Source of the DNA: Nocardioides pinisoli
GTDB taxonomy: Bacteria; Actinomycetota; Actinomycetes; Propionibacteriales; Nocardioidaceae
DNA: 64,000 nt
Reading direction: 5' to 3'
Assembly: GCF_024199985.1 (NCBI RefSeq)
Contig: NZ_JANARS010000007.1
Span: forward strand, 62,001-126,000
The notes below the pieces were generated by a model, which searched no databases, had not been told where the DNA came from, and saw only the letters and a list, made by a program, of their open reading frames with translations. Every line of letters begins with the position of its first letter. Positions within the stretch are counted from its first letter, which is position 1. The translations under genes and the position numbers were made by a program. This document shows positions 1-64,000 of the stretch, one piece after another.

Positions 1-203
1 GGGTGGTCGGCCAGGCGCGCCATCGCGTTGGCCTCGGCGGTGAAGAGGTACTTCTCGCGGTCGGTCAGCGGGACGTCGGGACGCACGACCTTGACCGCGA
101 CGCGCTGGCGCGGCCACTGCTGCTCGTAGAGGAAGACGTCGGCGAAGCCGCCGCTGCCCAGGTGCTCGACGAACGCGAACCCCGGGATGACAGGTGCGCT
201 CAC
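1..203 (-). CDS. Serine/threonine protein kinase, N-terminal part (cut by window edge)
   Basis: About 67 N-terminal residues are visible, starting at a GTG at 203. The glycine-rich loop LGSGGFADVF, the ATP-binding lysine in VAVKVV and an early alphaC glutamate (FTAEANAM) give the start of a eukaryotic-type (Hanks) protein kinase. The GTG overlaps the stop of the upstream FHA gene as GTGA, so the two are almost certainly one operon and probably work together: FHA domains bind phosphothreonine made by such kinases. The catalytic loop and any membrane or sensor domain lie outside the window. Confidence 0.85.
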   Translation of the reverse strand, partial: MSAPVIPGFAFVEHLGSGGFADVFLYEQQWPRQRVAVKVVRPDVPLTDREKYLFTAEANAMARLADH

Positions 204-1378
204 CGGGTGACCGCCCCCGCCTCGTAGCGGACGCTGTAGACGTGCGCCATGTCGAGCACCGTGCCCGGCTCGAGCACGTAGGCGTCACCGGGCCTCATGC
301 GCTCCGGGTCGCGACCCGGGGGAGCGATCGTGGTGCCGCCGCGACTGTCGAGGTCACGGGCGATGACGTCCCAGCCGTCGAGCTCGATGTGGAGGTGCCG
401 GCGCGACACGAAGGAGTGGTCGGACGGCAGGTGGACCAGGTGCGGCCAGTCGGTGCTGCCCTCGGCCGGCGCGGGCTTGCGGCCCAGGATCACGCCCCGG
501 TCGAGCGGGACGACCTCACCGGTGGGCAGTCGCAGCCCACCCAGGGCCGGCCGGTCCAGCCGCCGCGGCTCCTGCGGGGCAACGCGCTGGTGGCAGACCC
601 GGCACTGCGGCGAGATGGGCGGAGTGAGGTGGCCCAGCGGACAACTGACGGCCAGCACCGTCGGAGCAGTGCTGTGGCTGAGGTGCGCCGGTCGCAGCGA
701 CGTGGCGCCGTCGTGGTCGTCGGGCGCCGGTGCGGGGGTCGGTGACGCCGGGGGGCGGATCGTGGTGTGCGCCCCCTCCTCGATGCGCTGCATCATCAGC
801 GGGTCGGGCTCGGAGGTGTCGACCAGGGCTCCCGTGTCCTCGACCGGCCTCCGCAGGCGGGTGCGCGGAGGAGGTCCGTCGGGACCCTTGGCGGCCAGGA
901 TGGCGTCGGGGATCCCGTCGATGAGAGCGGTCGTCGGCGCCGGCGGCGGGGTCTCCTGGAGGCGGTGCGCCGGCGCGGTGCGGGCTGTGACCGGCGTGAG
1001 CTCGACCCGGTCGGCGGCGACCACCCCGCCCACCAGGCGCCGGGTGGCCACCAGGCTGTCGGGGTCGGCGCCCGCGTCCAGGCTCAGCACCCGTGCGGGA
1101 CCGGCGAGGCGTACGTGACCGGCTCCGCGGGACAGCGTCGTCGACGCGCCGGACGTGAAGTCGACGAGCGCGAGACCGGGCGGGTCGCCCTCGAACGCCT
1201 TCTCGGCGATCGCCAGCACCCGCTCGGCGACGCTCGCCCCGGACGGCGCGGTCAGCGTGACGGCGTCCCAGATCTCCTGGACGACCCGCTCGTCGCCGGG
1301 GTCGGTCAGCAGCACCCAGTGCGCGCCACTGCCGACGAGCACACCAGCCCCACTGGCGTACCGCGCTTCCACGATCAA
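200..1378 (-). CDS. FHA domain protein with zinc-ribbon-like linker
   Basis: The C-terminal ~110 residues form a forkhead-associated domain: GVILGRKP, a conserved SRRH-type segment (SFVSRRHLHIEL), then DLDSRGGT. Such domains bind phosphothreonine peptides. Before it is a Cys pair motif (CPLGH...CRVCH) that looks like a small zinc ribbon, and a long Pro/Ala/Thr-rich linker. The N-terminal part (VEARYASGAGVLVGSGAHWVLL) is an uncharacterised beta-rich region. I chose TTG at 1378 because a GAGGGGAG ribosome site lies 6 nt upstream; ATG at 1423 is the alternative. It is transcribed away from the giant Ig protein gene and overlaps the kinase gene by 4 bp. Likely an adaptor or substrate of that kinase (inference). 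Confidence 0.82.
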   Translation of the reverse strand: MIVEARYASGAGVLVGSGAHWVLLTDPGDERVVQEIWDAVTLTAPSGASVAERVLAIAEKAFEGDPPGLALVDFTSGASTTLSRGAGHVRLAGPARVLSLDAGADPDSLVATRRLVGGVVAADRVELTPVTARTAPAHRLQETPPPAPTTALIDGIPDAILAAKGPDGPPPRTRLRRPVEDTGALVDTSEPDPLMMQRIEEGAHTTIRPPASPTPAPAPDDHDGATSLRPAHLSHSTAPTVLAVSCPLGHLTPPISPQCRVCHQRVAPQEPRRLDRPALGGLRLPTGEVVPLDRGVILGRKPAPAEGSTDWPHLVHLPSDHSFVSRRHLHIELDGWDVIARDLDSRGGTTIAPPGRDPERMRPGDAYVLEPGTVLDMAHVYSVRYEAGAVTR

Positions 1379-1463
1379 CGTCGGCTCCCCTCGTACACGC
1401 CCAACGGCTCCATCATCACCCATCACGCCTGTCCCGCGCACGTGGTCGGGATTTGTCGGGAAC

Positions 1464-1493
1464 TTGTCCGAACCTCTGCCACATACATACGCT
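1464..1493 (+). promoter_or_regulatory. Candidate promoter of the giant Ig/Fn3 gene
   Basis: TTGTCC (1464-1469) and TACGCT (1488-1493) are separated by 18 nt, matching the actinobacterial housekeeping pattern TTGnCn/TAnnnT. The predicted transcript would start near 1500 and have a leader of about 50 nt with AAGGGGG before the GTG at 1549. No experimental support. Confidence 0.4.
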
Positions 1494-1548
1494 CCTCCCG
1501 GGTGAGTGCGGCGGGCGTACCTCATCCGTGGGGCCAAGGGGGACTGGC

Positions 1549-4500
1549 GTGGCACGTGTGACTGCTCTGCGTCGACACCGGGCAGGCATCGCCTCCGGCG
1601 TCGCGCTGGCAATCGCATCCACCGCCGTCGTCGTCTACGCCGTGTCGGCCGACGGGTACAAGAAGCACGAGGCCGAGCTCAACGACGGCGGCGTGTGGGT
1701 CGTCAACGGCAAGAAGGGCTGGTCCGGCCGCCTCAACAAGCCGATCAACCAGCTCGACGGCGTCGTGCCGGGCGACAACGGCAAGGCGCGCCTCGACGTG
1801 GTGCAGGACGGCGCGGCCGTCGTCACCCTCGACGCCGGCACCAGCCGCGGACAGGTCATCGAGACCAGTCGGCTCGAGGCCCAGGACGGCGGCTCCGCCG
1901 CGATCCCGGTCACCGGTGACGTCGCCATGGCCGGTGGCACGCTCGCCACGGCGGACGCGGAGACCGGCGAGGTGTGGGCCGTCCGCTACGACGACCAGCT
2001 CGGCAAGCCGCTGGTCAGCGCCGTCGACCGCCAGGCCGAGCCACTGGCCGAGGCCGGCGAGGGGGCTGCCCTGACGGTCAGCCAGGCGGGGACGGTCGTG
2101 GTGACCTCCACCGAGGAGGGCACCGTCACGACGCTGGCCCCCACCGACGCCGGCTTCCGCAAGCCCCGCGCCCGCGACCTCCCCGGCGACGCGGGCCAGG
2201 TGTCCGACGTGACCACGGTGGGCGAGCGCATCGTCACCCTCGACGCCGATGCCGGAGTGCTCGGGGTCGTCGACGGTCCCACCGTCTCCGTCCCTCCCGG
2301 CAGCAGGCTCCAGCAGGCGGGACCCGCCCACGACACGGTGCTGGTGGGTGCCCCGGACGGGCTCCTGGCCGTGGACCTCGAGTCCGGCGACGTCACGACC
2401 GTCTCCGACAGGTCCGGCAACCCCGTCGAGCCGGTCCGCCTCGGGGCGTGCGCGTTCGGCGCCTGGTCCGGTGGTCGCGGCGCCGTGGCCGTGCAGTGCG
2501 GGTCGCAGGACGTCAACGAGAAGGGCCTCGGCGGCGACGCGACCAGCCTGGCGTTCCGGGTCAACCGCGGCGAGATCGTCCTCAACGACGCCAACAGCGG
2601 CACCGTCTGGGACGTGCAGCAGGACAAGCCGGTCCGGATCGACAACTGGGAAGCCTTCACGTCGAAGAAGAAGAACAAGGACGACGACGAGGAGAACGAG
2701 AACCAGAGCGAGGCCGACCGCCGCCCGCCCCGCGCCAAGCCCGACTCCTACGGCGTCCGCGCCGGGCGGACGACCGTGCTCCACCCGCTCGACAACGACT
2801 CGGCCCCGGAGGGCCGGCTGCTGAGCATCGTCGACGTGGACCAGCCGTCGGGCGGCGCCCGCGTCGAGATCAGCCCCGACGGCCAGACGCTGGTCCTCCA
2901 GATGCCCCAGGACGCACGGCCCGCCCGGTTCGACTACTTCATCGACGACGGCCGCAACGGCCTGTCCGCCAACGCCACCGTCGACGTCGAGGTGCGCGGC
3001 AGCGTGCAGAACGAGGCCCCCACGGTGCGCGAGGGTTGGAAGAAGCCGACCTACAAGGTGCCGCACCGGGGCGAGCTGGCCGTCCCCGTGCTCGCCGACT
3101 GGCGGGACGACCGCGACGGCGACACCCTGCTCCTCGACTCCGCGAAGGCCGTGGGCGGCGAGGAGACCGGGGCCACCGCCCGCACCACCGCGGACGGCCG
3201 GATCCGGTTCACCGCTCCGTCTGGCGCGGCCGACGGGCCACAGATCGTCCGCGTGGAGTTCGCCGTCACCGACGGTCGCTCGGCGCCGGTCCCGAAGTCG
3301 ATGAGCTTCCAGGTCCAGGCGCCCAAGGACCAGAAGGCCTACGCCCCGCAGGCCGAGCCCGACGTCGTACGTGGTGAGGTCGGCAAGCCGATCAAGATCC
3401 GGCCGCTGCTCAACGACCTGCCCGGCTCGGACCCCAACGCCCCCGACGCCGAGCTGTCCCTGGGCGGCAAGGTGCCGCAGCAGCCCAACGCCAAGGTGGT
3501 GACCGACCTCGACGCCGGCCAGCTCACGTTCACCGGCGAGCGGGCAGGCACCTACTTCCTCAGCTATGACGCGGGCTTCGGCAACGCGCCGCTCGACCAG
3601 GGCACCATCCGGGTCGACGTGCGGGCGCGCCCCAAGCGGGCCGCGGAGCCCATCGCCATGCCCGACACCCTCACCGTCTTCGGGCAGGCGCCGGGCATCG
3701 TCGACGTGCTGGCCAACGACCTCGACCCGGCGGGCGGGCTGCTGGTCGTGCAACGGGCCGTCGGGGACCGCGCCGGCCAGCTCGACGTCGCGATCGTCGA
3801 CGGACGCTGGTTGCGCATCTCGGCGTCCGGGCCCGACCTCGCGCCGGTGACGCAGACCGTGTCCTACACGATCAGCAACGGCACCAGCTCGGGCGTCAGC
3901 GGGGAGGTGGTGGTCACCCAGCGGCCGGCGCCGGTCGACAACACCCCCATCACGGTCTCCGACAAGGTCGTCGTGCGAGCGGGCGGCTCGGTGGCGGCGC
4001 CCGTGCTCGACAACGACGTCTCCCCGGCCGGCGACCGGTTGACCCTGCTGAGCAACGTGTCGAGCAGCGACACCCCGGGCCAGCTCCCGGTGGTCGCCCC
4101 CATCGACGTCACGGGCGACGTCGGCAAGGCCTTCGTGACCGGACGGGTGGTCCGCTACGTCGCGCCCGACGACGTCGAGGAGCGCGACACCTACACCGTC
4201 ACCTACGTCGCCCAGAACCTCGAGGGCAGGCGGGCCGACGGCACCCTCAAGGTGACCGTCGTGCCGGCCGACGACCCCAACGACGCGCCCGAGCCGCCGA
4301 CGCTGGAGGGCCGGGTCGTCTCCGGCGACGTCGTCAAGGTCCGCGTGCCCGGGGTCGGGGTCGACCGCAACGGAGACCCGGTCACCGTCACCGGCATCAC
4401 GTCCGCCCCTCGCCTCGGCCGGATCGAGGCCGTCGGGGGCAACTTCCTCGAGTACCAGGCCTATCCGCGCACGGCCGGCACCGACGAGTTCACCTACTCC

Positions 4501-7500
4501 GTCGTCGACTCCCAGGGCGCCTTCGCGACCGGCACGGTCCGCATCGCCGTCGTCGGGCTGGGGCAGCCCCAGCCGCCACTGGCCGTCGAGGACCGGCTCA
4601 CGGTCGAGCCGGGGCGTACGGCGACCTTCGACCCGCTCGCCAACGACTTCATCGCCTCCGGCGACTCGGTCGAGGTCGAGATCCTCGACGGCCCGGACGG
4701 CGCCCGCCTCGACCCCGAGACCAACCTGGTCAAGGTCCCGGCACCCGACTCGGCGAAGGCACCACCGACCGTGCTCGTCTACCGGGTCACCAACGGCATC
4801 GACGAGTCGCGATCGACGATGACGCTGACCACGGCCGACGACTACGACAACCCGCCGATCGTCTACGACGCCTTCGGCCGGGCCGACGACAGCGGGAGCG
4901 TCGTCGTGGACGTCCTGGACGGCGCCTACGACCCCGACGGGGCGGTCGAGGACCTCGAGGTGGTCGAGGTCTCCGGCGATCCGTCGGCCCGCGTGGTCGA
5001 CGGATCGCAGGTACGCGCCGACCGTGGCGAGGCCCCGAAGGTGCTTCCCTTCCAGGTCCGCGACGCCGACGGCGCGACGGCTGTCGCCTCCGTCTACATC
5101 CCGCCCACGGGCGACGGGCTTCCCTACGTCCTCCCCGGGTCGCTCATCGAGCTCGACTCCGGGGAGAGCACGACGGGCAAGGTCTCCGACTACATCGCCG
5201 CCCCCGACGGCGGCAAGGTGCGCCTCGCGTCCGGCCGTCGCTCGTGGTCCGCCTCGCCCACCGCCCTGACCGTCGGTCCGGACGGCGACAACCGGTTCAC
5301 GCTGTCGGCGCAGGCCGGCTTCCGGGGGCCCGGCTCGGTCCTCGTCGAGGTCACCACCGCCACCGACGCCAGCGGCAACGAGGACGCCACGACGACCGAC
5401 GACGGCGTCACGGCCATCCTCTCCATCCCGGTGGTGGTGGGTGACGACACACCGTCGCTCGAGTGCCCCACCAGCGTGATCCCGATGTCGGCCGGCCAGC
5501 GCTACGACCTCGACATCGCGACGTACTGCACGGTCTTCACCGTCGACCCCCGGGACGCCGTCGGCCTCGACTTCACCGCCGAGTGGAGCCAGGCCGTCGA
5601 CGGTGTGGAGCTCGGCGGCCCAGCGGGCTCCGTCGTGACCGTCACCGCCTCCGACGACGTCACCGAGGGCGGCGAGGCCGTGCTGACCGTGCGCGCCGGC
5701 GACAGCAACGCCCAGGTGGTGCGGTTCCAGCTGGACAAGGCCCCGCCGCCGCGTCTCAACCCGATCCGCGTCGAGACGATGGAAGCCGGGCAGAGCCGCA
5801 CCTACGACATGGCCGCCTACCTCCAGGCAGGTGTCGCCAACCCCGATCCCACCATCGTGCAGGTGCAGAACACCGGCACCCCCGGGGTCCGGGCGAGCGT
5901 CAACGGCGGCCGGCTGACGCTCACCGCCGACCGCGACACGCGTGGCGCCGAGGCCAGCTTCCGGCTGGTCGTCAGCGACGTCGACGACAGCGACCCGCCG
6001 TCCTCGCGCACGGCCGAGGGCCGCATCCAGTTCCGGGTCATCGGCACGCCGTCGGCGCCCGGTGAGCCCCGCCCCTACCCGCTGTCCGACGAGGTCGGCA
6101 CCATCAAGATGGGCTGGGCCCCGCCCGACGACGACGGGGGCGCTCCGGTCACCCACTACGTGGTGCGGGAGGAGAAGACCGACGCCCGGCAGCGGTGCGA
6201 CACCAACGAGTGCGTCTTCCGCAAGCTCAAGACCGGCGGCAACTACAGCTTCCGCGTGCAGGCGGTGAACCGCGTCGGCGGCAGCGCGTGGAGCAACCTG
6301 TCCCGCTCCGCCCGGGCCGACACCCAGCCCGGCCGGGTGCAGAACATCCGGATGGCCGGCCGGGACGACGGCCAGATCACCATCGCCTGGGACAAGCCGT
6401 CCACCAACACCTCGAGGATCCTCGACTACACGATCACGTGGCCCGGCGGCCCGACCGCGGTCGTGCCCGGCAACCAGCTGAGCTACACCGCCCTCGGCCT
6501 GGACAACAACGACCGTTACGTCTTCACCATCAAGGCCCAGAACCAGGTGGGCTACTCGCTGCCGCGCTCCTCGACGGAGATGCAGCCGCTCGGCACGCCG
6601 CCGGCACCCGCGGCCCCGGCGCTGACCGACCTCGAGTCCGGCGCCAACCAGACCAACATCCGGATCGCCTGGCAGGCAGTGCTGCCCGAGGGCCCCGGAC
6701 CCACCGTGTACACGGTCAGCTACTCCAACGGCGTGACCGCGGGGGTGGTGCCCGGCTGCCAGCGCCTTGCGTCATTGACCTGCACCCACGCCGGCGTGCC
6801 CTACGACGGCCTCACCTACACCTACACCGTCGTCGCCGCCAACCAGCCGGGTGACCAGCCCGGCAAGCGCTCGCAGCCGAGCGCGGGCACCTCGATCGAG
6901 GCCGTGGGGCGCCCGGCAGCCTGGGGCGCCTTCGACGTCTACGCCACCGGCAACAGCCAGGAGGCGGAGGTCAGGTACACCGTGCCGGACTCCCGCGGTG
7001 ACGTGAGCAAGGTCGACATCCTCGTGGCGGGAGGAGTGGTCCGCACGATCCCGCAGCAGACCGGCACCACCACCCAGCGGATCCCCACCCCCAGCAACGA
7101 GCAGGCCTACCCGGTCCAGCTCCGCGTGTGCAACGAGGACGCGCCGGTCGGCTGCACCCTGAGCGCGGTGCAGAACGTGCAGAGCTTCGGCCGCCTCGAC
7201 GACGCCCTGGGGTCGGTCCAGCCGATCGTCAACGGCAAGTCGATCCAGTGGGTGATCACGGGCACGAGCAACGGCGACCCGGCCGTGCTCGAGTACGAGA
7301 TCCGCAACAAGGGCGGCGGGGGCACGGGGACCCAACGGTTCCGACCCACGGGAGTGGGCTCGTTCAGCTTCACCACCCCGGCGTTCAGCACTGAGAACTG
7401 GGCCCAGGAGCAGGAGATCTTCGTCGCGATCGGCGACGACGCGCCCGGTGATCGCGGTCAGGACTCGGGGTCGAACAGGGTCACCTCTGCGCCGCCGCCC

Positions 7501-7818
7501 CCGCCGACCGTCAGTATCAGTCGTGGTGACCGCTGCCAGGACGACACCGAAGGGATGCCGGCGTGCGCCACTGTCGCCGAGCCGAAGTGCACCGCCGACT
7601 CGTGCGCCATGGCAGTGTTGACCCTCAGGTTTGCGGAGGGGACGGCGACCAACTGGAACTGTGACTTCGACAAGTTCTGGCCGCGGCGCTCGAAGAGCGG
7701 CTCGGGCGACTTCTCCGGCCAGGTCGACGCCTACTACGCGTCGGGGGAGCAGGTCGTCGGCAACTGCAGCTTCGCCGGTGGTCTGGGCAAGGTCGTCTTC
7801 GACACGACATTCCCCTAG
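1549..7818 (+). CDS. Giant membrane-tethered Ig-like/fibronectin type III protein (2089 aa)
   Basis: Residues ~12-33 form one hydrophobic segment that should anchor or export the protein. Residues ~35-370 are beta-rich with repeated short strands, perhaps a propeller. A charged linker follows (~372-395, KKKNKDDDEENEN). Then come tandem cadherin-like/bacterial Ig modules, recognised by repeated D(S/T/K)..V..G and LxNDxxP motifs (for example near residues 395, 595, 698, 797, 913, 1007, 1101). Three fibronectin III modules start near 1501, 1593 and 1684. The last ~100 residues hold six cysteines. The start is GTG with AAGGGGG upstream; earlier in-frame starts lack a ribosome site. It leads an operon-like row with MoxR, DUF58 and a transglutaminase-like gene. 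Likely a long cell-surface rod; ligand unknown. Confidence 0.8.
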   Translation: MARVTALRRHRAGIASGVALAIASTAVVVYAVSADGYKKHEAELNDGGVWVVNGKKGWSGRLNKPINQLDGVVPGDNGKARLDVVQDGAAVVTLDAGTSRGQVIETSRLEAQDGGSAAIPVTGDVAMAGGTLATADAETGEVWAVRYDDQLGKPLVSAVDRQAEPLAEAGEGAALTVSQAGTVVVTSTEEGTVTTLAPTDAGFRKPRARDLPGDAGQVSDVTTVGERIVTLDADAGVLGVVDGPTVSVPPGSRLQQAGPAHDTVLVGAPDGLLAVDLESGDVTTVSDRSGNPVEPVRLGACAFGAWSGGRGAVAVQCGSQDVNEKGLGGDATSLAFRVNRGEIVLNDANSGTVWDVQQDKPVRIDNWEAFTSKKKNKDDDEENENQSEADRRPPRAKPDSYGVRAGRTTVLHPLDNDSAPEGRLLSIVDVDQPSGGARVEISPDGQTLVLQMPQDARPARFDYFIDDGRNGLSANATVDVEVRGSVQNEAPTVREGWKKPTYKVPHRGELAVPVLADWRDDRDGDTLLLDSAKAVGGEETGATARTTADGRIRFTAPSGAADGPQIVRVEFAVTDGRSAPVPKSMSFQVQAPKDQKAYAPQAEPDVVRGEVGKPIKIRPLLNDLPGSDPNAPDAELSLGGKVPQQPNAKVVTDLDAGQLTFTGERAGTYFLSYDAGFGNAPLDQGTIRVDVRARPKRAAEPIAMPDTLTVFGQAPGIVDVLANDLDPAGGLLVVQRAVGDRAGQLDVAIVDGRWLRISASGPDLAPVTQTVSYTISNGTSSGVSGEVVVTQRPAPVDNTPITVSDKVVVRAGGSVAAPVLDNDVSPAGDRLTLLSNVSSSDTPGQLPVVAPIDVTGDVGKAFVTGRVVRYVAPDDVEERDTYTVTYVAQNLEGRRADGTLKVTVVPADDPNDAPEPPTLEGRVVSGDVVKVRVPGVGVDRNGDPVTVTGITSAPRLGRIEAVGGNFLEYQAYPRTAGTDEFTYSVVDSQGAFATGTVRIAVVGLGQPQPPLAVEDRLTVEPGRTATFDPLANDFIASGDSVEVEILDGPDGARLDPETNLVKVPAPDSAKAPPTVLVYRVTNGIDESRSTMTLTTADDYDNPPIVYDAFGRADDSGSVVVDVLDGAYDPDGAVEDLEVVEVSGDPSARVVDGSQVRADRGEAPKVLPFQVRDADGATAVASVYIPPTGDGLPYVLPGSLIELDSGESTTGKVSDYIAAPDGGKVRLASGRRSWSASPTALTVGPDGDNRFTLSAQAGFRGPGSVLVEVTTATDASGNEDATTTDDGVTAILSIPVVVGDDTPSLECPTSVIPMSAGQRYDLDIATYCTVFTVDPRDAVGLDFTAEWSQAVDGVELGGPAGSVVTVTASDDVTEGGEAVLTVRAGDSNAQVVRFQLDKAPPPRLNPIRVETMEAGQSRTYDMAAYLQAGVANPDPTIVQVQNTGTPGVRASVNGGRLTLTADRDTRGAEASFRLVVSDVDDSDPPSSRTAEGRIQFRVIGTPSAPGEPRPYPLSDEVGTIKMGWAPPDDDGGAPVTHYVVREEKTDARQRCDTNECVFRKLKTGGNYSFRVQAVNRVGGSAWSNLSRSARADTQPGRVQNIRMAGRDDGQITIAWDKPSTNTSRILDYTITWPGGPTAVVPGNQLSYTALGLDNNDRYVFTIKAQNQVGYSLPRSSTEMQPLGTPPAPAAPALTDLESGANQTNIRIAWQAVLPEGPGPTVYTVSYSNGVTAGVVPGCQRLASLTCTHAGVPYDGLTYTYTVVAANQPGDQPGKRSQPSAGTSIEAVGRPAAWGAFDVYATGNSQEAEVRYTVPDSRGDVSKVDILVAGGVVRTIPQQTGTTTQRIPTPSNEQAYPVQLRVCNEDAPVGCTLSAVQNVQSFGRLDDALGSVQPIVNGKSIQWVITGTSNGDPAVLEYEIRNKGGGGTGTQRFRPTGVGSFSFTTPAFSTENWAQEQEIFVAIGDDAPGDRGQDSGSNRVTSAPPPPPTVSISRGDRCQDDTEGMPACATVAEPKCTADSCAMAVLTLRFAEGTATNWNCDFDKFWPRRSKSGSGDFSGQVDAYYASGEQVVGNCSFAGGLGKVVFDTTFP

Positions 7819-7875
7819 CGCCGCGGAGCGCGACCCCCCACGCCTCGATCGATCCCACACCACCAGGAGCACCTC

Positions 7876-8847
7876 TTGACGATCAGCCACGAACAGGCCG
7901 AGTGGTTCAAGTCGACCTTCGACCAGCTCACCGACAACATGGAGAAGGCCGTTCTCGGCAAGCGCCACGTCGTCCGGCTCGCGCTGACCTGCCTGCTCTC
8001 GGAGGGGCACGTCCTGCTCGAGGACTTCCCCGGCACCGGCAAGACGATGCTGGCCAGGGCACTCGCCAACACCGTGCAGGGAAGCCACGCCCGCATCCAG
8101 TTCACGCCTGACCTGCTGCCGTCCGACGTCACCGGCGTCACGGTCTACGACCAGCACAAGGGCACGTTCGAGTTCCACCCGGGGCCGATCTTCCACACGA
8201 TCGTGCTGGCCGACGAGATCAACCGGGCCTCGCCCAAGACGCAGTCGGCGCTGCTCGAGGTGATGGAGGAGGGCCGGGTCACCGTCGACGGCGTCGCACA
8301 CCCGGTCGGCAGGCCGTTCCTCGTCATCGCGACGCAGAACCCCATCGAGCAGGCGGGCACCTACCGCCTCCCCGAGGCGCAGCTGGACCGCTTCCTCATG
8401 AAGACCTCGGTCGGCTACCCCGATCGTCAGGCCACCGTCGAGCTGCTCAACAACGCTGCCGTCCGCGACCGCGCCTCCCTGGTCACCCCGGTGATCACCG
8501 CTGCCACGATCGCGCAGATGAGCGGCCTGGCCGACGAGGTCTACGTCGACCCGGCCGTCATCGGCTACGTCGCCGAGCTGGCCGAGGAGTCGCGCCGGCA
8601 GCCGCACGTCAAGCTCGGGCTCTCGGCGCGCGGGTGCCTGGCGTTCGTCCGCGTCGCCAAGACGTGGGCCGCCGCCGACGGTCGCGACCACGTGGTCCCC
8701 GACGACATCAAGGACCTCGCCGAGCCCGTGCTCTCCCACCGCCTGCTGCTCGACGCCGAGGCGCAGTTCAGCGGCGTCGACGTGCAGACGGTCATCTCGC
8801 GCCTGCTGGACGCCGTCGCGCCGCCGACCGATCGCGTGGGGGCCTGA
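7876..8847 (+). CDS. MoxR-family AAA+ ATPase
   Basis: 323 residues. Walker A is at 51-58 (DFPGTGKT) and Walker B near 108-114 (VLADEINRA), followed by the typical sensor region VIATQNPIEQAGTY and a C-terminal lid domain. MoxR proteins are cytoplasmic chaperone-like ATPases thought to help assemble or activate partner complexes, usually with von Willebrand or DUF58 partners. The start is TTG at 7876 with AGGAGC 5 nt upstream. It sits between the giant Ig gene and DUF58, so these are its probable clients (inference from order and family habits). Confidence 0.93.
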   Translation: MTISHEQAEWFKSTFDQLTDNMEKAVLGKRHVVRLALTCLLSEGHVLLEDFPGTGKTMLARALANTVQGSHARIQFTPDLLPSDVTGVTVYDQHKGTFEFHPGPIFHTIVLADEINRASPKTQSALLEVMEEGRVTVDGVAHPVGRPFLVIATQNPIEQAGTYRLPEAQLDRFLMKTSVGYPDRQATVELLNNAAVRDRASLVTPVITAATIAQMSGLADEVYVDPAVIGYVAELAEESRRQPHVKLGLSARGCLAFVRVAKTWAAADGRDHVVPDDIKDLAEPVLSHRLLLDAEAQFSGVDVQTVISRLLDAVAPPTDRVGA

Positions 8848-8854
8848 CGCCTCG

Positions 8855-10045
8855 ATGGGGTCCATGCGGCAGCGGTTGAACGACGCGCTCGAGGTCATCA
8901 AGCCGATCGGCTGGCTGGTCCTCGGCCTCGGCCTGGGCGCGCTCCTGGTCGGCGTCGTCGCGCAGTGGCGTGAGCTGGCGGTCCTGGGCACGGGGTGCCT
9001 CCTGCTCGCGGTGCTCGCCCTGCCCTTCCTCCTCGGCCGGACGTCCGTGTCGGTCGACCTGCGGCTCCAGCCCGAGCGGGTGGCGGCGGGGGAGTCGGTC
9101 GCGGCCGGCGTGCTGGTGGTCAACCGCGCGTCGTCGCGCCTGGTCCCGACCACCCTGGAGGTCCCGGTCGGCTCGGCCGTCCACCGCTACGGCATCAGCT
9201 CGCTCGCTCCCGGGGCGACCCACGAGGAGTCGTTCACCATCCGGACCGAGCGTCGCGGCGTGATCGCGGTCGGGCCGGCGATGACCCGTCGGGGCGACCC
9301 GGTCGGCATCTTCTCCCGCGACGTGGTCTGGACCCCGGTGCGGGAGGTCCTGGTGCGCCCGCACCTCGTGCCCATGGAGTCCCTCGGCGCCGGCCTGCTG
9401 CGCGACCTCGAGGGAGTCTCGACCGACGCCGTCAGCCAGAGCGACCTCGCGTTCCACGCGCTGCGCGAGTACGTCCCCGGCGACGACCTGCGCCACATCC
9501 ACTGGCGCTCGTCGGCGAAGGTGATGGCCTCGACCGGTGAGTCCGCCCTGCTCGTGCGGCAGTACCTCGACACCCGGCGCAGCCACGCCACGATCGTGGT
9601 CGACGACCGGCTCGACTCCTGGTCGGACCCCGACGACTTCGAGACCGCGATGGCGGTGGCCGCGTCGATCGCGGTGCGAGCGGTGCTCGACGAGTTCGAC
9701 GTGTCCTTCGTGTGCGGTGGGCACGCCTCCTCCGGCGCCGACGGCCACCTCGCCCTCGACGCCGTGTGCCGGGCGGACTTCGGCGACCGCGGCCTGGTCG
9801 AGTCCGGGCGGCAGGCCAGCATGCTGGCGCCCGACACCAGCCTGGCCTTCTTCATCGGCGGGAGCGAGTCACCGTTCACCGACCTGCTGCGTGCGTCGGC
9901 GGCGTTCCCTCCCGAGGTGCGCCGCTTCGGCATCGTCGTCGAGCCCCACGGCAACAGCCGGGTGACCGAGACGGGCGGGCTTCCCGTGCTCCACCTCGCC
10001 GCCAAGGAGGACCTCGGCGGCCTCCTGCGCTGGAGCGTGCGATGA
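8855..10045 (+). CDS. DUF58 domain membrane protein
   Basis: 396 residues with two hydrophobic segments in the first ~62 residues and the DUF58 hallmark REYVPGDDLRHIHWR near residue 205. DUF58 proteins contain a vWA-like fold and are the standard partner of MoxR ATPases. The gene begins 7 nt after moxR (ATG 8855; a second ATG at 8864 is possible) and overlaps the following gene by ATGA. Beta-strand-rich sequence between the membrane segments and DUF58 may be extracytoplasmic. Its biochemical role is unknown in most bacteria. Confidence 0.9.
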   Translation: MGSMRQRLNDALEVIKPIGWLVLGLGLGALLVGVVAQWRELAVLGTGCLLLAVLALPFLLGRTSVSVDLRLQPERVAAGESVAAGVLVVNRASSRLVPTTLEVPVGSAVHRYGISSLAPGATHEESFTIRTERRGVIAVGPAMTRRGDPVGIFSRDVVWTPVREVLVRPHLVPMESLGAGLLRDLEGVSTDAVSQSDLAFHALREYVPGDDLRHIHWRSSAKVMASTGESALLVRQYLDTRRSHATIVVDDRLDSWSDPDDFETAMAVAASIAVRAVLDEFDVSFVCGGHASSGADGHLALDAVCRADFGDRGLVESGRQASMLAPDTSLAFFIGGSESPFTDLLRASAAFPPEVRRFGIVVEPHGNSRVTETGGLPVLHLAAKEDLGGLLRWSVR

Positions 10046-12582
10046 CGTCCACCCCACGACGTACGCCGTCCACCCTGCTGCGGCCCACCGCCGGACAGCG
10101 CCGCGCGGACCCCCAGGCCGCCCGAGGCCCGGTCGCGACGACGGGCACGCGCACCCGGGTGCGCCGGCACGCGCTGGTGCCCGACCGCGACGCGTGGGTC
10201 GACATGGGCTTCACCCTGGCGCTGGCCGCCGTCGCGCTGACGGCGTTCGGCTCCTCCTTCACCGGGTCGACCTACCTGGTGGTCGGCCTTCTCGGTGCGG
10301 CGATCGCGGTCGTGGTCACCCACCTGACGCGCGCGGCGGGCTGGCCGGTCATCTCGTCGGTCGTCATCTGCCTGGTGGTGTTCTTCCTCCTCGGGGGCCC
10401 GCTCTGCCTGCGCTCCCTGGGCGACACCTACGCCCTCCCCGGCGCGTCGACCCTCGCCCGCGTGGCGGACCAGGCCGTCTTCGGCTGGAAGGACCTGCTG
10501 ACCACGCTGCCGCCGGTCGACGGTGACGGCCCGCTGCTCGTGCTGCCGTGGCTGTCCGGGCTGGTCGCCGGGCTGGTCGGCACCGGGCTGGCCCGCCAGC
10601 CGGTGCGCCGGGCCTGGCTCTCGTCGCTGCTGCCCGTGGCCGGGATGACCGTCGCCCTGTCAGGGGCGATCCTGCTCGGGGTGCGCCACCCGCAGTCCCT
10701 CGTCGTCCAGGGCGTCGTGTTCACCGCGCTCGCCCTCGCCTGGCTGGCGGTCCGCGCCCGTCGGGCGAGTGCCACCGTCCACGGCGGCAGCACGTCCTAC
10801 GTCCGCGGCGTCGGCGCCGTGGTCATGCTCGGGCTCGCGGCGCTCCTCGCCCACCCGGCGAGCGCGCTGTTCGTCGGTGACGACTCGCGGCGCGCGGTGG
10901 CCCGCAACTGGGTGGAGCCGCCCTTCGACATCGGCCGCTACCCCTCGCCGCTGGCCGGCTTCCGCAAGTACGTCGATCTCAAGGGCGAGCCCAACCCCGC
11001 CAACGTCTACGACAAGACCCTGCTCGACATCGAGGGCGTCCCGGCCGAGACCCGGGTCCGGTTCGCGGCGATGGACCGCTACGACGGGATGGTGTGGGGC
11101 GCCACCGACGACGCGCTCCCCGGCCCCGCCGACGACTCCTTCCAGCGGGTCTCCTCCACGATCGACAACCCGGTCGAGGGGGAGGAGGTCGACGTGACCA
11201 TCACCCTCGGCGAGGGGTGGACCGGGGTCTGGCTGCCCACCGTCGGCGCGCTGCGGTCGATGGCCTTCGAGACCAGCGACGCTCGCGCCAAGGCCGAGGT
11301 CTTCCGCTACAACCTCGCCACCTCGACCGCCGTGGTCCCCACCGGCCTGCAGAGCGGTGACCGCTACTCCTTCACCGCGGTCCAGCCCGACGACGAGCTC
11401 ACGGAGGAGACCGTCGGTTCCGCCGACCTGACGCCCCTGCCGGCGGGAGCGGCGTTCATCCAGGGCCCGACGGAGAAGTGGACCGAGGAGGCCGGCACCG
11501 ACCCGATGGACCGGGTCCTGGCCGCGGCGGAGCACCTGCGCTCGGAGGGCAAGTACTCCGACGGCATCGGGCGCACCGAGCGCATCTACGTGGCCGGCCA
11601 CAGCGCGTGGCGCCTGTCCGACGAGTTCGTCAACGCGCCGCAGATCGTGGGCAACGACGAGCAGTACGCCGCGACGATGGCGCTGATCGCCAACGACATC
11701 GGCGTACCCGCCCGCGTCGTGCTCGGCGCCGTCGTGCCCGAGGGGGGACGGGTCACCGGCAAGGACGTCTCGGCCTGGGTGGAGCTCCGGGCCGCCGACG
11801 GGTCGTGGAAGACCCTGCCGACCGAGGCCTTCATGTCGGACACCCCTCCCGCCGACCAGGTGCCGGAGACCAACACGCCGATGTCCGGGACGGTCATCCC
11901 GCCGCCGAACCCGATCCCGCCGCCGTCCGACGCGGGGGAGCAGAGCGACGCCGACCTCAAGGAGCGCAAGGCCACCCGCAAGAAGAAGGCCGAGGAGGAC
12001 GAGGAGGGCCTGATCCCGGGGGCCCCCGCGTGGATCGGCGTCGTGGTGACCTACGTCGGCCTGCCCGTCCTCGTGCTCGCGCTGCTGCTGGGTGCCGTGA
12101 TCGGGCTGAAGGCGTGGCGCCGGCACCGTCGCCGCCGCGCGACGTCACCCTCGGCGCGCTTCGTCGGGGCCTGGCGCGAGCTGGTCGACCACGCCCGCGA
12201 CCTGGGCCAGCCCGTCCCGCTCGGCCCGACGGTCACCCGGCGCGAGCAGTCGGTGGGCATCGTGTCGGGACAGGCCGGAGCCCTGGCGCGCCGCGCCGAC
12301 AGCTTCGTCTTCGGCCCGAGCGTGCCCGAGCCCGCCGCAGCGGCGACCTACTGGGAGTCGGTCGACGCCGAGCGGCGGGCGATGTCGCAGGGAGTCGGCC
12401 GGTGGCAGCGGGTCCGGGCCGCGATCAGCCTCCGCTCGCTGCGGCGTACGACGTCCGCGCCGGCGCCCGACGCCGAGCCGCGGGGGGTGGAGGGCCCCGC
12501 CCCCGCGCCCGGGCGTGTCCGCGAGGTGGCCCGGCACGTGCGCGGCCTCGCAGATTGGCGTTCTCGCCGCACGCCTGACTAA
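10042..12582 (+). CDS. TgpA-like transglutaminase-fold membrane protein, catalytic triad apparently lost
   Basis: 846 residues. Several hydrophobic segments fill the first ~280 residues, a soluble region follows, a transglutaminase core lies near 530-600, another membrane helix spans ~664-692, and a basic cytoplasmic tail ends the protein. In family members the core reads GxCEQxA...xxHAWVE...WxxxDPT. Here it reads GNDEQYA, DVSAWVEL and SWKTLPTEAF, so Cys, His and Asp are replaced by D539, S577 and L592. The surrounding fold residues (IGVPARVVLGA) are intact, so this is a conserved but probably non-catalytic protein, perhaps a scaffold. The start ATG overlaps the DUF58 stop. Confidence 0.85.
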   Translation: MTSTPRRTPSTLLRPTAGQRRADPQAARGPVATTGTRTRVRRHALVPDRDAWVDMGFTLALAAVALTAFGSSFTGSTYLVVGLLGAAIAVVVTHLTRAAGWPVISSVVICLVVFFLLGGPLCLRSLGDTYALPGASTLARVADQAVFGWKDLLTTLPPVDGDGPLLVLPWLSGLVAGLVGTGLARQPVRRAWLSSLLPVAGMTVALSGAILLGVRHPQSLVVQGVVFTALALAWLAVRARRASATVHGGSTSYVRGVGAVVMLGLAALLAHPASALFVGDDSRRAVARNWVEPPFDIGRYPSPLAGFRKYVDLKGEPNPANVYDKTLLDIEGVPAETRVRFAAMDRYDGMVWGATDDALPGPADDSFQRVSSTIDNPVEGEEVDVTITLGEGWTGVWLPTVGALRSMAFETSDARAKAEVFRYNLATSTAVVPTGLQSGDRYSFTAVQPDDELTEETVGSADLTPLPAGAAFIQGPTEKWTEEAGTDPMDRVLAAAEHLRSEGKYSDGIGRTERIYVAGHSAWRLSDEFVNAPQIVGNDEQYAATMALIANDIGVPARVVLGAVVPEGGRVTGKDVSAWVELRAADGSWKTLPTEAFMSDTPPADQVPETNTPMSGTVIPPPNPIPPPSDAGEQSDADLKERKATRKKKAEEDEEGLIPGAPAWIGVVVTYVGLPVLVLALLLGAVIGLKAWRRHRRRRATSPSARFVGAWRELVDHARDLGQPVPLGPTVTRREQSVGIVSGQAGALARRADSFVFGPSVPEPAAAATYWESVDAERRAMSQGVGRWQRVRAAISLRSLRRTTSAPAPDAEPRGVEGPAPAPGRVREVARHVRGLADWRSRRTPD

Positions 12583-12585
12583 ACT
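12555..12585 (+). promoter_or_regulatory. Candidate promoter of the infA ribosomal operon
   Basis: TTGGCG (12555-12560) and TAAACT (12580-12585) with 19 nt between them. The -10 box overlaps the TAA stop of the upstream gene, so the operon promoter is partly inside coding DNA. Confidence 0.4.
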
Positions 12586-12803
12586 GGTGCGTCGGCCCAA
12601 CGTGGGCTGTGTTCTGTGGTGCCTCGCGGCTGCCCGGAATCTCGTCCGATCGTCCCAGACGGTTGCACGCGTGCCCGGGAAGAGGTCCCCCGGATCGCCT
12701 CACGAGGTCCACCGGCCACCTGCCTCGCAGGTGCCGGGCGGTTCCCGGGCCACGGTAGACAACACAGCATTTTGATCCAGTACCGCGACAGATTGTGGAG
12801 GAC
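12586..12803 (+). other. Long leader upstream of infA
   Basis: About 210 nt without a convincing gene. It holds a perfect 7-bp hairpin (CACCTGC at 12717-12723, GCAGGTG at 12727-12733). The infA ribosome site GGAGGA (12797-12802) is unusually close to the ATG. The length is large for a ribosomal operon leader and could carry regulation; I recognise no known RNA family in it. Confidence 0.35.
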
Positions 12804-13025
12804 ATGCCCAAGAAAGAAGGCGTGATCGAGATCGAGGGCACCGTCGTGGAGGCCCTTCCCAACGCCATGTTCCGCGTGGAGCTGGCCAACGGGCACAAGG
12901 TGCTCGCGCACATCAGCGGCAAGATGCGACAGCACTACATCCGGATCCTCCCCGAGGACCGGGTCGTGGTGGAGCTCTCGCCGTACGACCTCACCCGGGG
13001 TCGGATCGTCTACCGCTACAAGTGA
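12804..13025 (+). CDS. infA: Translation initiation factor IF-1
   Basis: 73 residues, full family length, an S1-like OB fold that binds the ribosomal A site during initiation. The sequence is close to the actinobacterial consensus throughout (for example [16 protein letters not shown] and [16 protein letters not shown]). I use the ATG at 12804 because it gives the conserved N-terminus MPKKEG; a GTG at 12795 in the same frame would add three residues and would leave no nearby Shine-Dalgarno. It heads the infA-rpmJ-rpsM-rpsK-rpsD-rpoA-rplQ block. Confidence 0.97.
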
Positions 13026-13037
13026 TTCGTCAGCCGA

Positions 13038-13053
13038 GTAGCGAGCTCGCTAC
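13038..13053. repeat. Perfect 16-bp palindrome between infA and rpmJ
   Basis: GTAGCGAGCTCGCTAC is a perfect inverted repeat, 12 bp after the infA stop and 20 bp before the rpmJ start. As RNA it could only form a short hairpin with the central bases unpaired. It may be an mRNA processing signal or a protein-binding site; no stronger evidence. Confidence 0.5.
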
Positions 13054-13073
13054 GCAGTGAGAAAGGCGTTGAC

Positions 13074-13187
13074 ATGAAGGTCAACCCCAGCGTCAAGCCC
13101 ATCTGTGACAAGTGCAAGGTCATCCGCCGTCACGGCCGGGTCATGGTCATCTGCGAGAACCCGCGCCACAAGCAGCGGCAAGGCTGA
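13074..13187 (+). CDS. rpmJ: 50S ribosomal protein L36 (bL36), zinc-binding form
   Basis: 37 residues, the usual length. It keeps the zinc ligands CDKC near residues 11-14 and CENPRH near 27-32, so this is the zinc-containing (C+) paralogue rather than the zinc-free starvation form. GAAAGG lies 7 nt upstream of the ATG. It sits between infA and rpsM as in other Actinobacteria. Confidence 0.97.
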
Positions 13188-13337
13188 GACCACCACCTGC
13201 AACACCCACAACGTGATCGCTAGGTCCGCCCAGGCGGGCTGAAGTCACCTCCGGAGCACCGGCCGGAGCCCACCCGAGGCGGGATGGGACGCGACACGAA
13301 CCGAAACCGATGCGAGAACAGACAAGGAAACCGCCAC

Positions 13338-13712
13338 ATGGCACGCCTCGTTGGTGTTGACCTCCCGCGCGACAAGCGCATCGAGGTCGCTCTCACCTAC
13401 ATCTACGGCATCGGCCGTACCCGCGCACAGCAGCTGCTCGAGACCACCGGCGTCGACCCGAACGCTCGCGTTCACACGCTCGGTGACGAGGAGCTGGTCA
13501 AGCTTCGCGACGAGATCGAAGCCAACTTCAAGATCGAGGGTGACCTCCGGCGTGAGGTCCAGGCGGACATCCGCCGCAAGATCGAGATCGGCAGCTACCA
13601 GGGTCGCCGCCACCGCATGGGCCTCCCGGTCCGCGGTCAGCGCACCAAGACCAACGCGCGCACCCGCAAGGGCCCCAAGCGCACCGTCGCCGGCAAGAAG
13701 AAGGCGAAGTGA
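13338..13712 (+). CDS. rpsM: 30S ribosomal protein S13 (uS13)
   Basis: 124 residues with the standard start [10 protein letters not shown], the helix-hairpin-helix region [10 protein letters not shown] and the basic tail [15 protein letters not shown] that contacts tRNA in the small-subunit head. The ATG at 13338 has AAGGAA 8 nt upstream; an earlier in-frame ATG at 13284 would add a non-conserved tail. Next gene is rpsK, 73 bp downstream. Confidence 0.98.
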
Positions 13713-13785
13713 CCTGCGCCCCCGCGCAGTGATCCACGCCTACCTCTCAGAAGCTTTTCGACCAGACCTCATCAGGAGTTAGTGA

Positions 13786-14181
13786 ATGCCTCCCAAGAGC
13801 CGCGCGACCAAGGTCCGCCGCAAGGAGAAGAAGAACGTCGCTCAGGGCGAAGCCCACATCAAGAGCACGTTCAACAACACCATCGTCACCATCACCGACC
13901 CGACCGGTGCGGTGATCTCGTGGGCCTCTGCCGGCACCGTCGGCTTCAAGGGCTCGCGCAAGTCCACCCCCTTCGCCGCCCAGATGGCTGCCGAGGCCGC
14001 CGGCCGTCGCGCCATGGACCACGGAATGAAGAAGATCGACGTCTTCGTCAAGGGCCCGGGCTCGGGTCGTGAGACCGCCATCCGGTCACTGGGTGCCATC
14101 GGCCTCGAGGTCGGCACCATCCAGGACGTCACGCCCACCCCGCACAACGGATGCCGGCCGCCCAAGCGCCGCCGCGTCTGA
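13786..14181 (+). CDS. rpsK: 30S ribosomal protein S11 (uS11)
   Basis: 131 residues, full length. Family motifs include [38 protein letters not shown] and the C-terminal [13 protein letters not shown]. It is part of the small-subunit platform. A clear AGGAG precedes the ATG. Located 73 bp after rpsM and 28 bp before rpsD. Confidence 0.98.
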
Positions 14182-14209
14182 CCCGAGACTGAGAAAGAGA
14201 GACTGACAC

Positions 14210-14818
14210 ATGGCCCGCTACACCGGTCCCATGACCCGCAAGTCGCGCCGTCTCGGTGTCGACCTCGTCGGCGGCGACGCTGCCTTCGAGAAGCGTCCCT
14301 ACGCCCCCGGCCAGCACGGCCGCGGTCGCATCAAGGAGTCCGAGTACCTGCTGCAGCTCCGGGAGAAGCAGAAGGCGCGCTTCACCTACGGCGTGATGGA
14401 GAAGCAGTTCGTCCGCTACTACAAGGAGGCCAGCCGTCGCCAGGGCAAGACCGGCGACAACCTCCTGCAGCTCCTCGAGTGCCGCCTCGACAACGTGGTC
14501 TACCGCGCCGGCTTCGCCCGTACGCGTCGCCAGGCCCGCCAGCTCGTCGTGCACGGCCACTTCCTGGTCAACGGCAAGAAGGTCGACATCCCGTCCTTCC
14601 AGGTCACCGACCACGACATCATCGACGTGCGCGAGAAGTCGCTCGAGCTGACCCCGCTCATCGTGGCCCGCGAGACCCACGGCGAGCGCGTCACCCCCGC
14701 GTGGATGGAGGTCATCCCGTCGCGGATGCGCGTCCTCATCCACCAGGTCCCGGTCCGGGCGCAGATCGACGTCCCGGTCCAGGAGCAGCTGATCGTGGAG
14801 TTCTACTCCAAGAAGTGA
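14210..14818 (+). CDS. rpsD: 30S ribosomal protein S4 (uS4)
   Basis: 202 residues. It has the N-terminal basic segment (MARYTGPMTRKSRRLG), the S4 RNA-binding domain (LECRLDNVVYRAGFARTRRQ, then QLVVHGHFLVNGKKV) and the family C-terminus. S4 starts small-subunit assembly and in many bacteria represses its own operon translationally. No N-terminal CxxC zinc motif is present. A strong hairpin follows 5 bp after the stop. Confidence 0.98.
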   Translation: MARYTGPMTRKSRRLGVDLVGGDAAFEKRPYAPGQHGRGRIKESEYLLQLREKQKARFTYGVMEKQFVRYYKEASRRQGKTGDNLLQLLECRLDNVVYRAGFARTRRQARQLVVHGHFLVNGKKVDIPSFQVTDHDIIDVREKSLELTPLIVARETHGERVTPAWMEVIPSRMRVLIHQVPVRAQIDVPVQEQLIVEFYSKK

Positions 14819-14823
14819 CCCCT

Positions 14824-14859
14824 GTCGGTGGCCGCCCGTCGCTACGGGCGGCCACCGAC
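14824..14859 (+). terminator. Strong hairpin between rpsD and rpoA
   Basis: A perfect 16-bp stem (14824-14839 paired with 14844-14859, beginning GTCGGTGGCCGCCCGT) closes a 4-nt loop. The following sequence has no clear T tract, so it may be a partial terminator or attenuator, or an mRNA stabiliser, inside the ribosomal operon. Confidence 0.6.
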
Positions 14860-14890
14860 GTCCCTCTTCCACACCACTCCTCACCATGTT

Positions 14891-14918
14891 CGGATCCGTC
14901 AAATAGCGGGTGGATCCG
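14891..14918 (+). repeat. BamHI-type inverted repeat in front of rpoA
   Basis: CGGATCC (14891-14897) and GGATCCG (14912-14918) can pair across a 14-nt loop. The second arm ends just before the rpoA ribosome site AAAGGAAAA, so folding could affect rpoA translation. Function unproven. Confidence 0.4.
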
Positions 14919-14933
14919 GAAAGGAAAAACTCC

Positions 14934-15950
14934 GTGCTCATCGCTCAGCGCCCCACCCTCACGGAAGAGACCGTCGACGAGTTCCGCTCGCGGTTCGTCA
15001 TCGAGCCCCTCGAGCCCGGCTTCGGCTACACGCTCGGCAACTCGCTGCGTCGTACGCTCCTCAGCTCGATCCCGGGTGCCTCGGTCACCAGCATCAAGGT
15101 CGACTCCGTCCTCCACGAGTTCTCGACCATCGAGGGCGTCACCGAGGACATGACCGAGATCATCCTCAACCTCAAGGGCATCGTCGTCTCCTCCGAGCAC
15201 GACGAGCCCGTCGTGATGTACCTGCGCAAGTCCGGTGCCGGTGACGTCACCGCCGCCGACATCACCCCGCCCGCCGGAGTCGAGGTGCACAACCCCGAGC
15301 TCAAGATCGCCACGCTGTCCGACAAGGGCAAGCTGGAGATGGAGCTCGTCGTCGAGCGCGGCCGCGGCTACGTCTCGTCGGTGCAGAACAAGGGCGCCGA
15401 CAACGAGATCGGCCGCATGCCGGTCGACTCGATCTACAGCCCCGTGCTGAAGGTGACCTACAAGGTCGAGGCGACCCGTGTCGAGCAGCGCACCGACTTC
15501 GACAAGCTCGTCATCGACGTCGAGACCAAGCCGTCGATCCGTCCCCGCGACGCGATCGCCTCGGCCGGCAAGACCCTCGTCGAGCTCTTCGGCCTGGCCC
15601 GTGAGCTCAACGTCGAGGCCGAGGGCATCGACATCGGCCCGTCGCCGGTCGACGAGCAGCTCGCCGCCGACCTGGCCCTGCCGGTCGAGGACCTGCAGCT
15701 GACCGTCCGCAGCTACAACTGCCTCAAGCGCGAGGGCATCCACACCGTGGGCGAGCTCATCTCGCGCTCGGAGCAGGACCTGCTCGACATCCGCAACTTC
15801 GGTGCCAAGTCCATCGACGAGGTGAAGGCCAAGCTCGTCGAGATGGGCCTCTCGCTCAAGGACAGCGCGCCCGGCTTCGACCCGCACGCCGCCCTCGCCG
15901 CCTATGGCGACGACGACGACGACGCGTTCATCGAGGACGAGCAGCTCTGA
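14934..15950 (+). CDS. rpoA: RNA polymerase alpha subunit
   Basis: 338 residues. The N-terminal dimerisation domain carries [24 protein letters not shown], and the C-terminal domain carries the helix-hairpin-helix segment [19 protein letters not shown] that binds UP elements and activators. The GTG at 14934 gives the conserved start [12 protein letters not shown] and has AAAGGAAAA upstream; the ATG at 14910 would add eight residues. The acidic tail ([13 protein letters not shown]) is common in Actinobacteria. Confidence 0.98.
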
Positions 15951-16116
15951 TCTGAGCGGCGCTGGCACGCACCTCGCTGCGTTGTCGTCGGTCGACGTCC
16001 AAACCCGGGACGCCTTCCCTCCTCCGCCTTGCGAGGCACGCACCATCACCACCCAGATCCACCCCACACCCATCTACACGAGTACCTGGTACGGCTCGTG
16101 AGAATCGAGAAGAGCA

Positions 16117-16734
16117 ATGCCCAAGCCCAAGAAGGGCCCCCGCCTCGGCGGCAGCCCCGCCCACCAGCGCCTGATGCTCTCGAACCTGGCCACCGCCCTG
16201 TTCGAGCACGGCCGGATCACCACCACCGAGACCCGTGCGCGCCTGCTGCGCCCGGTCGCGGAGAAGCTGATCACCAAGGCCAAGCGCGGCGACCTGCACA
16301 ACCGTCGTGAGGTCCTCAAGACCATCCGCGACAAGTCGGTCGTGCACACGCTGTTCACCGAGATCGCGCCGACCTTCGCCGAGCGTCCCGGTGGCTACAC
16401 CCGCATCACCAAGATCGGCCCCCGCAAGGGCGACAACGCCCCCATGGCGGTCATCGAGCTGGTGACCGAGGCCTACAGCCCGAAGGCGCCCTCGACCAAG
16501 AAGACCGAGGCTGCGGCCGCTCCGGCGCCCGCCGCCGAGGAGACCGAGGTCGAGGACACCACCTCCGAGGACACCACCGCGGAGACCGCTGCCGCTGAGC
16601 ACGAGGCTGCTGCCGAGGAGCACGAGGCCGCCGCTGAGGAGCACGAGGCTGCTGCCGAGGAGCACGAGGCCGCCGCCGCCGAGCACGAGGCCGCCGCCGA
16701 GGCTGCCCCGGAGTCGGACGAGAACAAGGCCTGA
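16117..16734 (+). CDS. rplQ: 50S ribosomal protein L17 (bL17) with heptad-repeat C-terminal extension
   Basis: 205 residues. The first ~120 are the normal L17 core ([32 protein letters not shown], later [16 protein letters not shown]). The remaining ~80 are an Ala/Glu/His-rich extension including five nearly perfect EHEAAAE heptads (16597-16701). Extensions rich in Ala and Glu occur in actinobacterial L17, but the regular His-bearing heptads are striking. Last gene of the rightward ribosomal block, followed by a strong terminator. Confidence 0.96.
16597..16701 (+). repeat. Five 21-bp repeats inside rplQ
   Basis: Five back-to-back 21-bp units (16597, 16618, 16639, 16660, 16681), each coding E-H-E-A-A-A-E or close to it. 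Units 1 and 3 are identical and use GCT GCT GCC; units 2 and 4 use mostly GCC. This suggests a 42-bp higher-order duplication. Confidence 0.85.
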
Positions 16735-16745
16735 CCCCAGGCGCT

Positions 16746-16786
16746 CACGCAGGCCCGCCACCCCACTGGGGTGGCGGGCCTGCGTG
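16746..16786. terminator. Bidirectional terminator between rplQ and the leftward reductase gene
   Basis: A perfect 19-bp stem (16746-16764 with 16768-16786, starting CACGCAGGCCCGCCACCCC) around a 3-nt loop, lying between two convergent genes. A short T-containing run (CGTTTC) follows on the + strand. Confidence 0.85.
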
Positions 16787-16809
16787 CGTTTCGGGCCGCT
16801 CGGGTGGGG

Positions 16810-17766
16810 TCAGAGCGAGGCGAGGACTGCGCCGGCGTCGAGGCTGCGGGGCGCGCCACCCGTGGCGGCGAGGTGGCGGGTGGCGGCGACCACGGCCTCG
16901 TTGACCGGGGTCGGGAGGCCGAGGAGCCGTCCCTGGAGCACGACCTCGCCGGCGAGGTAGTCGATCTCGGAGTCGCCGGTGCCGCGGGTGAGGCTCTGCC
17001 AGGTGGAGCCCCCGCGGCGCTCGAGGTCGGTACGACGCTGGAGGATCGCACCGCGCCGCTCGCGGTCCTCGTCGGCGGTGGCGACCGTGAGACCGGCCGC
17101 GGCCAGGACGCGCTCGCCCTCGGCCTGCGCCAGGGCGGCCAGCTCGTCGGCGGCCGCGCCCTGGGCGAAGGAGGCGTCGACGCCGTTGCCGAGGTTCATC
17201 ACGAGCTTGCGCCGCTTCATGGCCATGATGTCGGCGCGCTCCTCCGACGCGATCCCCGCGGCGCGGAGGTCGGCTGCCACGGCAGCCGTGGTGGCGTCGG
17301 TCCCACCGGGGAAGCGGCCGACGTCGAGGATGGCCGGCGTCGGGTGGCACGACGCGACCACCACGCCGGGCTCGAGGTGGGTGGCGGGCAGCATGACGCA
17401 GACGGCGTACGTCCTCGCGAACAGCCGCAGCACGGCGGCCTCGGTCGCGACGCCGTTGGTGAGGCACACGACCGGTGTGCCGGTGGGGGCGTGGGCGCGC
17501 AGGTCGGCCAGGGCTGCGGCGGCCTGGTGGGACTTCACGGCGAGCAGCACCACCGTGTCGTCGGTCCACCCGACCTCGGCCGCCGTGTCGGTCGCCGGCG
17601 CGTCGATGCGGTGGCGGCCGTCCCCGGCGTCGAGCACCAGTCCCGCCGCCCTGATGGCGTCGAGATGGGCGCCGCGAGCCACCAGCGTCACCGGCCGGCC
17701 GGCCCGGGCGAGCGTGCCGCCGACGACTCCACCGACGGCGCCGGCGCCGTAGACGACGTACCTCAT
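16810..17766 (-). CDS. Ketopantoate reductase-like (ApbA/PanE family) oxidoreductase
   Basis: 318 residues. The N-terminal Rossmann motif is YVVYGAGAVGG, then VLLAVKSHQ with the catalytic-type lysine. The C-terminal helical domain contains EIDYLAGEVVLQGRLLGLPTPVNEAV, the classic PanE signature. PanE reduces 2-dehydropantoate to pantoate for CoA synthesis, but this superfamily has other 2-keto acid reductases, so the substrate is uncertain. A TAGGGT box 7 nt before the ATG suggests leaderless transcription. It stands 35 bp after the ArsR-led operon, on the same strand. Confidence 0.85.
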   Translation of the reverse strand: MRYVVYGAGAVGGVVGGTLARAGRPVTLVARGAHLDAIRAAGLVLDAGDGRHRIDAPATDTAAEVGWTDDTVVLLAVKSHQAAAALADLRAHAPTGTPVVCLTNGVATEAAVLRLFARTYAVCVMLPATHLEPGVVVASCHPTPAILDVGRFPGGTDATTAAVAADLRAAGIASEERADIMAMKRRKLVMNLGNGVDASFAQGAAADELAALAQAEGERVLAAAGLTVATADEDRERRGAILQRRTDLERRGGSTWQSLTRGTGDSEIDYLAGEVVLQGRLLGLPTPVNEAVVAATRHLAATGGAPRSLDAGAVLASL

Positions 17767-17801
17767 GTCGTCGACCCTACGAGGGTCGGCGGCCCATTGG
17801 C

Positions 17802-18401
17802 TCAGCGGCGGACGCGGAACCGGAGGTGGAGGACGCGGTCGCCCTGGACGACGACCTCCGGGTCCTCGAGCAGGTGCTGGGTGTCGATCGAGCCGAAGTA
17901 GCGCTTGCCGGTGCCGAGCACGACCGGCACCAGGTCCATCGCCACCTCGTCGACGAGGCCGAGGGCGAGGGCCTGCCCGCCCACGTCGCCCGCGGCCACG
18001 GACACGGTCCGCTCACCGGCCAGCTCCTTCGCGGTGGCCACGGCGGTGCTCACGTCGGCCACGAAGTGGTACGACGCCTCGGGGTGCCACCCCTCGGGCC
18101 TCGGTCGGTGCGACACGACGACCACGTGGTCGCCCGCCGGGGGACGCCCCTCCCACCCGTTCGTGATGTCGAACAGGTGGCGGCCGATCACCATGGTGCC
18201 GATGGAGTCCCAGATGGGTCGGACGTAGTCGTACGACGTCTGCGACACCCGCAGCCCGCCGGGCGCCGGGTCGTCCATGTCCTGTGCGGCGAGGGGCCGG
18301 TCCCCGTTGAAGTACCAGTCGAACAGCGGCCCCGGGTCGTCGTGGAGGTCGGCGATGAACCCGTCCAGCGAGACCACGTTGTTCATCACCACGGTGCTCA
18401 C
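17802..18401 (-). CDS. RibD/dihydrofolate reductase C-terminal domain protein
   Basis: 199 residues, the normal size of stand-alone RibD_C-like proteins. It has the N-terminal strand VVMNNVVSLDGFIA, a central GTMVIGRHLFD and the NADPH-loop-like region VAAGDVGGQALALGLVDEV. Such proteins are probable NADPH-dependent reductases of unknown substrate, common in Actinobacteria. The GTG at 18401 overlaps the stop of the upstream gene as GTGA, placing it last in the ArsR operon; an ATG at residue 6 is a possible alternative. Confidence 0.85.
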   Translation of the reverse strand: MSTVVMNNVVSLDGFIADLHDDPGPLFDWYFNGDRPLAAQDMDDPAPGGLRVSQTSYDYVRPIWDSIGTMVIGRHLFDITNGWEGRPPAGDHVVVVSHRPRPEGWHPEASYHFVADVSTAVATAKELAGERTVSVAAGDVGGQALALGLVDEVAMDLVPVVLGTGKRYFGSIDTQHLLEDPEVVVQGDRVLHLRFRVRR

Positions 18402-18976
18402 GGGGTGCCTCCGACACCGGGCCGCCAGGCGGGGTCGCGTCCGATGAAGCCCATCAGGCGGTCGACGACCGGCGCGTCGTCGGGCACCGGGACCGCGGGA
18501 CCGTAGTGCCCGGAGTCGCGCAGCGCCTGCTCCATCGGCCGCATCCCCTCCAGCAGGGCGGCGGCGAAGTCCTCGTCGAGACCGGGGTCCTGCCCGCCGG
18601 CGCGGGCGAGGTCCCAGGAGTGCATGAAGACGTCGGCGGTGTAGAACCGGTCGACCGCGTCGGCGAGCCGATGGGTGCCGGCGTGGGGATGGGTGAAGGT
18701 CTCGTCGCCGCGCTGCGCGAGGAGCCCCTGGACGGCCTCCGCGTGGTGACGCCACGCCGCGACCGGGTCATTGGCCACCGACGGGCCGGCCGGGAGGGTG
18801 ATCCCGCCGCCGGCCAGGAAGTGGGGGAACCACTCGACGAGGTGCCCGACGACGTCGCGCGCCGTCCACCCGTCGACCGGGCTGGGCGCGGACCAGTCGG
18901 TGGTCTGCTCCACCAGCCGGCCGAAGCCCCCGGCGACCACCGCGTGGCGGTCGCCGGGGTCGTGGGGGAGCGCCAT
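18398..18976 (-). CDS. DinB-like / TIGR03086-type metal-binding protein
   Basis: 192 residues. It has the four-helix DinB/maleylpyruvate isomerase N-terminal look: TDWSAPSPVDGWTARDVVGHLVEW with the first metal-ligand His, and FYTADVFMHSWDLARA with the later His. Family members bind a divalent metal and some use mycothiol. It overlaps both neighbours by 4 bp. Function in this operon unknown; detoxification or thiol transfer is an inference from the family. Confidence 0.82.
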   Translation of the reverse strand: MALPHDPGDRHAVVAGGFGRLVEQTTDWSAPSPVDGWTARDVVGHLVEWFPHFLAGGGITLPAGPSVANDPVAAWRHHAEAVQGLLAQRGDETFTHPHAGTHRLADAVDRFYTADVFMHSWDLARAGGQDPGLDEDFAAALLEGMRPMEQALRDSGHYGPAVPVPDDAPVVDRLMGFIGRDPAWRPGVGGTP

Positions 18977-19491
18977 CAGAGGGCACCCTCGGCGAGGAGG
19001 CGGTCGATCGCGGCGTAGCCGTCGTTGACGCCGACCTCCATGCCGCTGCGCAGCCAGGCGTCGCGGTCCTCGAAGGAGTCGCAGAGACTCACGGCGTGGA
19101 GCCGGGTGCGGCCGTCGCCGAGGTCCTCGAAGGTCACCGTCTCGAGCGAGACGCCGTCGGGCATCCCCTCCCAGGTGAAGGTCTGCACGATGCGATCCTC
19201 GCGCACGGTGTGGAAGCACCCGCGGAAGGACGTCTCGAAGTCCTCGCGCCCGTCGCTGCCGCGCGCGACGTAGCTCCAGCTGCCGCCGTCGCGGGCCTCC
19301 CAGTGGGTGACGTCGGCCCCGACGCCGTCGGGGCCGATCCACTGCGCGAAGAGCTCGGGGTCGGTGTGGGCCCGGAACAGCTGGGCCGGGGTGGCGGCGA
19401 AGTCGCGCCAGACGTGGATGGCGGGCACCGTCTCGTCGGCCTCGATGGCCGCCTCGGGGTAGCGGGTGCGGGAGTCCTGCGTGGTGGTCAT
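18976..19491 (-). CDS. SRPBCC (AHSA1/START-like) domain protein
   Basis: 171 residues with the AHSA1 pattern: FAATPAQLFRAHTDPELFAQWIGP near the N-terminus, then FHTVREDRIVQTFTWEG and the C-terminal helix YAAIDRLLAEG. These proteins form a hydrophobic ligand cavity. It is directly co-transcribed with an ArsR regulator (ATGA overlap), a recurrent pairing in Actinobacteria. The ligand is unknown. Confidence 0.88.
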   Translation of the reverse strand: MTTTQDSRTRYPEAAIEADETVPAIHVWRDFAATPAQLFRAHTDPELFAQWIGPDGVGADVTHWEARDGGSWSYVARGSDGREDFETSFRGCFHTVREDRIVQTFTWEGMPDGVSLETVTFEDLGDGRTRLHAVSLCDSFEDRDAWLRSGMEVGVNDGYAAIDRLLAEGAL

Positions 19492-19853
19492 GATGCGGTT
19501 CCTTCCGTGAGGGTGGAGGTGGTGCTGGGGTCGTCGTCCTGCATCCGCGCGAGCACTGCGTCGAGGCGCGTGAAGCGCTCCTCGGCCTGCCGGCGGTAGC
19601 GCTCGATCCACTTGGTCATGAGGTCGAACACCTCGGCTTCCAGGTGCACGGGACGTCGCTGCGCCTCCCGGGTCCGGGTCACCAGGCCGGCGTCCTCGAG
19701 CACCTTGAGGTGCTTGGAGACCGCCTGCAGGCTCACGTCGTAGGGCGCGGCCAGGTCGTTGACCGTGTGGTCGCCCTCGGTGAGGCGGGCGACCATGTCC
19801 CGACGGGTCGGGTCGGCTAGGGCGGCAAAGACTCGGGAGAGCTGGTCGGTCAC
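19488..19853 (-). CDS. ArsR-family winged-helix repressor
   Basis: 121 residues. The helix-turn-helix region is TVNDLAAPYDVSLQAVSKHLKVLEDAGLV, preceded by the typical FAALADPTRRDMV. There are no cysteines in the DNA-recognition helix, so it is probably not a metal sensor of the CxC type. The start is GTG at 19853 with GAAGAAGG 6 nt upstream. It heads a four-gene overlapping operon (SRPBCC, DinB-like, RibD-like), and two palindromes in its upstream region look like autoregulatory operators. Confidence 0.92.
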   Translation of the reverse strand: MTDQLSRVFAALADPTRRDMVARLTEGDHTVNDLAAPYDVSLQAVSKHLKVLEDAGLVTRTREAQRRPVHLEAEVFDLMTKWIERYRRQAEERFTRLDAVLARMQDDDPSTTSTLTEGTAS

Positions 19854-19864
19854 GAAGCACCTTC

Positions 19865-19882
19865 TTCAACTGATTGGTTGAA
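19865..19882. promoter_or_regulatory. Candidate ArsR operator 1
   Basis: TTCAAC-TGATTG-GTTGAA, a perfect 6-bp inverted repeat with a 6-bp spacer, 12 bp upstream of the arsR start codon. It shares the TCAAC/GTTGA core with a second site 46 bp away. Confidence 0.6.
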
Positions 19883-19911
19883 TAGAAGGTAGGCCGCGGA
19901 CCACCGCCTTG

Positions 19912-19927
19912 TCAACCATCTGGTTGA
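19912..19927. promoter_or_regulatory. Candidate ArsR operator 2
   Basis: TCAACCA-TC-TGGTTGA, a perfect 7-bp inverted repeat. Same half-site core as operator 1. Centres are 46 bp apart, between the divergent arsR and truA genes, so binding could also touch truA. Confidence 0.6.
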
Positions 19928-19967
19928 ACAAAGCCGGGCCGCGGCTCGAACCGTGGTGGTCGCGGCC

Positions 19968-19973
19968 TAGGAT
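19968..19973 (+). promoter_or_regulatory. Leaderless-type -10 box of truA
   Basis: TAGGAT ends 7 nt before the GTG start at 19981, the spacing expected when transcription begins at the start codon itself. No Shine-Dalgarno is present. Confidence 0.5.
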
Positions 19974-19980
19974 CGCTCTC

Positions 19981-20817
19981 GTGCGCCTCCGGATCGACTG
20001 TGCCTACGACGGCACCGAGTTCTCCGGCTGGGCCGCCCAGCCGGGACGTCGTACGGTCCAGGGCACGCTCGAGGCCGCGCTGGCCACCGCCCTGCGTGTG
20101 CCGGAGGTGCGGGTGGCCGTGGCCGGTCGCACCGACGCCGGCGTGCACGCGCGTGGACAGGTGGCGCACGTCGACGTCGACCGCGACCTGGTGATCGCCG
20201 CGGCGGGACGATCCGCCGCCCCGCCGCTGGAGGCGCTCGCGCGGCGCGTCGACGGGATCCTGCCGCCCGACCTGCGCGTACGACGGGTGGTGGAGGCCCC
20301 GGAGGGGTTCGACGCCCGGTTCTCCGCGACCTGGCGGCGCTACGCCTACCGCATCGCCGACGCGCCGGAGCTGGCCGACCCGCTGGTCCGTGGTCACGTG
20401 CTGACCTGGGGTCGTCGCCTCGACCTGGACGCGATGAACGAGGCGTCGACGCCGCTGGTCGGTCTCCGCGACTTCGCGTCCTTCTGCAAGCAGCGGGAGG
20501 GGGCGACCACCGTCCGCACCCTGCTCGACCTCGACTGGCGGCGCGACGACGCCGGCCTGGTGGTCGGCACCGTCCGCGCCGACGCCTTCTGCCACAACAT
20601 GGTGCGTGCGCTGGTCGGCTGCCTCATCGCGGTCGGGGAGGGGCGGCGGCCCACCGGCTGGCCGGCCGAGGTGCTGGCCGGTCGGCGGCGCGACCAGGGC
20701 GTGCGCGTGGTGCACGCCCACGGCCTCACGCTGGAGGAGGTCGGCTACCCCGACGACGACGAGCTGGCCGCCCAGGCCGAGCGAGCCCGAGCCCGACGAG
20801 AGGCGATCGATGCCTGA
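19981..20817 (+). CDS. truA: tRNA pseudouridine(38-40) synthase TruA
   Basis: 278 residues. It modifies U38-U40 in tRNA anticodon arms. The catalytic Asp lies in [19 protein letters not shown], and [16 protein letters not shown] and [19 protein letters not shown] are family signatures. The GTG at 19981 gives the conserved start [18 protein letters not shown]; the ATG at 19909 would add 24 non-conserved residues. In many Actinobacteria truA directly follows rplQ; here 3.2 kb of leftward genes separate them. It overlaps the next gene by 8 bp. Confidence 0.97.
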
Positions 20818-21418
20818 GCACTACTTCTCCGCCGACCCCGCGGTGCCCTTCGAGCGGGAGAGCTTCACCGCAGACCTGTGGGGGCACCAGCTGACCTTCG
20901 ACACCGGGTCGGGGGTCTTCAGCCGCGGTCACCTCGACCACGCCACGGCGGTGCTCTTCAAGGAGCTCGAGCCGCCGGTGCAGGGCCAGTTCCTCGACCT
21001 CGGCTGCGGCTACGGCGTGATCGGGCTGGCGATCGCGAAGGCCGTCCCCCTGGCCAACGTGACCGGCGTCGACGTCAACGAGCGCGCCCTGCTGCTGGCC
21101 AACGACAACGCGCGCGCCGCCGGCCTCGACTCCCGCTTCGTCGCCTGCCTGCCCGAGCAGGTGCCGGGCAACCAGGTCTTCGACGAGATCTGGTCCAACC
21201 CGCCCATCCGCATCGGCAAGGAGGCGCTGCACGAGCTGCTGCTGACCTGGCTGCCGCGGCTCGCTCCCGGTGGGCGGATGGTCATGGTCGTGGGCAAGAA
21301 CCTCGGTGCCGACTCGCTGCAGCGGTGGTTGACCGAGCAGGGCTGGCCGACCGAGCGCCTGGCGAGCAGCAAGGGTTTCCGCGTCCTGGAGACCAGGCGG
21401 GCCGAGGCGCCGGCCTAG
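20810..21418 (+). CDS. RsmC-like class I SAM methyltransferase
   Basis: 202 residues. SAM motif I is [16 protein letters not shown] and the substrate motif is WSNPPIRIG (NPPI type), which is typical of RsmC/RlmG-like guanine-N2 rRNA methyltransferases. The protein matches the single-domain C-terminal half of E. coli RsmC, as usual in Gram-positives. It begins inside the end of truA, so the pair is one RNA-modification operon. Its stop shares the palindrome CTAG with the stop of the convergent gene. Confidence 0.88.
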
Positions 21419-22347
21419 GGCCGGCCGTCGAGGAACATCCGCAGCCGGGTGTGGGTCTGGCCGGGGTCGTGCGGGAGGTGGCCGTTGACCGCGCGGCAGA
21501 CCCAGCCCAGGCGCATCGCCAGCCGGGCCGCCTCGCGCAGGTCGCCGGCGTACCGCTCCTCGTAGGGGCGGAGGTACGCCGCCAGGTGCGGCTCGAGGTC
21601 CTCGGACCCCTCCTCGTCGTCGACACCCCACGCCACCACGCCCTCGAGCGTGACCGCGAGGGTGAAGAAGGGGTGGGAGACGCAGGCGTCGCCCCAGTCG
21701 AGCACCTGGTGCACGCCGCTGCCGAGGAAGACCTGCCCGTCGTGGAGGTCGTCGTGCTGGACGGTCTCGCGGATGCCGTACGACGCCAGCCGGGCGCAGA
21801 GGTCGTCGATCGCGCCGGCGTCCGGGAGGCGCGGGTCGGCGTCGTCGAGCTGCGCGAGGAGGTCGGCGTAGGCGGCGGGCAGCGTGGGAAGTCGCCGGTC
21901 GGGCAGCCCGGCGGCCAGGAGCGCGTCGACCTCGTCCTCGCACGCGAGCTGGATCCGGGCGTACGCCTCCAGCACGTCGTGCCACCGCTCGAGGCTGCGC
22001 TCGCGGGGGATGACGTCGCGCAGGCGTGGCCCGGCGTCCGCGAGCAGCAGCCAGCCGGTGCGCGGGTCGCCGGCCAGCGGCATCGGCACCCGTCCGGCGG
22101 ACAGCGGCGCGATGAGTGCCGTCACGGCGGCCTCGTGGCGCATCGTGTCGTCGTTGGCCTTGAACCAGACCGGCCCGTCGTCGGTCGGCACCCGCATCAC
22201 GGTCGACCAGTCCGTGACGTGCGGCTGCTCGACCGCTCCGGCGACCGAGCGGCCGCGCTCGGCGAGCCGGGCGGCGATCCACGCGTGCGCGGCGTCGAGG
22301 AAGCCGGGGTCGCGCCACCGGTCGCTGAGCTCCGTCGTGGTGGCCAT
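21415..22347 (-). CDS. Aminoglycoside phosphotransferase-like kinase (APH/choline kinase fold)
   Basis: 310 residues. Kinase motifs are VQHDDLHDGQVFL (catalytic loop with the HxD aspartate; a Gln sits where Asn is usual) and VLDWGDACVSHPF (metal-binding DxD loop). The N-terminal WSTVMRVPTDDGPVWFKAN holds the ATP lysine region. Substrate unknown; such orphan APH proteins are common and need not give antibiotic resistance. ATG 22347 is used; an ATG at 22356 is equally readable. A TTGGAT box 7 nt upstream may act as a leaderless -10. Confidence 0.83.
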   Translation of the reverse strand: MATTTELSDRWRDPGFLDAAHAWIAARLAERGRSVAGAVEQPHVTDWSTVMRVPTDDGPVWFKANDDTMRHEAAVTALIAPLSAGRVPMPLAGDPRTGWLLLADAGPRLRDVIPRERSLERWHDVLEAYARIQLACEDEVDALLAAGLPDRRLPTLPAAYADLLAQLDDADPRLPDAGAIDDLCARLASYGIRETVQHDDLHDGQVFLGSGVHQVLDWGDACVSHPFFTLAVTLEGVVAWGVDDEEGSEDLEPHLAAYLRPYEERYAGDLREAARLAMRLGWVCRAVNGHLPHDPGQTHTRLRMFLDGRP

Positions 22348-22394
22348 GGCGCGCATCCAACCCCGCGCCGGGCGGGACCGGCAACGGGATTTCG

Positions 22395-23144
22395 TCAGGC
22401 CGGCCGCGTGCCGACCAGGACGCCGATCTTGTCGATGCGGTGCTCCGGGTTGTCGAACTCGTCGGACCAGTAGTTGCCGTTGGCGTGGTCCTCGAGCGTC
22501 GCGCAGGTGGAGAGGGTGATCATCGGCTGGGTGGCCTCCCGTCCCGGACGTCCGGGCACCTCGGCGCGCTGCGCCCGGAGGGAGGCCGGCTCGCGGAACG
22601 AGGTCCACCGCGTGCGTCGTACCTCGTAGACGAACACGGTGTCGCCGGAGCGGACGAGGATCCGGTCACCGCGGCCCAGTGAGGGCGAGTAGCGCAGGGG
22701 AGCGGTCCCGGTCAGCCGGTGGCCGGTGACGATGAAGTTGCCGACCTCGCCGGGGCCCGCGCCACCGCTCGGTCCACGCGGCGAGGCCATCTCGCCGGCG
22801 TTCTGCAGCGCCGTGCCCGGAGCGTCGTCGGGCGACCCGCGGTAGCGCACGACGGGGAAGTCGCGCAGGCCGATCGCGGGCACCGTCACGAACGAGCGAC
22901 GCGGCTCGGGGACCGCCTCAGCGGGCTCCTCGGTGGGCTGTTCGGTCGGCTGTTCGGTGGGCTGCTCGGTCGGCGACGACGTGGGGCTGGGCGGGCTCGT
23001 GGGCGTCCCGGCGGGGGCGCTCGTCGTACGACGCTCGCGGGGCGTGTCCGCCGAGGCGTCGCCCGGCCGCGGGGTGCCCTCGCCCGAGCAGCCCGACACC
23101 ACCGCGACGACGGCCGCGGCGAGGAGGGCGACGGTTCTTCCCAC
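22395..23144 (-). CDS. Class E sortase-like transpeptidase with a lipobox
   Basis: 249 residues. The sortase fold is shown by the catalytic His in FIVTGHRLTG (H142), Cys in ITLSTCATL (C214) and a downstream Arg (EHRIDKIGV). The N-terminus has a hydrophobic run ending in VVSGC (C19), a good lipobox, followed by a Ser/Thr/Pro linker with TEQP repeats. Class E sortases in Actinobacteria usually use a membrane helix and cleave LAxTG-type signals. A lipid anchor would put this one on the outer face of the membrane. TACGGT lies 6 nt before the GTG start. Confidence 0.85.
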   Translation of the reverse strand: MGRTVALLAAAVVAVVSGCSGEGTPRPGDASADTPRERRTTSAPAGTPTSPPSPTSSPTEQPTEQPTEQPTEEPAEAVPEPRRSFVTVPAIGLRDFPVVRYRGSPDDAPGTALQNAGEMASPRGPSGGAGPGEVGNFIVTGHRLTGTAPLRYSPSLGRGDRILVRSGDTVFVYEVRRTRWTSFREPASLRAQRAEVPGRPGREATQPMITLSTCATLEDHANGNYWSDEFDNPEHRIDKIGVLVGTRPA

Positions 23145-23174
23145 CGCTCCACCGTACGCAGCAGGTGGTCGGCC

Positions 23175-24440
23175 TCATCCCAGCCGGACCGGCAGTGCCT
23201 CGACCCCGTGGACGATGGCCAGCTCGGTGAACCGCAGCTCGTCGGGGTCGCAGGCGAGCGCGAGGTCGGGGAAGCGACGGGCCAGCGCGACGAGGGCGGT
23301 GCGCAGCTCCATCCGGGCCAGCTCGGCGCCCACGCACCGGTGCAGCCCGTGGCCGAAGGCGAGGGTGCCGGCGGACCTGGCGGAGGTGGGGTCGAACATC
23401 TCGGGGTCGACGCGGTGGGACGGGTCGCGCTCGGCGCCGGTCAGCGAGACGAGGACGATGTCGCCCGGCTCGACGACCTGGTCGCCGACCGCGACCGCGT
23501 GGCGCGCGATCCGGGGGAACGCCATCTGGACCGGGCACACGAAGCGCAGGAGCTCCTCGACCACCCGGTCGACGTCCGCGGCCTCGCCGCGACGCAGCGC
23601 GTCCCAGGACTCCGGGTGCTGGAGCAGGACCCAGGTGCCGAGCGAGAGCATGCTGGCGCTGGTCTCGTAGCCGCCGAGGAAGACGCCGTCGGCGAGGCCG
23701 CCCAGCTCGACGTCGTCGAAGTCGTCGCCGTGGTCGGCGACCAGCCGGGCCACCAGTCCGTCGGGCAGGTGCGGGCTGCGGCGTTCGGACGCGACGAGGT
23801 CGATGAGGAACTGCCGGGTGCCGGTGGCAGTGTCGAAGATGCCGCCGCCCGCGTCGCGCAGGTCGAACCGGGCGGCACCGTGGCGCCGGAACGCGTCCCG
23901 GTCGACCTCGGGCATGCCGAGCAGGTCGCAGATGACCCCGAAGGGGACCTGGAAGCCGAACCGCTCGACGAGGTCGACCACCGGCCCGTGGGCGGCCATG
24001 TCGTCGAGCGCGGCCTCGACGACGCGGTCGATGTCGGGCTGGAGGGCCGCCAGCCGGCGGCGGGTGAACCACGGCGTGAGCACGCCACGCAGGCGTCCGT
24101 GGTCGGGCTGGTCGGTCATCCCGAGCCCGCCGATGCGCTCGGCCGGTGACCGGTCCTGGCGGCCGATGATGTCGCGCACGTCGTTGGCGAAGGCGTCGGC
24201 GTCGGCCAGCACGGCGCGAGCGGCGTCGTAGCCCGTGACCAGCCAGATCCGGGTGCCCAGCAGGCTCGCGAAGCGCACCACCTCGCCGGCCTCGCGCGTC
24301 GTCGCCAGTCGTGCGACCGGGTGGATCCCGTCGCGCTGCAGCGGGAACCGGATGCTCGACGGCACCCGGCGCACGTAGGGCACCCGCCGAGCGGTCGTCA
24401 GCGCGAGCCGGAAGGCGGTGCCGCGCAGCGAGGAGGTCAT
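23175..24440 (-). CDS. Cytochrome P450
   Basis: 421 residues, normal bacterial length. The heme-binding loop is LAFGHGLHRCVGAELARME with the axial Cys at 369. The I-helix oxygen motif is LGGYETSASM (G-G-x-E-T-S) and the K-helix ExxR region is EELLRF. N-terminal basic sequence replaces any membrane anchor, so it is soluble. Divergent from an aldo/keto reductase with 99 bp between. No ferredoxin gene is adjacent, so the redox partner and substrate are unknown. Confidence 0.95.
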   Translation of the reverse strand: MTSSLRGTAFRLALTTARRVPYVRRVPSSIRFPLQRDGIHPVARLATTREAGEVVRFASLLGTRIWLVTGYDAARAVLADADAFANDVRDIIGRQDRSPAERIGGLGMTDQPDHGRLRGVLTPWFTRRRLAALQPDIDRVVEAALDDMAAHGPVVDLVERFGFQVPFGVICDLLGMPEVDRDAFRRHGAARFDLRDAGGGIFDTATGTRQFLIDLVASERRSPHLPDGLVARLVADHGDDFDDVELGGLADGVFLGGYETSASMLSLGTWVLLQHPESWDALRRGEAADVDRVVEELLRFVCPVQMAFPRIARHAVAVGDQVVEPGDIVLVSLTGAERDPSHRVDPEMFDPTSARSAGTLAFGHGLHRCVGAELARMELRTALVALARRFPDLALACDPDELRFTELAIVHGVEALPVRLG

Positions 24441-24539
24441 GCGTCCAGTAGACGCGCGCGCCCCCCTTTGGGGCCATCCGGTATCACCCCGGTCCAGCCC
24501 GGGCGTGGCCCCGACACCCGACCGGGCAGGATGTGCGGC

Positions 24540-25574
24540 ATGGCCTACGACGCAGCGCCCGACAGGTACGACGACACGACCGGGATGCCCTACCGCAGGA
24601 CCGGTCGCAGCGGCCTCCGGCTGCCGGCGCTCTCCCTGGGGTTGTGGCAGAACTTCGGCACCGACCGTCCCGAGGAGACGCAGCGGGCGATCCTGAGGCG
24701 CGCGTTCGACCGCGGTGTCACGCACTTCGACCTCGCCAACAACTACGGCCCGCCCTACGGCCGCGCGGAGGAGAACTTCGGCCGCTACCTCGCCGACGAC
24801 TTCAAGCCCTACCGCGACGAGCTGGTGATCTCCACCAAGGCGGGCTACGACATGTGGCCGGGCCCCTACGGACAGGGCGGTGGGTCGCGGAAGTACGTCC
24901 TGGCCTCGCTCGACCAGTCGCTGGCGCGGATGGGCCTCGACTACGTCGACATCTTCTACAGCCACCGCTTCGACGCCGAGACGCCGGTCGAGGAGACGAT
25001 GATGGCGCTGGACACCGCGGTGCGGTCGGGGCGGGCGCTCTACGCCGGCATCTCGTCGTACTCCCCGGAGCGGACGCGGGAGGCGGCCACCATCGCGCGC
25101 GAGCTCGGCACGCCGCTGCTGATCCACCAGCCGTCCTACTCGATGCTCAACCGCTGGATCGAGGGCGGGCTGCTCGACGAGCTGGAGGAGCAGGGGATGG
25201 GCTGCATCGTGTTCACGGCGCTCGCCCAGGGCCTGCTCACCGACCGCTACCTCGACGGCGTCCCGGAGGACTCCCGCGCCGCCCGCGACGGCTCGACGAT
25301 CACCGGCCTCGACGACGAGACGCTCCAGCGGGTGCGGTCGCTCAACGCGATCGCCGAGGGACGTGGCCAGAAGCTCGCCCAGCTGGCGCTCCAGTGGGTG
25401 CTCCGCGACGACCGCGTGACGAGCGCGGTGATCGGCGCCTCGAGCGTGGAGCAGCTCGACACCAACCTCGACGCGCTCGCCGCGCCGCCGCTCACCGAGG
25501 CCGAGCTGGCCGAGATCGACCGCTTCGCCGTCGACTCGGGGGTCAACCTCTGGGCGAAGCAGACCGAGGAATGA
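24540..25574 (+). CDS. Aldo/keto reductase, YghZ/glyceraldehyde-3-phosphate reductase type
   Basis: 344 residues. The catalytic tetrad is readable: Asp and Tyr in HFDLANNYGPPYGRAEENFG, Lys in ISTKAGYDMWPGPYG and His in FYSHRFD. The segment GPPYGRAEENFG and the long loop after STKAGYDMWPG match the YghZ (Kv-beta-like) subgroup, which reduces aldehydes including L-glyceraldehyde 3-phosphate with NADPH. CAGGAT lies 7 nt before the ATG used here; an ATG at 24531 is an alternative. The stop overlaps the next gene by ATGA. Confidence 0.92.
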   Translation: MAYDAAPDRYDDTTGMPYRRTGRSGLRLPALSLGLWQNFGTDRPEETQRAILRRAFDRGVTHFDLANNYGPPYGRAEENFGRYLADDFKPYRDELVISTKAGYDMWPGPYGQGGGSRKYVLASLDQSLARMGLDYVDIFYSHRFDAETPVEETMMALDTAVRSGRALYAGISSYSPERTREAATIARELGTPLLIHQPSYSMLNRWIEGGLLDELEEQGMGCIVFTALAQGLLTDRYLDGVPEDSRAARDGSTITGLDDETLQRVRSLNAIAEGRGQKLAQLALQWVLRDDRVTSAVIGASSVEQLDTNLDALAAPPLTEAELAEIDRFAVDSGVNLWAKQTEE

Positions 25575-26944
25575 CGAGCCCGCGACGGGTCGTCGTGGTG
25601 GGCGCGGACGCCGCCGGCATGTCGGCGGCTCACCAGGCGCTGCGCACCGCCGCTCGACGCGGCGAGGCCCTCGCGATCACCGCCCTGGAGTCGAGCGACC
25701 ACACGTCCTACAGCGCGTGCGGCATCCCCTACTGGATGGCCGGCGACGTCGGCAGCGGCGACGACCTCGTCGCCCGCACCGCAGACCAGCACCGCGACGC
25801 CGGGATCGACCTGCGCCTGGGCACGACGGTGGTCGCGGCCGACCTGGCGGGGCGGACGGTGACGACGTCCGCGGGGGAGGTGCTGGGCTACGACGACCTC
25901 GTGGTCGCGACCGGCGCCCCGGCGGTGGTGCCCGACTGGGCGCTGCGCGCGGACGGGACGTCGTACGACGGCGTGGGCGTGGTCAAGACGCTCGACGACG
26001 GTGCCGCCTGGGTGCGCAGCTTCACGCGCGTCGGCCCCGGCGCGCACGTGGTCGTCGTGGGCGCGGGCTACATCGGCGTCGAGGTCGCCGAGGCGGCGCT
26101 GGAGCAGGGCTTCGGCGTCACCGTCCTGACCCGCACGCGCGGCATGGGCATGCTCGAGGACGAGATGTCCGACCTGGTCAACACCGGCCTCGTCGACGCC
26201 GGGGTGGAGCTGGTGCTCGGCGCCGAGGTGACCGGCCTCGAGCTCGACGGCGACCGGGTGACCGGGGTGCACTGGGAGGGCGGCTCGCGGGAGGCGGACC
26301 TCGTCGTGGTGGCGGTCGGCGTGCGCCCGGCGACGGACTTCCTCGCCGGGAGCGGTCTCGAGATGGCCGACAACGGGGCGTTGCGGCCCGACCCCCACGG
26401 TCGGGTGGCCGACCACGTCTGGGCGGCGGGGGACTGCTGCGAGGTGCGGCGGCGGATCGACGACCAGTGGGTCTTCCGGCCGCTCGGCACCCACGCCGCC
26501 AAGCACGGCCGCGCGCTCGGCGACAGCCTGGGGGGCGGCGACCTGTCGTTCGACGGGATGGTCGACACGTCCATCACCCGCTTCTCCGCGTGCGGCGTCC
26601 ACCTCGAGATCGCCCGCACCGGGTTGTCCCGTGCCGACGCGGAGACTGCCGGGTTCGACCCGGTCGCGCTGGTCACCGAGGGCACGACCGCCGCCGGCTA
26701 CATGCCCGAGGCGGAGCCGATCGCGATCTGGGTGATGGCCGACCGCACCACCCGGCGGTTGCTCGGCGTGCAGGTGGTGGGCGGGCACGGCGCCGGCAAG
26801 CGCATCGACACCGCGGCCGCCGTGCTGTGGGCCGAGGGCTCGGTCGACGACCTGGCCTGGATGGACCTGTCCTACGCGCCGCCCTTCTCGACCACCTGGG
26901 AGGTCCTGCAGATCGCCGCGCGGCGGGTGGCCGAGCGGCTCTGA
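25571..26944 (+). CDS. FAD/NAD(P)-dependent disulfide reductase-like (CoA-disulfide reductase/Nox family)
   Basis: 457 residues. It has an N-terminal FAD motif (VVVVGADAAGMSAA), the single redox Cys at 50 in SYSACGIPYW typical of CoA-disulfide reductases and NADH oxidases, a second Rossmann motif VVVVGAGYIGVEVAEAA, the FAD-contact motif VWAAGDCCE, and the C-terminal dimerisation domain (LGVQVVGGHGAGKRIDT). It probably acts on a low-molecular-weight disulfide, persulfide or O2. Translationally coupled to the aldo/keto reductase. Confidence 0.88.
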   Translation: MTSPRRVVVVGADAAGMSAAHQALRTAARRGEALAITALESSDHTSYSACGIPYWMAGDVGSGDDLVARTADQHRDAGIDLRLGTTVVAADLAGRTVTTSAGEVLGYDDLVVATGAPAVVPDWALRADGTSYDGVGVVKTLDDGAAWVRSFTRVGPGAHVVVVGAGYIGVEVAEAALEQGFGVTVLTRTRGMGMLEDEMSDLVNTGLVDAGVELVLGAEVTGLELDGDRVTGVHWEGGSREADLVVVAVGVRPATDFLAGSGLEMADNGALRPDPHGRVADHVWAAGDCCEVRRRIDDQWVFRPLGTHAAKHGRALGDSLGGGDLSFDGMVDTSITRFSACGVHLEIARTGLSRADAETAGFDPVALVTEGTTAAGYMPEAEPIAIWVMADRTTRRLLGVQVVGGHGAGKRIDTAAAVLWAEGSVDDLAWMDLSYAPPFSTTWEVLQIAARRVAERL

Positions 26945-26986
26945 AAACCCCGGGCGCCGCCGGACCGGCTCGGTCAGGATGGCGCC

Positions 26987-27721
26987 ATGCACCTCGAGTT
27001 CGTCACCCTCACCGAGCGTCCCGACCTCATGGACACGTTCTGGGACATGGAGACCTCGTGGCCGGAGTTCATGACGCACGACCCCATCGGCAACGGCTAC
27101 TACGCCTCGCTGCAGCACTTCGCCGAGTTCGTCCTGGTGTGCCTCGACGAGACGGGGCGCCAGGTCGCCAAGGCCCACTCCGTGCCCTTCCGGCTCGACG
27201 GTGACGAGCTCCCCGACGCCGGGTGGGACTTCGCGATCCGCAGCGGGCTGCTCGCCGCGCTCCACGGCGAGGAGCCCGACGCCGTGTCCGCCGTCGAGAT
27301 CGCCATCGAGCCCGGCCTGCAGGGTGCCGGCCTGTCGGGACGCATCGTCGCCGCCCTGCGCGACAACGCGGGACGGCTCGGCTTCTCCGAGCTGCTCGCG
27401 CCCGTGCGGCCCAACGGCAAGACGGACGTCCACGAGCCGATGGCGGCGTACGCCCTCCGCACCCGCGAGGACGGGCTGCCGGTCGACCCGTGGCTGCGCG
27501 TGCACGTCCGGGCAGGCGGGCGCATCGACCGCGTGGCCCCGCGGTCCATGGTCATCCCCGGCACGGTCGAGGAGTGGCGCGAGTGGACCGGTCTGCCGTT
27601 CGACACGACCGGCCCCGTCGTCGTACCAGGTGCGCTGGCGCCGGTGATGTGCGACGCCGAGCACGGCACGGCGACCTACGTCGAGCCCAACGTCTGGGTC
27701 AGGCACCCGACCGGGGCCTGA
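26987..27721 (+). CDS. GNAT-like N-acetyltransferase
   Basis: 244 residues. The acetyl-CoA loop is IEPGLQGAGLSGRIVAALRDNAGRLGF. The rest (WPEFMTHDPIGNGYY at the start, VHVRAGGRIDRVAPRSMVIPGTVEEW near the end) is less conserved, but the length and order fit an actinobacterial GNAT subgroup. The substrate is unknown. CAGGAT lies 6 nt before the ATG and no ribosome site is seen, so it may be leaderless. It is separated from the reductase by 42 bp. Confidence 0.7.
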   Translation: MHLEFVTLTERPDLMDTFWDMETSWPEFMTHDPIGNGYYASLQHFAEFVLVCLDETGRQVAKAHSVPFRLDGDELPDAGWDFAIRSGLLAALHGEEPDAVSAVEIAIEPGLQGAGLSGRIVAALRDNAGRLGFSELLAPVRPNGKTDVHEPMAAYALRTREDGLPVDPWLRVHVRAGGRIDRVAPRSMVIPGTVEEWREWTGLPFDTTGPVVVPGALAPVMCDAEHGTATYVEPNVWVRHPTGA

Positions 27722-27835
27722 GACCGGTGTTCGCCCTCTGAGGGGTATCGCCGCCGCGCCGCCGGACCTACCGTGAGGCGGACAACTGTTCCACTCGGCC
27801 GCGCCCGTGCGACCGGGCACCCTCAAGGAGACCCT

Positions 27836-28939
27836 GTGAAGAGAACCCTCCAGTGGTCCGCGGCGTTCGTCGCCGGGACCCTCCTACCGCTCGGCCTCGT
27901 CGGGACTGCCGCCACCGCGGCCCCCGCGCCGAGCATCGCCCCACAGTCCGAGCGCTCCCTTGTCGAGCTGCCTGCGAAGGACGCACTCGAGGGCGCAGTG
28001 GCGCCGAGCGAGTGCGGTGCGACGCTCCTCGACGGTTACATCGACCAGCTGTTCGCGGACATGTCGGACGTCCAGTTCGCGTTCCTCGTCGCCCACCAGG
28101 ACGCGCTTCTCGCGGTGCCGACCTACGACGCGCTGTTCTTCGGCACCGCCGGCGACCCGGACTACGCACTCGACTCGCACGCGGCCCAGCTGCGCAACAC
28201 CTACCGCGACCTGCAGCGGTTCTGGGACATCGAGTCCGACGACATCCAGCTGATGGCGATGCACAGCGACTCGCTCCTCGACGCCACCCGCATCGCGCGG
28301 ACCCTCGAGGCGATGGTCGACACCGGCGAGCTGCCCTTCATGAGTGACGCGGCGATCGCCACAGAGGCGCAGACGGTGGCGACGTTCATGCAGGCGCAGG
28401 ACGCGGCATTCCAGGACAACCCGCTCTGGACGCTCAACGCGTACGCCTTCTCGGCCGAGGGCGAGACGGACCCGATCATCGCCGCGCTCCCCGACAAGCT
28501 GGTCTTCGGTGACGGCATCCTGGCGGCGTACGACGCCATCGGTCTCGGTGACGTGGGGCCGCGCGTGATCATGGCCCACGAGTTCGCCCACCACGTCCAG
28601 TTCGAGCTCGGCACCTTCGACAACGGACCGTCCGACCCAGCCGAGGCGACGCGTCGCACCGAGCTGATGGCCGACGCCATGGCGTCCTACTACGCCACGC
28701 ACAAGCGGGGGCTGGCGCTGAACAGCAAGCGGGTGACCGACGCGCTGCTCAGCTTCTACACCGTCGGCGACTGCTCCTTCGCCAGCCCGGGTCACCACGG
28801 CACCCCGCTGCAGCGCGAGCGCGCTGCGGACTGGGGCGCCGACCTGGCGGCCGCCGCGCAGCCGCGCAGCCTCGTGCTCCCGGCGGAGCGCGTGATCGAG
28901 CTGTTCGAGGAGGACCTCGCGGAGATCATCTCCGGCTGA
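27836..28939 (+). CDS. Secreted neutral zinc metallopeptidase-like protein
   Basis: 367 residues. The start is GTG at 27836 with CAAGGAG 5 nt before it. Residues ~5-30 form a signal peptide (LLPLGLVGTAATAAPAP). The zinc motif is MAHEFAHHVQFE (H248-E-x-x-H252) with E276 in RRTELMADAMASYY as the likely third ligand; this matches the YpfJ/PF04228-type layout HEYGHHVQ...RxELxAD. The N-terminal half is helical and unfamiliar. Two cysteines may form a disulfide. Probably an extracellular protease; substrate unknown. Confidence 0.78.
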   Translation: MKRTLQWSAAFVAGTLLPLGLVGTAATAAPAPSIAPQSERSLVELPAKDALEGAVAPSECGATLLDGYIDQLFADMSDVQFAFLVAHQDALLAVPTYDALFFGTAGDPDYALDSHAAQLRNTYRDLQRFWDIESDDIQLMAMHSDSLLDATRIARTLEAMVDTGELPFMSDAAIATEAQTVATFMQAQDAAFQDNPLWTLNAYAFSAEGETDPIIAALPDKLVFGDGILAAYDAIGLGDVGPRVIMAHEFAHHVQFELGTFDNGPSDPAEATRRTELMADAMASYYATHKRGLALNSKRVTDALLSFYTVGDCSFASPGHHGTPLQRERAADWGADLAAAAQPRSLVLPAERVIELFEEDLAEIISG

Positions 28940-28963
28940 TCCGCATCACCACCGCACGGTGCC

Positions 28964-29003
28964 TGACACCGCCCCCGACCCCGACGGGCCGGGGGCGGTG
29001 TCA
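28964..29003. terminator. Bidirectional terminator
   Basis: A perfect 14-bp stem (TGACACCGCCCCCG at 28964-28977 with its complement at 28990-29003) and a 12-nt loop, between the convergent peptidase and Nramp-like genes. The right arm includes the stop codon of the leftward gene. Confidence 0.8.
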
Positions 29004-30260
29004 TGCCCCGCTGACGGCCTTGCGGACCTCGTTAACGCAGAGGGCGACGAAGGCGAGCGCGATGATCACCATGAGCACGTTGGAGTGCAGCTTGTTGCGC
29101 CACTCGGCCGGGGTGCGGTCGGTGTTGAGCAGCCACAGCAGCGTGACCGCGAGGAACGGCATGAAGAACGCTCCGAGGACGCCGTAGGCGAGGATCAGCC
29201 AGACCGGCTTGCCGAGGAACATCATCACCATCGGCGGGAAGGTCAGCCACAGGATGTAGACGCGGTACCACTTGCCGCCGGCGCGGGCGTCGCGCTCCTC
29301 GCCGCCGGTCACGTTGGTCATGAAGTCGGCGAACATCAGGCTGACGCCGTTCCACACGCCGACCAGCGACGACATCGCGGCGGCCCAGAAGCCGACCAGG
29401 AAGAGCTTGCCGGCCCACTCGCCGTAGCGCTCCTGCAGCACGACACCCAGGTCGAGGAGCCCGGCGTCGCCGGTCTCGATGGCCACGCTGGTCGAGTAGA
29501 GCAGCTCGGCGCCGACCACCAGGGTGGCGAGGACGAAGATGCCGGTGACGACGTAGGCCACGGTGTTGTCGATGCGCATGACCCGCATGTAGGCCGGGGT
29601 GCTCCACCCCTTCTCGCGCAGCCAGTAGCCGTAGGCCGCGAGGGTGATGGTGCCGCCGACGCCGCCGGCGAGCGCGAGCGTGTTGACCAGGCCGTCCTCG
29701 GGGATGCGCGGCGCCAGTCCGGTGAGCAGCTCGCCGAGGTTGGGCAGGGTCAGCAGCGCGGCGCCCACCATCGTGACGAACATGATGCCGACCAGCGCGG
29801 CGAGCACCTTCTCGAAGACGCTGTAGCGCCCGGTCCACACGAGCACCAGGCCGAGCAGGCCGGAGAGGATGCCCCACCACGTGGTCGACAGGACGCCCGT
29901 CAGGCCGGCCAGGGCGAGGCCGGTGCCGGCCATCGCGGCGGCGCCGTAGACGAAGCCCCAGATCACGATGTACGGCGCGAAGTACCACGTCGTCCACGCG
30001 CCCAGCGAACGCCAGCCCTCGAAGATGGTGCGCCCGGTGGAGAGCGAGTAGCGCCCGGCGCCCTCCACGAGCACGATCTTCATCAGGCAGCCGACGACCA
30101 CGCACCACAGCAGGGTGTAGCCGAACTTCTGGCCCGCGATCAGCGTCGCGACGAGGTCGGCCGCGCCGACTCCCGTCGCGGCGACGACGAGACCGGGCCC
30201 GATGATCCTCCAGCGCGGGGCGGTCGTCTGCTCGGTCGTGCCGGTGGTCGTCTCAGCCAT
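29001..30260 (-). CDS. Nramp-related membrane transporter without the DPGN and MPH metal motifs
   Basis: 419 residues with about 11 hydrophobic segments and the Nramp fold order. In metal-transporting Nramps, helix 1 carries DPGN and helix 6 carries MPH. Here helix 1 reads GPGLVVAATGVGAADLV and helix 6 reads GTITLAAYGYWLREKG, so the Asp, Asn and Met ligands are all missing. It therefore belongs to a divergent clade whose substrate may not be Mn2+ or Fe2+. TAGGGT ends 7 nt before the ATG at 30260, suggesting leaderless transcription. Alternative names such as NrmT-like cannot be settled by eye. Confidence 0.85.
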   Translation of the reverse strand: MAETTTGTTEQTTAPRWRIIGPGLVVAATGVGAADLVATLIAGQKFGYTLLWCVVVGCLMKIVLVEGAGRYSLSTGRTIFEGWRSLGAWTTWYFAPYIVIWGFVYGAAAMAGTGLALAGLTGVLSTTWWGILSGLLGLVLVWTGRYSVFEKVLAALVGIMFVTMVGAALLTLPNLGELLTGLAPRIPEDGLVNTLALAGGVGGTITLAAYGYWLREKGWSTPAYMRVMRIDNTVAYVVTGIFVLATLVVGAELLYSTSVAIETGDAGLLDLGVVLQERYGEWAGKLFLVGFWAAAMSSLVGVWNGVSLMFADFMTNVTGGEERDARAGGKWYRVYILWLTFPPMVMMFLGKPVWLILAYGVLGAFFMPFLAVTLLWLLNTDRTPAEWRNKLHSNVLMVIIALAFVALCVNEVRKAVSGA

Positions 30261-30384
30261 GGCCAGCACCCTAATGCTGGTCTGGACCAGTGGTCCGGGG
30301 CTGCGCTCTCGGTGTCTCCTGGAAGCGTCGCGTCGTTCTCCGGAAGCGCCGCGTCGTGGGCGGGCTCGGCGGGAGGATGGACCG

Positions 30385-30756
30385 GTGACCTCTCCCCGCC
30401 ACCTGGCCGCCGCGCTCGCGCTGGCCGCATGCCTGTCCGCGTGCGGCTTCGAGGCGAGCGATGACGGCACGGCCCTGCTCCGCAACGAGACGGGGCGCGA
30501 CGACCTGAGGATCCACGTCCTCGACGGCGCCGGCCGTCTGCTGATGGACCGAGCGCTGGACCCGGTCTTCCGGTTCGACACCCAGTTCCCCGATCGCGAG
30601 CGTCAGTGCCTCGTGGCCGGGGACGGTTCGTTCGAGGTGCTCGACGCCGCTGGCGCGGTGATCGTCGAACACGACTTCGCCGACCGGCCTGTGTGCGAGC
30701 GCGACGAGCTCGTGGTCACTGACGACCTCGAGGTCGTGTGGCACGACCAGGCGTGA
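30385..30756 (+). CDS. Small putative lipoprotein
   Basis: 123 residues. GTG at 30385 is preceded by GGGAGGA with 7-nt spacing. The N-terminus has a basic start, a hydrophobic stretch and the lipobox LSAC (C20), so it should be exported and lipid-anchored. The mature part is a short beta-rich domain with two further cysteines that could pair. I do not recognise the family. It is divergent from the Nramp-like gene. Confidence 0.7.
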   Translation: MTSPRHLAAALALAACLSACGFEASDDGTALLRNETGRDDLRIHVLDGAGRLLMDRALDPVFRFDTQFPDRERQCLVAGDGSFEVLDAAGAVIVEHDFADRPVCERDELVVTDDLEVVWHDQA

Positions 30757-30764
30757 TGCCCACC

Positions 30765-30930
30765 CGGGCGCCGAACCCCACATCATCGAGACGACGTCGT
30801 CCCACTCCTCGGGAGACATCACGATCTCGACCATGGTCCGCGTGCCGTCGCCGCGCCCAGCGCTGACGACGAGCCCCTCCGGCTTTCGTGCCAATACCGA
30901 GGCGACCCCTTCCAGGACGCCTGCGAACAA
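30765..30930 (-). pseudogene. Possible small or decayed coding fragment
   Basis: A leftward open stretch from TTG 30930 reads FAGVLEGVASVLARK...VEIVMSPEEWDDVVSMMWG, which looks protein-like (amphipathic helix then an acidic motif) and uses fewer GC-ending codons than its neighbours. It runs without a stop into the antisense of the lipoprotein gene, and no ribosome site is seen. It may be a remnant of a small gene that lost its end, or chance. The rest of 30757-31075 shows nothing I can name. Confidence 0.25.
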
Positions 30931-31075
30931 TGCCCACCACGCGTCCGTGCTGACCGTCGCAGGTGCTCAGTGGCACGCCGTGAAGGTGGCTAGCCGGACG
31001 CTGTGACGGCGGCAGTCGAACAGGTCGGTCAGACGTGCCTGTGGCCCCGCGACCTGGTGGGTGGCGGGGTGCGGG

Positions 31076-31158
31076 GCGGGGTCATCGTCGGCGGGGTCAT
31101 CGTCGGCGGGGTCATCGTCGGCGGGGTCATCGTCGGCGGGGTCATCGTCGGCGGGGTC
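31076..31158. repeat. 15-bp tandem repeat at the 3' end of the DUF222 gene
   Basis: Five perfect copies of GCGGGGTCATCGTCG (31076-31150) plus a partial sixth (GCGGGGTC). The DUF222-HNH stop codon lies in the fifth copy. On the coding strand another frame of the array would read D-P-A-D-D repeats, so the array may have extended the protein before a frame change. Confidence 0.9.
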
Positions 31159-32635
31159 GCGGGATGCCGGGCGGGTCCGGCGGGTCGGCCGACCTCGTGA
31201 TCGGTGGGTCGATCGAGCTCGTGCCGGTGTGGTCGCGGCGGTAGCGGTGCCCGTGGGGGCTGGTCCACTCGAAGGTCCCTGGCGCGACCATGTCGTATCG
31301 CCAGGCCGAGTGTGTCTTCAACCGGTGGTGGAACCGGCACAGGCAGGCCAGGTTCCACGTGGCGGTGGGTCCGGGTTGGGGCCGGCCTTCGGCTTGCGCG
31401 TCGGGGTCGTGGGGGATGATGTGGTCGATGTCGGCTCGCCGCGCGGGGCGGGTGCACCACGGGAAGACGCAGGTGCGGTCGCGGAGAATCACCTGCTCGC
31501 GCATCTTGTCCGGCACCTGGTAGGCGTCGGTCGCCAGCTGGGTGTTGAGGTCGATGAGCGGCTTGATGGTGACCCTGGTCCGGGAGTCGGCACACCAGGA
31601 CTTGATCTGGTCCAGCAGGACCAGCCGCTGGCCCTCCTCCATGCGTCCGGTGGGACCGAACACGGTCTGGTCGCCGGACAGGTTGGCGTCGAAGTGGGCG
31701 TGGAGCACGACCTCCCGCGCGGCCGGCAAGCGCTGCGGGTCGGCGCCCGTGTCGCTGTCGGTGCTGGTGTCGGGGTCCGTGCTGGTGTCGGTGGTCTTGG
31801 CCGCGGTGGCGCCTTGGGTGTGGAGGTCGAGGGCGGTCTGGGTGCGGGCCAGGTCGCCGAGGGCCTTCGCGCGTCGGACGTTCAGCGACTCCTTGGAGCC
31901 CAGTGCCTTCAACGTGGCCGCACCGTGGGCCAGGGCGCGGTCGACGTCGAGGGCGTCGGCGATGCCGAGCTCGGCCTCCATCCGCATCGTGCCGGCGTAG
32001 TGCACGTCCTGGGTGTCGATGCTGGCGTGGCGGGGGTCGACGTGGAGCCAGCCGTCCTCCCGGTCCGCAGTCGGGTCCGGCTCGGCGAGGTCGAACCGCT
32101 TGATCGCCCCGGCGACCAGCCGGTCGAGCTGGGCGGGGCCGACCTTCCCCGCCACGGCCGCGACCTGGGCGTCGACGAACCCGACCGCCTCCCGCGTCAG
32201 CGACGGCGTGGAGTGGATGGTGGTCTCCGCGACCAGCCGGGCCCGCCACGCCGGGACGCGGCCGGCGTGCACCTGCGCCCACAGGCGTGGCAGGCGGTGG
32301 CGCAGCTCGAGGGCGTGGCCGATGAGCTTCTTCGCCGCCGTCGTCGAGATCCCGAGGACGCCGCCGAGCTCGGCGACGCAGAACTCCGCCACCAGGGGGC
32401 ATCCCTCACCCGCGATGGGCTCTTCGTGCTCCCGACCGCCCGCGGGGATCGAGAACACGGCTGCGTCGTAGATCGACTCCGGCGGGTGCAGGTCGGCCCA
32501 CTGAGCGGCGAGGAGGAGCTGGTCGGCTGCTGCTCGCTCTTCGTCGCGGCGCCGGTCGCGGATCGCAGTGAGCAGGTCACGGGCGGTGAGGTCCTGCACC
32601 TCACCTGCTCCGGGCCCTGCCAGCACTTCGATCAT
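31142..32635 (-). CDS. DUF222 / HNH endonuclease protein (13E12-like)
   Basis: 497 residues. The N-terminal and central region is the helical DUF222 domain (LGISTTAAKKLIGHALELRHRLPRLW, RRAKALGDLAR). The C-terminus has an HNH nuclease: CVFPWCTRPARRADIDHIIPH and, after an insert, NLACLCRFHHRLKT. These multi-copy proteins occur in Actinobacteria (the 13E12 repeat family of M. tuberculosis); their role is unclear, possibly mobile or DNA-processing. I chose ATG 32635 because TAGAAT ends 7 nt upstream; an ATG at 32665 also exists. The gene ends inside a 15-bp tandem array. Confidence 0.88.
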   Translation of the reverse strand: MIEVLAGPGAGEVQDLTARDLLTAIRDRRRDEERAAADQLLLAAQWADLHPPESIYDAAVFSIPAGGREHEEPIAGEGCPLVAEFCVAELGGVLGISTTAAKKLIGHALELRHRLPRLWAQVHAGRVPAWRARLVAETTIHSTPSLTREAVGFVDAQVAAVAGKVGPAQLDRLVAGAIKRFDLAEPDPTADREDGWLHVDPRHASIDTQDVHYAGTMRMEAELGIADALDVDRALAHGAATLKALGSKESLNVRRAKALGDLARTQTALDLHTQGATAAKTTDTSTDPDTSTDSDTGADPQRLPAAREVVLHAHFDANLSGDQTVFGPTGRMEEGQRLVLLDQIKSWCADSRTRVTIKPLIDLNTQLATDAYQVPDKMREQVILRDRTCVFPWCTRPARRADIDHIIPHDPDAQAEGRPQPGPTATWNLACLCRFHHRLKTHSAWRYDMVAPGTFEWTSPHGHRYRRDHTGTSSIDPPITRSADPPDPPGIPRPRRR

Positions 32636-32775
32636 GTGTTCGATTCTACGCGCGACCACCGACAACGGTCGCCCCCGGAAACGGCCCGCGTGTGGACGGT
32701 CGCTGGGCGACCTCTCGGACTGGTTTCGTGACGGGACTTCGTCCGTTCTCGGCCAGCGAGGGCGGTGGGTGCAGG

Positions 32776-33090
32776 GGTCTCGATACGCCCGCTCGTACCT
32801 CGCGGGCTACTCGACCAGCGGCGTACGGGGGATCTCGATACGCCCGCTCGTTCCTCACGGGCTACTCGACCAGCGGGTCCCGGGGTCTCGATACGGCCGC
32901 TCGTTCCTCGCGGGCTACTCGACCAACGAGGAACCAGAGGGTGTGCGGGTCTCGATACGCCCGCTCGTTCCTCGCGGGCTACTCGACCAGCGAGGGCGGC
33001 GGGTGTGCGGGTCTCGATACGCCCACTCGTACCTCGCGGGCTACTCGACCAACGAGGAACCAGAGGGTGTGCGGGTCTCGATACGCCCGC
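32776..33090. repeat. Cluster of 45-bp REP-like palindromic repeats
   Basis: Five copies of a 45-bp element beginning GGTCTCGATACGCCCGCTCG and ending CTACTCGACCAGCG lie at 32776-32820, 32831-32875, 32884-32928, 32948-32992 and 33010-33054; a truncated sixth is at 33074-33090. Each has a GCCCGC/GCGGGC stem around a 9-nt loop plus an outer TCGA/TCGA pair. Copies 3/5 and 4/6 repeat with an exact 126-bp period, including spacers, so a larger unit was duplicated. The block ends abruptly about 50 bp before the ABC-F start. 32649-32775 shows nothing else. Confidence 0.85.
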
Positions 33091-33140
33091 GGCGCGATAA
33101 CCATGCGACGCGGAGGCGGGGGAGGCGCGAGAATCCTCCC

Positions 33141-34820
33141 GTGGGTCACGTGGATGTCGCCGGAGTGCGCTACGAGCTGCCGGACGGGCGGGTGCTGCTC
33201 GACGACGTCAGCTTCCGCGTCGGCGACGGGCAGAAGGTCGCGCTGGTCGGTGCCAACGGCGCGGGCAAGACCACGCTGCTGCGCATCGTCACGGGCGACC
33301 TCAAGCCCCATGCCGGCGTCGTCACGCGATCCGGAGGGCTGGGGGTCATGCGCCAGTTCGTCGGCCACGGAGGAGCCGACGAGACGGTCGCCGACCTGCT
33401 GCTCTCCGTCGCGCCGGTCGACGTACGCCGCTGGGCCGAGGAGGTGGCCGCGCAGGAGCTGCGGCTCATGGACGACGACAGCGAGCCGGTGCAGATGGCC
33501 TACGCCGAGGCGCTGGGGCACTACGGCGACGTCGGCGGCTACGACCTCGAGGTGGTCTGGGACAAGGTCACCACCGCGGCGATGGGGCTGCCCTACGACC
33601 GCGCCAAGTACCGCGCGCTCACGACCCTGTCGGGCGGCGAGCAGAAGCGGCTCGTCCTGGAGTACCTGCTGCAGGGCCCCGACCAGGTACTGCTGCTCGA
33701 CGAGCCGGACAACTACCTCGACGTCCCCGGCAAGATCTGGCTGGAGGAGCGGATCCGTGAGTCGCCCAAGACGATCCTGTTCATCAGCCACGACCGCGAG
33801 CTGCTCGCCAACACCGCCACCCGCATCGTGACGGTCGAGCTGGGCAGTGCCGGCAACCTGGTGTGGACCCACCCGGGCGGCTTCGCCAGCTATCACCAGG
33901 CCCGCGCCGAGCGCTTCCAGCGCTTCGAGGAGCTGCGTCGCCGCTGGGACGAGGAGTACGCCAAGCTGCGCGCCCAGATGCTGATGTACAAGCAGAAGGC
34001 GGCCTACAACTCCGACATGGCCAGCCGCTACCAGGCGGCGCAGACCCGGCTGAAGAAGTTCGAGGAGGCCGGGCCGCCGACCGAGCAGCCGCGCGAGCAG
34101 CAGGTGAAGATGCGGCTCAAGGGCGGGCGCACCGGCAAGCGCGCCGTCGTCTGCACCGACCTCGAGCTGACCAACCTGATGAAGCCGTTCGACCTCGAGG
34201 TCTGGTACGGCGAGCGGGTGGCGGTGCTCGGCTCCAACGGCTCCGGCAAGTCGCACTTCCTGCGGCTCCTCGCCGCCGGCGGCAGCGATCCTGACATCGA
34301 GCACCAGCCCGTCGGCTCCCCTCCGGCGCCGGTGGCGCACACCGGCAGCGCCAAGCTGGGGGCGCGGGTGCGGCCGGGCTGGTTCGTGCAGACCCACGAG
34401 CACCCCGAGCTCGTCGGGCGCACCCTGCTGGAGATCCTGCACCGCGGCGACGACCACCGCGACGGGATGGGTCGCGAGGCCGCCAGCCGGGTGCTCGACC
34501 GCTACGAGCTGGCGCACGCCGGCGAGCAGAGGTTCGAGTCGCTCAGCGGCGGCCAGCAGGCTCGGTTCCAGATCCTGCTGCTCGAGCTGTCGGGTGCGAC
34601 CCTGCTGCTCCTCGACGAGCCCACCGACAACCTCGACGTGCAGTCCGCCGAGGCGCTGGAGGCAGGCCTCGAGGCCTTCGACGGCACCGTGCTCGCAGTG
34701 ACGCACGACCGGTGGTTCGCCCGCGGCTTCGACCGCTTCCTGGTCTACGGCGCCGACGGCGAGGTCTACGAGTCCGACGGCCCGGTCTGGGACGAGGGCC
34801 GGGTGTCACGCGCGCGATGA
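33141..34820 (+). CDS. ABC-F family ATPase
   Basis: 559 residues, two ABC domains and no membrane segments. Walker A motifs are GANGAGKTT and GSNGSGKSH, signatures LSGGEQKRL and LSGGQQARF, Walker B LLLDEPDNYLD and LLLDEPTDNLD. A charged helical linker (RRWDEEYAKLRAQMLMYKQKA) joins them, as in ribosome-associated ABC-F translation factors. GTG 33141 gives the likely start VGHVDVAGVRYELPDG. A GGGAGG/CCTCCC hairpin directly precedes the start. It is translationally coupled to the next gene. Role in translation or antibiotic tolerance cannot be told apart here. Confidence 0.9.
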   Translation: MGHVDVAGVRYELPDGRVLLDDVSFRVGDGQKVALVGANGAGKTTLLRIVTGDLKPHAGVVTRSGGLGVMRQFVGHGGADETVADLLLSVAPVDVRRWAEEVAAQELRLMDDDSEPVQMAYAEALGHYGDVGGYDLEVVWDKVTTAAMGLPYDRAKYRALTTLSGGEQKRLVLEYLLQGPDQVLLLDEPDNYLDVPGKIWLEERIRESPKTILFISHDRELLANTATRIVTVELGSAGNLVWTHPGGFASYHQARAERFQRFEELRRRWDEEYAKLRAQMLMYKQKAAYNSDMASRYQAAQTRLKKFEEAGPPTEQPREQQVKMRLKGGRTGKRAVVCTDLELTNLMKPFDLEVWYGERVAVLGSNGSGKSHFLRLLAAGGSDPDIEHQPVGSPPAPVAHTGSAKLGARVRPGWFVQTHEHPELVGRTLLEILHRGDDHRDGMGREAASRVLDRYELAHAGEQRFESLSGGQQARFQILLLELSGATLLLLDEPTDNLDVQSAEALEAGLEAFDGTVLAVTHDRWFARGFDRFLVYGADGEVYESDGPVWDEGRVSRAR

Positions 34821-35845
34821 GCCTGGAGATCACACCGGTCGACCCGTCCGACGACGCCGCCTTCGCCGCCTGGCACCACGTCTACGACGTCTCCGCGCGG
34901 CACGAGCTGGGCGAGGTGGCGACGCCGTGGCAGCTGGAGGAGCTGCGGGCGACGATGCGGGCTGGCGGGAGCCACAGCTGGTCGGGCGCCTGGTCGGCCG
35001 CCGTGGACGGGGAGACGGTCGGGGCCGGCTGGATGCGGACGCCCCTCCTGGACAACCTCGAGCTGGGCGAGCTCGACGTCCACGTCCTCCCCGCGCGCCG
35101 GCGCCGGGGCGTCGGCACGGCCCTGCTGGCGCTCCTCGAGGACGAGGCGCGCTCCCGCGGGCGCCGCGTGCTCACCGGCCTCTCGTCGTGGCCCCACGAC
35201 GCCGGCTCGGACGGCAGGGGCGCGTCGGGCCCGGAGTTCGCCCGGGCACGCGGCTTCGACCTCGCGCTCGCCGAGGTGCAGCGCGAGCTCCGGCTGCCGG
35301 TCGACGACGGCCTGCTCGCCGGGCTCGCCGACGACGCGGCCCGCGCGCACGCGGCGTACACGCTGCGCTCGTGGACCGGTCCGGTGCCCGACGACCTGCT
35401 GCAGGGCTGGGCCGAGATCACCTCGACGCTGGCGACCGAGGCACCCACCGGCGACCTCGAGCTCGAGCCGGAGGCGGTGAGCACCGAGGCGGTGCGCGAG
35501 CGCGAGGAGACGCTCGCCCGGCAGGGCCGGACCAAGCACAACACGGTCGCCCTGTCGGCCACGGGCGAGGTGGTGGCCTACTCCGACCTCGCCACGACGA
35601 TCCACGAGCCCGGCCGGGCCTACCAGTGGGGCACGCTCGTCCATCGCGCGCACCGCGGGCACCGGCTCGGCGTGGCGGTGAAGGTGGCCAACCTCCGCCT
35701 GCTCCAGCGCGAGCGCCCCGACATCACCCGGCTGACGACCTACAACGCCGAGGTCAACAGCCACATGATCGGCGTCAACGAGGCCCTCGGCTTCGTGCCC
35801 GTCGCCCGCCTGGGCGACTTCCAGAAGAGGCTGGCCGGGTCCTGA
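34817..35845 (+). CDS. Tandem GNAT N-acetyltransferase (two domains)
   Basis: 342 residues with two GNAT halves. The first has the acetyl-CoA loop VLPARRRRGVGTALLALLEDEARSRG; the second has VHRAHRGHRLGVAVKVANLRLL and the typical end TYNAEVNSHMIGVNEALGF. Similar in design to the gene at 62115, so the two are probably paralogues. Mycothiol synthase has the same two-domain design, but this protein is not clearly that enzyme. The ATG overlaps the ABC-F stop. Confidence 0.85.
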   Translation: MSLEITPVDPSDDAAFAAWHHVYDVSARHELGEVATPWQLEELRATMRAGGSHSWSGAWSAAVDGETVGAGWMRTPLLDNLELGELDVHVLPARRRRGVGTALLALLEDEARSRGRRVLTGLSSWPHDAGSDGRGASGPEFARARGFDLALAEVQRELRLPVDDGLLAGLADDAARAHAAYTLRSWTGPVPDDLLQGWAEITSTLATEAPTGDLELEPEAVSTEAVREREETLARQGRTKHNTVALSATGEVVAYSDLATTIHEPGRAYQWGTLVHRAHRGHRLGVAVKVANLRLLQRERPDITRLTTYNAEVNSHMIGVNEALGFVPVARLGDFQKRLAGS

Positions 35846-35884
35846 GCGCCCGCTCCTGACCCCCTGTGACGACCCCCACCGTGA

Positions 35885-35923
35885 TCCCCCACCTTCGGGG
35901 GAGCACGGGTCTGTCGAAGGTGG
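35885..35923 (+). promoter_or_regulatory. Two overlapping, mutually exclusive hairpins upstream of the glycosyltransferases
   Basis: Hairpin A pairs TCCCCC (35885-35890) with GGGGGA (35897-35902). Hairpin B pairs CCACCTTCG (35889-35897) with CGAAGGTGG (35915-35923). They share bases, so only one can form at a time. This could be an attenuator or just a terminator for the upstream gene. Confidence 0.35.
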
Positions 35924-35936
35924 TGAGGATGGCGAG

Positions 35937-36959
35937 GTGCTGCACCCCGCCGACCCACGCCTCGCGATCGACCTCGCGACGCCCCACCACCTGCTGCTCG
36001 GCTCCGACACCCACGGCGTGACCCGGTACGCCGGCGAGGTGGCCGCCGCGGCCGGAGCACCGGTGGTCCGCGACGTCCGCGACGTCGAGCCGGGGGCGGC
36101 GGTGCACGTGCACCTGACCGACCGGCTGTTCGGACGGGAGCCGGCGGCCGCGGCGGAGGCCGTCGAGCAGCTGGCGCGGCGAGCACGCCTCACGGTGACG
36201 TTGCACGACGTCCCGCAGCCGACCGACGGGCCGGGCTTCCCGGGGCGAGCGGCGGCGTACGGCCGGATCGTGCGCGCCAGCCGGGCCTGGGCCACCAACT
36301 CCTGGCACGAGCACGCGCTCGTCGACCGCTGGAGCGCGCCCGGCGCCCGGGGCACCGTCATCCCGCTGCCCGTCGAGGGGCCGGCCGTGGTCGAGGTGCC
36401 CCGCCCCCGCGCGGCCGAGGGGGTCGCGACGCGACCGGTGGTCGGCGTGTTCGGCTTCGTCTACCCCGGCAAGGGCCACCGCCAGGTGGTCCGCGCGGTC
36501 GCCGCCCTGAGACGGGCCGGCATCATGGCGTCCGTGCGCGTGCTGGGCGACGCGGCGCCGGGGCACGTCGACGAGCTGGAGTCGCTGGTGCGCTCCGGTC
36601 GGGAGCGCGGCGTGCCGGTGGAGGTCTCCGGGCGGGTGCCGGACGACGACCTCGTCCGCGCCCTGCGCAGCGTGACGGTCGGGGTGACCGCGCATCGCAA
36701 CGTGTCCGCCTCGGGCAGCCTGAACTCGTGGATCGCCGCGGGCCGGCGTCCCCTCGTGCGCGACGGCGCCTACGCGCGCGAGATGGCCGCGCTGCGCCCC
36801 GGCACCCTCAGCCTCTTCGACGACGCCACCCTCGTGCCGCGCCTCGACGCCGCGCTGCGCCGGCCGGCGTCGACCTGGACCGCCCCGGGCGCCGGCCTCG
36901 GTCCGGGGCTGGACGAGACCGTCACGGCCTACCGGGCGTGGTGGGCGTCGGTGCGGTGA
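35937..36959 (+). CDS. Glycosyltransferase, GT-B-like
   Basis: 340 residues. Two Rossmann-like halves are visible: an N-terminal half with VTLHDVPQPTDGPGFPGR, and a C-terminal half with VVGVFGFVYPGKGHRQVVRAVAAL followed by VRVLGDAAPGH and VEVSGRVPDDDLVRAL, the usual GT4-type nucleotide-sugar half. The ExxxxxxxE motif is weak: near it the sequence is NVSASGSLNSWIAAGRRPLV. Start GTG 35937. It overlaps the following GT2 gene by GTGA, so the two probably build one glycan or glycolipid. Confidence 0.75.
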   Translation: MLHPADPRLAIDLATPHHLLLGSDTHGVTRYAGEVAAAAGAPVVRDVRDVEPGAAVHVHLTDRLFGREPAAAAEAVEQLARRARLTVTLHDVPQPTDGPGFPGRAAAYGRIVRASRAWATNSWHEHALVDRWSAPGARGTVIPLPVEGPAVVEVPRPRAAEGVATRPVVGVFGFVYPGKGHRQVVRAVAALRRAGIMASVRVLGDAAPGHVDELESLVRSGRERGVPVEVSGRVPDDDLVRALRSVTVGVTAHRNVSASGSLNSWIAAGRRPLVRDGAYAREMAALRPGTLSLFDDATLVPRLDAALRRPASTWTAPGAGLGPGLDETVTAYRAWWASVR

Positions 36960-38269
36960 CGGCGCCGCCGTGGGGCTCGAGCGTGCCCGGCAACCGCTGG
37001 GACCTCGCGCCCGAGGGAGCGCCCGGGCAGGCGCCTGGCCGCCGCGTGTCCGTCGTGGTCACCCACTTCGAGCAGCAGGCCGAGCTCGACCGCACGCTCG
37101 CGGCCCTGCGTCGGCAGACCCGCCGGCCGGACGAGGTCGTGGTGGCCGACGACGGGTCGGCGCGGGCGCCCGCGGTCCCGCCGGGCGTGCGTGTGGTGCG
37201 CCAGCACGACGACGGCTTCCGCGCGGCGGCCGCCCGCAACCTCGGCGTGGCGGCGAGCAGCGGTGACCTGTTGGTGCTGCTCGACGCCGACACCGTCCCC
37301 GAGCCGCACTTCGTCGAGCGCATGGTCGCCCTCCCCGAGGCCCTCCCCGAGGCCCTCGTCGTGGGTCGGCGCCGGCACGCCGACCTCGCCGGCACCTCGC
37401 CGGACCACGCGATCGAGGAGGTCGCGCCACCGTTGGAGCTGCCCGAGCCGGCCTGGCTCCGCGAGGCGTACGACGCCAGCCGCGACCTGCTGGACGCCGA
37501 CGGCAGCAGCCACCGGTTCGTCATCAGCGCCGTGCTCGCGTGCAGCCGGTGGTGGTGGGACGAGGTCGGCGGCTTCGACGCGACCTTCTCCAGCTATGGG
37601 GGAGAGGACTGGGACTTCGCCCACCGGTCGTGGACCGCGGGTGGCCTGCTGGCGCACCGGCGCGACGCCGTCGCCTGGCACGACGGACCGGACGCCGGCG
37701 CCCGCACCCGCGACCCGGACGCCCTCCTCGCCGAGACCGTCGCCGTCGCCGACCGCGGCGCCGCCCCCGTCACCGCCTGGCGCGGGCTGCTGCGAGGACC
37801 CGCGGACGTGGTGGTGACCTGCGCCCCGCACCTCGCCGACACGGAGCTCCTCGTCACGGTCGACTCGCTGCTCGCGGCGCTCCCGCGCGCCGTCGTACGC
37901 CTGTCCGACGCGCACCGCCGGATGGTCGGCCCCGACCCGCGCGTCGTGCCGGCGGACTCGGCGCTGCCGTCCACGGCGCGCGTGCACCTCGAGCTGCGCC
38001 GCGGCCTCGTCGGGGACGCCTGGGCGTGGACGTCGCTCCTCGACGGCCTCGACGGGACCACCGGGCGTCGCCCGCTCGCCGACGGCTGCGGCGAGGTGCA
38101 GGACCTGCGGCTGCTGCGCCGAGCCGCGCGGTGGGGGCGGCCCGACCTCGCGCCCGAGGGCCCGCCGCTGGCCACCGGCCTGCGTCCGTGGACCTCGGAG
38201 GTCACGCTGGCGTCCTGGCTCGGCGGGTGGGCGGCGCATCCGCCTGAGCCCCGGGACCACGGCGGCTGA
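36956..38269 (+). CDS. Family 2 glycosyltransferase with extra C-terminal domain
   Basis: 437 residues. The GT-A domain covers about the first 260: VSVVVTHFEQQAELDRTLAALRRQ, VVADDGS, LLVLLDADTVPEPHF (DAD metal motif) and GGFDATFSSYGGEDWDFAHR, the acceptor-side motif of galactosyltransferase-like GT2 enzymes. The remaining ~170 residues, starting about VTAWRGLLRGPADVVV, are a second region I do not recognise; it may bind the acceptor. No membrane segment. Start GTG overlaps the upstream gene. Confidence 0.85.
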   Translation: MTAPPWGSSVPGNRWDLAPEGAPGQAPGRRVSVVVTHFEQQAELDRTLAALRRQTRRPDEVVVADDGSARAPAVPPGVRVVRQHDDGFRAAAARNLGVAASSGDLLVLLDADTVPEPHFVERMVALPEALPEALVVGRRRHADLAGTSPDHAIEEVAPPLELPEPAWLREAYDASRDLLDADGSSHRFVISAVLACSRWWWDEVGGFDATFSSYGGEDWDFAHRSWTAGGLLAHRRDAVAWHDGPDAGARTRDPDALLAETVAVADRGAAPVTAWRGLLRGPADVVVTCAPHLADTELLVTVDSLLAALPRAVVRLSDAHRRMVGPDPRVVPADSALPSTARVHLELRRGLVGDAWAWTSLLDGLDGTTGRRPLADGCGEVQDLRLLRRAARWGRPDLAPEGPPLATGLRPWTSEVTLASWLGGWAAHPPEPRDHGG

Positions 38270-38303
38270 CGGACGCCACGCCCCCGCGTGCTCGAATGGC
38301 GCC

Positions 38304-39092
38304 ATGACCACCCGCCGCGGCCTCTTCGTCGCCCCCTTCGACGCGTTGGCAGACCCACGGCTGGTCGGTGACCTCGCCGCCGAGGCCGAGGCCGCCGGGT
38401 GGGACGGCTTCTTCGTCTGGGACCACCTGCAGTACGGCGACCGGGTGGCCGCGATCGCGGACCCGTGGACGTGCTGCGCCGCGATCGCCATGCGCACCGA
38501 ACGGCTGCTGCTCGGCCCCATGGTCACCCCGCTGCCCCGTCGACGGCCCCAGGTCCTGGCCCGTCAGGCCGCGAGCCTGGCCGTCCTGTCGGGCGGGCGC
38601 TTCGTGCTCGGCCTGGGGCTGGGGGACGACTGGGTGGGGGAGTTCAGCGCCTTCGGCGACGAGCCGGACCCCCGGGTGCGCGGCCGGATCCTCGACGAGG
38701 GGCTCGCCGTGCTCACGGGTCTCCTGGCCGGCGAGACCGTCGACCACGCGGGTGAGCACCAGGTCGCTCGCGGCGCCCGCTTCCTCCCGGCGCCCCCGGT
38801 GCCGATCTGGCTGGCCGGACGCTTCGGCAACCGGGCCCCGCTGCGGCGCGCGGCGTCGTACGACGGGTTCTTCGTCATCGGACTGGACGGTCCGGCCGAC
38901 CTCGACACCGTCGCCACCGACCTCGCCGCACACGAGCCGAGGCCGGGCTTCGACCTGGTCGTCGACCTGCAGCCCGGGCAGGACCCCGCAGCCTGGAGGG
39001 ACCGGGATGCCTCCTGGGTGCTCACCCGCATCGGTCCCTACGACCTCGACCTCACCGAGGTGCGCCGGGTCGTCGGGGCAGGTCCGGACTAG
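38304..39092 (+). CDS. Luciferase-like (LLM) flavin/F420-dependent oxidoreductase
   Basis: 262 residues. A TIM-barrel LLM protein: EAEAAGWDGFFVWDHLQYG, then LLLGPMVTPLPRRRPQVLARQAASLAVLSGGRFVLGLGLG. The second pattern is diagnostic. Actinobacterial members often use F420 rather than FMN; which applies here cannot be told by eye. Shorter than the ~330-residue average, as in several single-barrel members. Its stop shares CTAG with the convergent gene's stop. Confidence 0.9.
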   Translation: MTTRRGLFVAPFDALADPRLVGDLAAEAEAAGWDGFFVWDHLQYGDRVAAIADPWTCCAAIAMRTERLLLGPMVTPLPRRRPQVLARQAASLAVLSGGRFVLGLGLGDDWVGEFSAFGDEPDPRVRGRILDEGLAVLTGLLAGETVDHAGEHQVARGARFLPAPPVPIWLAGRFGNRAPLRRAASYDGFFVIGLDGPADLDTVATDLAAHEPRPGFDLVVDLQPGQDPAAWRDRDASWVLTRIGPYDLDLTEVRRVVGAGPD

Positions 39093-40324
39093 CGCGCGCG
39101 TCGCCGGACCACGGCCCGGACGAGCATCCACGCCAGGAGGCCCGTTGCGACGGCGAGCACTCCCCGGAGCAGCCACGGCCACGGGCCGCGGTCCACGGCG
39201 TCGGGATCGACGACCTCGAGGGTCGCGGCGAGCGACGAGGCGAGCTGGAAGCGACCGACGCCGAAGGACGCCAGGTCGGACATCCGCATCAGGGTGCGCG
39301 GCTGGGCGCCGTCGAGCGGTACCACGGAGAGCGTCTGCTGGTCGTGCCCGCAGCACGAGTCCGTGCCCTCGACCGCGACCACCGTGAGCACCGCCTCGGG
39401 CCCGGCCCAGCCCAGCACGCGCCCCGGCCCGGTGAGGTCGAGCCGCAGGGGATCCGGTACGTCGCCGCCGCGCCCGGTCGCGTCGACGAAGGCCAGCCCG
39501 GTCGGGATGCCCGGCGCGTCGACGCCCGGCGGCGCCGCGACCGGCTCCGTCCTCGTGACGGCGAGCAGCCGGCCGTCGGGCGACCAGGCGGCGGGCCCGG
39601 CCAGCACCCCGTGGACCTCCAGGTCGCGCTGGCCGCCGTCCTGCAGGTCCACGACGGTGACCGCGCCTGACTGCTCGACCGCGATCTCCGAGCCGTCGGG
39701 CGAGAACGCCGCCCCGGTGGACGACCGGTCGAGCCCGAGCACCTGCGCCGCGTCGTCGGGGAGGTCCAGCAGGGCGATGTCGCCGGTGATCCGCCCTCCG
39801 GAGTAGGGGTTCGTCGCTTCGTCGGACACCAGGCTCGCCAGCGTCTTGCCGTCCGCGGACCACGCCACCGGCACCACGCTGCGGCCGGCGGGGAGGGCGT
39901 GGCGGGTCGTCGCGCCCGTGCGCAGGTCGACGACGACGACGTCAGGACGGTCGACGTCGTGGTCGCCGACCGCCACCCGGGTGCCGTCGGGCGAGAGCAG
40001 CATCGGCGCCGGGTCGCCCTGGGTCTCGCCGCCGGCGCGCTCCTCGGCCACGTCGACGCGGCGATAGCTGGCGCCGTCCGCGCCCAGCACGACCGCCTGC
40101 GGGAAGTCGAGGAACTCGACGCCGTAGCCGTGCTGCCACAGCGCGACGACAGGTCCGGGCGGCGAGGACGACACCGACCCGGTCAGGTGCGAGTAGCCCG
40201 CCATCTCCTCCGGCACCGCGGGCGTCGCCACACTCGTCGGGCCGCCGCCCTGTCCGGTGAGGACGACGACTCCCAGCGCGACGGCAAGGCCGACGGCGGG
40301 AGGCACTGCGGCGAGCGGGCGCAC
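39089..40324 (-). CDS. Membrane-tethered TolB/WD40-like beta-propeller protein
   Basis: 411 residues. Residues ~5-25 form an N-terminal hydrophobic segment; a second one near the C-terminus (WLLRGVLAVATGLLAWMLVRAVV) ends in a basic tail. Between them are propeller blades marked by repeated SPDGT/SPDGS/SPDGR and WSADGK motifs. A Cys pair (DSCCGHDQ) sits in one blade. The propeller is probably extracellular. Function unknown. TAGACT ends 6 nt before the GTG start, suggesting a leaderless mRNA. Confidence 0.78.
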   Translation of the reverse strand: MRPLAAVPPAVGLAVALGVVVLTGQGGGPTSVATPAVPEEMAGYSHLTGSVSSSPPGPVVALWQHGYGVEFLDFPQAVVLGADGASYRRVDVAEERAGGETQGDPAPMLLSPDGTRVAVGDHDVDRPDVVVVDLRTGATTRHALPAGRSVVPVAWSADGKTLASLVSDEATNPYSGGRITGDIALLDLPDDAAQVLGLDRSSTGAAFSPDGSEIAVEQSGAVTVVDLQDGGQRDLEVHGVLAGPAAWSPDGRLLAVTRTEPVAAPPGVDAPGIPTGLAFVDATGRGGDVPDPLRLDLTGPGRVLGWAGPEAVLTVVAVEGTDSCCGHDQQTLSVVPLDGAQPRTLMRMSDLASFGVGRFQLASSLAATLEVVDPDAVDRGPWPWLLRGVLAVATGLLAWMLVRAVVRRRAR

Positions 40325-40349
40325 GCGCGGAGTCTAGGCGCGCGGCACG

Positions 40350-41501
40350 TCAGCCGAAGGCGCTGATGCCGGTCTCGGCGCGGCCGATGATGAGCTTCTG
40401 GATCTGCGACGTGCCCTCGTAGAGCGTCATCACGCGGGCGTCCCGCAGGTACTTCGCGACCGGGAAGTCGTCGACGTAGCCCGCCCCGCCGTGCACCTGG
40501 ATCGCGTTGTTCGCGGCCCGCACGGCGGCCTCCGACGCGAAGAGCTTGGCCTTGGAGGCCGCGATGCCGAAGGGCTCGCCGCGGTCGACGAGGTCGGCGC
40601 ACCGCCAGGCCAGCAGCCGGGCGGCGTCGGCGTCGAGCGAGATGTCGGCGATGAGGTCCTGCACCAGCTGGAACGACGCGATCGGCTTGCCGAACTGCCT
40701 GCGCTCCCCGGCGTAGGCCACCGATGCCTCGAGACAGCCCTGCACGATCCCCACGCAGCCCGAGGCGACGGCGAGCCGGCCCTTGTCGAGCGTGCCCATC
40801 GCGATCCGGAAGCCGCGGCCGACCTCGCCGAGCCGCGCCGAGTCCGGGACGCGTACGCCGCTGAGGAACAGCTCGGCGGTCGCCTGGCCGCGCAGCCCGA
40901 GCTTGTTCCGCACCTCGCGGGCCTCGAAGCCGGGGGTGTCGGTCGGGACGAGGAACGCCGTCACGCCGCGCGGGCCCTCGTCGCTGGTGCGCGCGAAGAC
41001 GAGGGAGACGTCGGCCCACGTCCCGTTGGTGATGAAGAGCTTCTGGCCGTCGATCACCCAGTCCGACCCGTCGCGGACGGCACGGGAGGTGAGGTTGCCC
41101 GCGTCGGAGCCGGTGCCGGGCTCGGTGAGCCCGAAGCAGCCGAGCGCCGTGGCGGACGCGAGGCGGGGAAGCCACTCCTGCTTCTGCTCCTCGGTGCCGT
41201 GGTCGAGGATCGACTTGCCCACCAGCCCGCTGCTCACCGACACGATCCCGCGCAGCGCGGAGTCGGCCCGGCCCAGCTCCTCCATGGCCAGGGAGTAGGT
41301 GACGTAGTCGCCACCGACCCCGCCGTAGCGCTCGGGGATCGTGAGTCCGAAGAAGCCGAGCTCGGCCATCTTCGGCACGATCGCGAGGTCGACGGACTCC
41401 TCGTGGTCCCACCGCATCCGGTGGGGGACGGCTTCCCGCTCGAGGAAGTCGCGGGCGAGGTCGCGGAAGGCCTGCTGCTCCTCGGTGAGGGAGAGGTCCA
41501 T
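40350..41501 (-). CDS. Acyl-CoA dehydrogenase (with catalytic Glu motif)
   Basis: 383 residues. Motifs: GCFGLTEPGTGSDAGN (FAD contact), RRQFGKPIASFQLVQDLIADI, and AIQVHGGAGYVDDFPVAKYLRDARVMTLYEGTSQIQKLIIGR with the YEGTS glutamate used as base in typical homotetrameric enzymes. It oxidises an acyl-CoA to the enoyl-CoA with FAD. It is the third gene of a leftward row of three dehydrogenases, 11 bp after the middle one, so the row is likely one catabolic operon. Substrate chain unknown. Confidence 0.94.
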   Translation of the reverse strand: MDLSLTEEQQAFRDLARDFLEREAVPHRMRWDHEESVDLAIVPKMAELGFFGLTIPERYGGVGGDYVTYSLAMEELGRADSALRGIVSVSSGLVGKSILDHGTEEQKQEWLPRLASATALGCFGLTEPGTGSDAGNLTSRAVRDGSDWVIDGQKLFITNGTWADVSLVFARTSDEGPRGVTAFLVPTDTPGFEAREVRNKLGLRGQATAELFLSGVRVPDSARLGEVGRGFRIAMGTLDKGRLAVASGCVGIVQGCLEASVAYAGERRQFGKPIASFQLVQDLIADISLDADAARLLAWRCADLVDRGEPFGIAASKAKLFASEAAVRAANNAIQVHGGAGYVDDFPVAKYLRDARVMTLYEGTSQIQKLIIGRAETGISAFG

Positions 41502-41512
41502 CAGGGGCCGCC

Positions 41513-42652
41513 TCAGACCGCTTCGACGAGGTCGTGGTCGGTGACCCGGGCGGAGAGTCGCGCGAGGTGGTGCCCGGCGTTGCCGAGCCACTGCTCGAGG
41601 ACGGCGAGGTGCGCGGTGCCCACGCCCACGGCGTACTCCGCGGTCATGCCGATGCCTCCGTGGAGCTGGATGGCCTCCTCGCCGATGTGGCGCGCCGCCC
41701 GGCCGACCTGGAGCCCGACGCGGTCGGCGGCGTCGGCGACCACCTCGCGGTCGCCGCCCGCGATGGTCATGGTCGCCCAGTCGACGGTGCTGTGGGCCAG
41801 CTCCAGCGAGACGTACATGTCGGCGGCGCGGAAGGTGAGCGCCTGGAAGGTGTTGAGCGTGACGCCGAACTGCTTGCGGCTCTTGAGGTAGTCGGTCGTG
41901 GCCCGCACCTGGCTCTGCATCACGCCCAAGGCCTGGTTGGCGCCCATGATCCGGGTCAGGTCGCTGATCGTGGCGATGCTCGGGGTGAGGTCACGACCGG
42001 GCTCGCCGAGCGGTGTGGCGGCGCTGGCCTCGAAGCGCACGGTCGCCGCGCGGGTCAGGTCGGCCGCGGCGTAGCCGGTGACCGACACCGCGCCGGCGTC
42101 CACGACGAACACGCCGGTGCCGCCGCCGTCGGGCAGCGCGGCCGTCACGACGAGGTGGTCGGCGAAGGCGCCGCCCATGACCGGGTCGGCGACGCCGTCG
42201 AGGGTCCAGCTCCCGTCCGAGACGGAGGCGCGGACGCCGTCGGCGCCGGCGGACCACCGGCCACCGGGAGAGGTGTCGGCCGCGGCGAGCAGGACCTCAC
42301 CGGCACTGAGGCGGCCGAGCAGGTCGGCCTTCTGCGCCGGCGTCCCGACCGCGGCGACGAGGCCGCCGGCGTGCACGACGCCGGACAGGTAGGGCTCGGG
42401 GGCGAGCACGCGACCCATCTCCTGGCACACGATCCCGATCTCGACGGGACCGGCGCCGACGCCGCCGTCGGCCTCGCTGAAGGGCAGCCCGAGGACGCCC
42501 ATCTCGGCCAGGCGGCCCCAGAGGGAGCGGTCGAACCCGGGGTCGTCGGCCACCGTGCGGCGCCGCGCCTCGTGGTCGCCGTACGTCGTCGCGAGCAGGC
42601 CGCGGACGGCCTCGCGCAGCGCCTGCTGCTCGTCGTCGTAGGTGAAGTCCAT
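41513..42652 (-). CDS. Acyl-CoA dehydrogenase-like subunit, divergent
   Basis: 379 residues. The fold is clear from KSRKQFGVTLNTFQALTFRAADMY and EEAIQLHGGIGMTAEYAVGVGTAHLAVLEQWLG, but the region that normally reads YEGTxEIQ is not recognisable, so the usual catalytic Glu is absent. In Actinobacteria such subunits pair with a second dehydrogenase as heterotetramers (the FadE28/FadE29 type in steroid degradation). The gene upstream (17 bp away) is the natural partner candidate. Confidence 0.88.
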   Translation of the reverse strand: MDFTYDDEQQALREAVRGLLATTYGDHEARRRTVADDPGFDRSLWGRLAEMGVLGLPFSEADGGVGAGPVEIGIVCQEMGRVLAPEPYLSGVVHAGGLVAAVGTPAQKADLLGRLSAGEVLLAAADTSPGGRWSAGADGVRASVSDGSWTLDGVADPVMGGAFADHLVVTAALPDGGGTGVFVVDAGAVSVTGYAAADLTRAATVRFEASAATPLGEPGRDLTPSIATISDLTRIMGANQALGVMQSQVRATTDYLKSRKQFGVTLNTFQALTFRAADMYVSLELAHSTVDWATMTIAGGDREVVADAADRVGLQVGRAARHIGEEAIQLHGGIGMTAEYAVGVGTAHLAVLEQWLGNAGHHLARLSARVTDHDLVEAV

Positions 42653-42669
42653 GTCGTCTCCCCGTCCCC

Positions 42670-43821
42670 TCAGAGTCCCAGGATGGTGCGGCTGATGATC
42701 TGGCGCTGGATCTCGTTGGACCCGCCGTAGATCGAGGCCTTGCGCAGGTTGAGGTAGGTCGGTGCCGACCGGCGCGCCCAGCCCTCCTGGGGCGAGTCGT
42801 CGCCCGCGTGGGCGGCGAGCGACGCGGGCCCGGCGAGGTCGAGCGCGAGCTCGCTGACCGCCTGCTGGAGCTCGGTGCCCCGCAGCTTGAGGACCGAGGA
42901 GGCCGGGTGCGGTGCGCCGTCCGAGGAGTGCGCGACCACCCGCAGCGCGGTGAGCTCGAGCGCCAGCAGCGCGGTCTCGAGCTCGGCGACACGGGCCCGG
43001 ACGAGCGGGTCGTCCATCTGCGCGGCCGCCGACCGCTTGAGCCCGGCGAGGGCACGCTTGGTCGCGCCCACCGGTGCGACGCCGACGCGCTCGTTGCCGA
43101 GGAGGAACTTGGCGATGGTCCAGCCGCCGTTGAGCTCGCCGACCAGCAGGTCGCCCGGCACCCGCACGTCGGTGAACCACACCTCGTTGACCTCGTGGCC
43201 CCCGTCGATCAGCTCGATCGGCCGCACCTCGACGCCGGGGGTGGTCATGTCGATGAGGAGCATCGAGATGCCGGCCTGCTTCTTCACCTCCGGGTCGGTG
43301 CGCACCAGGGTGAAGATCCAGTCGCCGTGCTGGCCCAGCGTGGTCCACGTCTTCTGGCCGTTGACGACCCAGTCGTCGCCGTCGCGGACCGCGGTCGTGC
43401 GCAGGCTCGCGAGGTCGGAGCCGGCGTCGGGCTCGGAGAACCCCTGCGACCACCAGATGTCGAGGTTGGCGGTGGCGGGGAGGAAGCGCTCCTTCTGCTC
43501 CTGCGTGCCGAAGTGGGCGATAACCGGCCCGATCATGGAGGCGTTGAACGCCAGCGGGATCGGCACGCCCGCGCGCTGCATCTCCTCGTGCCAGAGGTGC
43601 CGCTGGAGCTCGGTCCAGTCCTGGCCGCCCCACTCGACCGGCCAGTGCGGCACGGCGAGGCCCTCGGCGTTGAGCGTCCGCTGGGCCTCGACGATCTGGT
43701 CCTTGGTGAGGTGCCGGCCCTCGAGGACGGTGTCGCGGATCTCCTGCGGCACCCGGGTGGTGAAGAACTCCCGCATCCTCGTCCGGAACTCCGCGTCGGC
43801 GGGGCTGAGCTCGAGCTGCAT
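42670..43821 (-). CDS. Acyl-CoA dehydrogenase subunit, YGGSNEIQ type
   Basis: 383 residues. Motifs: WWSQGFSEPDAGSDLASLRTTA and the C-terminal IYGGSNEIQRQIISRTILGL, with Gly-Gly-Ser in place of the Glu of classical enzymes. This type is common in alpha2beta2 dehydrogenases of sterol side-chain and other CoA-ester catabolism. First gene of the three-dehydrogenase row, with GAGGAG upstream of the ATG. The actual substrate is unknown. Confidence 0.92.
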   Translation of the reverse strand: MQLELSPADAEFRTRMREFFTTRVPQEIRDTVLEGRHLTKDQIVEAQRTLNAEGLAVPHWPVEWGGQDWTELQRHLWHEEMQRAGVPIPLAFNASMIGPVIAHFGTQEQKERFLPATANLDIWWSQGFSEPDAGSDLASLRTTAVRDGDDWVVNGQKTWTTLGQHGDWIFTLVRTDPEVKKQAGISMLLIDMTTPGVEVRPIELIDGGHEVNEVWFTDVRVPGDLLVGELNGGWTIAKFLLGNERVGVAPVGATKRALAGLKRSAAAQMDDPLVRARVAELETALLALELTALRVVAHSSDGAPHPASSVLKLRGTELQQAVSELALDLAGPASLAAHAGDDSPQEGWARRSAPTYLNLRKASIYGGSNEIQRQIISRTILGL

Positions 43822-43958
43822 GTGACTCCTCGGGTCGACGGCTGGCCCCATCATGTCCGTCGCCCGGTAACGGGTCCATGCGCGCACTCCCGCCCCCACC
43901 AGTGGGGACGGGAGTGTCGTCGTGGACCCGTTGCCCCGGGCCGGGGTGGGCGAGCGGG

Positions 43959-45257
43959 TCAGCCCTGGGTGGCGTCGGAGTCGAGGACGAGGTCCGCGCT
44001 CTGCTCGTCGCCGCCGCTCGTCCAGGTGACGGTCACCGAGTCGCCGGGGCGGTAGGAGCGGATCGTCGCGACGAGGGAGTCGGCGCCGGTGATCCGCTGG
44101 TCGTCGACCTGGGTGATCACGCTGCCCGCCGTGAGACCGGCCTTGTCCGCGGTCGAGCCGGGCGTCACCTCGCTCACCACCGCGCCTGCGGAGTCGCCGG
44201 TCCGCGGGTCGCCGACCTGGATGCCGAGGCGGGCGTGCGTCGGGGTCTCGCCGGCCGCCATCTGGTCGACGATCGGCATCACCTCGTCGATGGGGATCGC
44301 GAACCCGAGCCCGATCGAGCCGCCCTGCGCCTGGCCGTAGGGCGACTGCGACGCGGCGGTGCGGATCGAGGAGTTGATGCCGACGACCGCACCCGTCATG
44401 TCGACGAGCGGGCCACCGGAGTTGCCGGGGTTGATGGCGGCGTCGGTCTGGATCGCGGGGTACGTCGTGGAGTTGCCCTGGTCGTCGGAGCCGACGTTGA
44501 CCGGACGGTCGAGCGCGCTGACGATGCCGCTGGTGACGGTCGCGTCGAGGCCGAACGGCGAGCCGACGGCGACGACGCCCTCGCCGACGCCGAGGTTGGC
44601 GGACTTGCCGATGGTGGCCGGGGTGAGGTCGGAGACCCCCTGGGCCTTGATCACGGCGGTGTCGGTGAGCGGGTCGGTGCCGAGGACCTCGGCCTCGGCG
44701 CTGGTGCCGTCGTCGAAGGACACCGTGACGGTGCCTCCCTCGGCTCCCTCGACCACGTGGTTGTTGGTCAGGATGGTGCCGTCGGCGGTGAGGATGATGC
44801 CGGAGCCGGACCCGGCTCCCTCGGCGGTGGTGACGTCGATCTTCACGACGCTGGGCAGCACCTTCTGGGCCACCGACTCCACCGACCCGTCGGCCGGCGG
44901 CGTGTCCGGCTGCGACGACACCTGCGAGGTCGACACCGGGCTCTCCTGCGACGAGCCGCTGGAGCCGTCCTGGGTCGCGTCCCACCAGGCGGCGCCACCG
45001 ATGCCGGCCCCTCCGCCGACCAGCAGGGAGGTGGCGACGACGGCGGCGGCTAGTCCGGCCCGTCCCCGCCCGGACCGCCCGCGCGGGGGTGTCTGGGTGG
45101 GCTGCTGGGCCGGGAACCCGGGGTGTCCGGGAGGTGCCGCCGGTGCGGGGTGAGGGCCGGCTCCGGTCCACCCGGTGGAGGCCCGCTCGTAGGGGTTGTC
45201 CTGGGCCGGCCGGGGGTGGTGCTGGCCGCCGTGCTGGGGGGTCTGTCCGTCGCTCAT
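43959..45257 (-). CDS. HtrA/DegP-like membrane-anchored serine protease with PDZ domain
   Basis: 432 residues. A Pro/Gln-rich cytoplasmic N-terminus is followed by one membrane helix (LAAAVVATSLLVGGGAGIGGAAW), a Ser/Thr-rich linker, a trypsin-like domain and a C-terminal PDZ domain (LTAGSVITQVDDQRITGADSL). The triad is His in LTNNHVVEG, Asp in DPLTDTAVIKA and Ser in NPGNSGGPLVD. Such proteins remove misfolded envelope proteins. ATG 45257 starts the conserved soluble tail. Confidence 0.94.
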   Translation of the reverse strand: MSDGQTPQHGGQHHPRPAQDNPYERASTGWTGAGPHPAPAAPPGHPGFPAQQPTQTPPRGRSGRGRAGLAAAVVATSLLVGGGAGIGGAAWWDATQDGSSGSSQESPVSTSQVSSQPDTPPADGSVESVAQKVLPSVVKIDVTTAEGAGSGSGIILTADGTILTNNHVVEGAEGGTVTVSFDDGTSAEAEVLGTDPLTDTAVIKAQGVSDLTPATIGKSANLGVGEGVVAVGSPFGLDATVTSGIVSALDRPVNVGSDDQGNSTTYPAIQTDAAINPGNSGGPLVDMTGAVVGINSSIRTAASQSPYGQAQGGSIGLGFAIPIDEVMPIVDQMAAGETPTHARLGIQVGDPRTGDSAGAVVSEVTPGSTADKAGLTAGSVITQVDDQRITGADSLVATIRSYRPGDSVTVTWTSGGDEQSADLVLDSDATQG

Positions 45258-45345
45258 GTCTACGACGATGCGTCGGGACCCTGTGGATGCGCTGAGAACG
45301 CGCTGGGAAGGTGCAGAGACCTCGCCGCGGATCACGGCGCGACCC

Positions 45346-45873
45346 TCACCGGGGCAGGTCGGGGAGGGCCATCCACTCGGCCCAGCTGAGGTCCCGGCCG
45401 ACGTAGCGGGGCCGCTCCAGCGGCCACTCCGTGGCGATCCAGCGGGGGACGAGCTCGTCCAGGGCGGCCTCCAGCTCGGTGCCCACGCACTCGTCCACGA
45501 CCCACCACGAGATCTCGGCGTCGGCGCCCGGCTTCTCCGGCGGGTCGATGTAGACGCACCCCAGCAACGCCGTCTCGTCGGTGTCGAGGAGCGCGTAGTT
45601 GAAGGACTCGTGGGTCTCCATCTCCGCCGCGTGGCGGGCGAGGTCGGCGCGGTCGGCCTCGTGGGTCATGTCGGCGGGGGGCCATCCCCAGGCCTCGCCG
45701 TAGATGCTCCAGAGCCGCTCGCGCGAGCCCATGACGGCGACCATGTCGAGGTCGGTGTCCTCGGCGCGGATCGGTCGCAGGTGGTGCCCGAAGGGGACCT
45801 CGACCCTCGTCGGGTGGCGGAAGTCGGCGGGCAGCCAGGTCGGACGGGCGGGGGTGGTGGACGGGGTCGACAT
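45346..45873 (-). CDS. GNAT-like acetyltransferase
   Basis: 175 residues. Segments such as YALLDTDETALLGCVYIDPPE and ISWWVVDECVGTELEAALDELVPRWI fit a GNAT fold, although the Q/RxxGxG/A loop is degenerate. The substrate is unknown. It is 13 bp downstream of a SigE-family sigma gene on the same strand and has GAGAGGA upstream of its ATG, so it probably belongs to that operon. Confidence 0.72.
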   Translation of the reverse strand: MSTPSTTPARPTWLPADFRHPTRVEVPFGHHLRPIRAEDTDLDMVAVMGSRERLWSIYGEAWGWPPADMTHEADRADLARHAAEMETHESFNYALLDTDETALLGCVYIDPPEKPGADAEISWWVVDECVGTELEAALDELVPRWIATEWPLERPRYVGRDLSWAEWMALPDLPR

Positions 45874-45886
45874 GGGACGTCCTCTC

Positions 45887-46423
45887 TCAGGGGGTGGTGG
45901 TCGTCGGGCTGCTGCCGGGGTGGGCCGCGAGCCGGCGGAGTGCCGCGAGGCCGCGGCTGGTGTTGGACTTGACGGTGCCGGTCGAGCAGCCGAGGACCGC
46001 GGCCGTCTCGGCGACGCTCAGCTGCTCGTAGTAGCGCAGGGCGACGGCGGCGCGCTGCTGGGGCGGGAGCGCCAGGACGAGGTCCCAGAGCCGTGCGGCC
46101 TGCTCGACCGTCACGTCCTGCCGGGGAGCCGGTGCGGTCTCCGGGACGGTGCCCGCAGCGACCTCGTCGCGCCGCCACGGCTGTCGCTGCCAGCTGACGT
46201 ACTGGCGGGTGATGGTGCGTCGGACGTAGGCGTCCGCCGCCGCGCCCTCGCGGAGGCCGTCCCACCGGGGGAGCACCCGGACGAGGGAGTCCTGGAGCAG
46301 GTCCTCCGCGCTGTGCGGGTCGCCGGCGACGGCGCGGGCCCAGCGGAGCAGGGCGGGCCGCCGCGCGGCGACGTACGACGCGAAGTCGGGCACCGACGCC
46401 TCGTCCGGCACGACGGGTGGCAC
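45887..46423 (-). CDS. SigE-family ECF RNA polymerase sigma factor
   Basis: 178 residues. Region 2 includes AGDPHSAEDLLQDSLVRVLPRW and region 4 includes LPPQQRAAVALRYYEQLSVAETAAVLGCSTGTVKSNTSRGLAALR, the helix-turn-helix that reads the -35 element. The start is GTG at 46423, just 1 nt after the stop of a six-helix membrane protein gene. No recognisable zinc anti-sigma gene is next to it; the membrane protein is the only candidate regulator in view. Confidence 0.92.
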   Translation of the reverse strand: MPPVVPDEASVPDFASYVAARRPALLRWARAVAGDPHSAEDLLQDSLVRVLPRWDGLREGAAADAYVRRTITRQYVSWQRQPWRRDEVAAGTVPETAPAPRQDVTVEQAARLWDLVLALPPQQRAAVALRYYEQLSVAETAAVLGCSTGTVKSNTSRGLAALRRLAAHPGSSPTTTTP

Positions 46424-46424
46424 G

Positions 46425-47135
46425 TCAGGCCCGGCGCACCGAGCGCAGGAGCGCCGCCGAGACGACGACGAGCCAGATCGGGCCGGTCATGCCCGCCATG
46501 TACTGCACGGGGCTGACCAGGAACAGCGTGGTCAGGGCGCCGAGCACCAGGCTGGTCCAGCCGACCCAGCGCGGGAACGCGCCCTGCCGGAAGGTCGCGC
46601 TCACCATCGCGAGCGCCGTGAGGCCGATGCCTCCCCACAGCCAGGGGATGGTGCCGATCCAGTGCCCGAAGAAGACGACCGTCTCGGGGACGTAGGCGTC
46701 CTCGGGCGCAGCGAAGGCGAAGGCGAACTCGGTCGTCAGGCCGGCGCCCATCAGCTGGGCCACGCACACCAGGACGATCCCGATCGCGGCCACGCCGGGG
46801 ACGATGCTGTCGGGGTGCGTGCGTCGCTGCAGGTGCCGGTGCAGGCCTGCCGCGAACACCACCAGCAGGGCGCACGACACCATGGTCGCGGTGTGGAAGA
46901 CCAGGACCTGCGGCACGAGGTCGCCCATCGCCGCCGCGATGGCCTCGGCGTCGCCGAAGTTCGCGGGGTCGTAGGCAGCGTCGACCGTGGTGCTGGCGAC
47001 GACGGAGACGATCCCGGCGAGGCCGGCGCCGAGACCGGCGAGCACCCACCCGCGGCCGGGTGGCCGGGTCGGTGCGCCGGTGCTGGCGTCGCGGTGCGGA
47101 CCGGACGCGGTGGACGGGTCGAGCGTGGTGCTCAT
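46425..47135 (-). CDS. Six-helix membrane protein upstream of the sigma factor
   Basis: 236 residues with about six hydrophobic segments (for example GWVLAGLGAGLAGIVSVVAST, ALLVVFAAGLH, WVGWTSLVLGALTTLFLV). No motif identifies a family with certainty; it resembles DUF4386-like proteins. It has GAGGAG before the ATG and ends 1 nt before the sigma gene, so the two are co-expressed. It could be a membrane anti-sigma-like partner, but nothing in the sequence shows that. Confidence 0.7.
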   Translation of the reverse strand: MSTTLDPSTASGPHRDASTGAPTRPPGRGWVLAGLGAGLAGIVSVVASTTVDAAYDPANFGDAEAIAAAMGDLVPQVLVFHTATMVSCALLVVFAAGLHRHLQRRTHPDSIVPGVAAIGIVLVCVAQLMGAGLTTEFAFAFAAPEDAYVPETVVFFGHWIGTIPWLWGGIGLTALAMVSATFRQGAFPRWVGWTSLVLGALTTLFLVSPVQYMAGMTGPIWLVVVSAALLRSVRRA

Positions 47136-47300
47136 GTGCGGCTCCTCGGATGGCCTCGCGCGGCCTCAGTGACCTCAGGTGGAGGGGCACGGGTGTGTGC
47201 CGTGCGACCACCATCGAGGCGTACGACGCCGGCGGGCCACGGACAGCCGCAGGTGTACGAGCGGTGTACGGGGTCCGAGCGGGTCAGGCCCGGGGGCCGG

Positions 47301-49613
47301 TCAGCCCGGGGGCCGACCGGGGTCGCGCAGCATGCCGGCCGCCTGCAGGGTGGAGAACCCGCGTCCGGTGTCGAGGGCGTCGTCGTAGCGGTCCGCACCG
47401 AGGTGCGACCGCGCGTCGTCGGCCGCCGCGGTGATGGCGGCCGGGTCGGGCCGGTAGTAGCCGTAACCGGCCGCCCCCTGGGCCTCGCGGATCGCCTGGG
47501 CGGCGCCGAGCAGCAGCGGCACGCGTGCGTGCTGGTCGGAGGCGGCCGCGAGCACCGCGCCCGCGTCGAGGAGGTAGGCGAGGTTGGCCTGGTCGCCGGT
47601 CTCGAGGGAGAGCCGGGTGCCCTCCTCGAGGTGGCGGCGGGCGGCGTCGTGGTCGCCGCGCGCGAGCTCGACCTGGAAGAGGTTGTAGAGCGCGATGTAG
47701 GAGGTGAGCCGGTCCCCGCGACGACGTGCGGAGTCCAGCCCCTCGGCGATCATCCGGACCGCCTCGTCGGGGTCGTCGCGGAGCAGGGCGACGGTGCCGA
47801 GCCAGATGTGGCCCAGTGCCCACGTCCACTCGACCGAGGGGCCGGCCGCCTCGGCGTGGACGATCGCCTGCTCGAAACATCGCTGGGCCGTGGCGAGGTC
47901 ACCCTCCACGAGCGCCACCAGGCCGTCGCCCGCCACCGCGTTGGACAGGATGTCCTGCTCGTCGCCGGCGCGCTGGCCGGCGACGGACCACCACACGGCG
48001 GCCGCCGCCACGTCGTCCATCGCGAACGCCATGGTCGCGGCGGCGAGCGCGGCGCGCGCGTGCACGGCGGGCTCCAGCCGGTCGGCGTGCTCGAGCGCGC
48101 TCTCGGCGGAGCGCCTCCCGTGCTCGTGCCGCCCGCGCAGCCACCAGTAGAGCCACAGCTCCCAGGCCAGGCGCGCAGGCGTGTCCACGTCACCGTCGGC
48201 CAGCGACCGCTCGGCCGCCGCGCCGAGGTTGGCGTGCTCGAGGTCGATGCGTGCCAGCGCGGCCACCTGCCCGCCGTCGCGGTAGCTCGAGCTGTTGTCG
48301 GTCGCCACCGTGAGGTAGTGCGCAGCGTGCGCGCGCGTGGCCGCCTGCCACTCGCCCGCCTCCCGCAGCAGGTCGCGGGCGTACTGGGCGACCGGCTCCA
48401 GCATCCGCAGGCGTCCCGAGCCGTCGGCGAGGACGAGCGAGTGCTCCACCAGCTCCTCGAGGCTGGTCACCACCTCGTGCTCGGCGATCCCCGCGCGGGA
48501 CGCGACCGCCTCGAGGTCGGCCAGGGTCGTGCCTCCGACGAAGACGCCCATCAGCCGCAGCAGCCGGCGTGCGGGCGCGTCGAGCAGCCCCTGGCTCCAG
48601 TCGAGGGTGGCGCGCATCGTGCGCTGGCGGGGCGGGAGGTCACGCGGGCCGGTCTGCAGCGCGGTGTCGAGCCGGCCGAGCAGCGCGGCCGGGTCGAGCA
48701 GGCGCGCCCGCGCCGCGGCGAGCTCGAGGGCCAGCGGCAGCCCAGCCAGGCGCTCGCAGGTGGCGGTGACCGCTGCGGCGTCGGACGGGTCGGCGCCCCA
48801 GCCGGGGTTGACCCGCTGCGCGCGGTCGAGCAGCAGCAGCGCGGCGGGGGAGGGTGAGCCGTCCGGGAGGTCCACGACCTCGAGCGGGTCCACGGCGTAC
48901 TCGGTCTCGCCCCGCACCCGCAGCGGCGCGCGGCTGGTCGTCAGCACGGACAGGTCGGGCACCGCCTCGACGAGGGCGGCGACGTCGGGGGCCGCGTCGA
49001 GCAGGTGCTCCACGTTGTCCAGGACGAGCAGGAGGTGCTGGCCGCGCAGGCGGGCCACGATGTCGTCGCCGACCGTGCGGGACGGGTCCCGCGGCGCGTC
49101 GACGGCGTCGGCGACCGCCGTCAGCACCTGCTCGGGCTCGAGGAGCGGGGCGAGCTCGACGAGGCGTACGCCGTCGGCGTAGCGGTCGCGGACCTGTGCC
49201 GCGGCGGCCAGGGCCAGGCGGGTCTTGCCGACCCCGCCGGGACCGCTCAGGGTGACCAGGCGGCTGGTCCGCAGGAGGTCCGCGACGCGGCCGACGTCGT
49301 CGTCACGGCCGAGCAGCGGGGTGGCGGGGACGGGGAGCTCGCGGGTGCGCGCCGGCGCGTCGGTGGCGGGTCGGGGCGACCTCGGCGGGACGGCCGCGAG
49401 CAGCTCGGCGCGCTGGTCCTCGGTCAGCTCGAGCGCGGCGGCGAGCGAGCGGAGCGTGTGCGGGTAGGGCCGGGTGCGGGTGCCCCGCTCCAGGGCGCTG
49501 ATGGCGTGGGGACTGAGCCCGGCGCGCTCGGCGAGCTCCTCCTGCGAGAGCCCCGCGTCCTCGCGCAGGGCACGCAGCATCCCGCCGAGAGTGCCGTACC
49601 CCCGTGTCGCCAC
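47301..49613 (-). CDS. HTH-XRE / STAND ATPase / TPR transcriptional regulator
   Basis: 770 residues. An XRE-type helix-turn-helix lies near residues 10-60 (LRALREDAGLSQEELAERAGLSPHAISALERG). A STAND/NB-ARC-like ATPase follows, with the P-loop LSGPGGVGKTRLALAAA and LLVLDNVEHLLD. The C-terminal half is helical TPR-like repeats. Such proteins sense a ligand or partner through the repeats. Start GTG 49613 has GGAGG 4 nt upstream. It is divergent from the amylase/pullulanase gene across 259 bp that hold palindromic operators, so it might regulate that gene, although LacI-type MalR is the usual regulator of such sites. Confidence 0.88.
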   Translation of the reverse strand: MATRGYGTLGGMLRALREDAGLSQEELAERAGLSPHAISALERGTRTRPYPHTLRSLAAALELTEDQRAELLAAVPPRSPRPATDAPARTRELPVPATPLLGRDDDVGRVADLLRTSRLVTLSGPGGVGKTRLALAAAAQVRDRYADGVRLVELAPLLEPEQVLTAVADAVDAPRDPSRTVGDDIVARLRGQHLLLVLDNVEHLLDAAPDVAALVEAVPDLSVLTTSRAPLRVRGETEYAVDPLEVVDLPDGSPSPAALLLLDRAQRVNPGWGADPSDAAAVTATCERLAGLPLALELAAARARLLDPAALLGRLDTALQTGPRDLPPRQRTMRATLDWSQGLLDAPARRLLRLMGVFVGGTTLADLEAVASRAGIAEHEVVTSLEELVEHSLVLADGSGRLRMLEPVAQYARDLLREAGEWQAATRAHAAHYLTVATDNSSSYRDGGQVAALARIDLEHANLGAAAERSLADGDVDTPARLAWELWLYWWLRGRHEHGRRSAESALEHADRLEPAVHARAALAAATMAFAMDDVAAAAVWWSVAGQRAGDEQDILSNAVAGDGLVALVEGDLATAQRCFEQAIVHAEAAGPSVEWTWALGHIWLGTVALLRDDPDEAVRMIAEGLDSARRRGDRLTSYIALYNLFQVELARGDHDAARRHLEEGTRLSLETGDQANLAYLLDAGAVLAAASDQHARVPLLLGAAQAIREAQGAAGYGYYRPDPAAITAAADDARSHLGADRYDDALDTGRGFSTLQAAGMLRDPGRPPG

Positions 49614-49729
49614 GTCACCTCCGTGACCGCGTCGCGCCGTCTCGTCCCCCGAGTGGTGGCGAGTGTAGTGATCCGGGAGCCGCGGCACGCACGATCGGAA
49701 GGGTGGACCGCGACGGGCTCCGGAGAGCC

Positions 49730-49744
49730 GGTTCTGCAAGAACC
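49730..49744. promoter_or_regulatory. Palindrome with CTGCAAG core
   Basis: GGTTCT-GCA-AGAACC is a perfect 6-bp inverted repeat and contains CTGCAAG, the complement of CTTGCAG. It lies 34 bp upstream of the second CTTGCAG palindrome. Confidence 0.5.
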
Positions 49745-49776
49745 AGCCCTTTGCACGCGGGGGGCCGCTGAAAGAT

Positions 49777-49793
49777 CTTGCAGGTGTTGCAAG
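49777..49793. promoter_or_regulatory. CTTGCA palindrome, candidate MalR-type operator
   Basis: CTTGCA-GGTGT-TGCAAG is a perfect inverted repeat. CTTGCAG elements are the described binding motif of the maltose regulator MalR in Streptomyces and occur in alpha-amylase promoters. Its right arm overlaps the proposed -35 box TTGCAA (49787-49792) of the downstream gene. Confidence 0.6.
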
Positions 49794-49816
49794 TTCTCTC
49801 ACGTCGACCTTAGTGT
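49787..49816 (+). promoter_or_regulatory. Candidate promoter of the amylase/pullulanase gene
   Basis: TTGCAA (49787-49792) and TAGTGT (49811-49816) with 18 nt between them. The -35 box is inside the operator palindrome, a layout that would allow repression. Confidence 0.4.
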
Positions 49817-49872
49817 GACCGGCGCCACCCGGCCATCCGCGGCCGGGGTCTGCACCGTCTCGGGAGCCCATC

Positions 49873-52800
49873 GTGCGTCGTCCGTCCCCCGCCGTCCTCA
49901 CCCTCGCCGGCCTGGCCACGGTCGTGGCCGCCCTCGCCCCCGTCGCGCCCGCCGCGGCGGACCACCGGGCCCAGCCGCCGGCGACCGTCACCCTCGTCGG
50001 CAACCTGCAGGACGAGGTCGGCTGCCCGGAGGACTGGGCGCCGGCGTGCGAGGCCTCGGGTCTCGAGCGCCTGCCCGACGGGTCGTGGGAGCTCCTCGCC
50101 GAGGTGCCCGCCGGCACCTACGGCTACAAGGTCGCGGTCAACGGGTCGTGGCAGGAGAACTACGGCGCCGGAGGCGCTGCCGGCGGTCCGGACCTGCCGC
50201 TCGTGCTCGAGCACCCCGCGCGCCTGCGCTTCACGTACGACGACGCGTCCCACCGGATCGCCGTGGCCCCTGCCGAGCAGCCCTCCGCCAAGCCGACGAA
50301 GGTCGACCGGGAGCTCGCCGGCACCTCGCTGCGCGGCCCCCTGACGCGCGAGAACTTCTACTTCGTCATGGCCGACCGGTTCGCCAACGGTGACCCGACC
50401 AACGACACGGGCGGACTCTCCGGCGACCGGCTGACCACCGGGCTCGACCCGACGGACAAGGGCTTCTTCCACGGCGGCGACGTCCAGGGCCTGTCCGACC
50501 GGCTGGACTACATCGCCGACCTGGGCACCACCGCCATCTGGCTGACCCCGAGCTTCAAGAACCGGCCCGTCCAGGGCGCCGGCGCCGACGCCAGCGCGGG
50601 CTACCACGGCTACTGGGTCACCGACTTCACGCAGATCGACCCCCACTTCGGCACCAACGCCGAGCTCGAGGCGTTCATCGACGAGGCCCACGGGCGGGGC
50701 ATCAAGGTCTTCTTCGACATCATCACCAACCACACCGCGGACGTCATCGACTACGAGGAGAAGCAGTACGGCTACGTCTCCAAGCAGGACGAGCCCTACC
50801 GCGACGCGGCCGGGAACGAGTTCGACGACCGCGACGTCGTGGGATCGCCCGACTTCCCCGAGCTCGACGCCGCCACCTCGTTCCCCTACACGCCGGTCTT
50901 CCGGTCCGAGGCCGACCGCACGGTCAAGGTCCCGGCCTGGCTCAACGACCCGACGAACTACCACAACCGGGGTGACTCCACCTTCGCCGGCGAGTCCTCG
51001 ACCTACGGCGACTTCGTCGGCCTCGACGACCTCTTCACCGAGCAGCCCGACGTCGTCGACGGGATGACCGACATCTACGAGGCCTGGGTCGACCTCGGCA
51101 TCGACGGCTTCCGCATCGACACCGCCAAGCACGTCAACATGGAGTTCTGGCAGGAGTTCGCCCCCGCCATCCGCGAGCACGCCGCATCGGTCGGCAACGA
51201 CGACTTCTTCGCCTTCGGCGAGGTCTACGACGCGGACCCGGCCTACCTGTCGACCTTCAGCACCGAGGGACGCCTCGACGCCACGCTCGACTTCGGCTTC
51301 CAGTCGGTCGGCACGGGCTTCGCCAAGGGCGGTGCCACGACGCGGCTGCGCGACTTCTACGCCGCCGACGACTGGTACACCGACGCCGACTCCAACGCCT
51401 ACGCGTCGCCGACCTTCCTCGGCAACCACGACATGGGCCGGATCGGCACCTTCCTGAAGGGCACCGGCTCCGAGCTCGAGCGCGACCGTCTCGCCCACGC
51501 GCTGATGTTCCTCACCCGCGGCCAGCCCGTCGTCTACTACGGCGACGAGCAGGGCTTCGTCGGCGACGGCGGCGACAAGGACGCCCGCGAGGACATGTTC
51601 CCCAGCAAGGTGGCGTCCTACAACGACAACGACCTCATCGGCACCGACGCCACGACCGCTCAGGCCAACTACGACACGTCCCACCCGCTCTACCGCACGA
51701 TCCGCGGCCTCGCGGACCTGCGCAGGGACCACCCCGCACTGGCCGACGGCGCGCAGCTGCACCGCTACGCCTCGAGCGACGCCGGCATCTTCGCCTTCAG
51801 CCGGATCGACGCCGATGAGCGCCGCGAGCACCTGGTGGCCCTCAACAACGCGACCACCGCCAAGACGGTCACCGTCGGCACCGAGATGCGTCGCAGCACC
51901 TTCAGGCAGGTGTGGCCGGCCGGGAGGTCGTCGCTGCGCACCGACGCCGAGGGGCGTACGACGATCACCGTCCCGCCGCTGTCGGCCGTGGTGTGGCGCG
52001 CGACGGGCAGGCTGCCCGGACGCGCGGAGGCGCCGGCGGTGCAGTTCCAGAAGCCCTCGGCCGGCGGCACCGTCGGCGGACGGGCGCCGATCACGGTCGG
52101 CGTCCCCGACGGCGGGTTCAATCAGGTCACCCTGGCCTGGCGGCCGGTCGGTGCGGACGCGTGGACCACGCTCGGCACCGACGACAACGCCCCCTACCGC
52201 GTCTTCCACGACGTGCGGACGCTCGCGAAGGGGTCGTTGGTCGAGTACCGCGCCGTGCTCCGCGACAGCAGCGGCAACCTGTCCGTCGCCTCGACCTACG
52301 CCGTGGTCGGCGACCCCGAGGCCGAGCCGACGCCCGGCGGCGGGGGCACCGGCGGACCGGTCACCCAGCCGGGCGCGGTCTCGATGCCGGGCAGCCACAA
52401 CGCCGAGATCGGCTGCCCGGGGGACTGGCAGCCCGACTGCGCCGAGGCGCAGCTGTCGCTGGACCCGCAGGACCTGGTGTGGAAGCGGACCGTCTCCCTG
52501 CCGGCCGGTGGCTACGCCTACAAGGCCGCCATCGACGGGTCGTGGGACGAGAACTACGGCGTGGGCGGCGCTCCCGGTGGCGGCGACGTCCCGCTGGTGC
52601 TCGACGCGCCACGCGACGTGACCTTCTACTACGAGCACGGCTCGCACTGGGTCACCACCGACGCCAACGGCCCGATCGTCACGCTGGCCGGCAGCATGCA
52701 GTCGGAGCTGGGCTGCGCCGGGGACTGGGCTCCCGACTGCATGCGCGGCTGGCTCAAGGACCCCGACGGTGACGGCACCTTCACGTTCACCACGACGGCC

Positions 52801-55572
52801 CTGCCCGCCGGCAGCTACGCCACCAAGGTCGCCCACGGCCTGTCGTGGGACGAGAACTACGGCGACGGTGGCGCGGCAGGCGGCGCCGACATCGCCTTCG
52901 ACGTCCCCGCGACGGGGGTCGAGATGGTCTTCACTTACGACGTGGCGACCCACCGGCTCACCGTGTCCAGCCGCGCCGCCGGCGCCGCACCGGAGCTCTC
53001 CAAGGCGAAGGCGAAGTGGCTGCGCGACGACCTCGTCGCCTGGGACGTCCCCGACGCAGCGAGCCGTCGCTACCGCCTGCACTGGTCGCAGGCCGGCGAC
53101 CTCGGCGTCGACGCCGAGGCCGTCACCGGCGGCTCGAGCGTGCCGCTCACCTACGACCCCGCAGGCCTGCCCGACGACGTCCTCGCCGACTTCCCCCACC
53201 TCGCCGGCCACGAGGCCTTCCGCCTCGACCGGGCCGCGGTCCGCAAGGTGCCCGAGATCCTCACCGGCCAGCTGGCGGTCGCGTCGTACGACCCGGGCGG
53301 GACGCTGCACGACGCCACCGGCGTGCAGGTGCCGGGCGTCCTCGACGACGTCTACGCCGACGCGGCCGAGGCCGACCTCGGGCCCACCTGGCGCGGCAAC
53401 CGGCCCACCCTGACCCTGTGGGCGCCCACCGCGCAGGACGTCGCGACCGTGGTCGCCGGACGACGCGTCGCCATGGACCGCCGGCGCGACGGCACCTGGA
53501 CGGTGTCGGGACCCGCCTCGTGGAAGGGCGCGGCCTACACCTTCGAGGTGACCGTCTGGTCGCCGGCCGCTGGCGAGGTGGTCACCAACCGGGTGACCGA
53601 CCCCTACTCCGTGGCGCTGACGACCAACTCGGAGCGCTCGCTGCTCGTCGACCTCGCCGACCCGGCGCTGGCGCCGGCCGGCTGGGCGCGCACCACGCCG
53701 CCGGTGGTCGCGCAGCCCGAGGACCGCAACGTCTACGAGCTGCACGTGCGCGACTTCTCCATCGGTGACGAGACCGTTCCCGCCGCCGAGCGCGGCACCT
53801 ACCTCGCGTTCACGCGCGACGACTCAGCCGGCATGCGTCACCTGCGGCGGCTCGCCGACGCGGGCCTCAACACGGTCCACCTGCTGCCGGCCTTCGACAT
53901 CGCCACCATCGAGGAGCGCCGCTCGGCCCAGCAGACCCCTGCCTGCGACCTGGCCTCCCTCCCGCCGGACTCCACCGAGCAGCAGGAGTGCGTCGACGCG
54001 GTGCGCACGGAGGACGGCTTCAACTGGGGGTACGACCCCCTCCACTACACGACCCCCGAGGGCTCCTACAGCACCGACCCCGAGGGCCCCCGACGCACCG
54101 TGGAGTTCCGCCGGATGGTGCAGGGACTCAACGCCTCCGGTCTCCAGGTCGTGATGGACGTGGTCTACAACCACACCGCCGCGAGCGGCCAGGACCCCAA
54201 GTCGGTGCTCGACCGGATCGTGCCCGGCTACTACCACCGGCTCAACGCGTCGGGCGCCGTGGAGACCTCCACGTGCTGCTCCAACACCGCGACCGAGCAC
54301 CGGATGATGGAGAAGCTGATGATCGACTCCGTGCTCACCTGGGCGCGGGACTACAAGGTCAACGGCTTCCGCTTCGACCTGATGGGGCACCACTCGCTGG
54401 AGAACATGACCCGCCTGCGGGCCGCGCTCGACGGCCTGACCGTCAAGCGCGACGGCGTGGACGGCAAGGCCATCTACCTCTACGGCGAGGGCTGGAACTT
54501 CGGAGAGGTCGCCGACGACGCCCGCTTCACGCAGGCCACGCAGCGCAACCTCGCCGGCTCGGGCATCGGCTCCTTCAGTGACCGCCTGCGCGACGCCGTG
54601 CGCGGGGGCGGGCCCTTCGACGAGGACCCGCGGGTGCAGGGCTTCGGCTCCGGCCTCTTCACCGACCCCAACGGCGCTGCCGTCAACGGCTCGGCGGACG
54701 AGCAGCGCGCGGAGCTGCTGCACCTCGAGGACCTCGTGAAGCTCGGCCTGGCCGGCAACCTGGCCGACTTCCGCTTCACGTCGTCGGCCACCGGCGAGGA
54801 GGTCGTGGGCTCCGAGGTCGACTACAACGGGCAGCCCGCGGGCTACGCCGCCGACCCGGCCGAGACGGTGACCTACGTCGACGCCCACGACAACGAGACG
54901 CTCTTCGACTCCCTCGCCTTCAAGCTGCCGCAGGGCACCTCGATGGAGGACCGGGTGCGGATGAACACCGTCTCGCTCTCGACGGTCGCGCTCTCGCAGG
55001 GCGTGGTCTTCTGGCACGCCGGCACCGACCTGCTCCGCTCCAAGAGCCTGGACCGCAACTCCTACGACTCGGGCGACTGGTTCAACCGGGTCGACTGGCA
55101 GCGTCGCGAGAACACCTTCGGCTCGGGGCTGCCGCTGCGGGCGGACAACGAGGCCAAGTGGGACTTCATGCGCCCGCTGCTCGCCGACTCGGCGCTCGAC
55201 CCCACCCCAGCGGCGATGGACGCCGCGCACGCCCGTGCTCAGGACCTGCTGCGCATCCGTACGTCGTCGCGTCTCTTCCGTCTCGGCGACCTCGACGCCA
55301 TCCAGGCCAAGGTGTCCTTCCTCGACACCGAGCCGGGCGTGATCGCGATGCTCGTCGACGACACCGTGGGCGCGGACGTCGACGCCGACCGCGACGGCGT
55401 GTTGGTGGTCTTCAACGCCACCCCGGAGGCCACCACGGTCACCGGTGCCGGCGCGGGCTGGTCGTTGCACGACGTGCAGGCCTCCGGCACCGACGCGGTG
55501 GTGAAGGGCAGCACGGTCGCGGCGGACGAGGTGACGGTGCCGGCGCGGACGACGGCGGTCTTCGAGCGCTGA
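49873..55572 (+). CDS. Secreted bifunctional alpha-amylase / pullulanase
   Basis: 1899 residues with two complete GH13 enzymes. Order: signal peptide (1-~35), X25-type starch module, amylase domain (~150-720) with nucleophile D416 (GFRIDTAKH), acid/base E450 (FAFGEVYD) and D520 (FLGNHDMG); an Ig-like spacer; two more X25-type modules (~832 and ~934; each with an EIGCPGDW- or ELGCAGDW-like Cys motif and DENYG); then a pullulanase-type half with D1502 ([11 protein letters not shown]), E1539 (LYGEGWNFG) and D1673 ([11 protein letters not shown]). It should cut alpha-1,4 and alpha-1,6 bonds in starch or glycogen outside the cell. Start GTG with GGAG upstream. Confidence 0.93.
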
Positions 55573-55579
55573 GACGCAC

Positions 55580-55611
55580 GGACGCCCCCGGCCGCGAGGC
55601 CGGGGGCGTCC
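55580..55611. terminator. Bidirectional terminator
   Basis: A perfect 14-bp GC stem (GGACGCCCCCGGCC at 55580-55593 with 55598-55611) around the tetraloop GCGA, between the convergent amylase/pullulanase and citrate synthase genes. Confidence 0.85.
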
Positions 55612-55635
55612 TGTCGTGCGAGATGGCGCGGGGGC

Positions 55636-56940
55636 TCAGGCCCAGCGCTCGGAGGCGGCGGTGAAGGTCAGCTCGCGGTCGCCGGTGTAGATCTGCTTGG
55701 GTCGCGCGATCTTCTGGTCCTTGTCCTGCACCAGCTCCGACCACTGCGCCAGCCAGCCCGGCGTACGGCCGATGGCGAACAGCACGGTGAACATCTCCGG
55801 CGGGAACTGGAAGGCCTCGTAGATCAGGCCCGAGTAGAAGTCCACGTTGGGGTAGAGCTTGCGCTTGACGAAGTACTCGTCCTCGAGCGCGATCTTCTCC
55901 AGCTCGAGCGCGATGTCGAGCAGCGGGTTGGTGCCGGTGACCTCGAAGACGTCCTCGGCCGACTTCTTGATGATCTTGGCGCGCGGGTCGTAGTTCTTGT
56001 AGACCCGGTGGCCGAAGCCCATCAGGCGCTCGTTGCCGTCCTTCACGCCGTCGATGAAGGCGGGGATGTTCTCCTTGCTGCCGATGCGCTTGAGCATCCG
56101 CAGCACGGCCTCGTTGGCGCCGCCGTGCAGCGGGCCGTAGAGGGCGCCGATGCCGGCGGAGACGGCCGAGTAGGGGTCGACCTGCGAGGACCCGACGGAG
56201 CGGACCGCGTTGGTCGAGCAGTTCTGCTCGTGGTCGGCGTGGAGGATGAAGAGCACGTCGAGGGCCTTGACCAGGCGCTCGTCGGCCTCGAACTTCGACT
56301 CGCTCATCTTGAACAGCATCGAGAGGAAGTTGGCGGTGTAGCCGAGGTCGTTGTCCGGGTAGACGTAGGGCTTGCCCTGCGCGTGACGGAACGACCAGGC
56401 GCCGAGGGTCGGCATCTTCGCGATCATGCGGACGATCTGCATGTGCCGGTTGTCGGCGTCGCTGATGTTGCGGGCGTCGGGGTAGAACGTCGACAGCGCA
56501 CCGACCGAGGCCATCAGCATGCCCATCGGGTGGGCGTCGTAGCGGAAGCCCTGCATGAACGACTTGACGTTCTCGTGCACGAAGGTGTGGTAGGTGATCT
56601 CGTGCACCCAGGCGTCGTACTGCTCCTTGGTGGGCAGCTCGCCGTGGACGAGGAGGTAGGCCACCTCGAGGAAGTTGGACTTCTCGGCCAGCTGCTCGAT
56701 GGGGTACCCGCGGTACTCCAGGATGCCCTTGTCGCCGTCGATGTAGGTCACCGACGACCGGCACGAGGCCGTGTTGACGAACCCGGGGTCGTAGGTCGCG
56801 AGACCGGGCTGCTCCTCATCGAGGCGGATCTGCCCGAGGTCCTTGGCCGCGATCGTGTTGTCGGTGATCGCGATGTCGTACGTCTGACCGGTCCGGTTGT
56901 CGGTGACAGTCAGGGAATCCTTGGCCGCAACGTCGGTCAC
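55636..56940 (-). CDS. gltA: Citrate synthase (type II-like)
   Basis: 434 residues, the length of hexameric type II enzymes. Catalytic region motifs are FILHADHEQNCSTNAVR, GPLHGGANEAV, LMGFGHRVYKNYDPRA and NVDFYSGLIY (the Asp of the triad). It condenses acetyl-CoA and oxaloacetate at the entry of the TCA cycle. Start GTG 56940 has AGGAG upstream. It is a single gene with terminators or divergent sequence on both sides. Confidence 0.97.
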   Translation of the reverse strand: MTDVAAKDSLTVTDNRTGQTYDIAITDNTIAAKDLGQIRLDEEQPGLATYDPGFVNTASCRSSVTYIDGDKGILEYRGYPIEQLAEKSNFLEVAYLLVHGELPTKEQYDAWVHEITYHTFVHENVKSFMQGFRYDAHPMGMLMASVGALSTFYPDARNISDADNRHMQIVRMIAKMPTLGAWSFRHAQGKPYVYPDNDLGYTANFLSMLFKMSESKFEADERLVKALDVLFILHADHEQNCSTNAVRSVGSSQVDPYSAVSAGIGALYGPLHGGANEAVLRMLKRIGSKENIPAFIDGVKDGNERLMGFGHRVYKNYDPRAKIIKKSAEDVFEVTGTNPLLDIALELEKIALEDEYFVKRKLYPNVDFYSGLIYEAFQFPPEMFTVLFAIGRTPGWLAQWSELVQDKDQKIARPKQIYTGDRELTFTAASERWA

Positions 56941-57058
56941 GTCGGCTCCTGTTCATACGTCTTTGTACGTCTGTGGGGTCCCCTCAACCTAGACCGGAGC
57001 GTGCAGCGACCGCGAATCAGGTGTCCAGCAGTGGGACGCCGCGCGACGCCGGTCGAGG

Positions 57059-58384
57059 TCAGCGTCCGGCCACGCGGTGGGCGACCCGGGCGACGCGGCT
57101 GGTGCGTCCCAGGCCGGCGTCCTCGCGGCGGTCCGCGGCGCGGTAGAGGCCGTACAGCGCGTGCACGCCGGCCCACCGCAGTGGCTCCGGCTCCCACCTC
57201 CGGACCCGGTGCCCGGTCCACGGCAGGCGGGTCAGGTCGGTGCGGTGGCCCAGCACCAGGTCGCGCAGCGTCCGGCCGGCCAGGTTGGTGGCGGTGAGCC
57301 CCGAGCCGACGTAGCCGCCGCCGTGGCCGAGGCCCGTCGCGGGGTCGAAGGACACGCTCGCGCTCCAGTCGCGCGGCACGCCCAGCACGCCGCACCAGGC
57401 GTGGTCGAGACGCACCCCGGCCAGCGACGGGAACAGGGCCGTCACCGTGGAGCGCAGCTGCTCGACGGTCCGGTCCTGCGTGCGGCCATCGACGTCGGTG
57501 CGCGAGCCGAACCGGTAGGGCACGCCACGTCCGCCCATCGCGATGCGGCCGTCGGCGGTGCGCTGGGCGTAGCAGTAGGCGTGCGCCTCGTCGCCGAGCA
57601 GCTCCTCGCCGGCCCACCCGATCTCGCGCCACTGCGACGCGGTGAGCGGCTCGGTGACCACGATCGCGGAGTTCATCGGCAGCCAGTCGCGGCGGTGGCC
57701 GGCCAGGCCGGCGGTGAAGCCCTCCAGGCAGCGCAGCACCACCGGGGCGCGCAGCGTGCCCCGCTCCGTGACGACCGTGCCGGGGGAGACAGACGTGACA
57801 CGGGTGTCCTCGTGGATCCGTACGCCGCGCTCCCGCACGACGCGGGCGACGCCGGCCACCAGCCTCGCGGGCTGCACCCGGGCGCAGTCGGGGTCGAAGT
57901 GGCCAGCGACGGCGCCGGCCACCCGGATCCGCTCGGCCACCTGCGCCGCGGTGAGCTCGCCGCCGAGCCGCTGCCGCTGGGCCTCGGACCGCGCGACGGT
58001 CAGCACGCCACTGCGCACGATGTCGGCCTCGATGCCCTCGCGGGCGGCCACGCCGACGACCTCGTCGACCGTCGCGCGCAGGGCGTCGCGCAGGCGCTGC
58101 ACGCCGTCCTCGCCCGCCACCGCGGCGTACGTCCGCTCGCTCCCCGCCAGCTCGCTCGAGAGCCAGCCGCCGTTGCGCCCCGAGGCCCCGAAGCCGGCGA
58201 ACTCCGCCTCGACGACGCGCACGTCGAGGGAGGGGTCGGCCTCGGCGAGGTAGTACGCCGTCCACAGGCCGGTGAGGCCGCCGCCGACGATCGCGACGTC
58301 ACAGGTCGCGTCGCCCTCGAGCCGGTCCGTCGGGACCGGCAGTCCCACCTGCTGCCACCAGAAGGAGACGCCACCGTTGCGCAC
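57059..58384 (-). CDS. FAD-dependent amine/amino-acid oxidase (DAO family, gamma-glutamylputrescine oxidase-like)
   Basis: 441 residues. The FAD motif is CDVAIVGGGLTGLWTAYYLAEADPSLDVRVVEAE, followed by FGASGRNGGWLSSEL, typical of the DadA/PuuB branch that attaches or closely holds FAD. The C-terminus has GLGHGGGYVGSGLTATNLAGRTL. The substrate could be an amine, a glutamylated polyamine or a D- or N-methyl amino acid. Start GTG 58384. It is divergent from rplM. Confidence 0.85.
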   Translation of the reverse strand: MRNGGVSFWWQQVGLPVPTDRLEGDATCDVAIVGGGLTGLWTAYYLAEADPSLDVRVVEAEFAGFGASGRNGGWLSSELAGSERTYAAVAGEDGVQRLRDALRATVDEVVGVAAREGIEADIVRSGVLTVARSEAQRQRLGGELTAAQVAERIRVAGAVAGHFDPDCARVQPARLVAGVARVVRERGVRIHEDTRVTSVSPGTVVTERGTLRAPVVLRCLEGFTAGLAGHRRDWLPMNSAIVVTEPLTASQWREIGWAGEELLGDEAHAYCYAQRTADGRIAMGGRGVPYRFGSRTDVDGRTQDRTVEQLRSTVTALFPSLAGVRLDHAWCGVLGVPRDWSASVSFDPATGLGHGGGYVGSGLTATNLAGRTLRDLVLGHRTDLTRLPWTGHRVRRWEPEPLRWAGVHALYGLYRAADRREDAGLGRTSRVARVAHRVAGR

Positions 58385-58444
58385 GAGGTCATTGTGGCGC
58401 TCCAGCGGGAGCCACAGCGAGGGCCAGCGGGGCGCTGCGACGTT

Positions 58445-58474
58445 TTGACCCTCCTCGCGCGAGGGCCGTAGTCT
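58445..58474 (+). promoter_or_regulatory. Strong candidate promoter of rplM-rpsI
   Basis: TTGACC (58445-58450) and TAGTCT (58469-58474) with 18 nt between them, close to the ideal housekeeping promoter of Actinobacteria and the best-looking promoter in the window. Confidence 0.6.
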
Positions 58475-58481
58475 TGCTGGT

Positions 58482-58667
58482 CGCGACTCCTGCCGCGTCC
58501 GCTCTCCCTCGTCGTGAGGTGCGAGCGGGTGCAGATCCGGACGTCATCCCAGTCTCCGCCGGGCGGAGCCCAGGGAGCGATCCGGGCCGTGTTCGTCAGA
58601 AGCCGCAGCAGCACCATCCGGTCCTCGTCCGAGGGCCGGGACCAACGAACCAGAACGGGATACCGCC
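58482..58667 (+). other. rplM leader region
   Basis: About 185 nt between the predicted transcription start and the rplM GTG. GC-rich with several short inverted repeats (for example CTCCGCCGGGCGGAG near 58555-58569). Ribosomal protein leaders often bind the encoded protein, but I cannot assign this to a known family. Confidence 0.35.
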
Positions 58668-59111
58668 GTGCGCACGTACAGCCCCAAGCCCGCTGACATC
58701 CAGCGCGAGTGGCTCGTCATCGACGCCACCGACGTGGTCCTCGGACGCCTCGCCGTCCAGACCGCCAACCTCCTCCGCGGCAAGCACAAGCCGACCTTCG
58801 CCCCTCACATGGACATGGGCGACTTCGTGATCATCGTCAACGCCTCCCAGGTGTCGCTGTCGGGGACCAAGAAGACCACCAAGATGGCCTACCGCCACTC
58901 CGGCTACCCGGGCGGCCTCTCGGCCACCCCGTTCGGCGAGCTCCTCGAGAAGGACGCCCGCAAGGCCATCGAGAAGGCCGTGTGGGGCATGCTCCCCAAG
59001 AACAAGCTCGGTCGCCAGATGCTGAAGAAGCTCAAGGTCTACGCCGGCCCCGACCACCCGCACGCGGCCCAGAAGGCCATCCCGTTCGAGATCTCCCAGA
59101 TCTCCCAGTGA
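58668..59111 (+). CDS. rplM: 50S ribosomal protein L13 (uL13)
   Basis: 147 residues, full length. Motifs: [41 protein letters not shown] and [31 protein letters not shown]. An early assembly protein of the large subunit. Start GTG 58668. The preceding promoter and 17-bp gap to rpsI define a two-gene operon. Confidence 0.98.
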
Positions 59112-59128
59112 CGACTGAGGACGCACAG

Positions 59129-59629
59129 ATGACTGAGAACAGCACCGAGGTCGAGGAGACCTTCGAGACCAGCGCCGAGGGCGTGGCCTACACCTCCGAG
59201 AGCGACGCCTCGGCCGACACCCCCGCCCGCCCGGCCACCATCGCGCCCGCCGGAGCCACCGGCCGCCGCAAGGAGGCCGTCGCCCGTGTCCGCATCGTCC
59301 CGGGCACCGGCGAGTGGACCATCAACGGTCGCTCGATGGACAGCTACTTCCCCAACAAGCTGCACCAGCAGATCGCCAACGAGCCGTTCGTCGAGCTGCA
59401 GCTCGAGGGCCGCTTCGACGTGATCGCCCGCATCCACGGTGGCGGCATCGCCGGCCAGGCCGGCGCGCTGCGTCTCGGCGTGGCCCGCGCGCTCAACGCC
59501 GTCGACGTCGAGGCCAACCGCCCGGCGCTCAAGAAGGCCGGTCTGCTGACCCGCGACGCCCGCGTCGTGGAGCGCAAGAAGGCCGGTCTCAAGAAGGCCC
59601 GCAAGGCCTCGCAGTTCAGCAAGCGCTGA
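59129..59629 (+). CDS. rpsI: 30S ribosomal protein S9 (uS9) with acidic N-terminal extension
   Basis: 166 residues. The S9 core begins about residue 45 ([18 protein letters not shown]) and ends with the basic [12 protein letters not shown] that reaches the P-site tRNA. The first ~40 residues are an acidic extension ([13 protein letters not shown]), which is common in Actinobacteria. TGAGGA precedes the ATG at 59129. A strong terminator follows. Confidence 0.97.
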
Positions 59630-59645
59630 CCCGCACCAGCACCGC

Positions 59646-59682
59646 ACGAGGCCCGCACCGCCGACGACGGTGCGGGCCTCGT
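59646..59682 (+). terminator. Terminator after rpsI
   Basis: A perfect 15-bp stem (ACGAGGCCCGCACCG at 59646-59660 with 59668-59682) and a 7-nt loop, 17 bp after the rpsI stop and before glmM. Confidence 0.85.
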
Positions 59683-59724
59683 CGCATCTCCGCCCTCGGT
59701 TCTCCCGAGACGGCGTCGGCCACG

Positions 59725-59730
59725 TAGGCT
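59725..59730 (+). promoter_or_regulatory. Leaderless-type -10 box of glmM
   Basis: TAGGCT ends 8 nt before the ATG at 59739; no Shine-Dalgarno is present. Fits transcription starting at or next to the start codon. Confidence 0.45.
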
Positions 59731-59738
59731 CCCGGGCC

Positions 59739-61085
59739 ATGACGAGACTCTTCGGGACGGACGGGGTCCGTGGCCTGGCCAACGCCGACCTCACCGCCGA
59801 GCTGGCCCTCGACCTCTCGGTCTGTGCGGCCCACGTGCTGGCCGACCGTGGCGAGTTCGAGGGGCATCGCCCCCTCGCCGTCGTGGGCCGCGACACCCGG
59901 ATCTCCGGGCAGTTCCTCGAGGCCGCGGTCGTCGCGGGCCTCGCCTCGGCCGGGGTCGACGTGCTCCTCCTCGGCGTGCTGCCGACGCCGGGGGTCGCCT
60001 ACATGACCGAGCGGCTCGGCGCCGACCTCGGCGTGATGCTGTCGGCCTCCCACAACCCGATGCCCGACAACGGCATCAAGTTCCTCGCCCGGGGCGGTCA
60101 CAAGCTCGACGACGCGATCGAGATCGCCATCGAGCGCCGCATGGGCGAGCCGTGGGAGCGGCCCACCGGCGGCGACGTCGGCCGGGTCGACGTCTACCCC
60201 AGCGCGGTCGAGGAGTACGCCGCCCACCTCGAGAGCACGATCAGCCACCCCCTGGTGGGCCTCAAGGTCGTCCTGGACTGCGCCGAGGGCGCCGCCCACG
60301 CCGCCGGCCCGCGCGCGCTCGAGGACGCCGGTGCGACCGTGATCGCGATCCACGCCGATCCCGACGGCCTCAACATCAACGACGACTGCGGGTCCACGCA
60401 CCTCGGCGACCTGCAGAAGGCCGTCGTCGAGCACGGCGCCCACGCCGGGTTCGCGCTCGACGGCGACGCCGACCGCTGCCTGGCCGTCGACGCCGAGGGC
60501 AACGTCGTCGACGGCGACCAGATCCTCGCGATCCTGTCCCTCTCGCTCCTCGAGCAGGGCAGGCTGGCCAAGGACACGGTCGTCGCGACCGTGATGAGCA
60601 ACCTCGGCTTCGTCCAGGCCATGCGCGCCGGCGGGGTCGGCGTGCGCCAGACCAAGGTCGGCGACCGCTACGTCCTGGAGGCGATGAAGGTCTCCGGCTA
60701 CAACCTCGGTGGCGAGCAGTCCGGCCACGTGATCCTGAGCGACCACGCCACCACCGGGGACGGCATCCTCACCACCCTCCACGTCATGGAGCGGATGGCC
60801 ACCACCGGACGGTCGCTCGCCGACCTCGCCTCGGTCATGACGCGCCTGCCGCAGGTGCTCCTCAACGTGTCCGGCGTCGACAAGTCGCGCGCCGACGAGG
60901 ACGCCGTGCTGGCCGCCGCCGTGGCGGAGGAGGAGGCCGTGCTGGGCGACCGGGGTCGCATCCTGCTGCGCCCCTCGGGCACCGAGCCGATCGTGCGGGT
61001 GATGGTCGAGGCGCCCACCGAGGACGAGGCGGAGGGCGTCGCGTCGCGGCTGGCCGACGTCGTACGCCGCCAGCTGGCGCTGTAG
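59739..61085 (+). CDS. glmM: Phosphoglucosamine mutase
   Basis: 448 residues, the family length. It converts glucosamine-6-phosphate to glucosamine-1-phosphate for cell-wall precursors. The phosphoserine S104 is in [16 protein letters not shown], the metal loop is [13 protein letters not shown], and the sugar-binding loop is [11 protein letters not shown]-terminal phosphate-binding [15 protein letters not shown] is intact. ATG 59739 gives the conserved start [12 protein letters not shown]. Confidence 0.98.
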
Positions 61086-61097
61086 GCAGCGTCTGCT

Positions 61098-61628
61098 GTG
61101 ACCGACGATCCACGGCCCGGCTTCGAGGAGCGGGAGGCTCAGCACCGCGGCTGGCTCTCACCTGGTGACGTCGCGTTCGGGGTCGGGATCGGGCTGGTGC
61201 TCGCCGTGGTGCTCGTCGCTCTGATGCCCGGCACGCGCGTTCACCTGCTGGGCGGGACCGACCAGACGGAGACGACGGTCGTCGCCGTGCGCGAGGGCCC
61301 CCGCCCCGGGGAGGACGACCGCACCCTGACCTCCTACGAGCTGCGCTGGTCCGAGGGCGACGACGTGCGGACCGCCACGTTCCGTCGCTCGGGGCCCGCG
61401 AAACGTGAGGTCGGCGACACCTGGACGATGTGGGTCTCACCGGACGGCTCGTCGATGGAGACGAGCTCACCGCTCGCCACCTGGCTCTGGCTGGGGATCG
61501 GCCTGCCCGCCTTCGTCCTCCTGATCGGAGCGATCGTGCGTTGGCGGGGGCGCGTGATGGCGAGGTCGGCGGTCCGCGAGGCCGACCGGATCGAGGCGGC
61601 ACGCCGACGTCGCGCCGCGCGCCGCTAA
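61098..61628 (+). CDS. Two-helix membrane protein (DUF3592-like)
   Basis: 176 residues. Two hydrophobic helices (VAFGVGIGLVLAVVLVALMPG and LWLGIGLPAFVLLIGAIVRW) flank a beta-rich extracellular segment (YELRWSEGDDVRTATFRR, then GDTWTMWVSPDG), the layout of DUF3592 proteins. Function unknown. GTG 61098 is 12 bp after glmM, so the two may be co-transcribed. The stop overlaps the convergent gene by 4 bp. Confidence 0.65.
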   Translation: MTDDPRPGFEEREAQHRGWLSPGDVAFGVGIGLVLAVVLVALMPGTRVHLLGGTDQTETTVVAVREGPRPGEDDRTLTSYELRWSEGDDVRTATFRRSGPAKREVGDTWTMWVSPDGSSMETSSPLATWLWLGIGLPAFVLLIGAIVRWRGRVMARSAVREADRIEAARRRRAARR

Positions 61629-61975
61629 GCCCCGCGCAGGACACCGAGCCGGCGGGCGGCCTCGCGGGCCGCGGCAGCACGCTCGGGGACCGAGCAGGCG
61701 TACGCCCTCCCGGCGTCGTGCAGCGCGGCGATCTCCGCGTCGAGGATCGCGAGCTCGTCGGCCTCGCTCAGCACGCGGCGCTCGGCCTCGGCGGCCCCGA
61801 CGCCGACGGGTGCGTCCTCCAGGGCGCCGGCGACGCTCTCGGTCGGCACGGCCTCGGCGTTCTCCAGCGCCGCGAGCGCGGTCCGCAGGGTCGACACGGT
61901 CTCGGCGTCCCGGGCGCGGCGGGCGTCGAGCAGCGCCGCACGAAGCCGGCTGCGGAGCGGCGAGTCGGTGGTCAT
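61625..61975 (-). CDS. Short GatB/YqeY-like protein
   Basis: 116 residues. LRSRLRAALLDARRARDAETVSTLRTALAALENAEAV is the YqeY/GatB tRNA-contact helical domain signature; the usual C-terminal half of YqeY (~150 aa) is missing or very divergent. CAGGGT lies 6 nt before the ATG. The stop shares CTAA with the end of the convergent membrane-protein gene. Role unclear; possibly tRNA-related by family. Confidence 0.7.
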   Translation of the reverse strand: MTTDSPLRSRLRAALLDARRARDAETVSTLRTALAALENAEAVPTESVAGALEDAPVGVGAAEAERRVLSEADELAILDAEIAALHDAGRAYACSVPERAAAAREAARRLGVLRGA

Positions 61976-62013
61976 GCCGCCACCCTGTCCGAGCGTCCCG
62001 CGCCGCGCACCCG

Positions 62014-62076
62014 GATATCTGAGGACACCATGAACGTCCGCGGCCCGACCTGACGTCCACTACGTCCTCAGATATC
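62014..62076. repeat. Intergenic inverted repeat with 13-bp arms
   Basis: GATATCTGAGGAC (62014-62026) and its perfect complement GTCCTCAGATATC (62064-62076). After the 13-bp arm, both halves again match as ACGTC following a 7-nt gap, so the pair looks like two inverted copies of one ~25-bp element. AT-richer than the surroundings. Confidence 0.75.
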
Positions 62077-62114
62077 GGCGTGCGCGTGCCGGGGTGCGCG
62101 GCTACGGTCGCCGC

Positions 62115-63107
62115 GTGGTCGACATCGAGCAGATCAACCCGCGCAACGAGGCAGCGCTGCGGGCGTGGTGGGAGGTCGGGCACGCTGCCACCGCCGACCG
62201 GCCCGGCACGCCGTGGCCGCTGTGGGAGCAGAGCCGCATCGGGCTGCCGGCGGACAACCCCGAGCGCTCGACCACCCTGCTGGGGGCGATCGACGGCCGG
62301 GTGATGGTCGGGGCCGGGATGGCGATCATCACCTCGCAGGACAACCTGCACCTCGCCGGCTCGGCGGTGTACGTCGACGCGGGCCGGCGCCGTGAGGGGA
62401 TCGGGTCCGCACTGCTCGCCGAGATCGAGGTCATCGCGGGCGGGCACGGTCGCACCACCCTCACCGGCGAGGCGTACCTGCCGCCGGGAGGAACGGCGCC
62501 GGCGGAGGCGTTCGCCCGCGCGCGCGGCTTCGAGGTGGCCAGCCGGGAGTCCATCAAGGAGATCGCGGTCGCCGACTACCTCGACCGTCGCGAGTCGCTG
62601 GCGGCTCAGGCGCCGACGCCCGACGGCTACCGGATCATCACGTTCGACACCGTCTGCCCCGAGGAGCACGTCGCCTCCTTCGGTCGGCTGCTCGGGATGC
62701 TGTTCTCCGAGATCCCGCTGGGCGACCTCGACCTCCGGGCCTCGGAGTGGACGCCCGAGCGCATCCGCGAGGCCGAGCAGCTGCAGGTGTCGGTCGGCCG
62801 GCACGTGCACACCGCGATGGCGCTCGCCCCCGACGGCTCCGTGGCCGGCGTGAGCGACGTACGCGTCGACGACACCGACCAGGCGCATGGCCAGATCGGC
62901 ATCACCATCGTCGACCCTGCCCACCGCGGCAAGCGGCTCGGGCTGGCGCTGAAGCTCGCGACCCACGACCTCGCGGTGGCGACGTACCCCGACCTGGTCA
63001 CGGTCGACACCTCCAACGCCGAGGTCAACACCCAGATGAACGCCGTCAACGAGGCGCTGGGCTACCGCACCATCGAGACGCTGCTGGAGCTGCAGAAGCG
63101 GCTGTGA
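62115..63107 (+). CDS. Two-domain GNAT N-acetyltransferase
   Basis: 330 residues from GTG 62115, chosen because TACGGT ends 6 nt upstream and the preceding codons are not conserved. Domain 1 has YVDAGRRREGIGSALLAEIEVIAGGHG; domain 2 has IVDPAHRGKRLGLALKLATHDL and the ending TSNAEVNTQMNAVNEALGY. Paralogous in design to the gene at 34817. Substrate unknown. The stop directly abuts the stop of the leftward HxlR gene. Confidence 0.85.
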   Translation: MVDIEQINPRNEAALRAWWEVGHAATADRPGTPWPLWEQSRIGLPADNPERSTTLLGAIDGRVMVGAGMAIITSQDNLHLAGSAVYVDAGRRREGIGSALLAEIEVIAGGHGRTTLTGEAYLPPGGTAPAEAFARARGFEVASRESIKEIAVADYLDRRESLAAQAPTPDGYRIITFDTVCPEEHVASFGRLLGMLFSEIPLGDLDLRASEWTPERIREAEQLQVSVGRHVHTAMALAPDGSVAGVSDVRVDDTDQAHGQIGITIVDPAHRGKRLGLALKLATHDLAVATYPDLVTVDTSNAEVNTQMNAVNEALGYRTIETLLELQKRL

Positions 63108-63491
63108 TCAGCGCGCGTCCGCGCTGTCGTCGTACGCCGCACGCGCCCCGAGGATCTGCGTCAGGTGGGTCTCGGCCCAGTCGGTGAGCGTCTGGATCGG
63201 GCCGCCGAGCGACGCGCCGAGGTCGGTCAGCTCGTAGTCCACCCGGGGCGGCACCTGGGCGTGCACCGTGCGGGTGAGCAGGCCGTCGCGCTCCATCGCG
63301 CGCAGGGTCTGGGTGAGCACCTTCGCCGCGACGCCGCCGATGCGCGCCCGGAGCTCGGTGAACCTCAACGGGCCGTCACGGAGGGCGCCGATGACCAGGA
63401 CGGTCCACTTGTCGCCGATGCGGTCGAGCACGACCCGGGTGGGGCACTCGGGGTCGAAGGCGTCGCCGCGGTCGTCACGCATGGTTACCAC
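63108..63491 (-). CDS. HxlR-family transcriptional regulator
   Basis: 127 residues. Family motifs: CPTRVVLDRIGDKWTVLVIGAL near the N-terminus with the typical Cys, LRFTELRARIGGVAAKVLTQTLRAMERDGLLTR as the winged helix and VDYELTDLGASL as the wing. HxlR proteins often respond to aldehydes, quinones or disulfide stress through the Cys. GTG 63491 follows TATAAG by 6 nt; ATG 63482 is the alternative. Divergent from an NmrA-like reductase, its probable target. Confidence 0.92.
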   Translation of the reverse strand: MVTMRDDRGDAFDPECPTRVVLDRIGDKWTVLVIGALRDGPLRFTELRARIGGVAAKVLTQTLRAMERDGLLTRTVHAQVPPRVDYELTDLGASLGGPIQTLTDWAETHLTQILGARAAYDDSADAR

Positions 63492-63536
63492 GAGGTACTT
63501 ATAGCACGTTGAAGTGCTTGGTTACCAGTGGTTACC
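63483..63536. promoter_or_regulatory. Operator region between hxlR-like and reductase genes
   Basis: AGCAC-GTTGAA-GTGCT (63503-63518) is a perfect inverted repeat. GGTTACC occurs three times around it (63483, 63520, 63530). The palindrome lies at the likely promoter of the HxlR gene, as expected for self-regulation and control of the divergent gene. Confidence 0.5.
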
Positions 63537-63575
63537 GTCGGTGGTCCACCCCTCTCCTCACCGAAGGACACACCA

Positions 63576-64000
63576 TGAAGATCGCCCTGTTCGGAGCCAC
63601 CGGCATGGTCGGCTCCCGCATCGCCGCCGAGGCCACCGCCCGTGGCCACCAGGTCACCTCGCTCAGCCGGTCGACCGGCGCCGACATGGCCGACGCCGCG
63701 GCCGTGCGTGAGGCCGCCGGGTCCCACGACGTCGTCATCTCCGCGACCGGGCCGAGCCGCGCGGGCGAGTCCCACGAGCCCTGGCTCGCCTCCGTCTCCA
63801 CGCTGCTCGAGCACGCGGGCGACACGCGGGTGCTCTTCGTCGGTGGCGCCGGCTCGCTGCTCACCCCCGACGGCACCCGGCTGCTCGACACCGACGGGTT
63901 CCCCGAGGAGTACAAGGCCGAGGCCACCTCCGGTGCCGCCGCGCTCGACCTCTTCCGCACGGCGCCGGAGTCGTGCGACTGGACCTTCCTCAGCCCCGCG
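63576..64000 (+). CDS. NAD(P)-binding reductase, NmrA/SDR-like (cut by window edge)
   Basis: 141 codons are visible from ATG 63576, which has GAAGGA 6 nt upstream. The N-terminus MKIALFGATGMVGSRIAAEATARGH is the nucleotide-binding motif (GATGxxG), and VVISATGPS and VLFVGGAGSL continue the Rossmann pattern of atypical SDR/NmrA proteins. In many bacteria such a gene is controlled by a divergent HxlR regulator, as here. The C-terminal part lies beyond the window. Confidence 0.85.

Follow-up and report, generated by a model that had tools for sequence, protein, structure and literature searches.

A transglutaminase-fold membrane protein without a catalytic triad in an FN3-MoxR-DUF58 gene row of Nocardioides pinisoli, a candidate binding or scaffold subunit

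Rows of genes encoding a MoxR ATPase, a DUF58 protein and a transglutaminase-like protein are widespread. In Bifidobacterium, such a row is known as the PFNA operon and, in the sections of the papers that describe it, has been proposed to be a host-communication system (PMC6803598, PMC8430577). There, the kinase Pkb2 is reported to phosphorylate the MoxR protein of the row (PMC8430577), and the tgm product (TGM) is termed a transglutaminase or presumed to be a cysteine protease (PMC6803598, PMC8430577), the term transglutaminase recurring in the portion of a 2025 paper that deals with this protein (PMC12067865). The passages on TGM in the PFNA papers, supplements aside, nowhere remark on an absent Cys. 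MoxR proteins with vWA partners have been proposed as remodellers of protein complexes (PMC7159879). Regarding the transglutaminase fold itself, the purified domain of Pseudomonas aeruginosa TgpA was assayed for transglutaminase activity (PMC3507681), and menin is described as a scaffold (PMC10318531).

We analyzed a window of 64,000 nucleotides from Nocardioides pinisoli (contig NZ_JANARS010000007.1, positions 62,001 to 126,000), in which the order fn3 - MoxR ATPase - duf58 - tgm is found on the + strand. The first gene (1453..7818, with the true start probably downstream of 1453) encodes a giant exported protein, FN3, with one N-terminal membrane anchor, several Big_9 Ig domains and two fn3 domains according to Pfam and hydropathy. 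It is followed by the gene for a MoxR AAA+ ATPase (7876..8847; AAA_3 209 bits, AAA_lid_2 75 bits) and by that for a DUF58 protein with two membrane helices (8855..10045), whose DUF58 match of 18.7 bits lies under the 23.4 cut-off. The gaps within the row are short, and duf58 shares its last 4 bases with the beginning of tgm, an overlap suggesting translational coupling. The same row is present in relatives, and the placing of TGM in an Ig/FN3-MoxR-DUF58 row by the earlier note is supported. On the - strand, divergent from the row, lie a gene for an FHA-domain protein (200..1618; Pfam FHA 27.3 bits) and the start of a Ser/Thr protein kinase gene (1..203; Pkinase 132.5 bits), the remainder of which is outside the window. 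The cluster from kinase to TGM (1-12582) lies among ribosomal genes, with map on one side and infA on the other: the sequence past the kinase reads as a TerC-like gene, map, adk and secY, and infA and ribosomal genes follow downstream of TGM. Where a DxSxS metal site would be expected, the DUF58 protein reads VVDDRLDSW and lacks such a site. In many DUF58 proteins of FN3 rows, even the first Asp has given way to Ser or another residue, and the DUF58 proteins adjoining classical TgpA mostly read LDTR.

TGM (10042..12582, + strand) is encoded by an ORF of 846 aa that is intact in the host genome assembly. A hydropathy scan predicts an N-terminal polytopic membrane region of six or seven helices (approximately residues 51-279, 10192..10878) and a C-terminal membrane helix (residues 665-683, 12034..12090), a layout shared with the TgpA family; the basic tail after this helix (residues 690-846) is probably cytoplasmic. 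Between the membrane parts lies an ectodomain (residues 300-640, 10939..11961), delimited by the Pfam match and an AF2 model, of which residues 485-589 match Transglut_core (PF01841) with 39 bits (cut-off 23). A Pfam search of the protein gave no match to TgpA_N (PF11992) or DUF4129, and a search of NCBIfam gave no match. This model, which covers residues 285-650 (pLDDT 86.9, pTM 0.82), retrieved TgpA first in Foldseek, as 6g4h (E 7.4e-11) and then 6g49 (E 1e-10); a sequence profile reaches 6g49 at E 1e-3 only. That the transglutaminase fold is kept, as the earlier note had claimed, is thus borne out by the Pfam match, by the modelled core and by the purifying selection on it described below.

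All three catalytic motifs of TGM are degenerate. GNDEQYA (residues 537-543, 11650..11670) has D539 at the position of the catalytic Cys and DVSAWVEL (from residue 575, 11764..11787) has S577 at that of the His, both as the earlier note had read them. For the Asp motif, SWKTLPT (from residue 588, 11803..11823), its claim of degeneracy stands, but L592 is not the replaced residue: the motif of the relatives is W-x-x-[F/L]-[D/E]-P-T, in which L592 pairs with F/L, and alignment either puts P593 at the third catalytic position (W+4) or leaves the Asp deleted. In the model, D539 opens the central helix (model residue 255, helix 255-269). Asp, Gly and Ser are structurally easy at a helix start, which may explain which residues replaced the Cys. 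The only Cys of the entire protein, C110 and C122, lie in predicted membrane segments, leaving an ectodomain with zero Cys and therefore no substitute nucleophile. An alternative Cys elsewhere in the ectodomain is thereby ruled out, and with it the other Cys-His-Asp set that the earlier note had named as the case against its reading. With no triad residue at the catalytic positions and no Cys outside the membrane part, Cys-based transamidation or proteolysis should be impossible, and the sequence supports the view that TGM is no Cys-His-Asp enzyme.

In order to place this state among relatives, we surveyed samples of 297 genomes of the phylum and 396 of the order by HMM, and 148 of the class with MoxR as a bait that is independent of the TGM sequence, and read the loci one by one. 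Fetched loci were picked for spread and score, and the tallies are counts, not natural frequencies. Among fetched loci with context, the Cys is absent in 42/42 TGMs of FN3-MoxR-DUF58-TGM rows from 15 families, MoxR-baited rows included. MoxR-DUF58 loci in which no FN3 was detected comprise 16 with the Cys (11 families) and 20 without it (9 families); the latter rule out that Cys loss goes with FN3 alone and indicate that Cys-less forms would need some ligand besides FN3. Within Nocardioides, every orthologue found is Cys-less, the C-to-D state recurs in orthologues from independent assemblies, and named relatives reach 96% identity in the TGM core. A genome scan based on an 11-row alignment yielded 80 named loci, 80/80 of them Cys-less, which were kept out of the Cys statistics because one of the search patterns, G[DN]DEQYA, favoured that state. 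Close homologues beside an Ig/FN3-MoxR-DUF58 row therefore lack the triad as well, contrary to the outcome that the earlier note had held would speak against it.

Cys-less members carry D, E, G, A, S, P or H where the Cys would be; with such variation, position 539 has no newly fixed nucleophile. The His and Asp/Glu persist in only part of the family, with both kept in 22/68 non-redundant PFNA-like relatives from the unbiased sets. A further motif, GHSAWRL in TGM (G519, H520, R524; 11596..11616), emerged from the comparison of relatives as conserved in the Cys-less family: GH lies within the 40 aa that precede the Cys motif in 176/187 Cys-less relatives vs 6/47 Cys-bearing ones, so GHxxxR is enriched in, and not an exclusive signature of, the Cys-less family.

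The survey also returned a second Cys-less TgpA-like kind (GTSEQFA, GYAEQHA and similar) beside MoxR-DUF58 with no FN3 detected, in families f6, f10, f92, f96, f97 and others (loci L076, L250-L253, L255-L257, L259, L261-L263, L265-L268, L271 and L276); of these, L252 was checked and retains matches to TgpA_N and DUF4129. Several Nocardioides genomes (G007, G019, G022; loci L021, L023, L027-L030) carry at least two diverged TGM copies, and in one group TPFQY replaces the Cys motif. The TGM orthologue on contig C4 of G022 (L008 / L020) is split over two overlapping frames, by a frameshift or an assembly error. A typical actinobacterial FN3-MoxR-DUF58-TGM row in a MAG labelled Acidobacteriota (L217) is probably due to a binning error.

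In an unrooted tree of 121 rows, the PFNA-like rows form one side of a branch with a support of 99.7. Constraining the Cys-bearing rows to one clade improved the likelihood by 14 log units, such that a single Cys change suffices, and one change is likewise needed in an earlier tree of 124 rows, for which the third catalytic column was counted at W+4. The His changed 10-13 times and the Asp/Glu 16-18 times. The claim of the earlier note that exactly the triad had been removed together is thus not supported: the single Cys change, the many changes of the other two residues and the 22/68 relatives that keep both suggest that the Cys was the first to go, with erosion of the rest following. We infer that the Cys change was a loss from the intact triad of TgpA outside the group. 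The protein is under constraint. Simple NG86 counts against ten close Nocardioides orthologues (L158-L167) gave an omega of 0.18-0.26 over the full length of TGM and of 0.015-0.21 over residues 480-600, where the core dS is 0.24-0.57; more distant comparisons of the core (L168-L172) gave 0.30-0.48. A fold kept under purifying selection while its Cys was lost family-wide corresponds, at the level of sequence, to the pattern of a pseudoenzyme.

The bifidobacteria could be located within this family. A sequence that we take to be a genus-specific 16S primer, CTCCTGGAAACGGGTGG, is present in 9/10 genomes of family f71 and in 0/8 others, and together with the row itself this identified f71 as Bifidobacteriaceae. 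Their TGMs read GDSEQYA at the Cys motif and T, E or K in place of the His; the third position is mostly Y, with Asp in one genome (G582).

We propose, with a probability of roughly 0.6, that TGM is a transmembrane pseudo-transglutaminase of TgpA ancestry that would act as a binding or scaffold subunit linking the exported FN3/Ig protein to the cytoplasmic MoxR-DUF58 machine; the scaffold or peptide-binding role suggested in the earlier note is thus plausible. The former substrate groove would face the cell surface and hold either a cell-wall peptide or a peptide or domain belonging to the exported Ig/FN3 protein. The membrane part and the basic tail would touch the DUF58 protein, itself anchored in the membrane. 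The resulting complex could then be remodelled by the MoxR ATPase ring, leading to assembly or release of the surface protein, with the timing possibly set by the neighbouring kinase and FHA protein.

Pseudoenzyme domains are often structural parts, and a first alternative, which we consider improbable, is that function resides in the membrane and tail parts alone, with the dead ectodomain as a passive stalk whose fold is kept for stability. The C-terminal tail is indeed constrained too (omega of ~0.16-0.31 in close orthologues), but almost all close comparisons show the core evolving more slowly, and residues such as H520 and R524 hardly vary even between proteins that share 25-45% identity.

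About equally improbable, or slightly more so, is a role as a dead paralogue that regulates the cell's own active, classical TgpA, e.g. by competing for substrate. The host genome does encode such a protein, with TgpA_N at 149.8 bits, an intact Cys-His-Glu and its own MoxR-DUF58 (contig C11 of G000, L079), but in three genomes identified as Bifidobacteriaceae (G552, G582 and G673) the Cys-less TGM is the sole Transglut_core protein and is therefore kept without an active paralogue. The coexistence of classical and Cys-less forms in one genome provides a natural pair for testing what the fold does without catalysis.

Less probable again, at long odds, is an enzyme of other chemistry with a site rebuilt around, e.g., H520, D539 and E540. 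The strong constraint on the site would fit such an enzyme, as would the near invariance of G519, H520, R524 and E540 in PFNA-like proteins and the lack of conservation of H520 in the Cys-bearing group. Against this, the residue aligned with D539 varies among members, GH is present in some Cys-bearing proteins too, and E540-Q541 are inherited from the ancestral motif. A sequencing error, or an inactivation that this strain underwent recently, is ruled out for practical purposes by the intact ORF, by the same state in Nocardioides orthologues and in those of many genera and 15 families, and by the purifying selection on the core.

The pseudo-transglutaminase reading also lends itself to a broader and more tentative proposal, which we hold to be possible though rather less than an even bet: an ancient loss of the Cys, spanning many actinobacterial families, may have converted an enzyme of the TgpA type into a receptor or adaptor that spans the membrane and couples a giant exported Ig/FN3 protein to a cytoplasmic MoxR-DUF58 ATPase machine under kinase control, so that the row would be a surface-protein assembly or signalling system and not an enzyme system, gut bifidobacteria included. 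If the Cys-less state holds, binding hypotheses should replace enzymatic ones for the bifidobacterial TGM.

In comparison with known systems, TGM resembles TgpA of P. aeruginosa (PDB 6g49, 6g4h; PMC3507681), its best fold match, in being a polytopic membrane protein with an extracytoplasmic transglutaminase core, and classical TgpA-like proteins of the same phylum also adjoin MoxR and DUF58; unlike TGM, TgpA keeps the triad, and TGM also has no match to the TgpA_N and DUF4129 families. EPB42 and menin (PMC10318531) share the papain/transglutaminase superfamily fold and, like TGM, have lost the catalytic residues, but they are eukaryotic, stand in an unrelated context and have no membrane anchor with MoxR-DUF58 partners. 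The row also matches the PFNA operon of Bifidobacterium, which, as set out in the sections describing it (PMC6803598, PMC8430577), has the same genes in the same order fn3 - MoxR - duf58 - tgm and, as in the window, a Ser/Thr kinase and an FHA protein nearby; the window differs in that these two genes run divergently to the row. The Bifidobacteriaceae TGMs found here belong to the same clade as that of the window and are likewise devoid of the Cys and the His.
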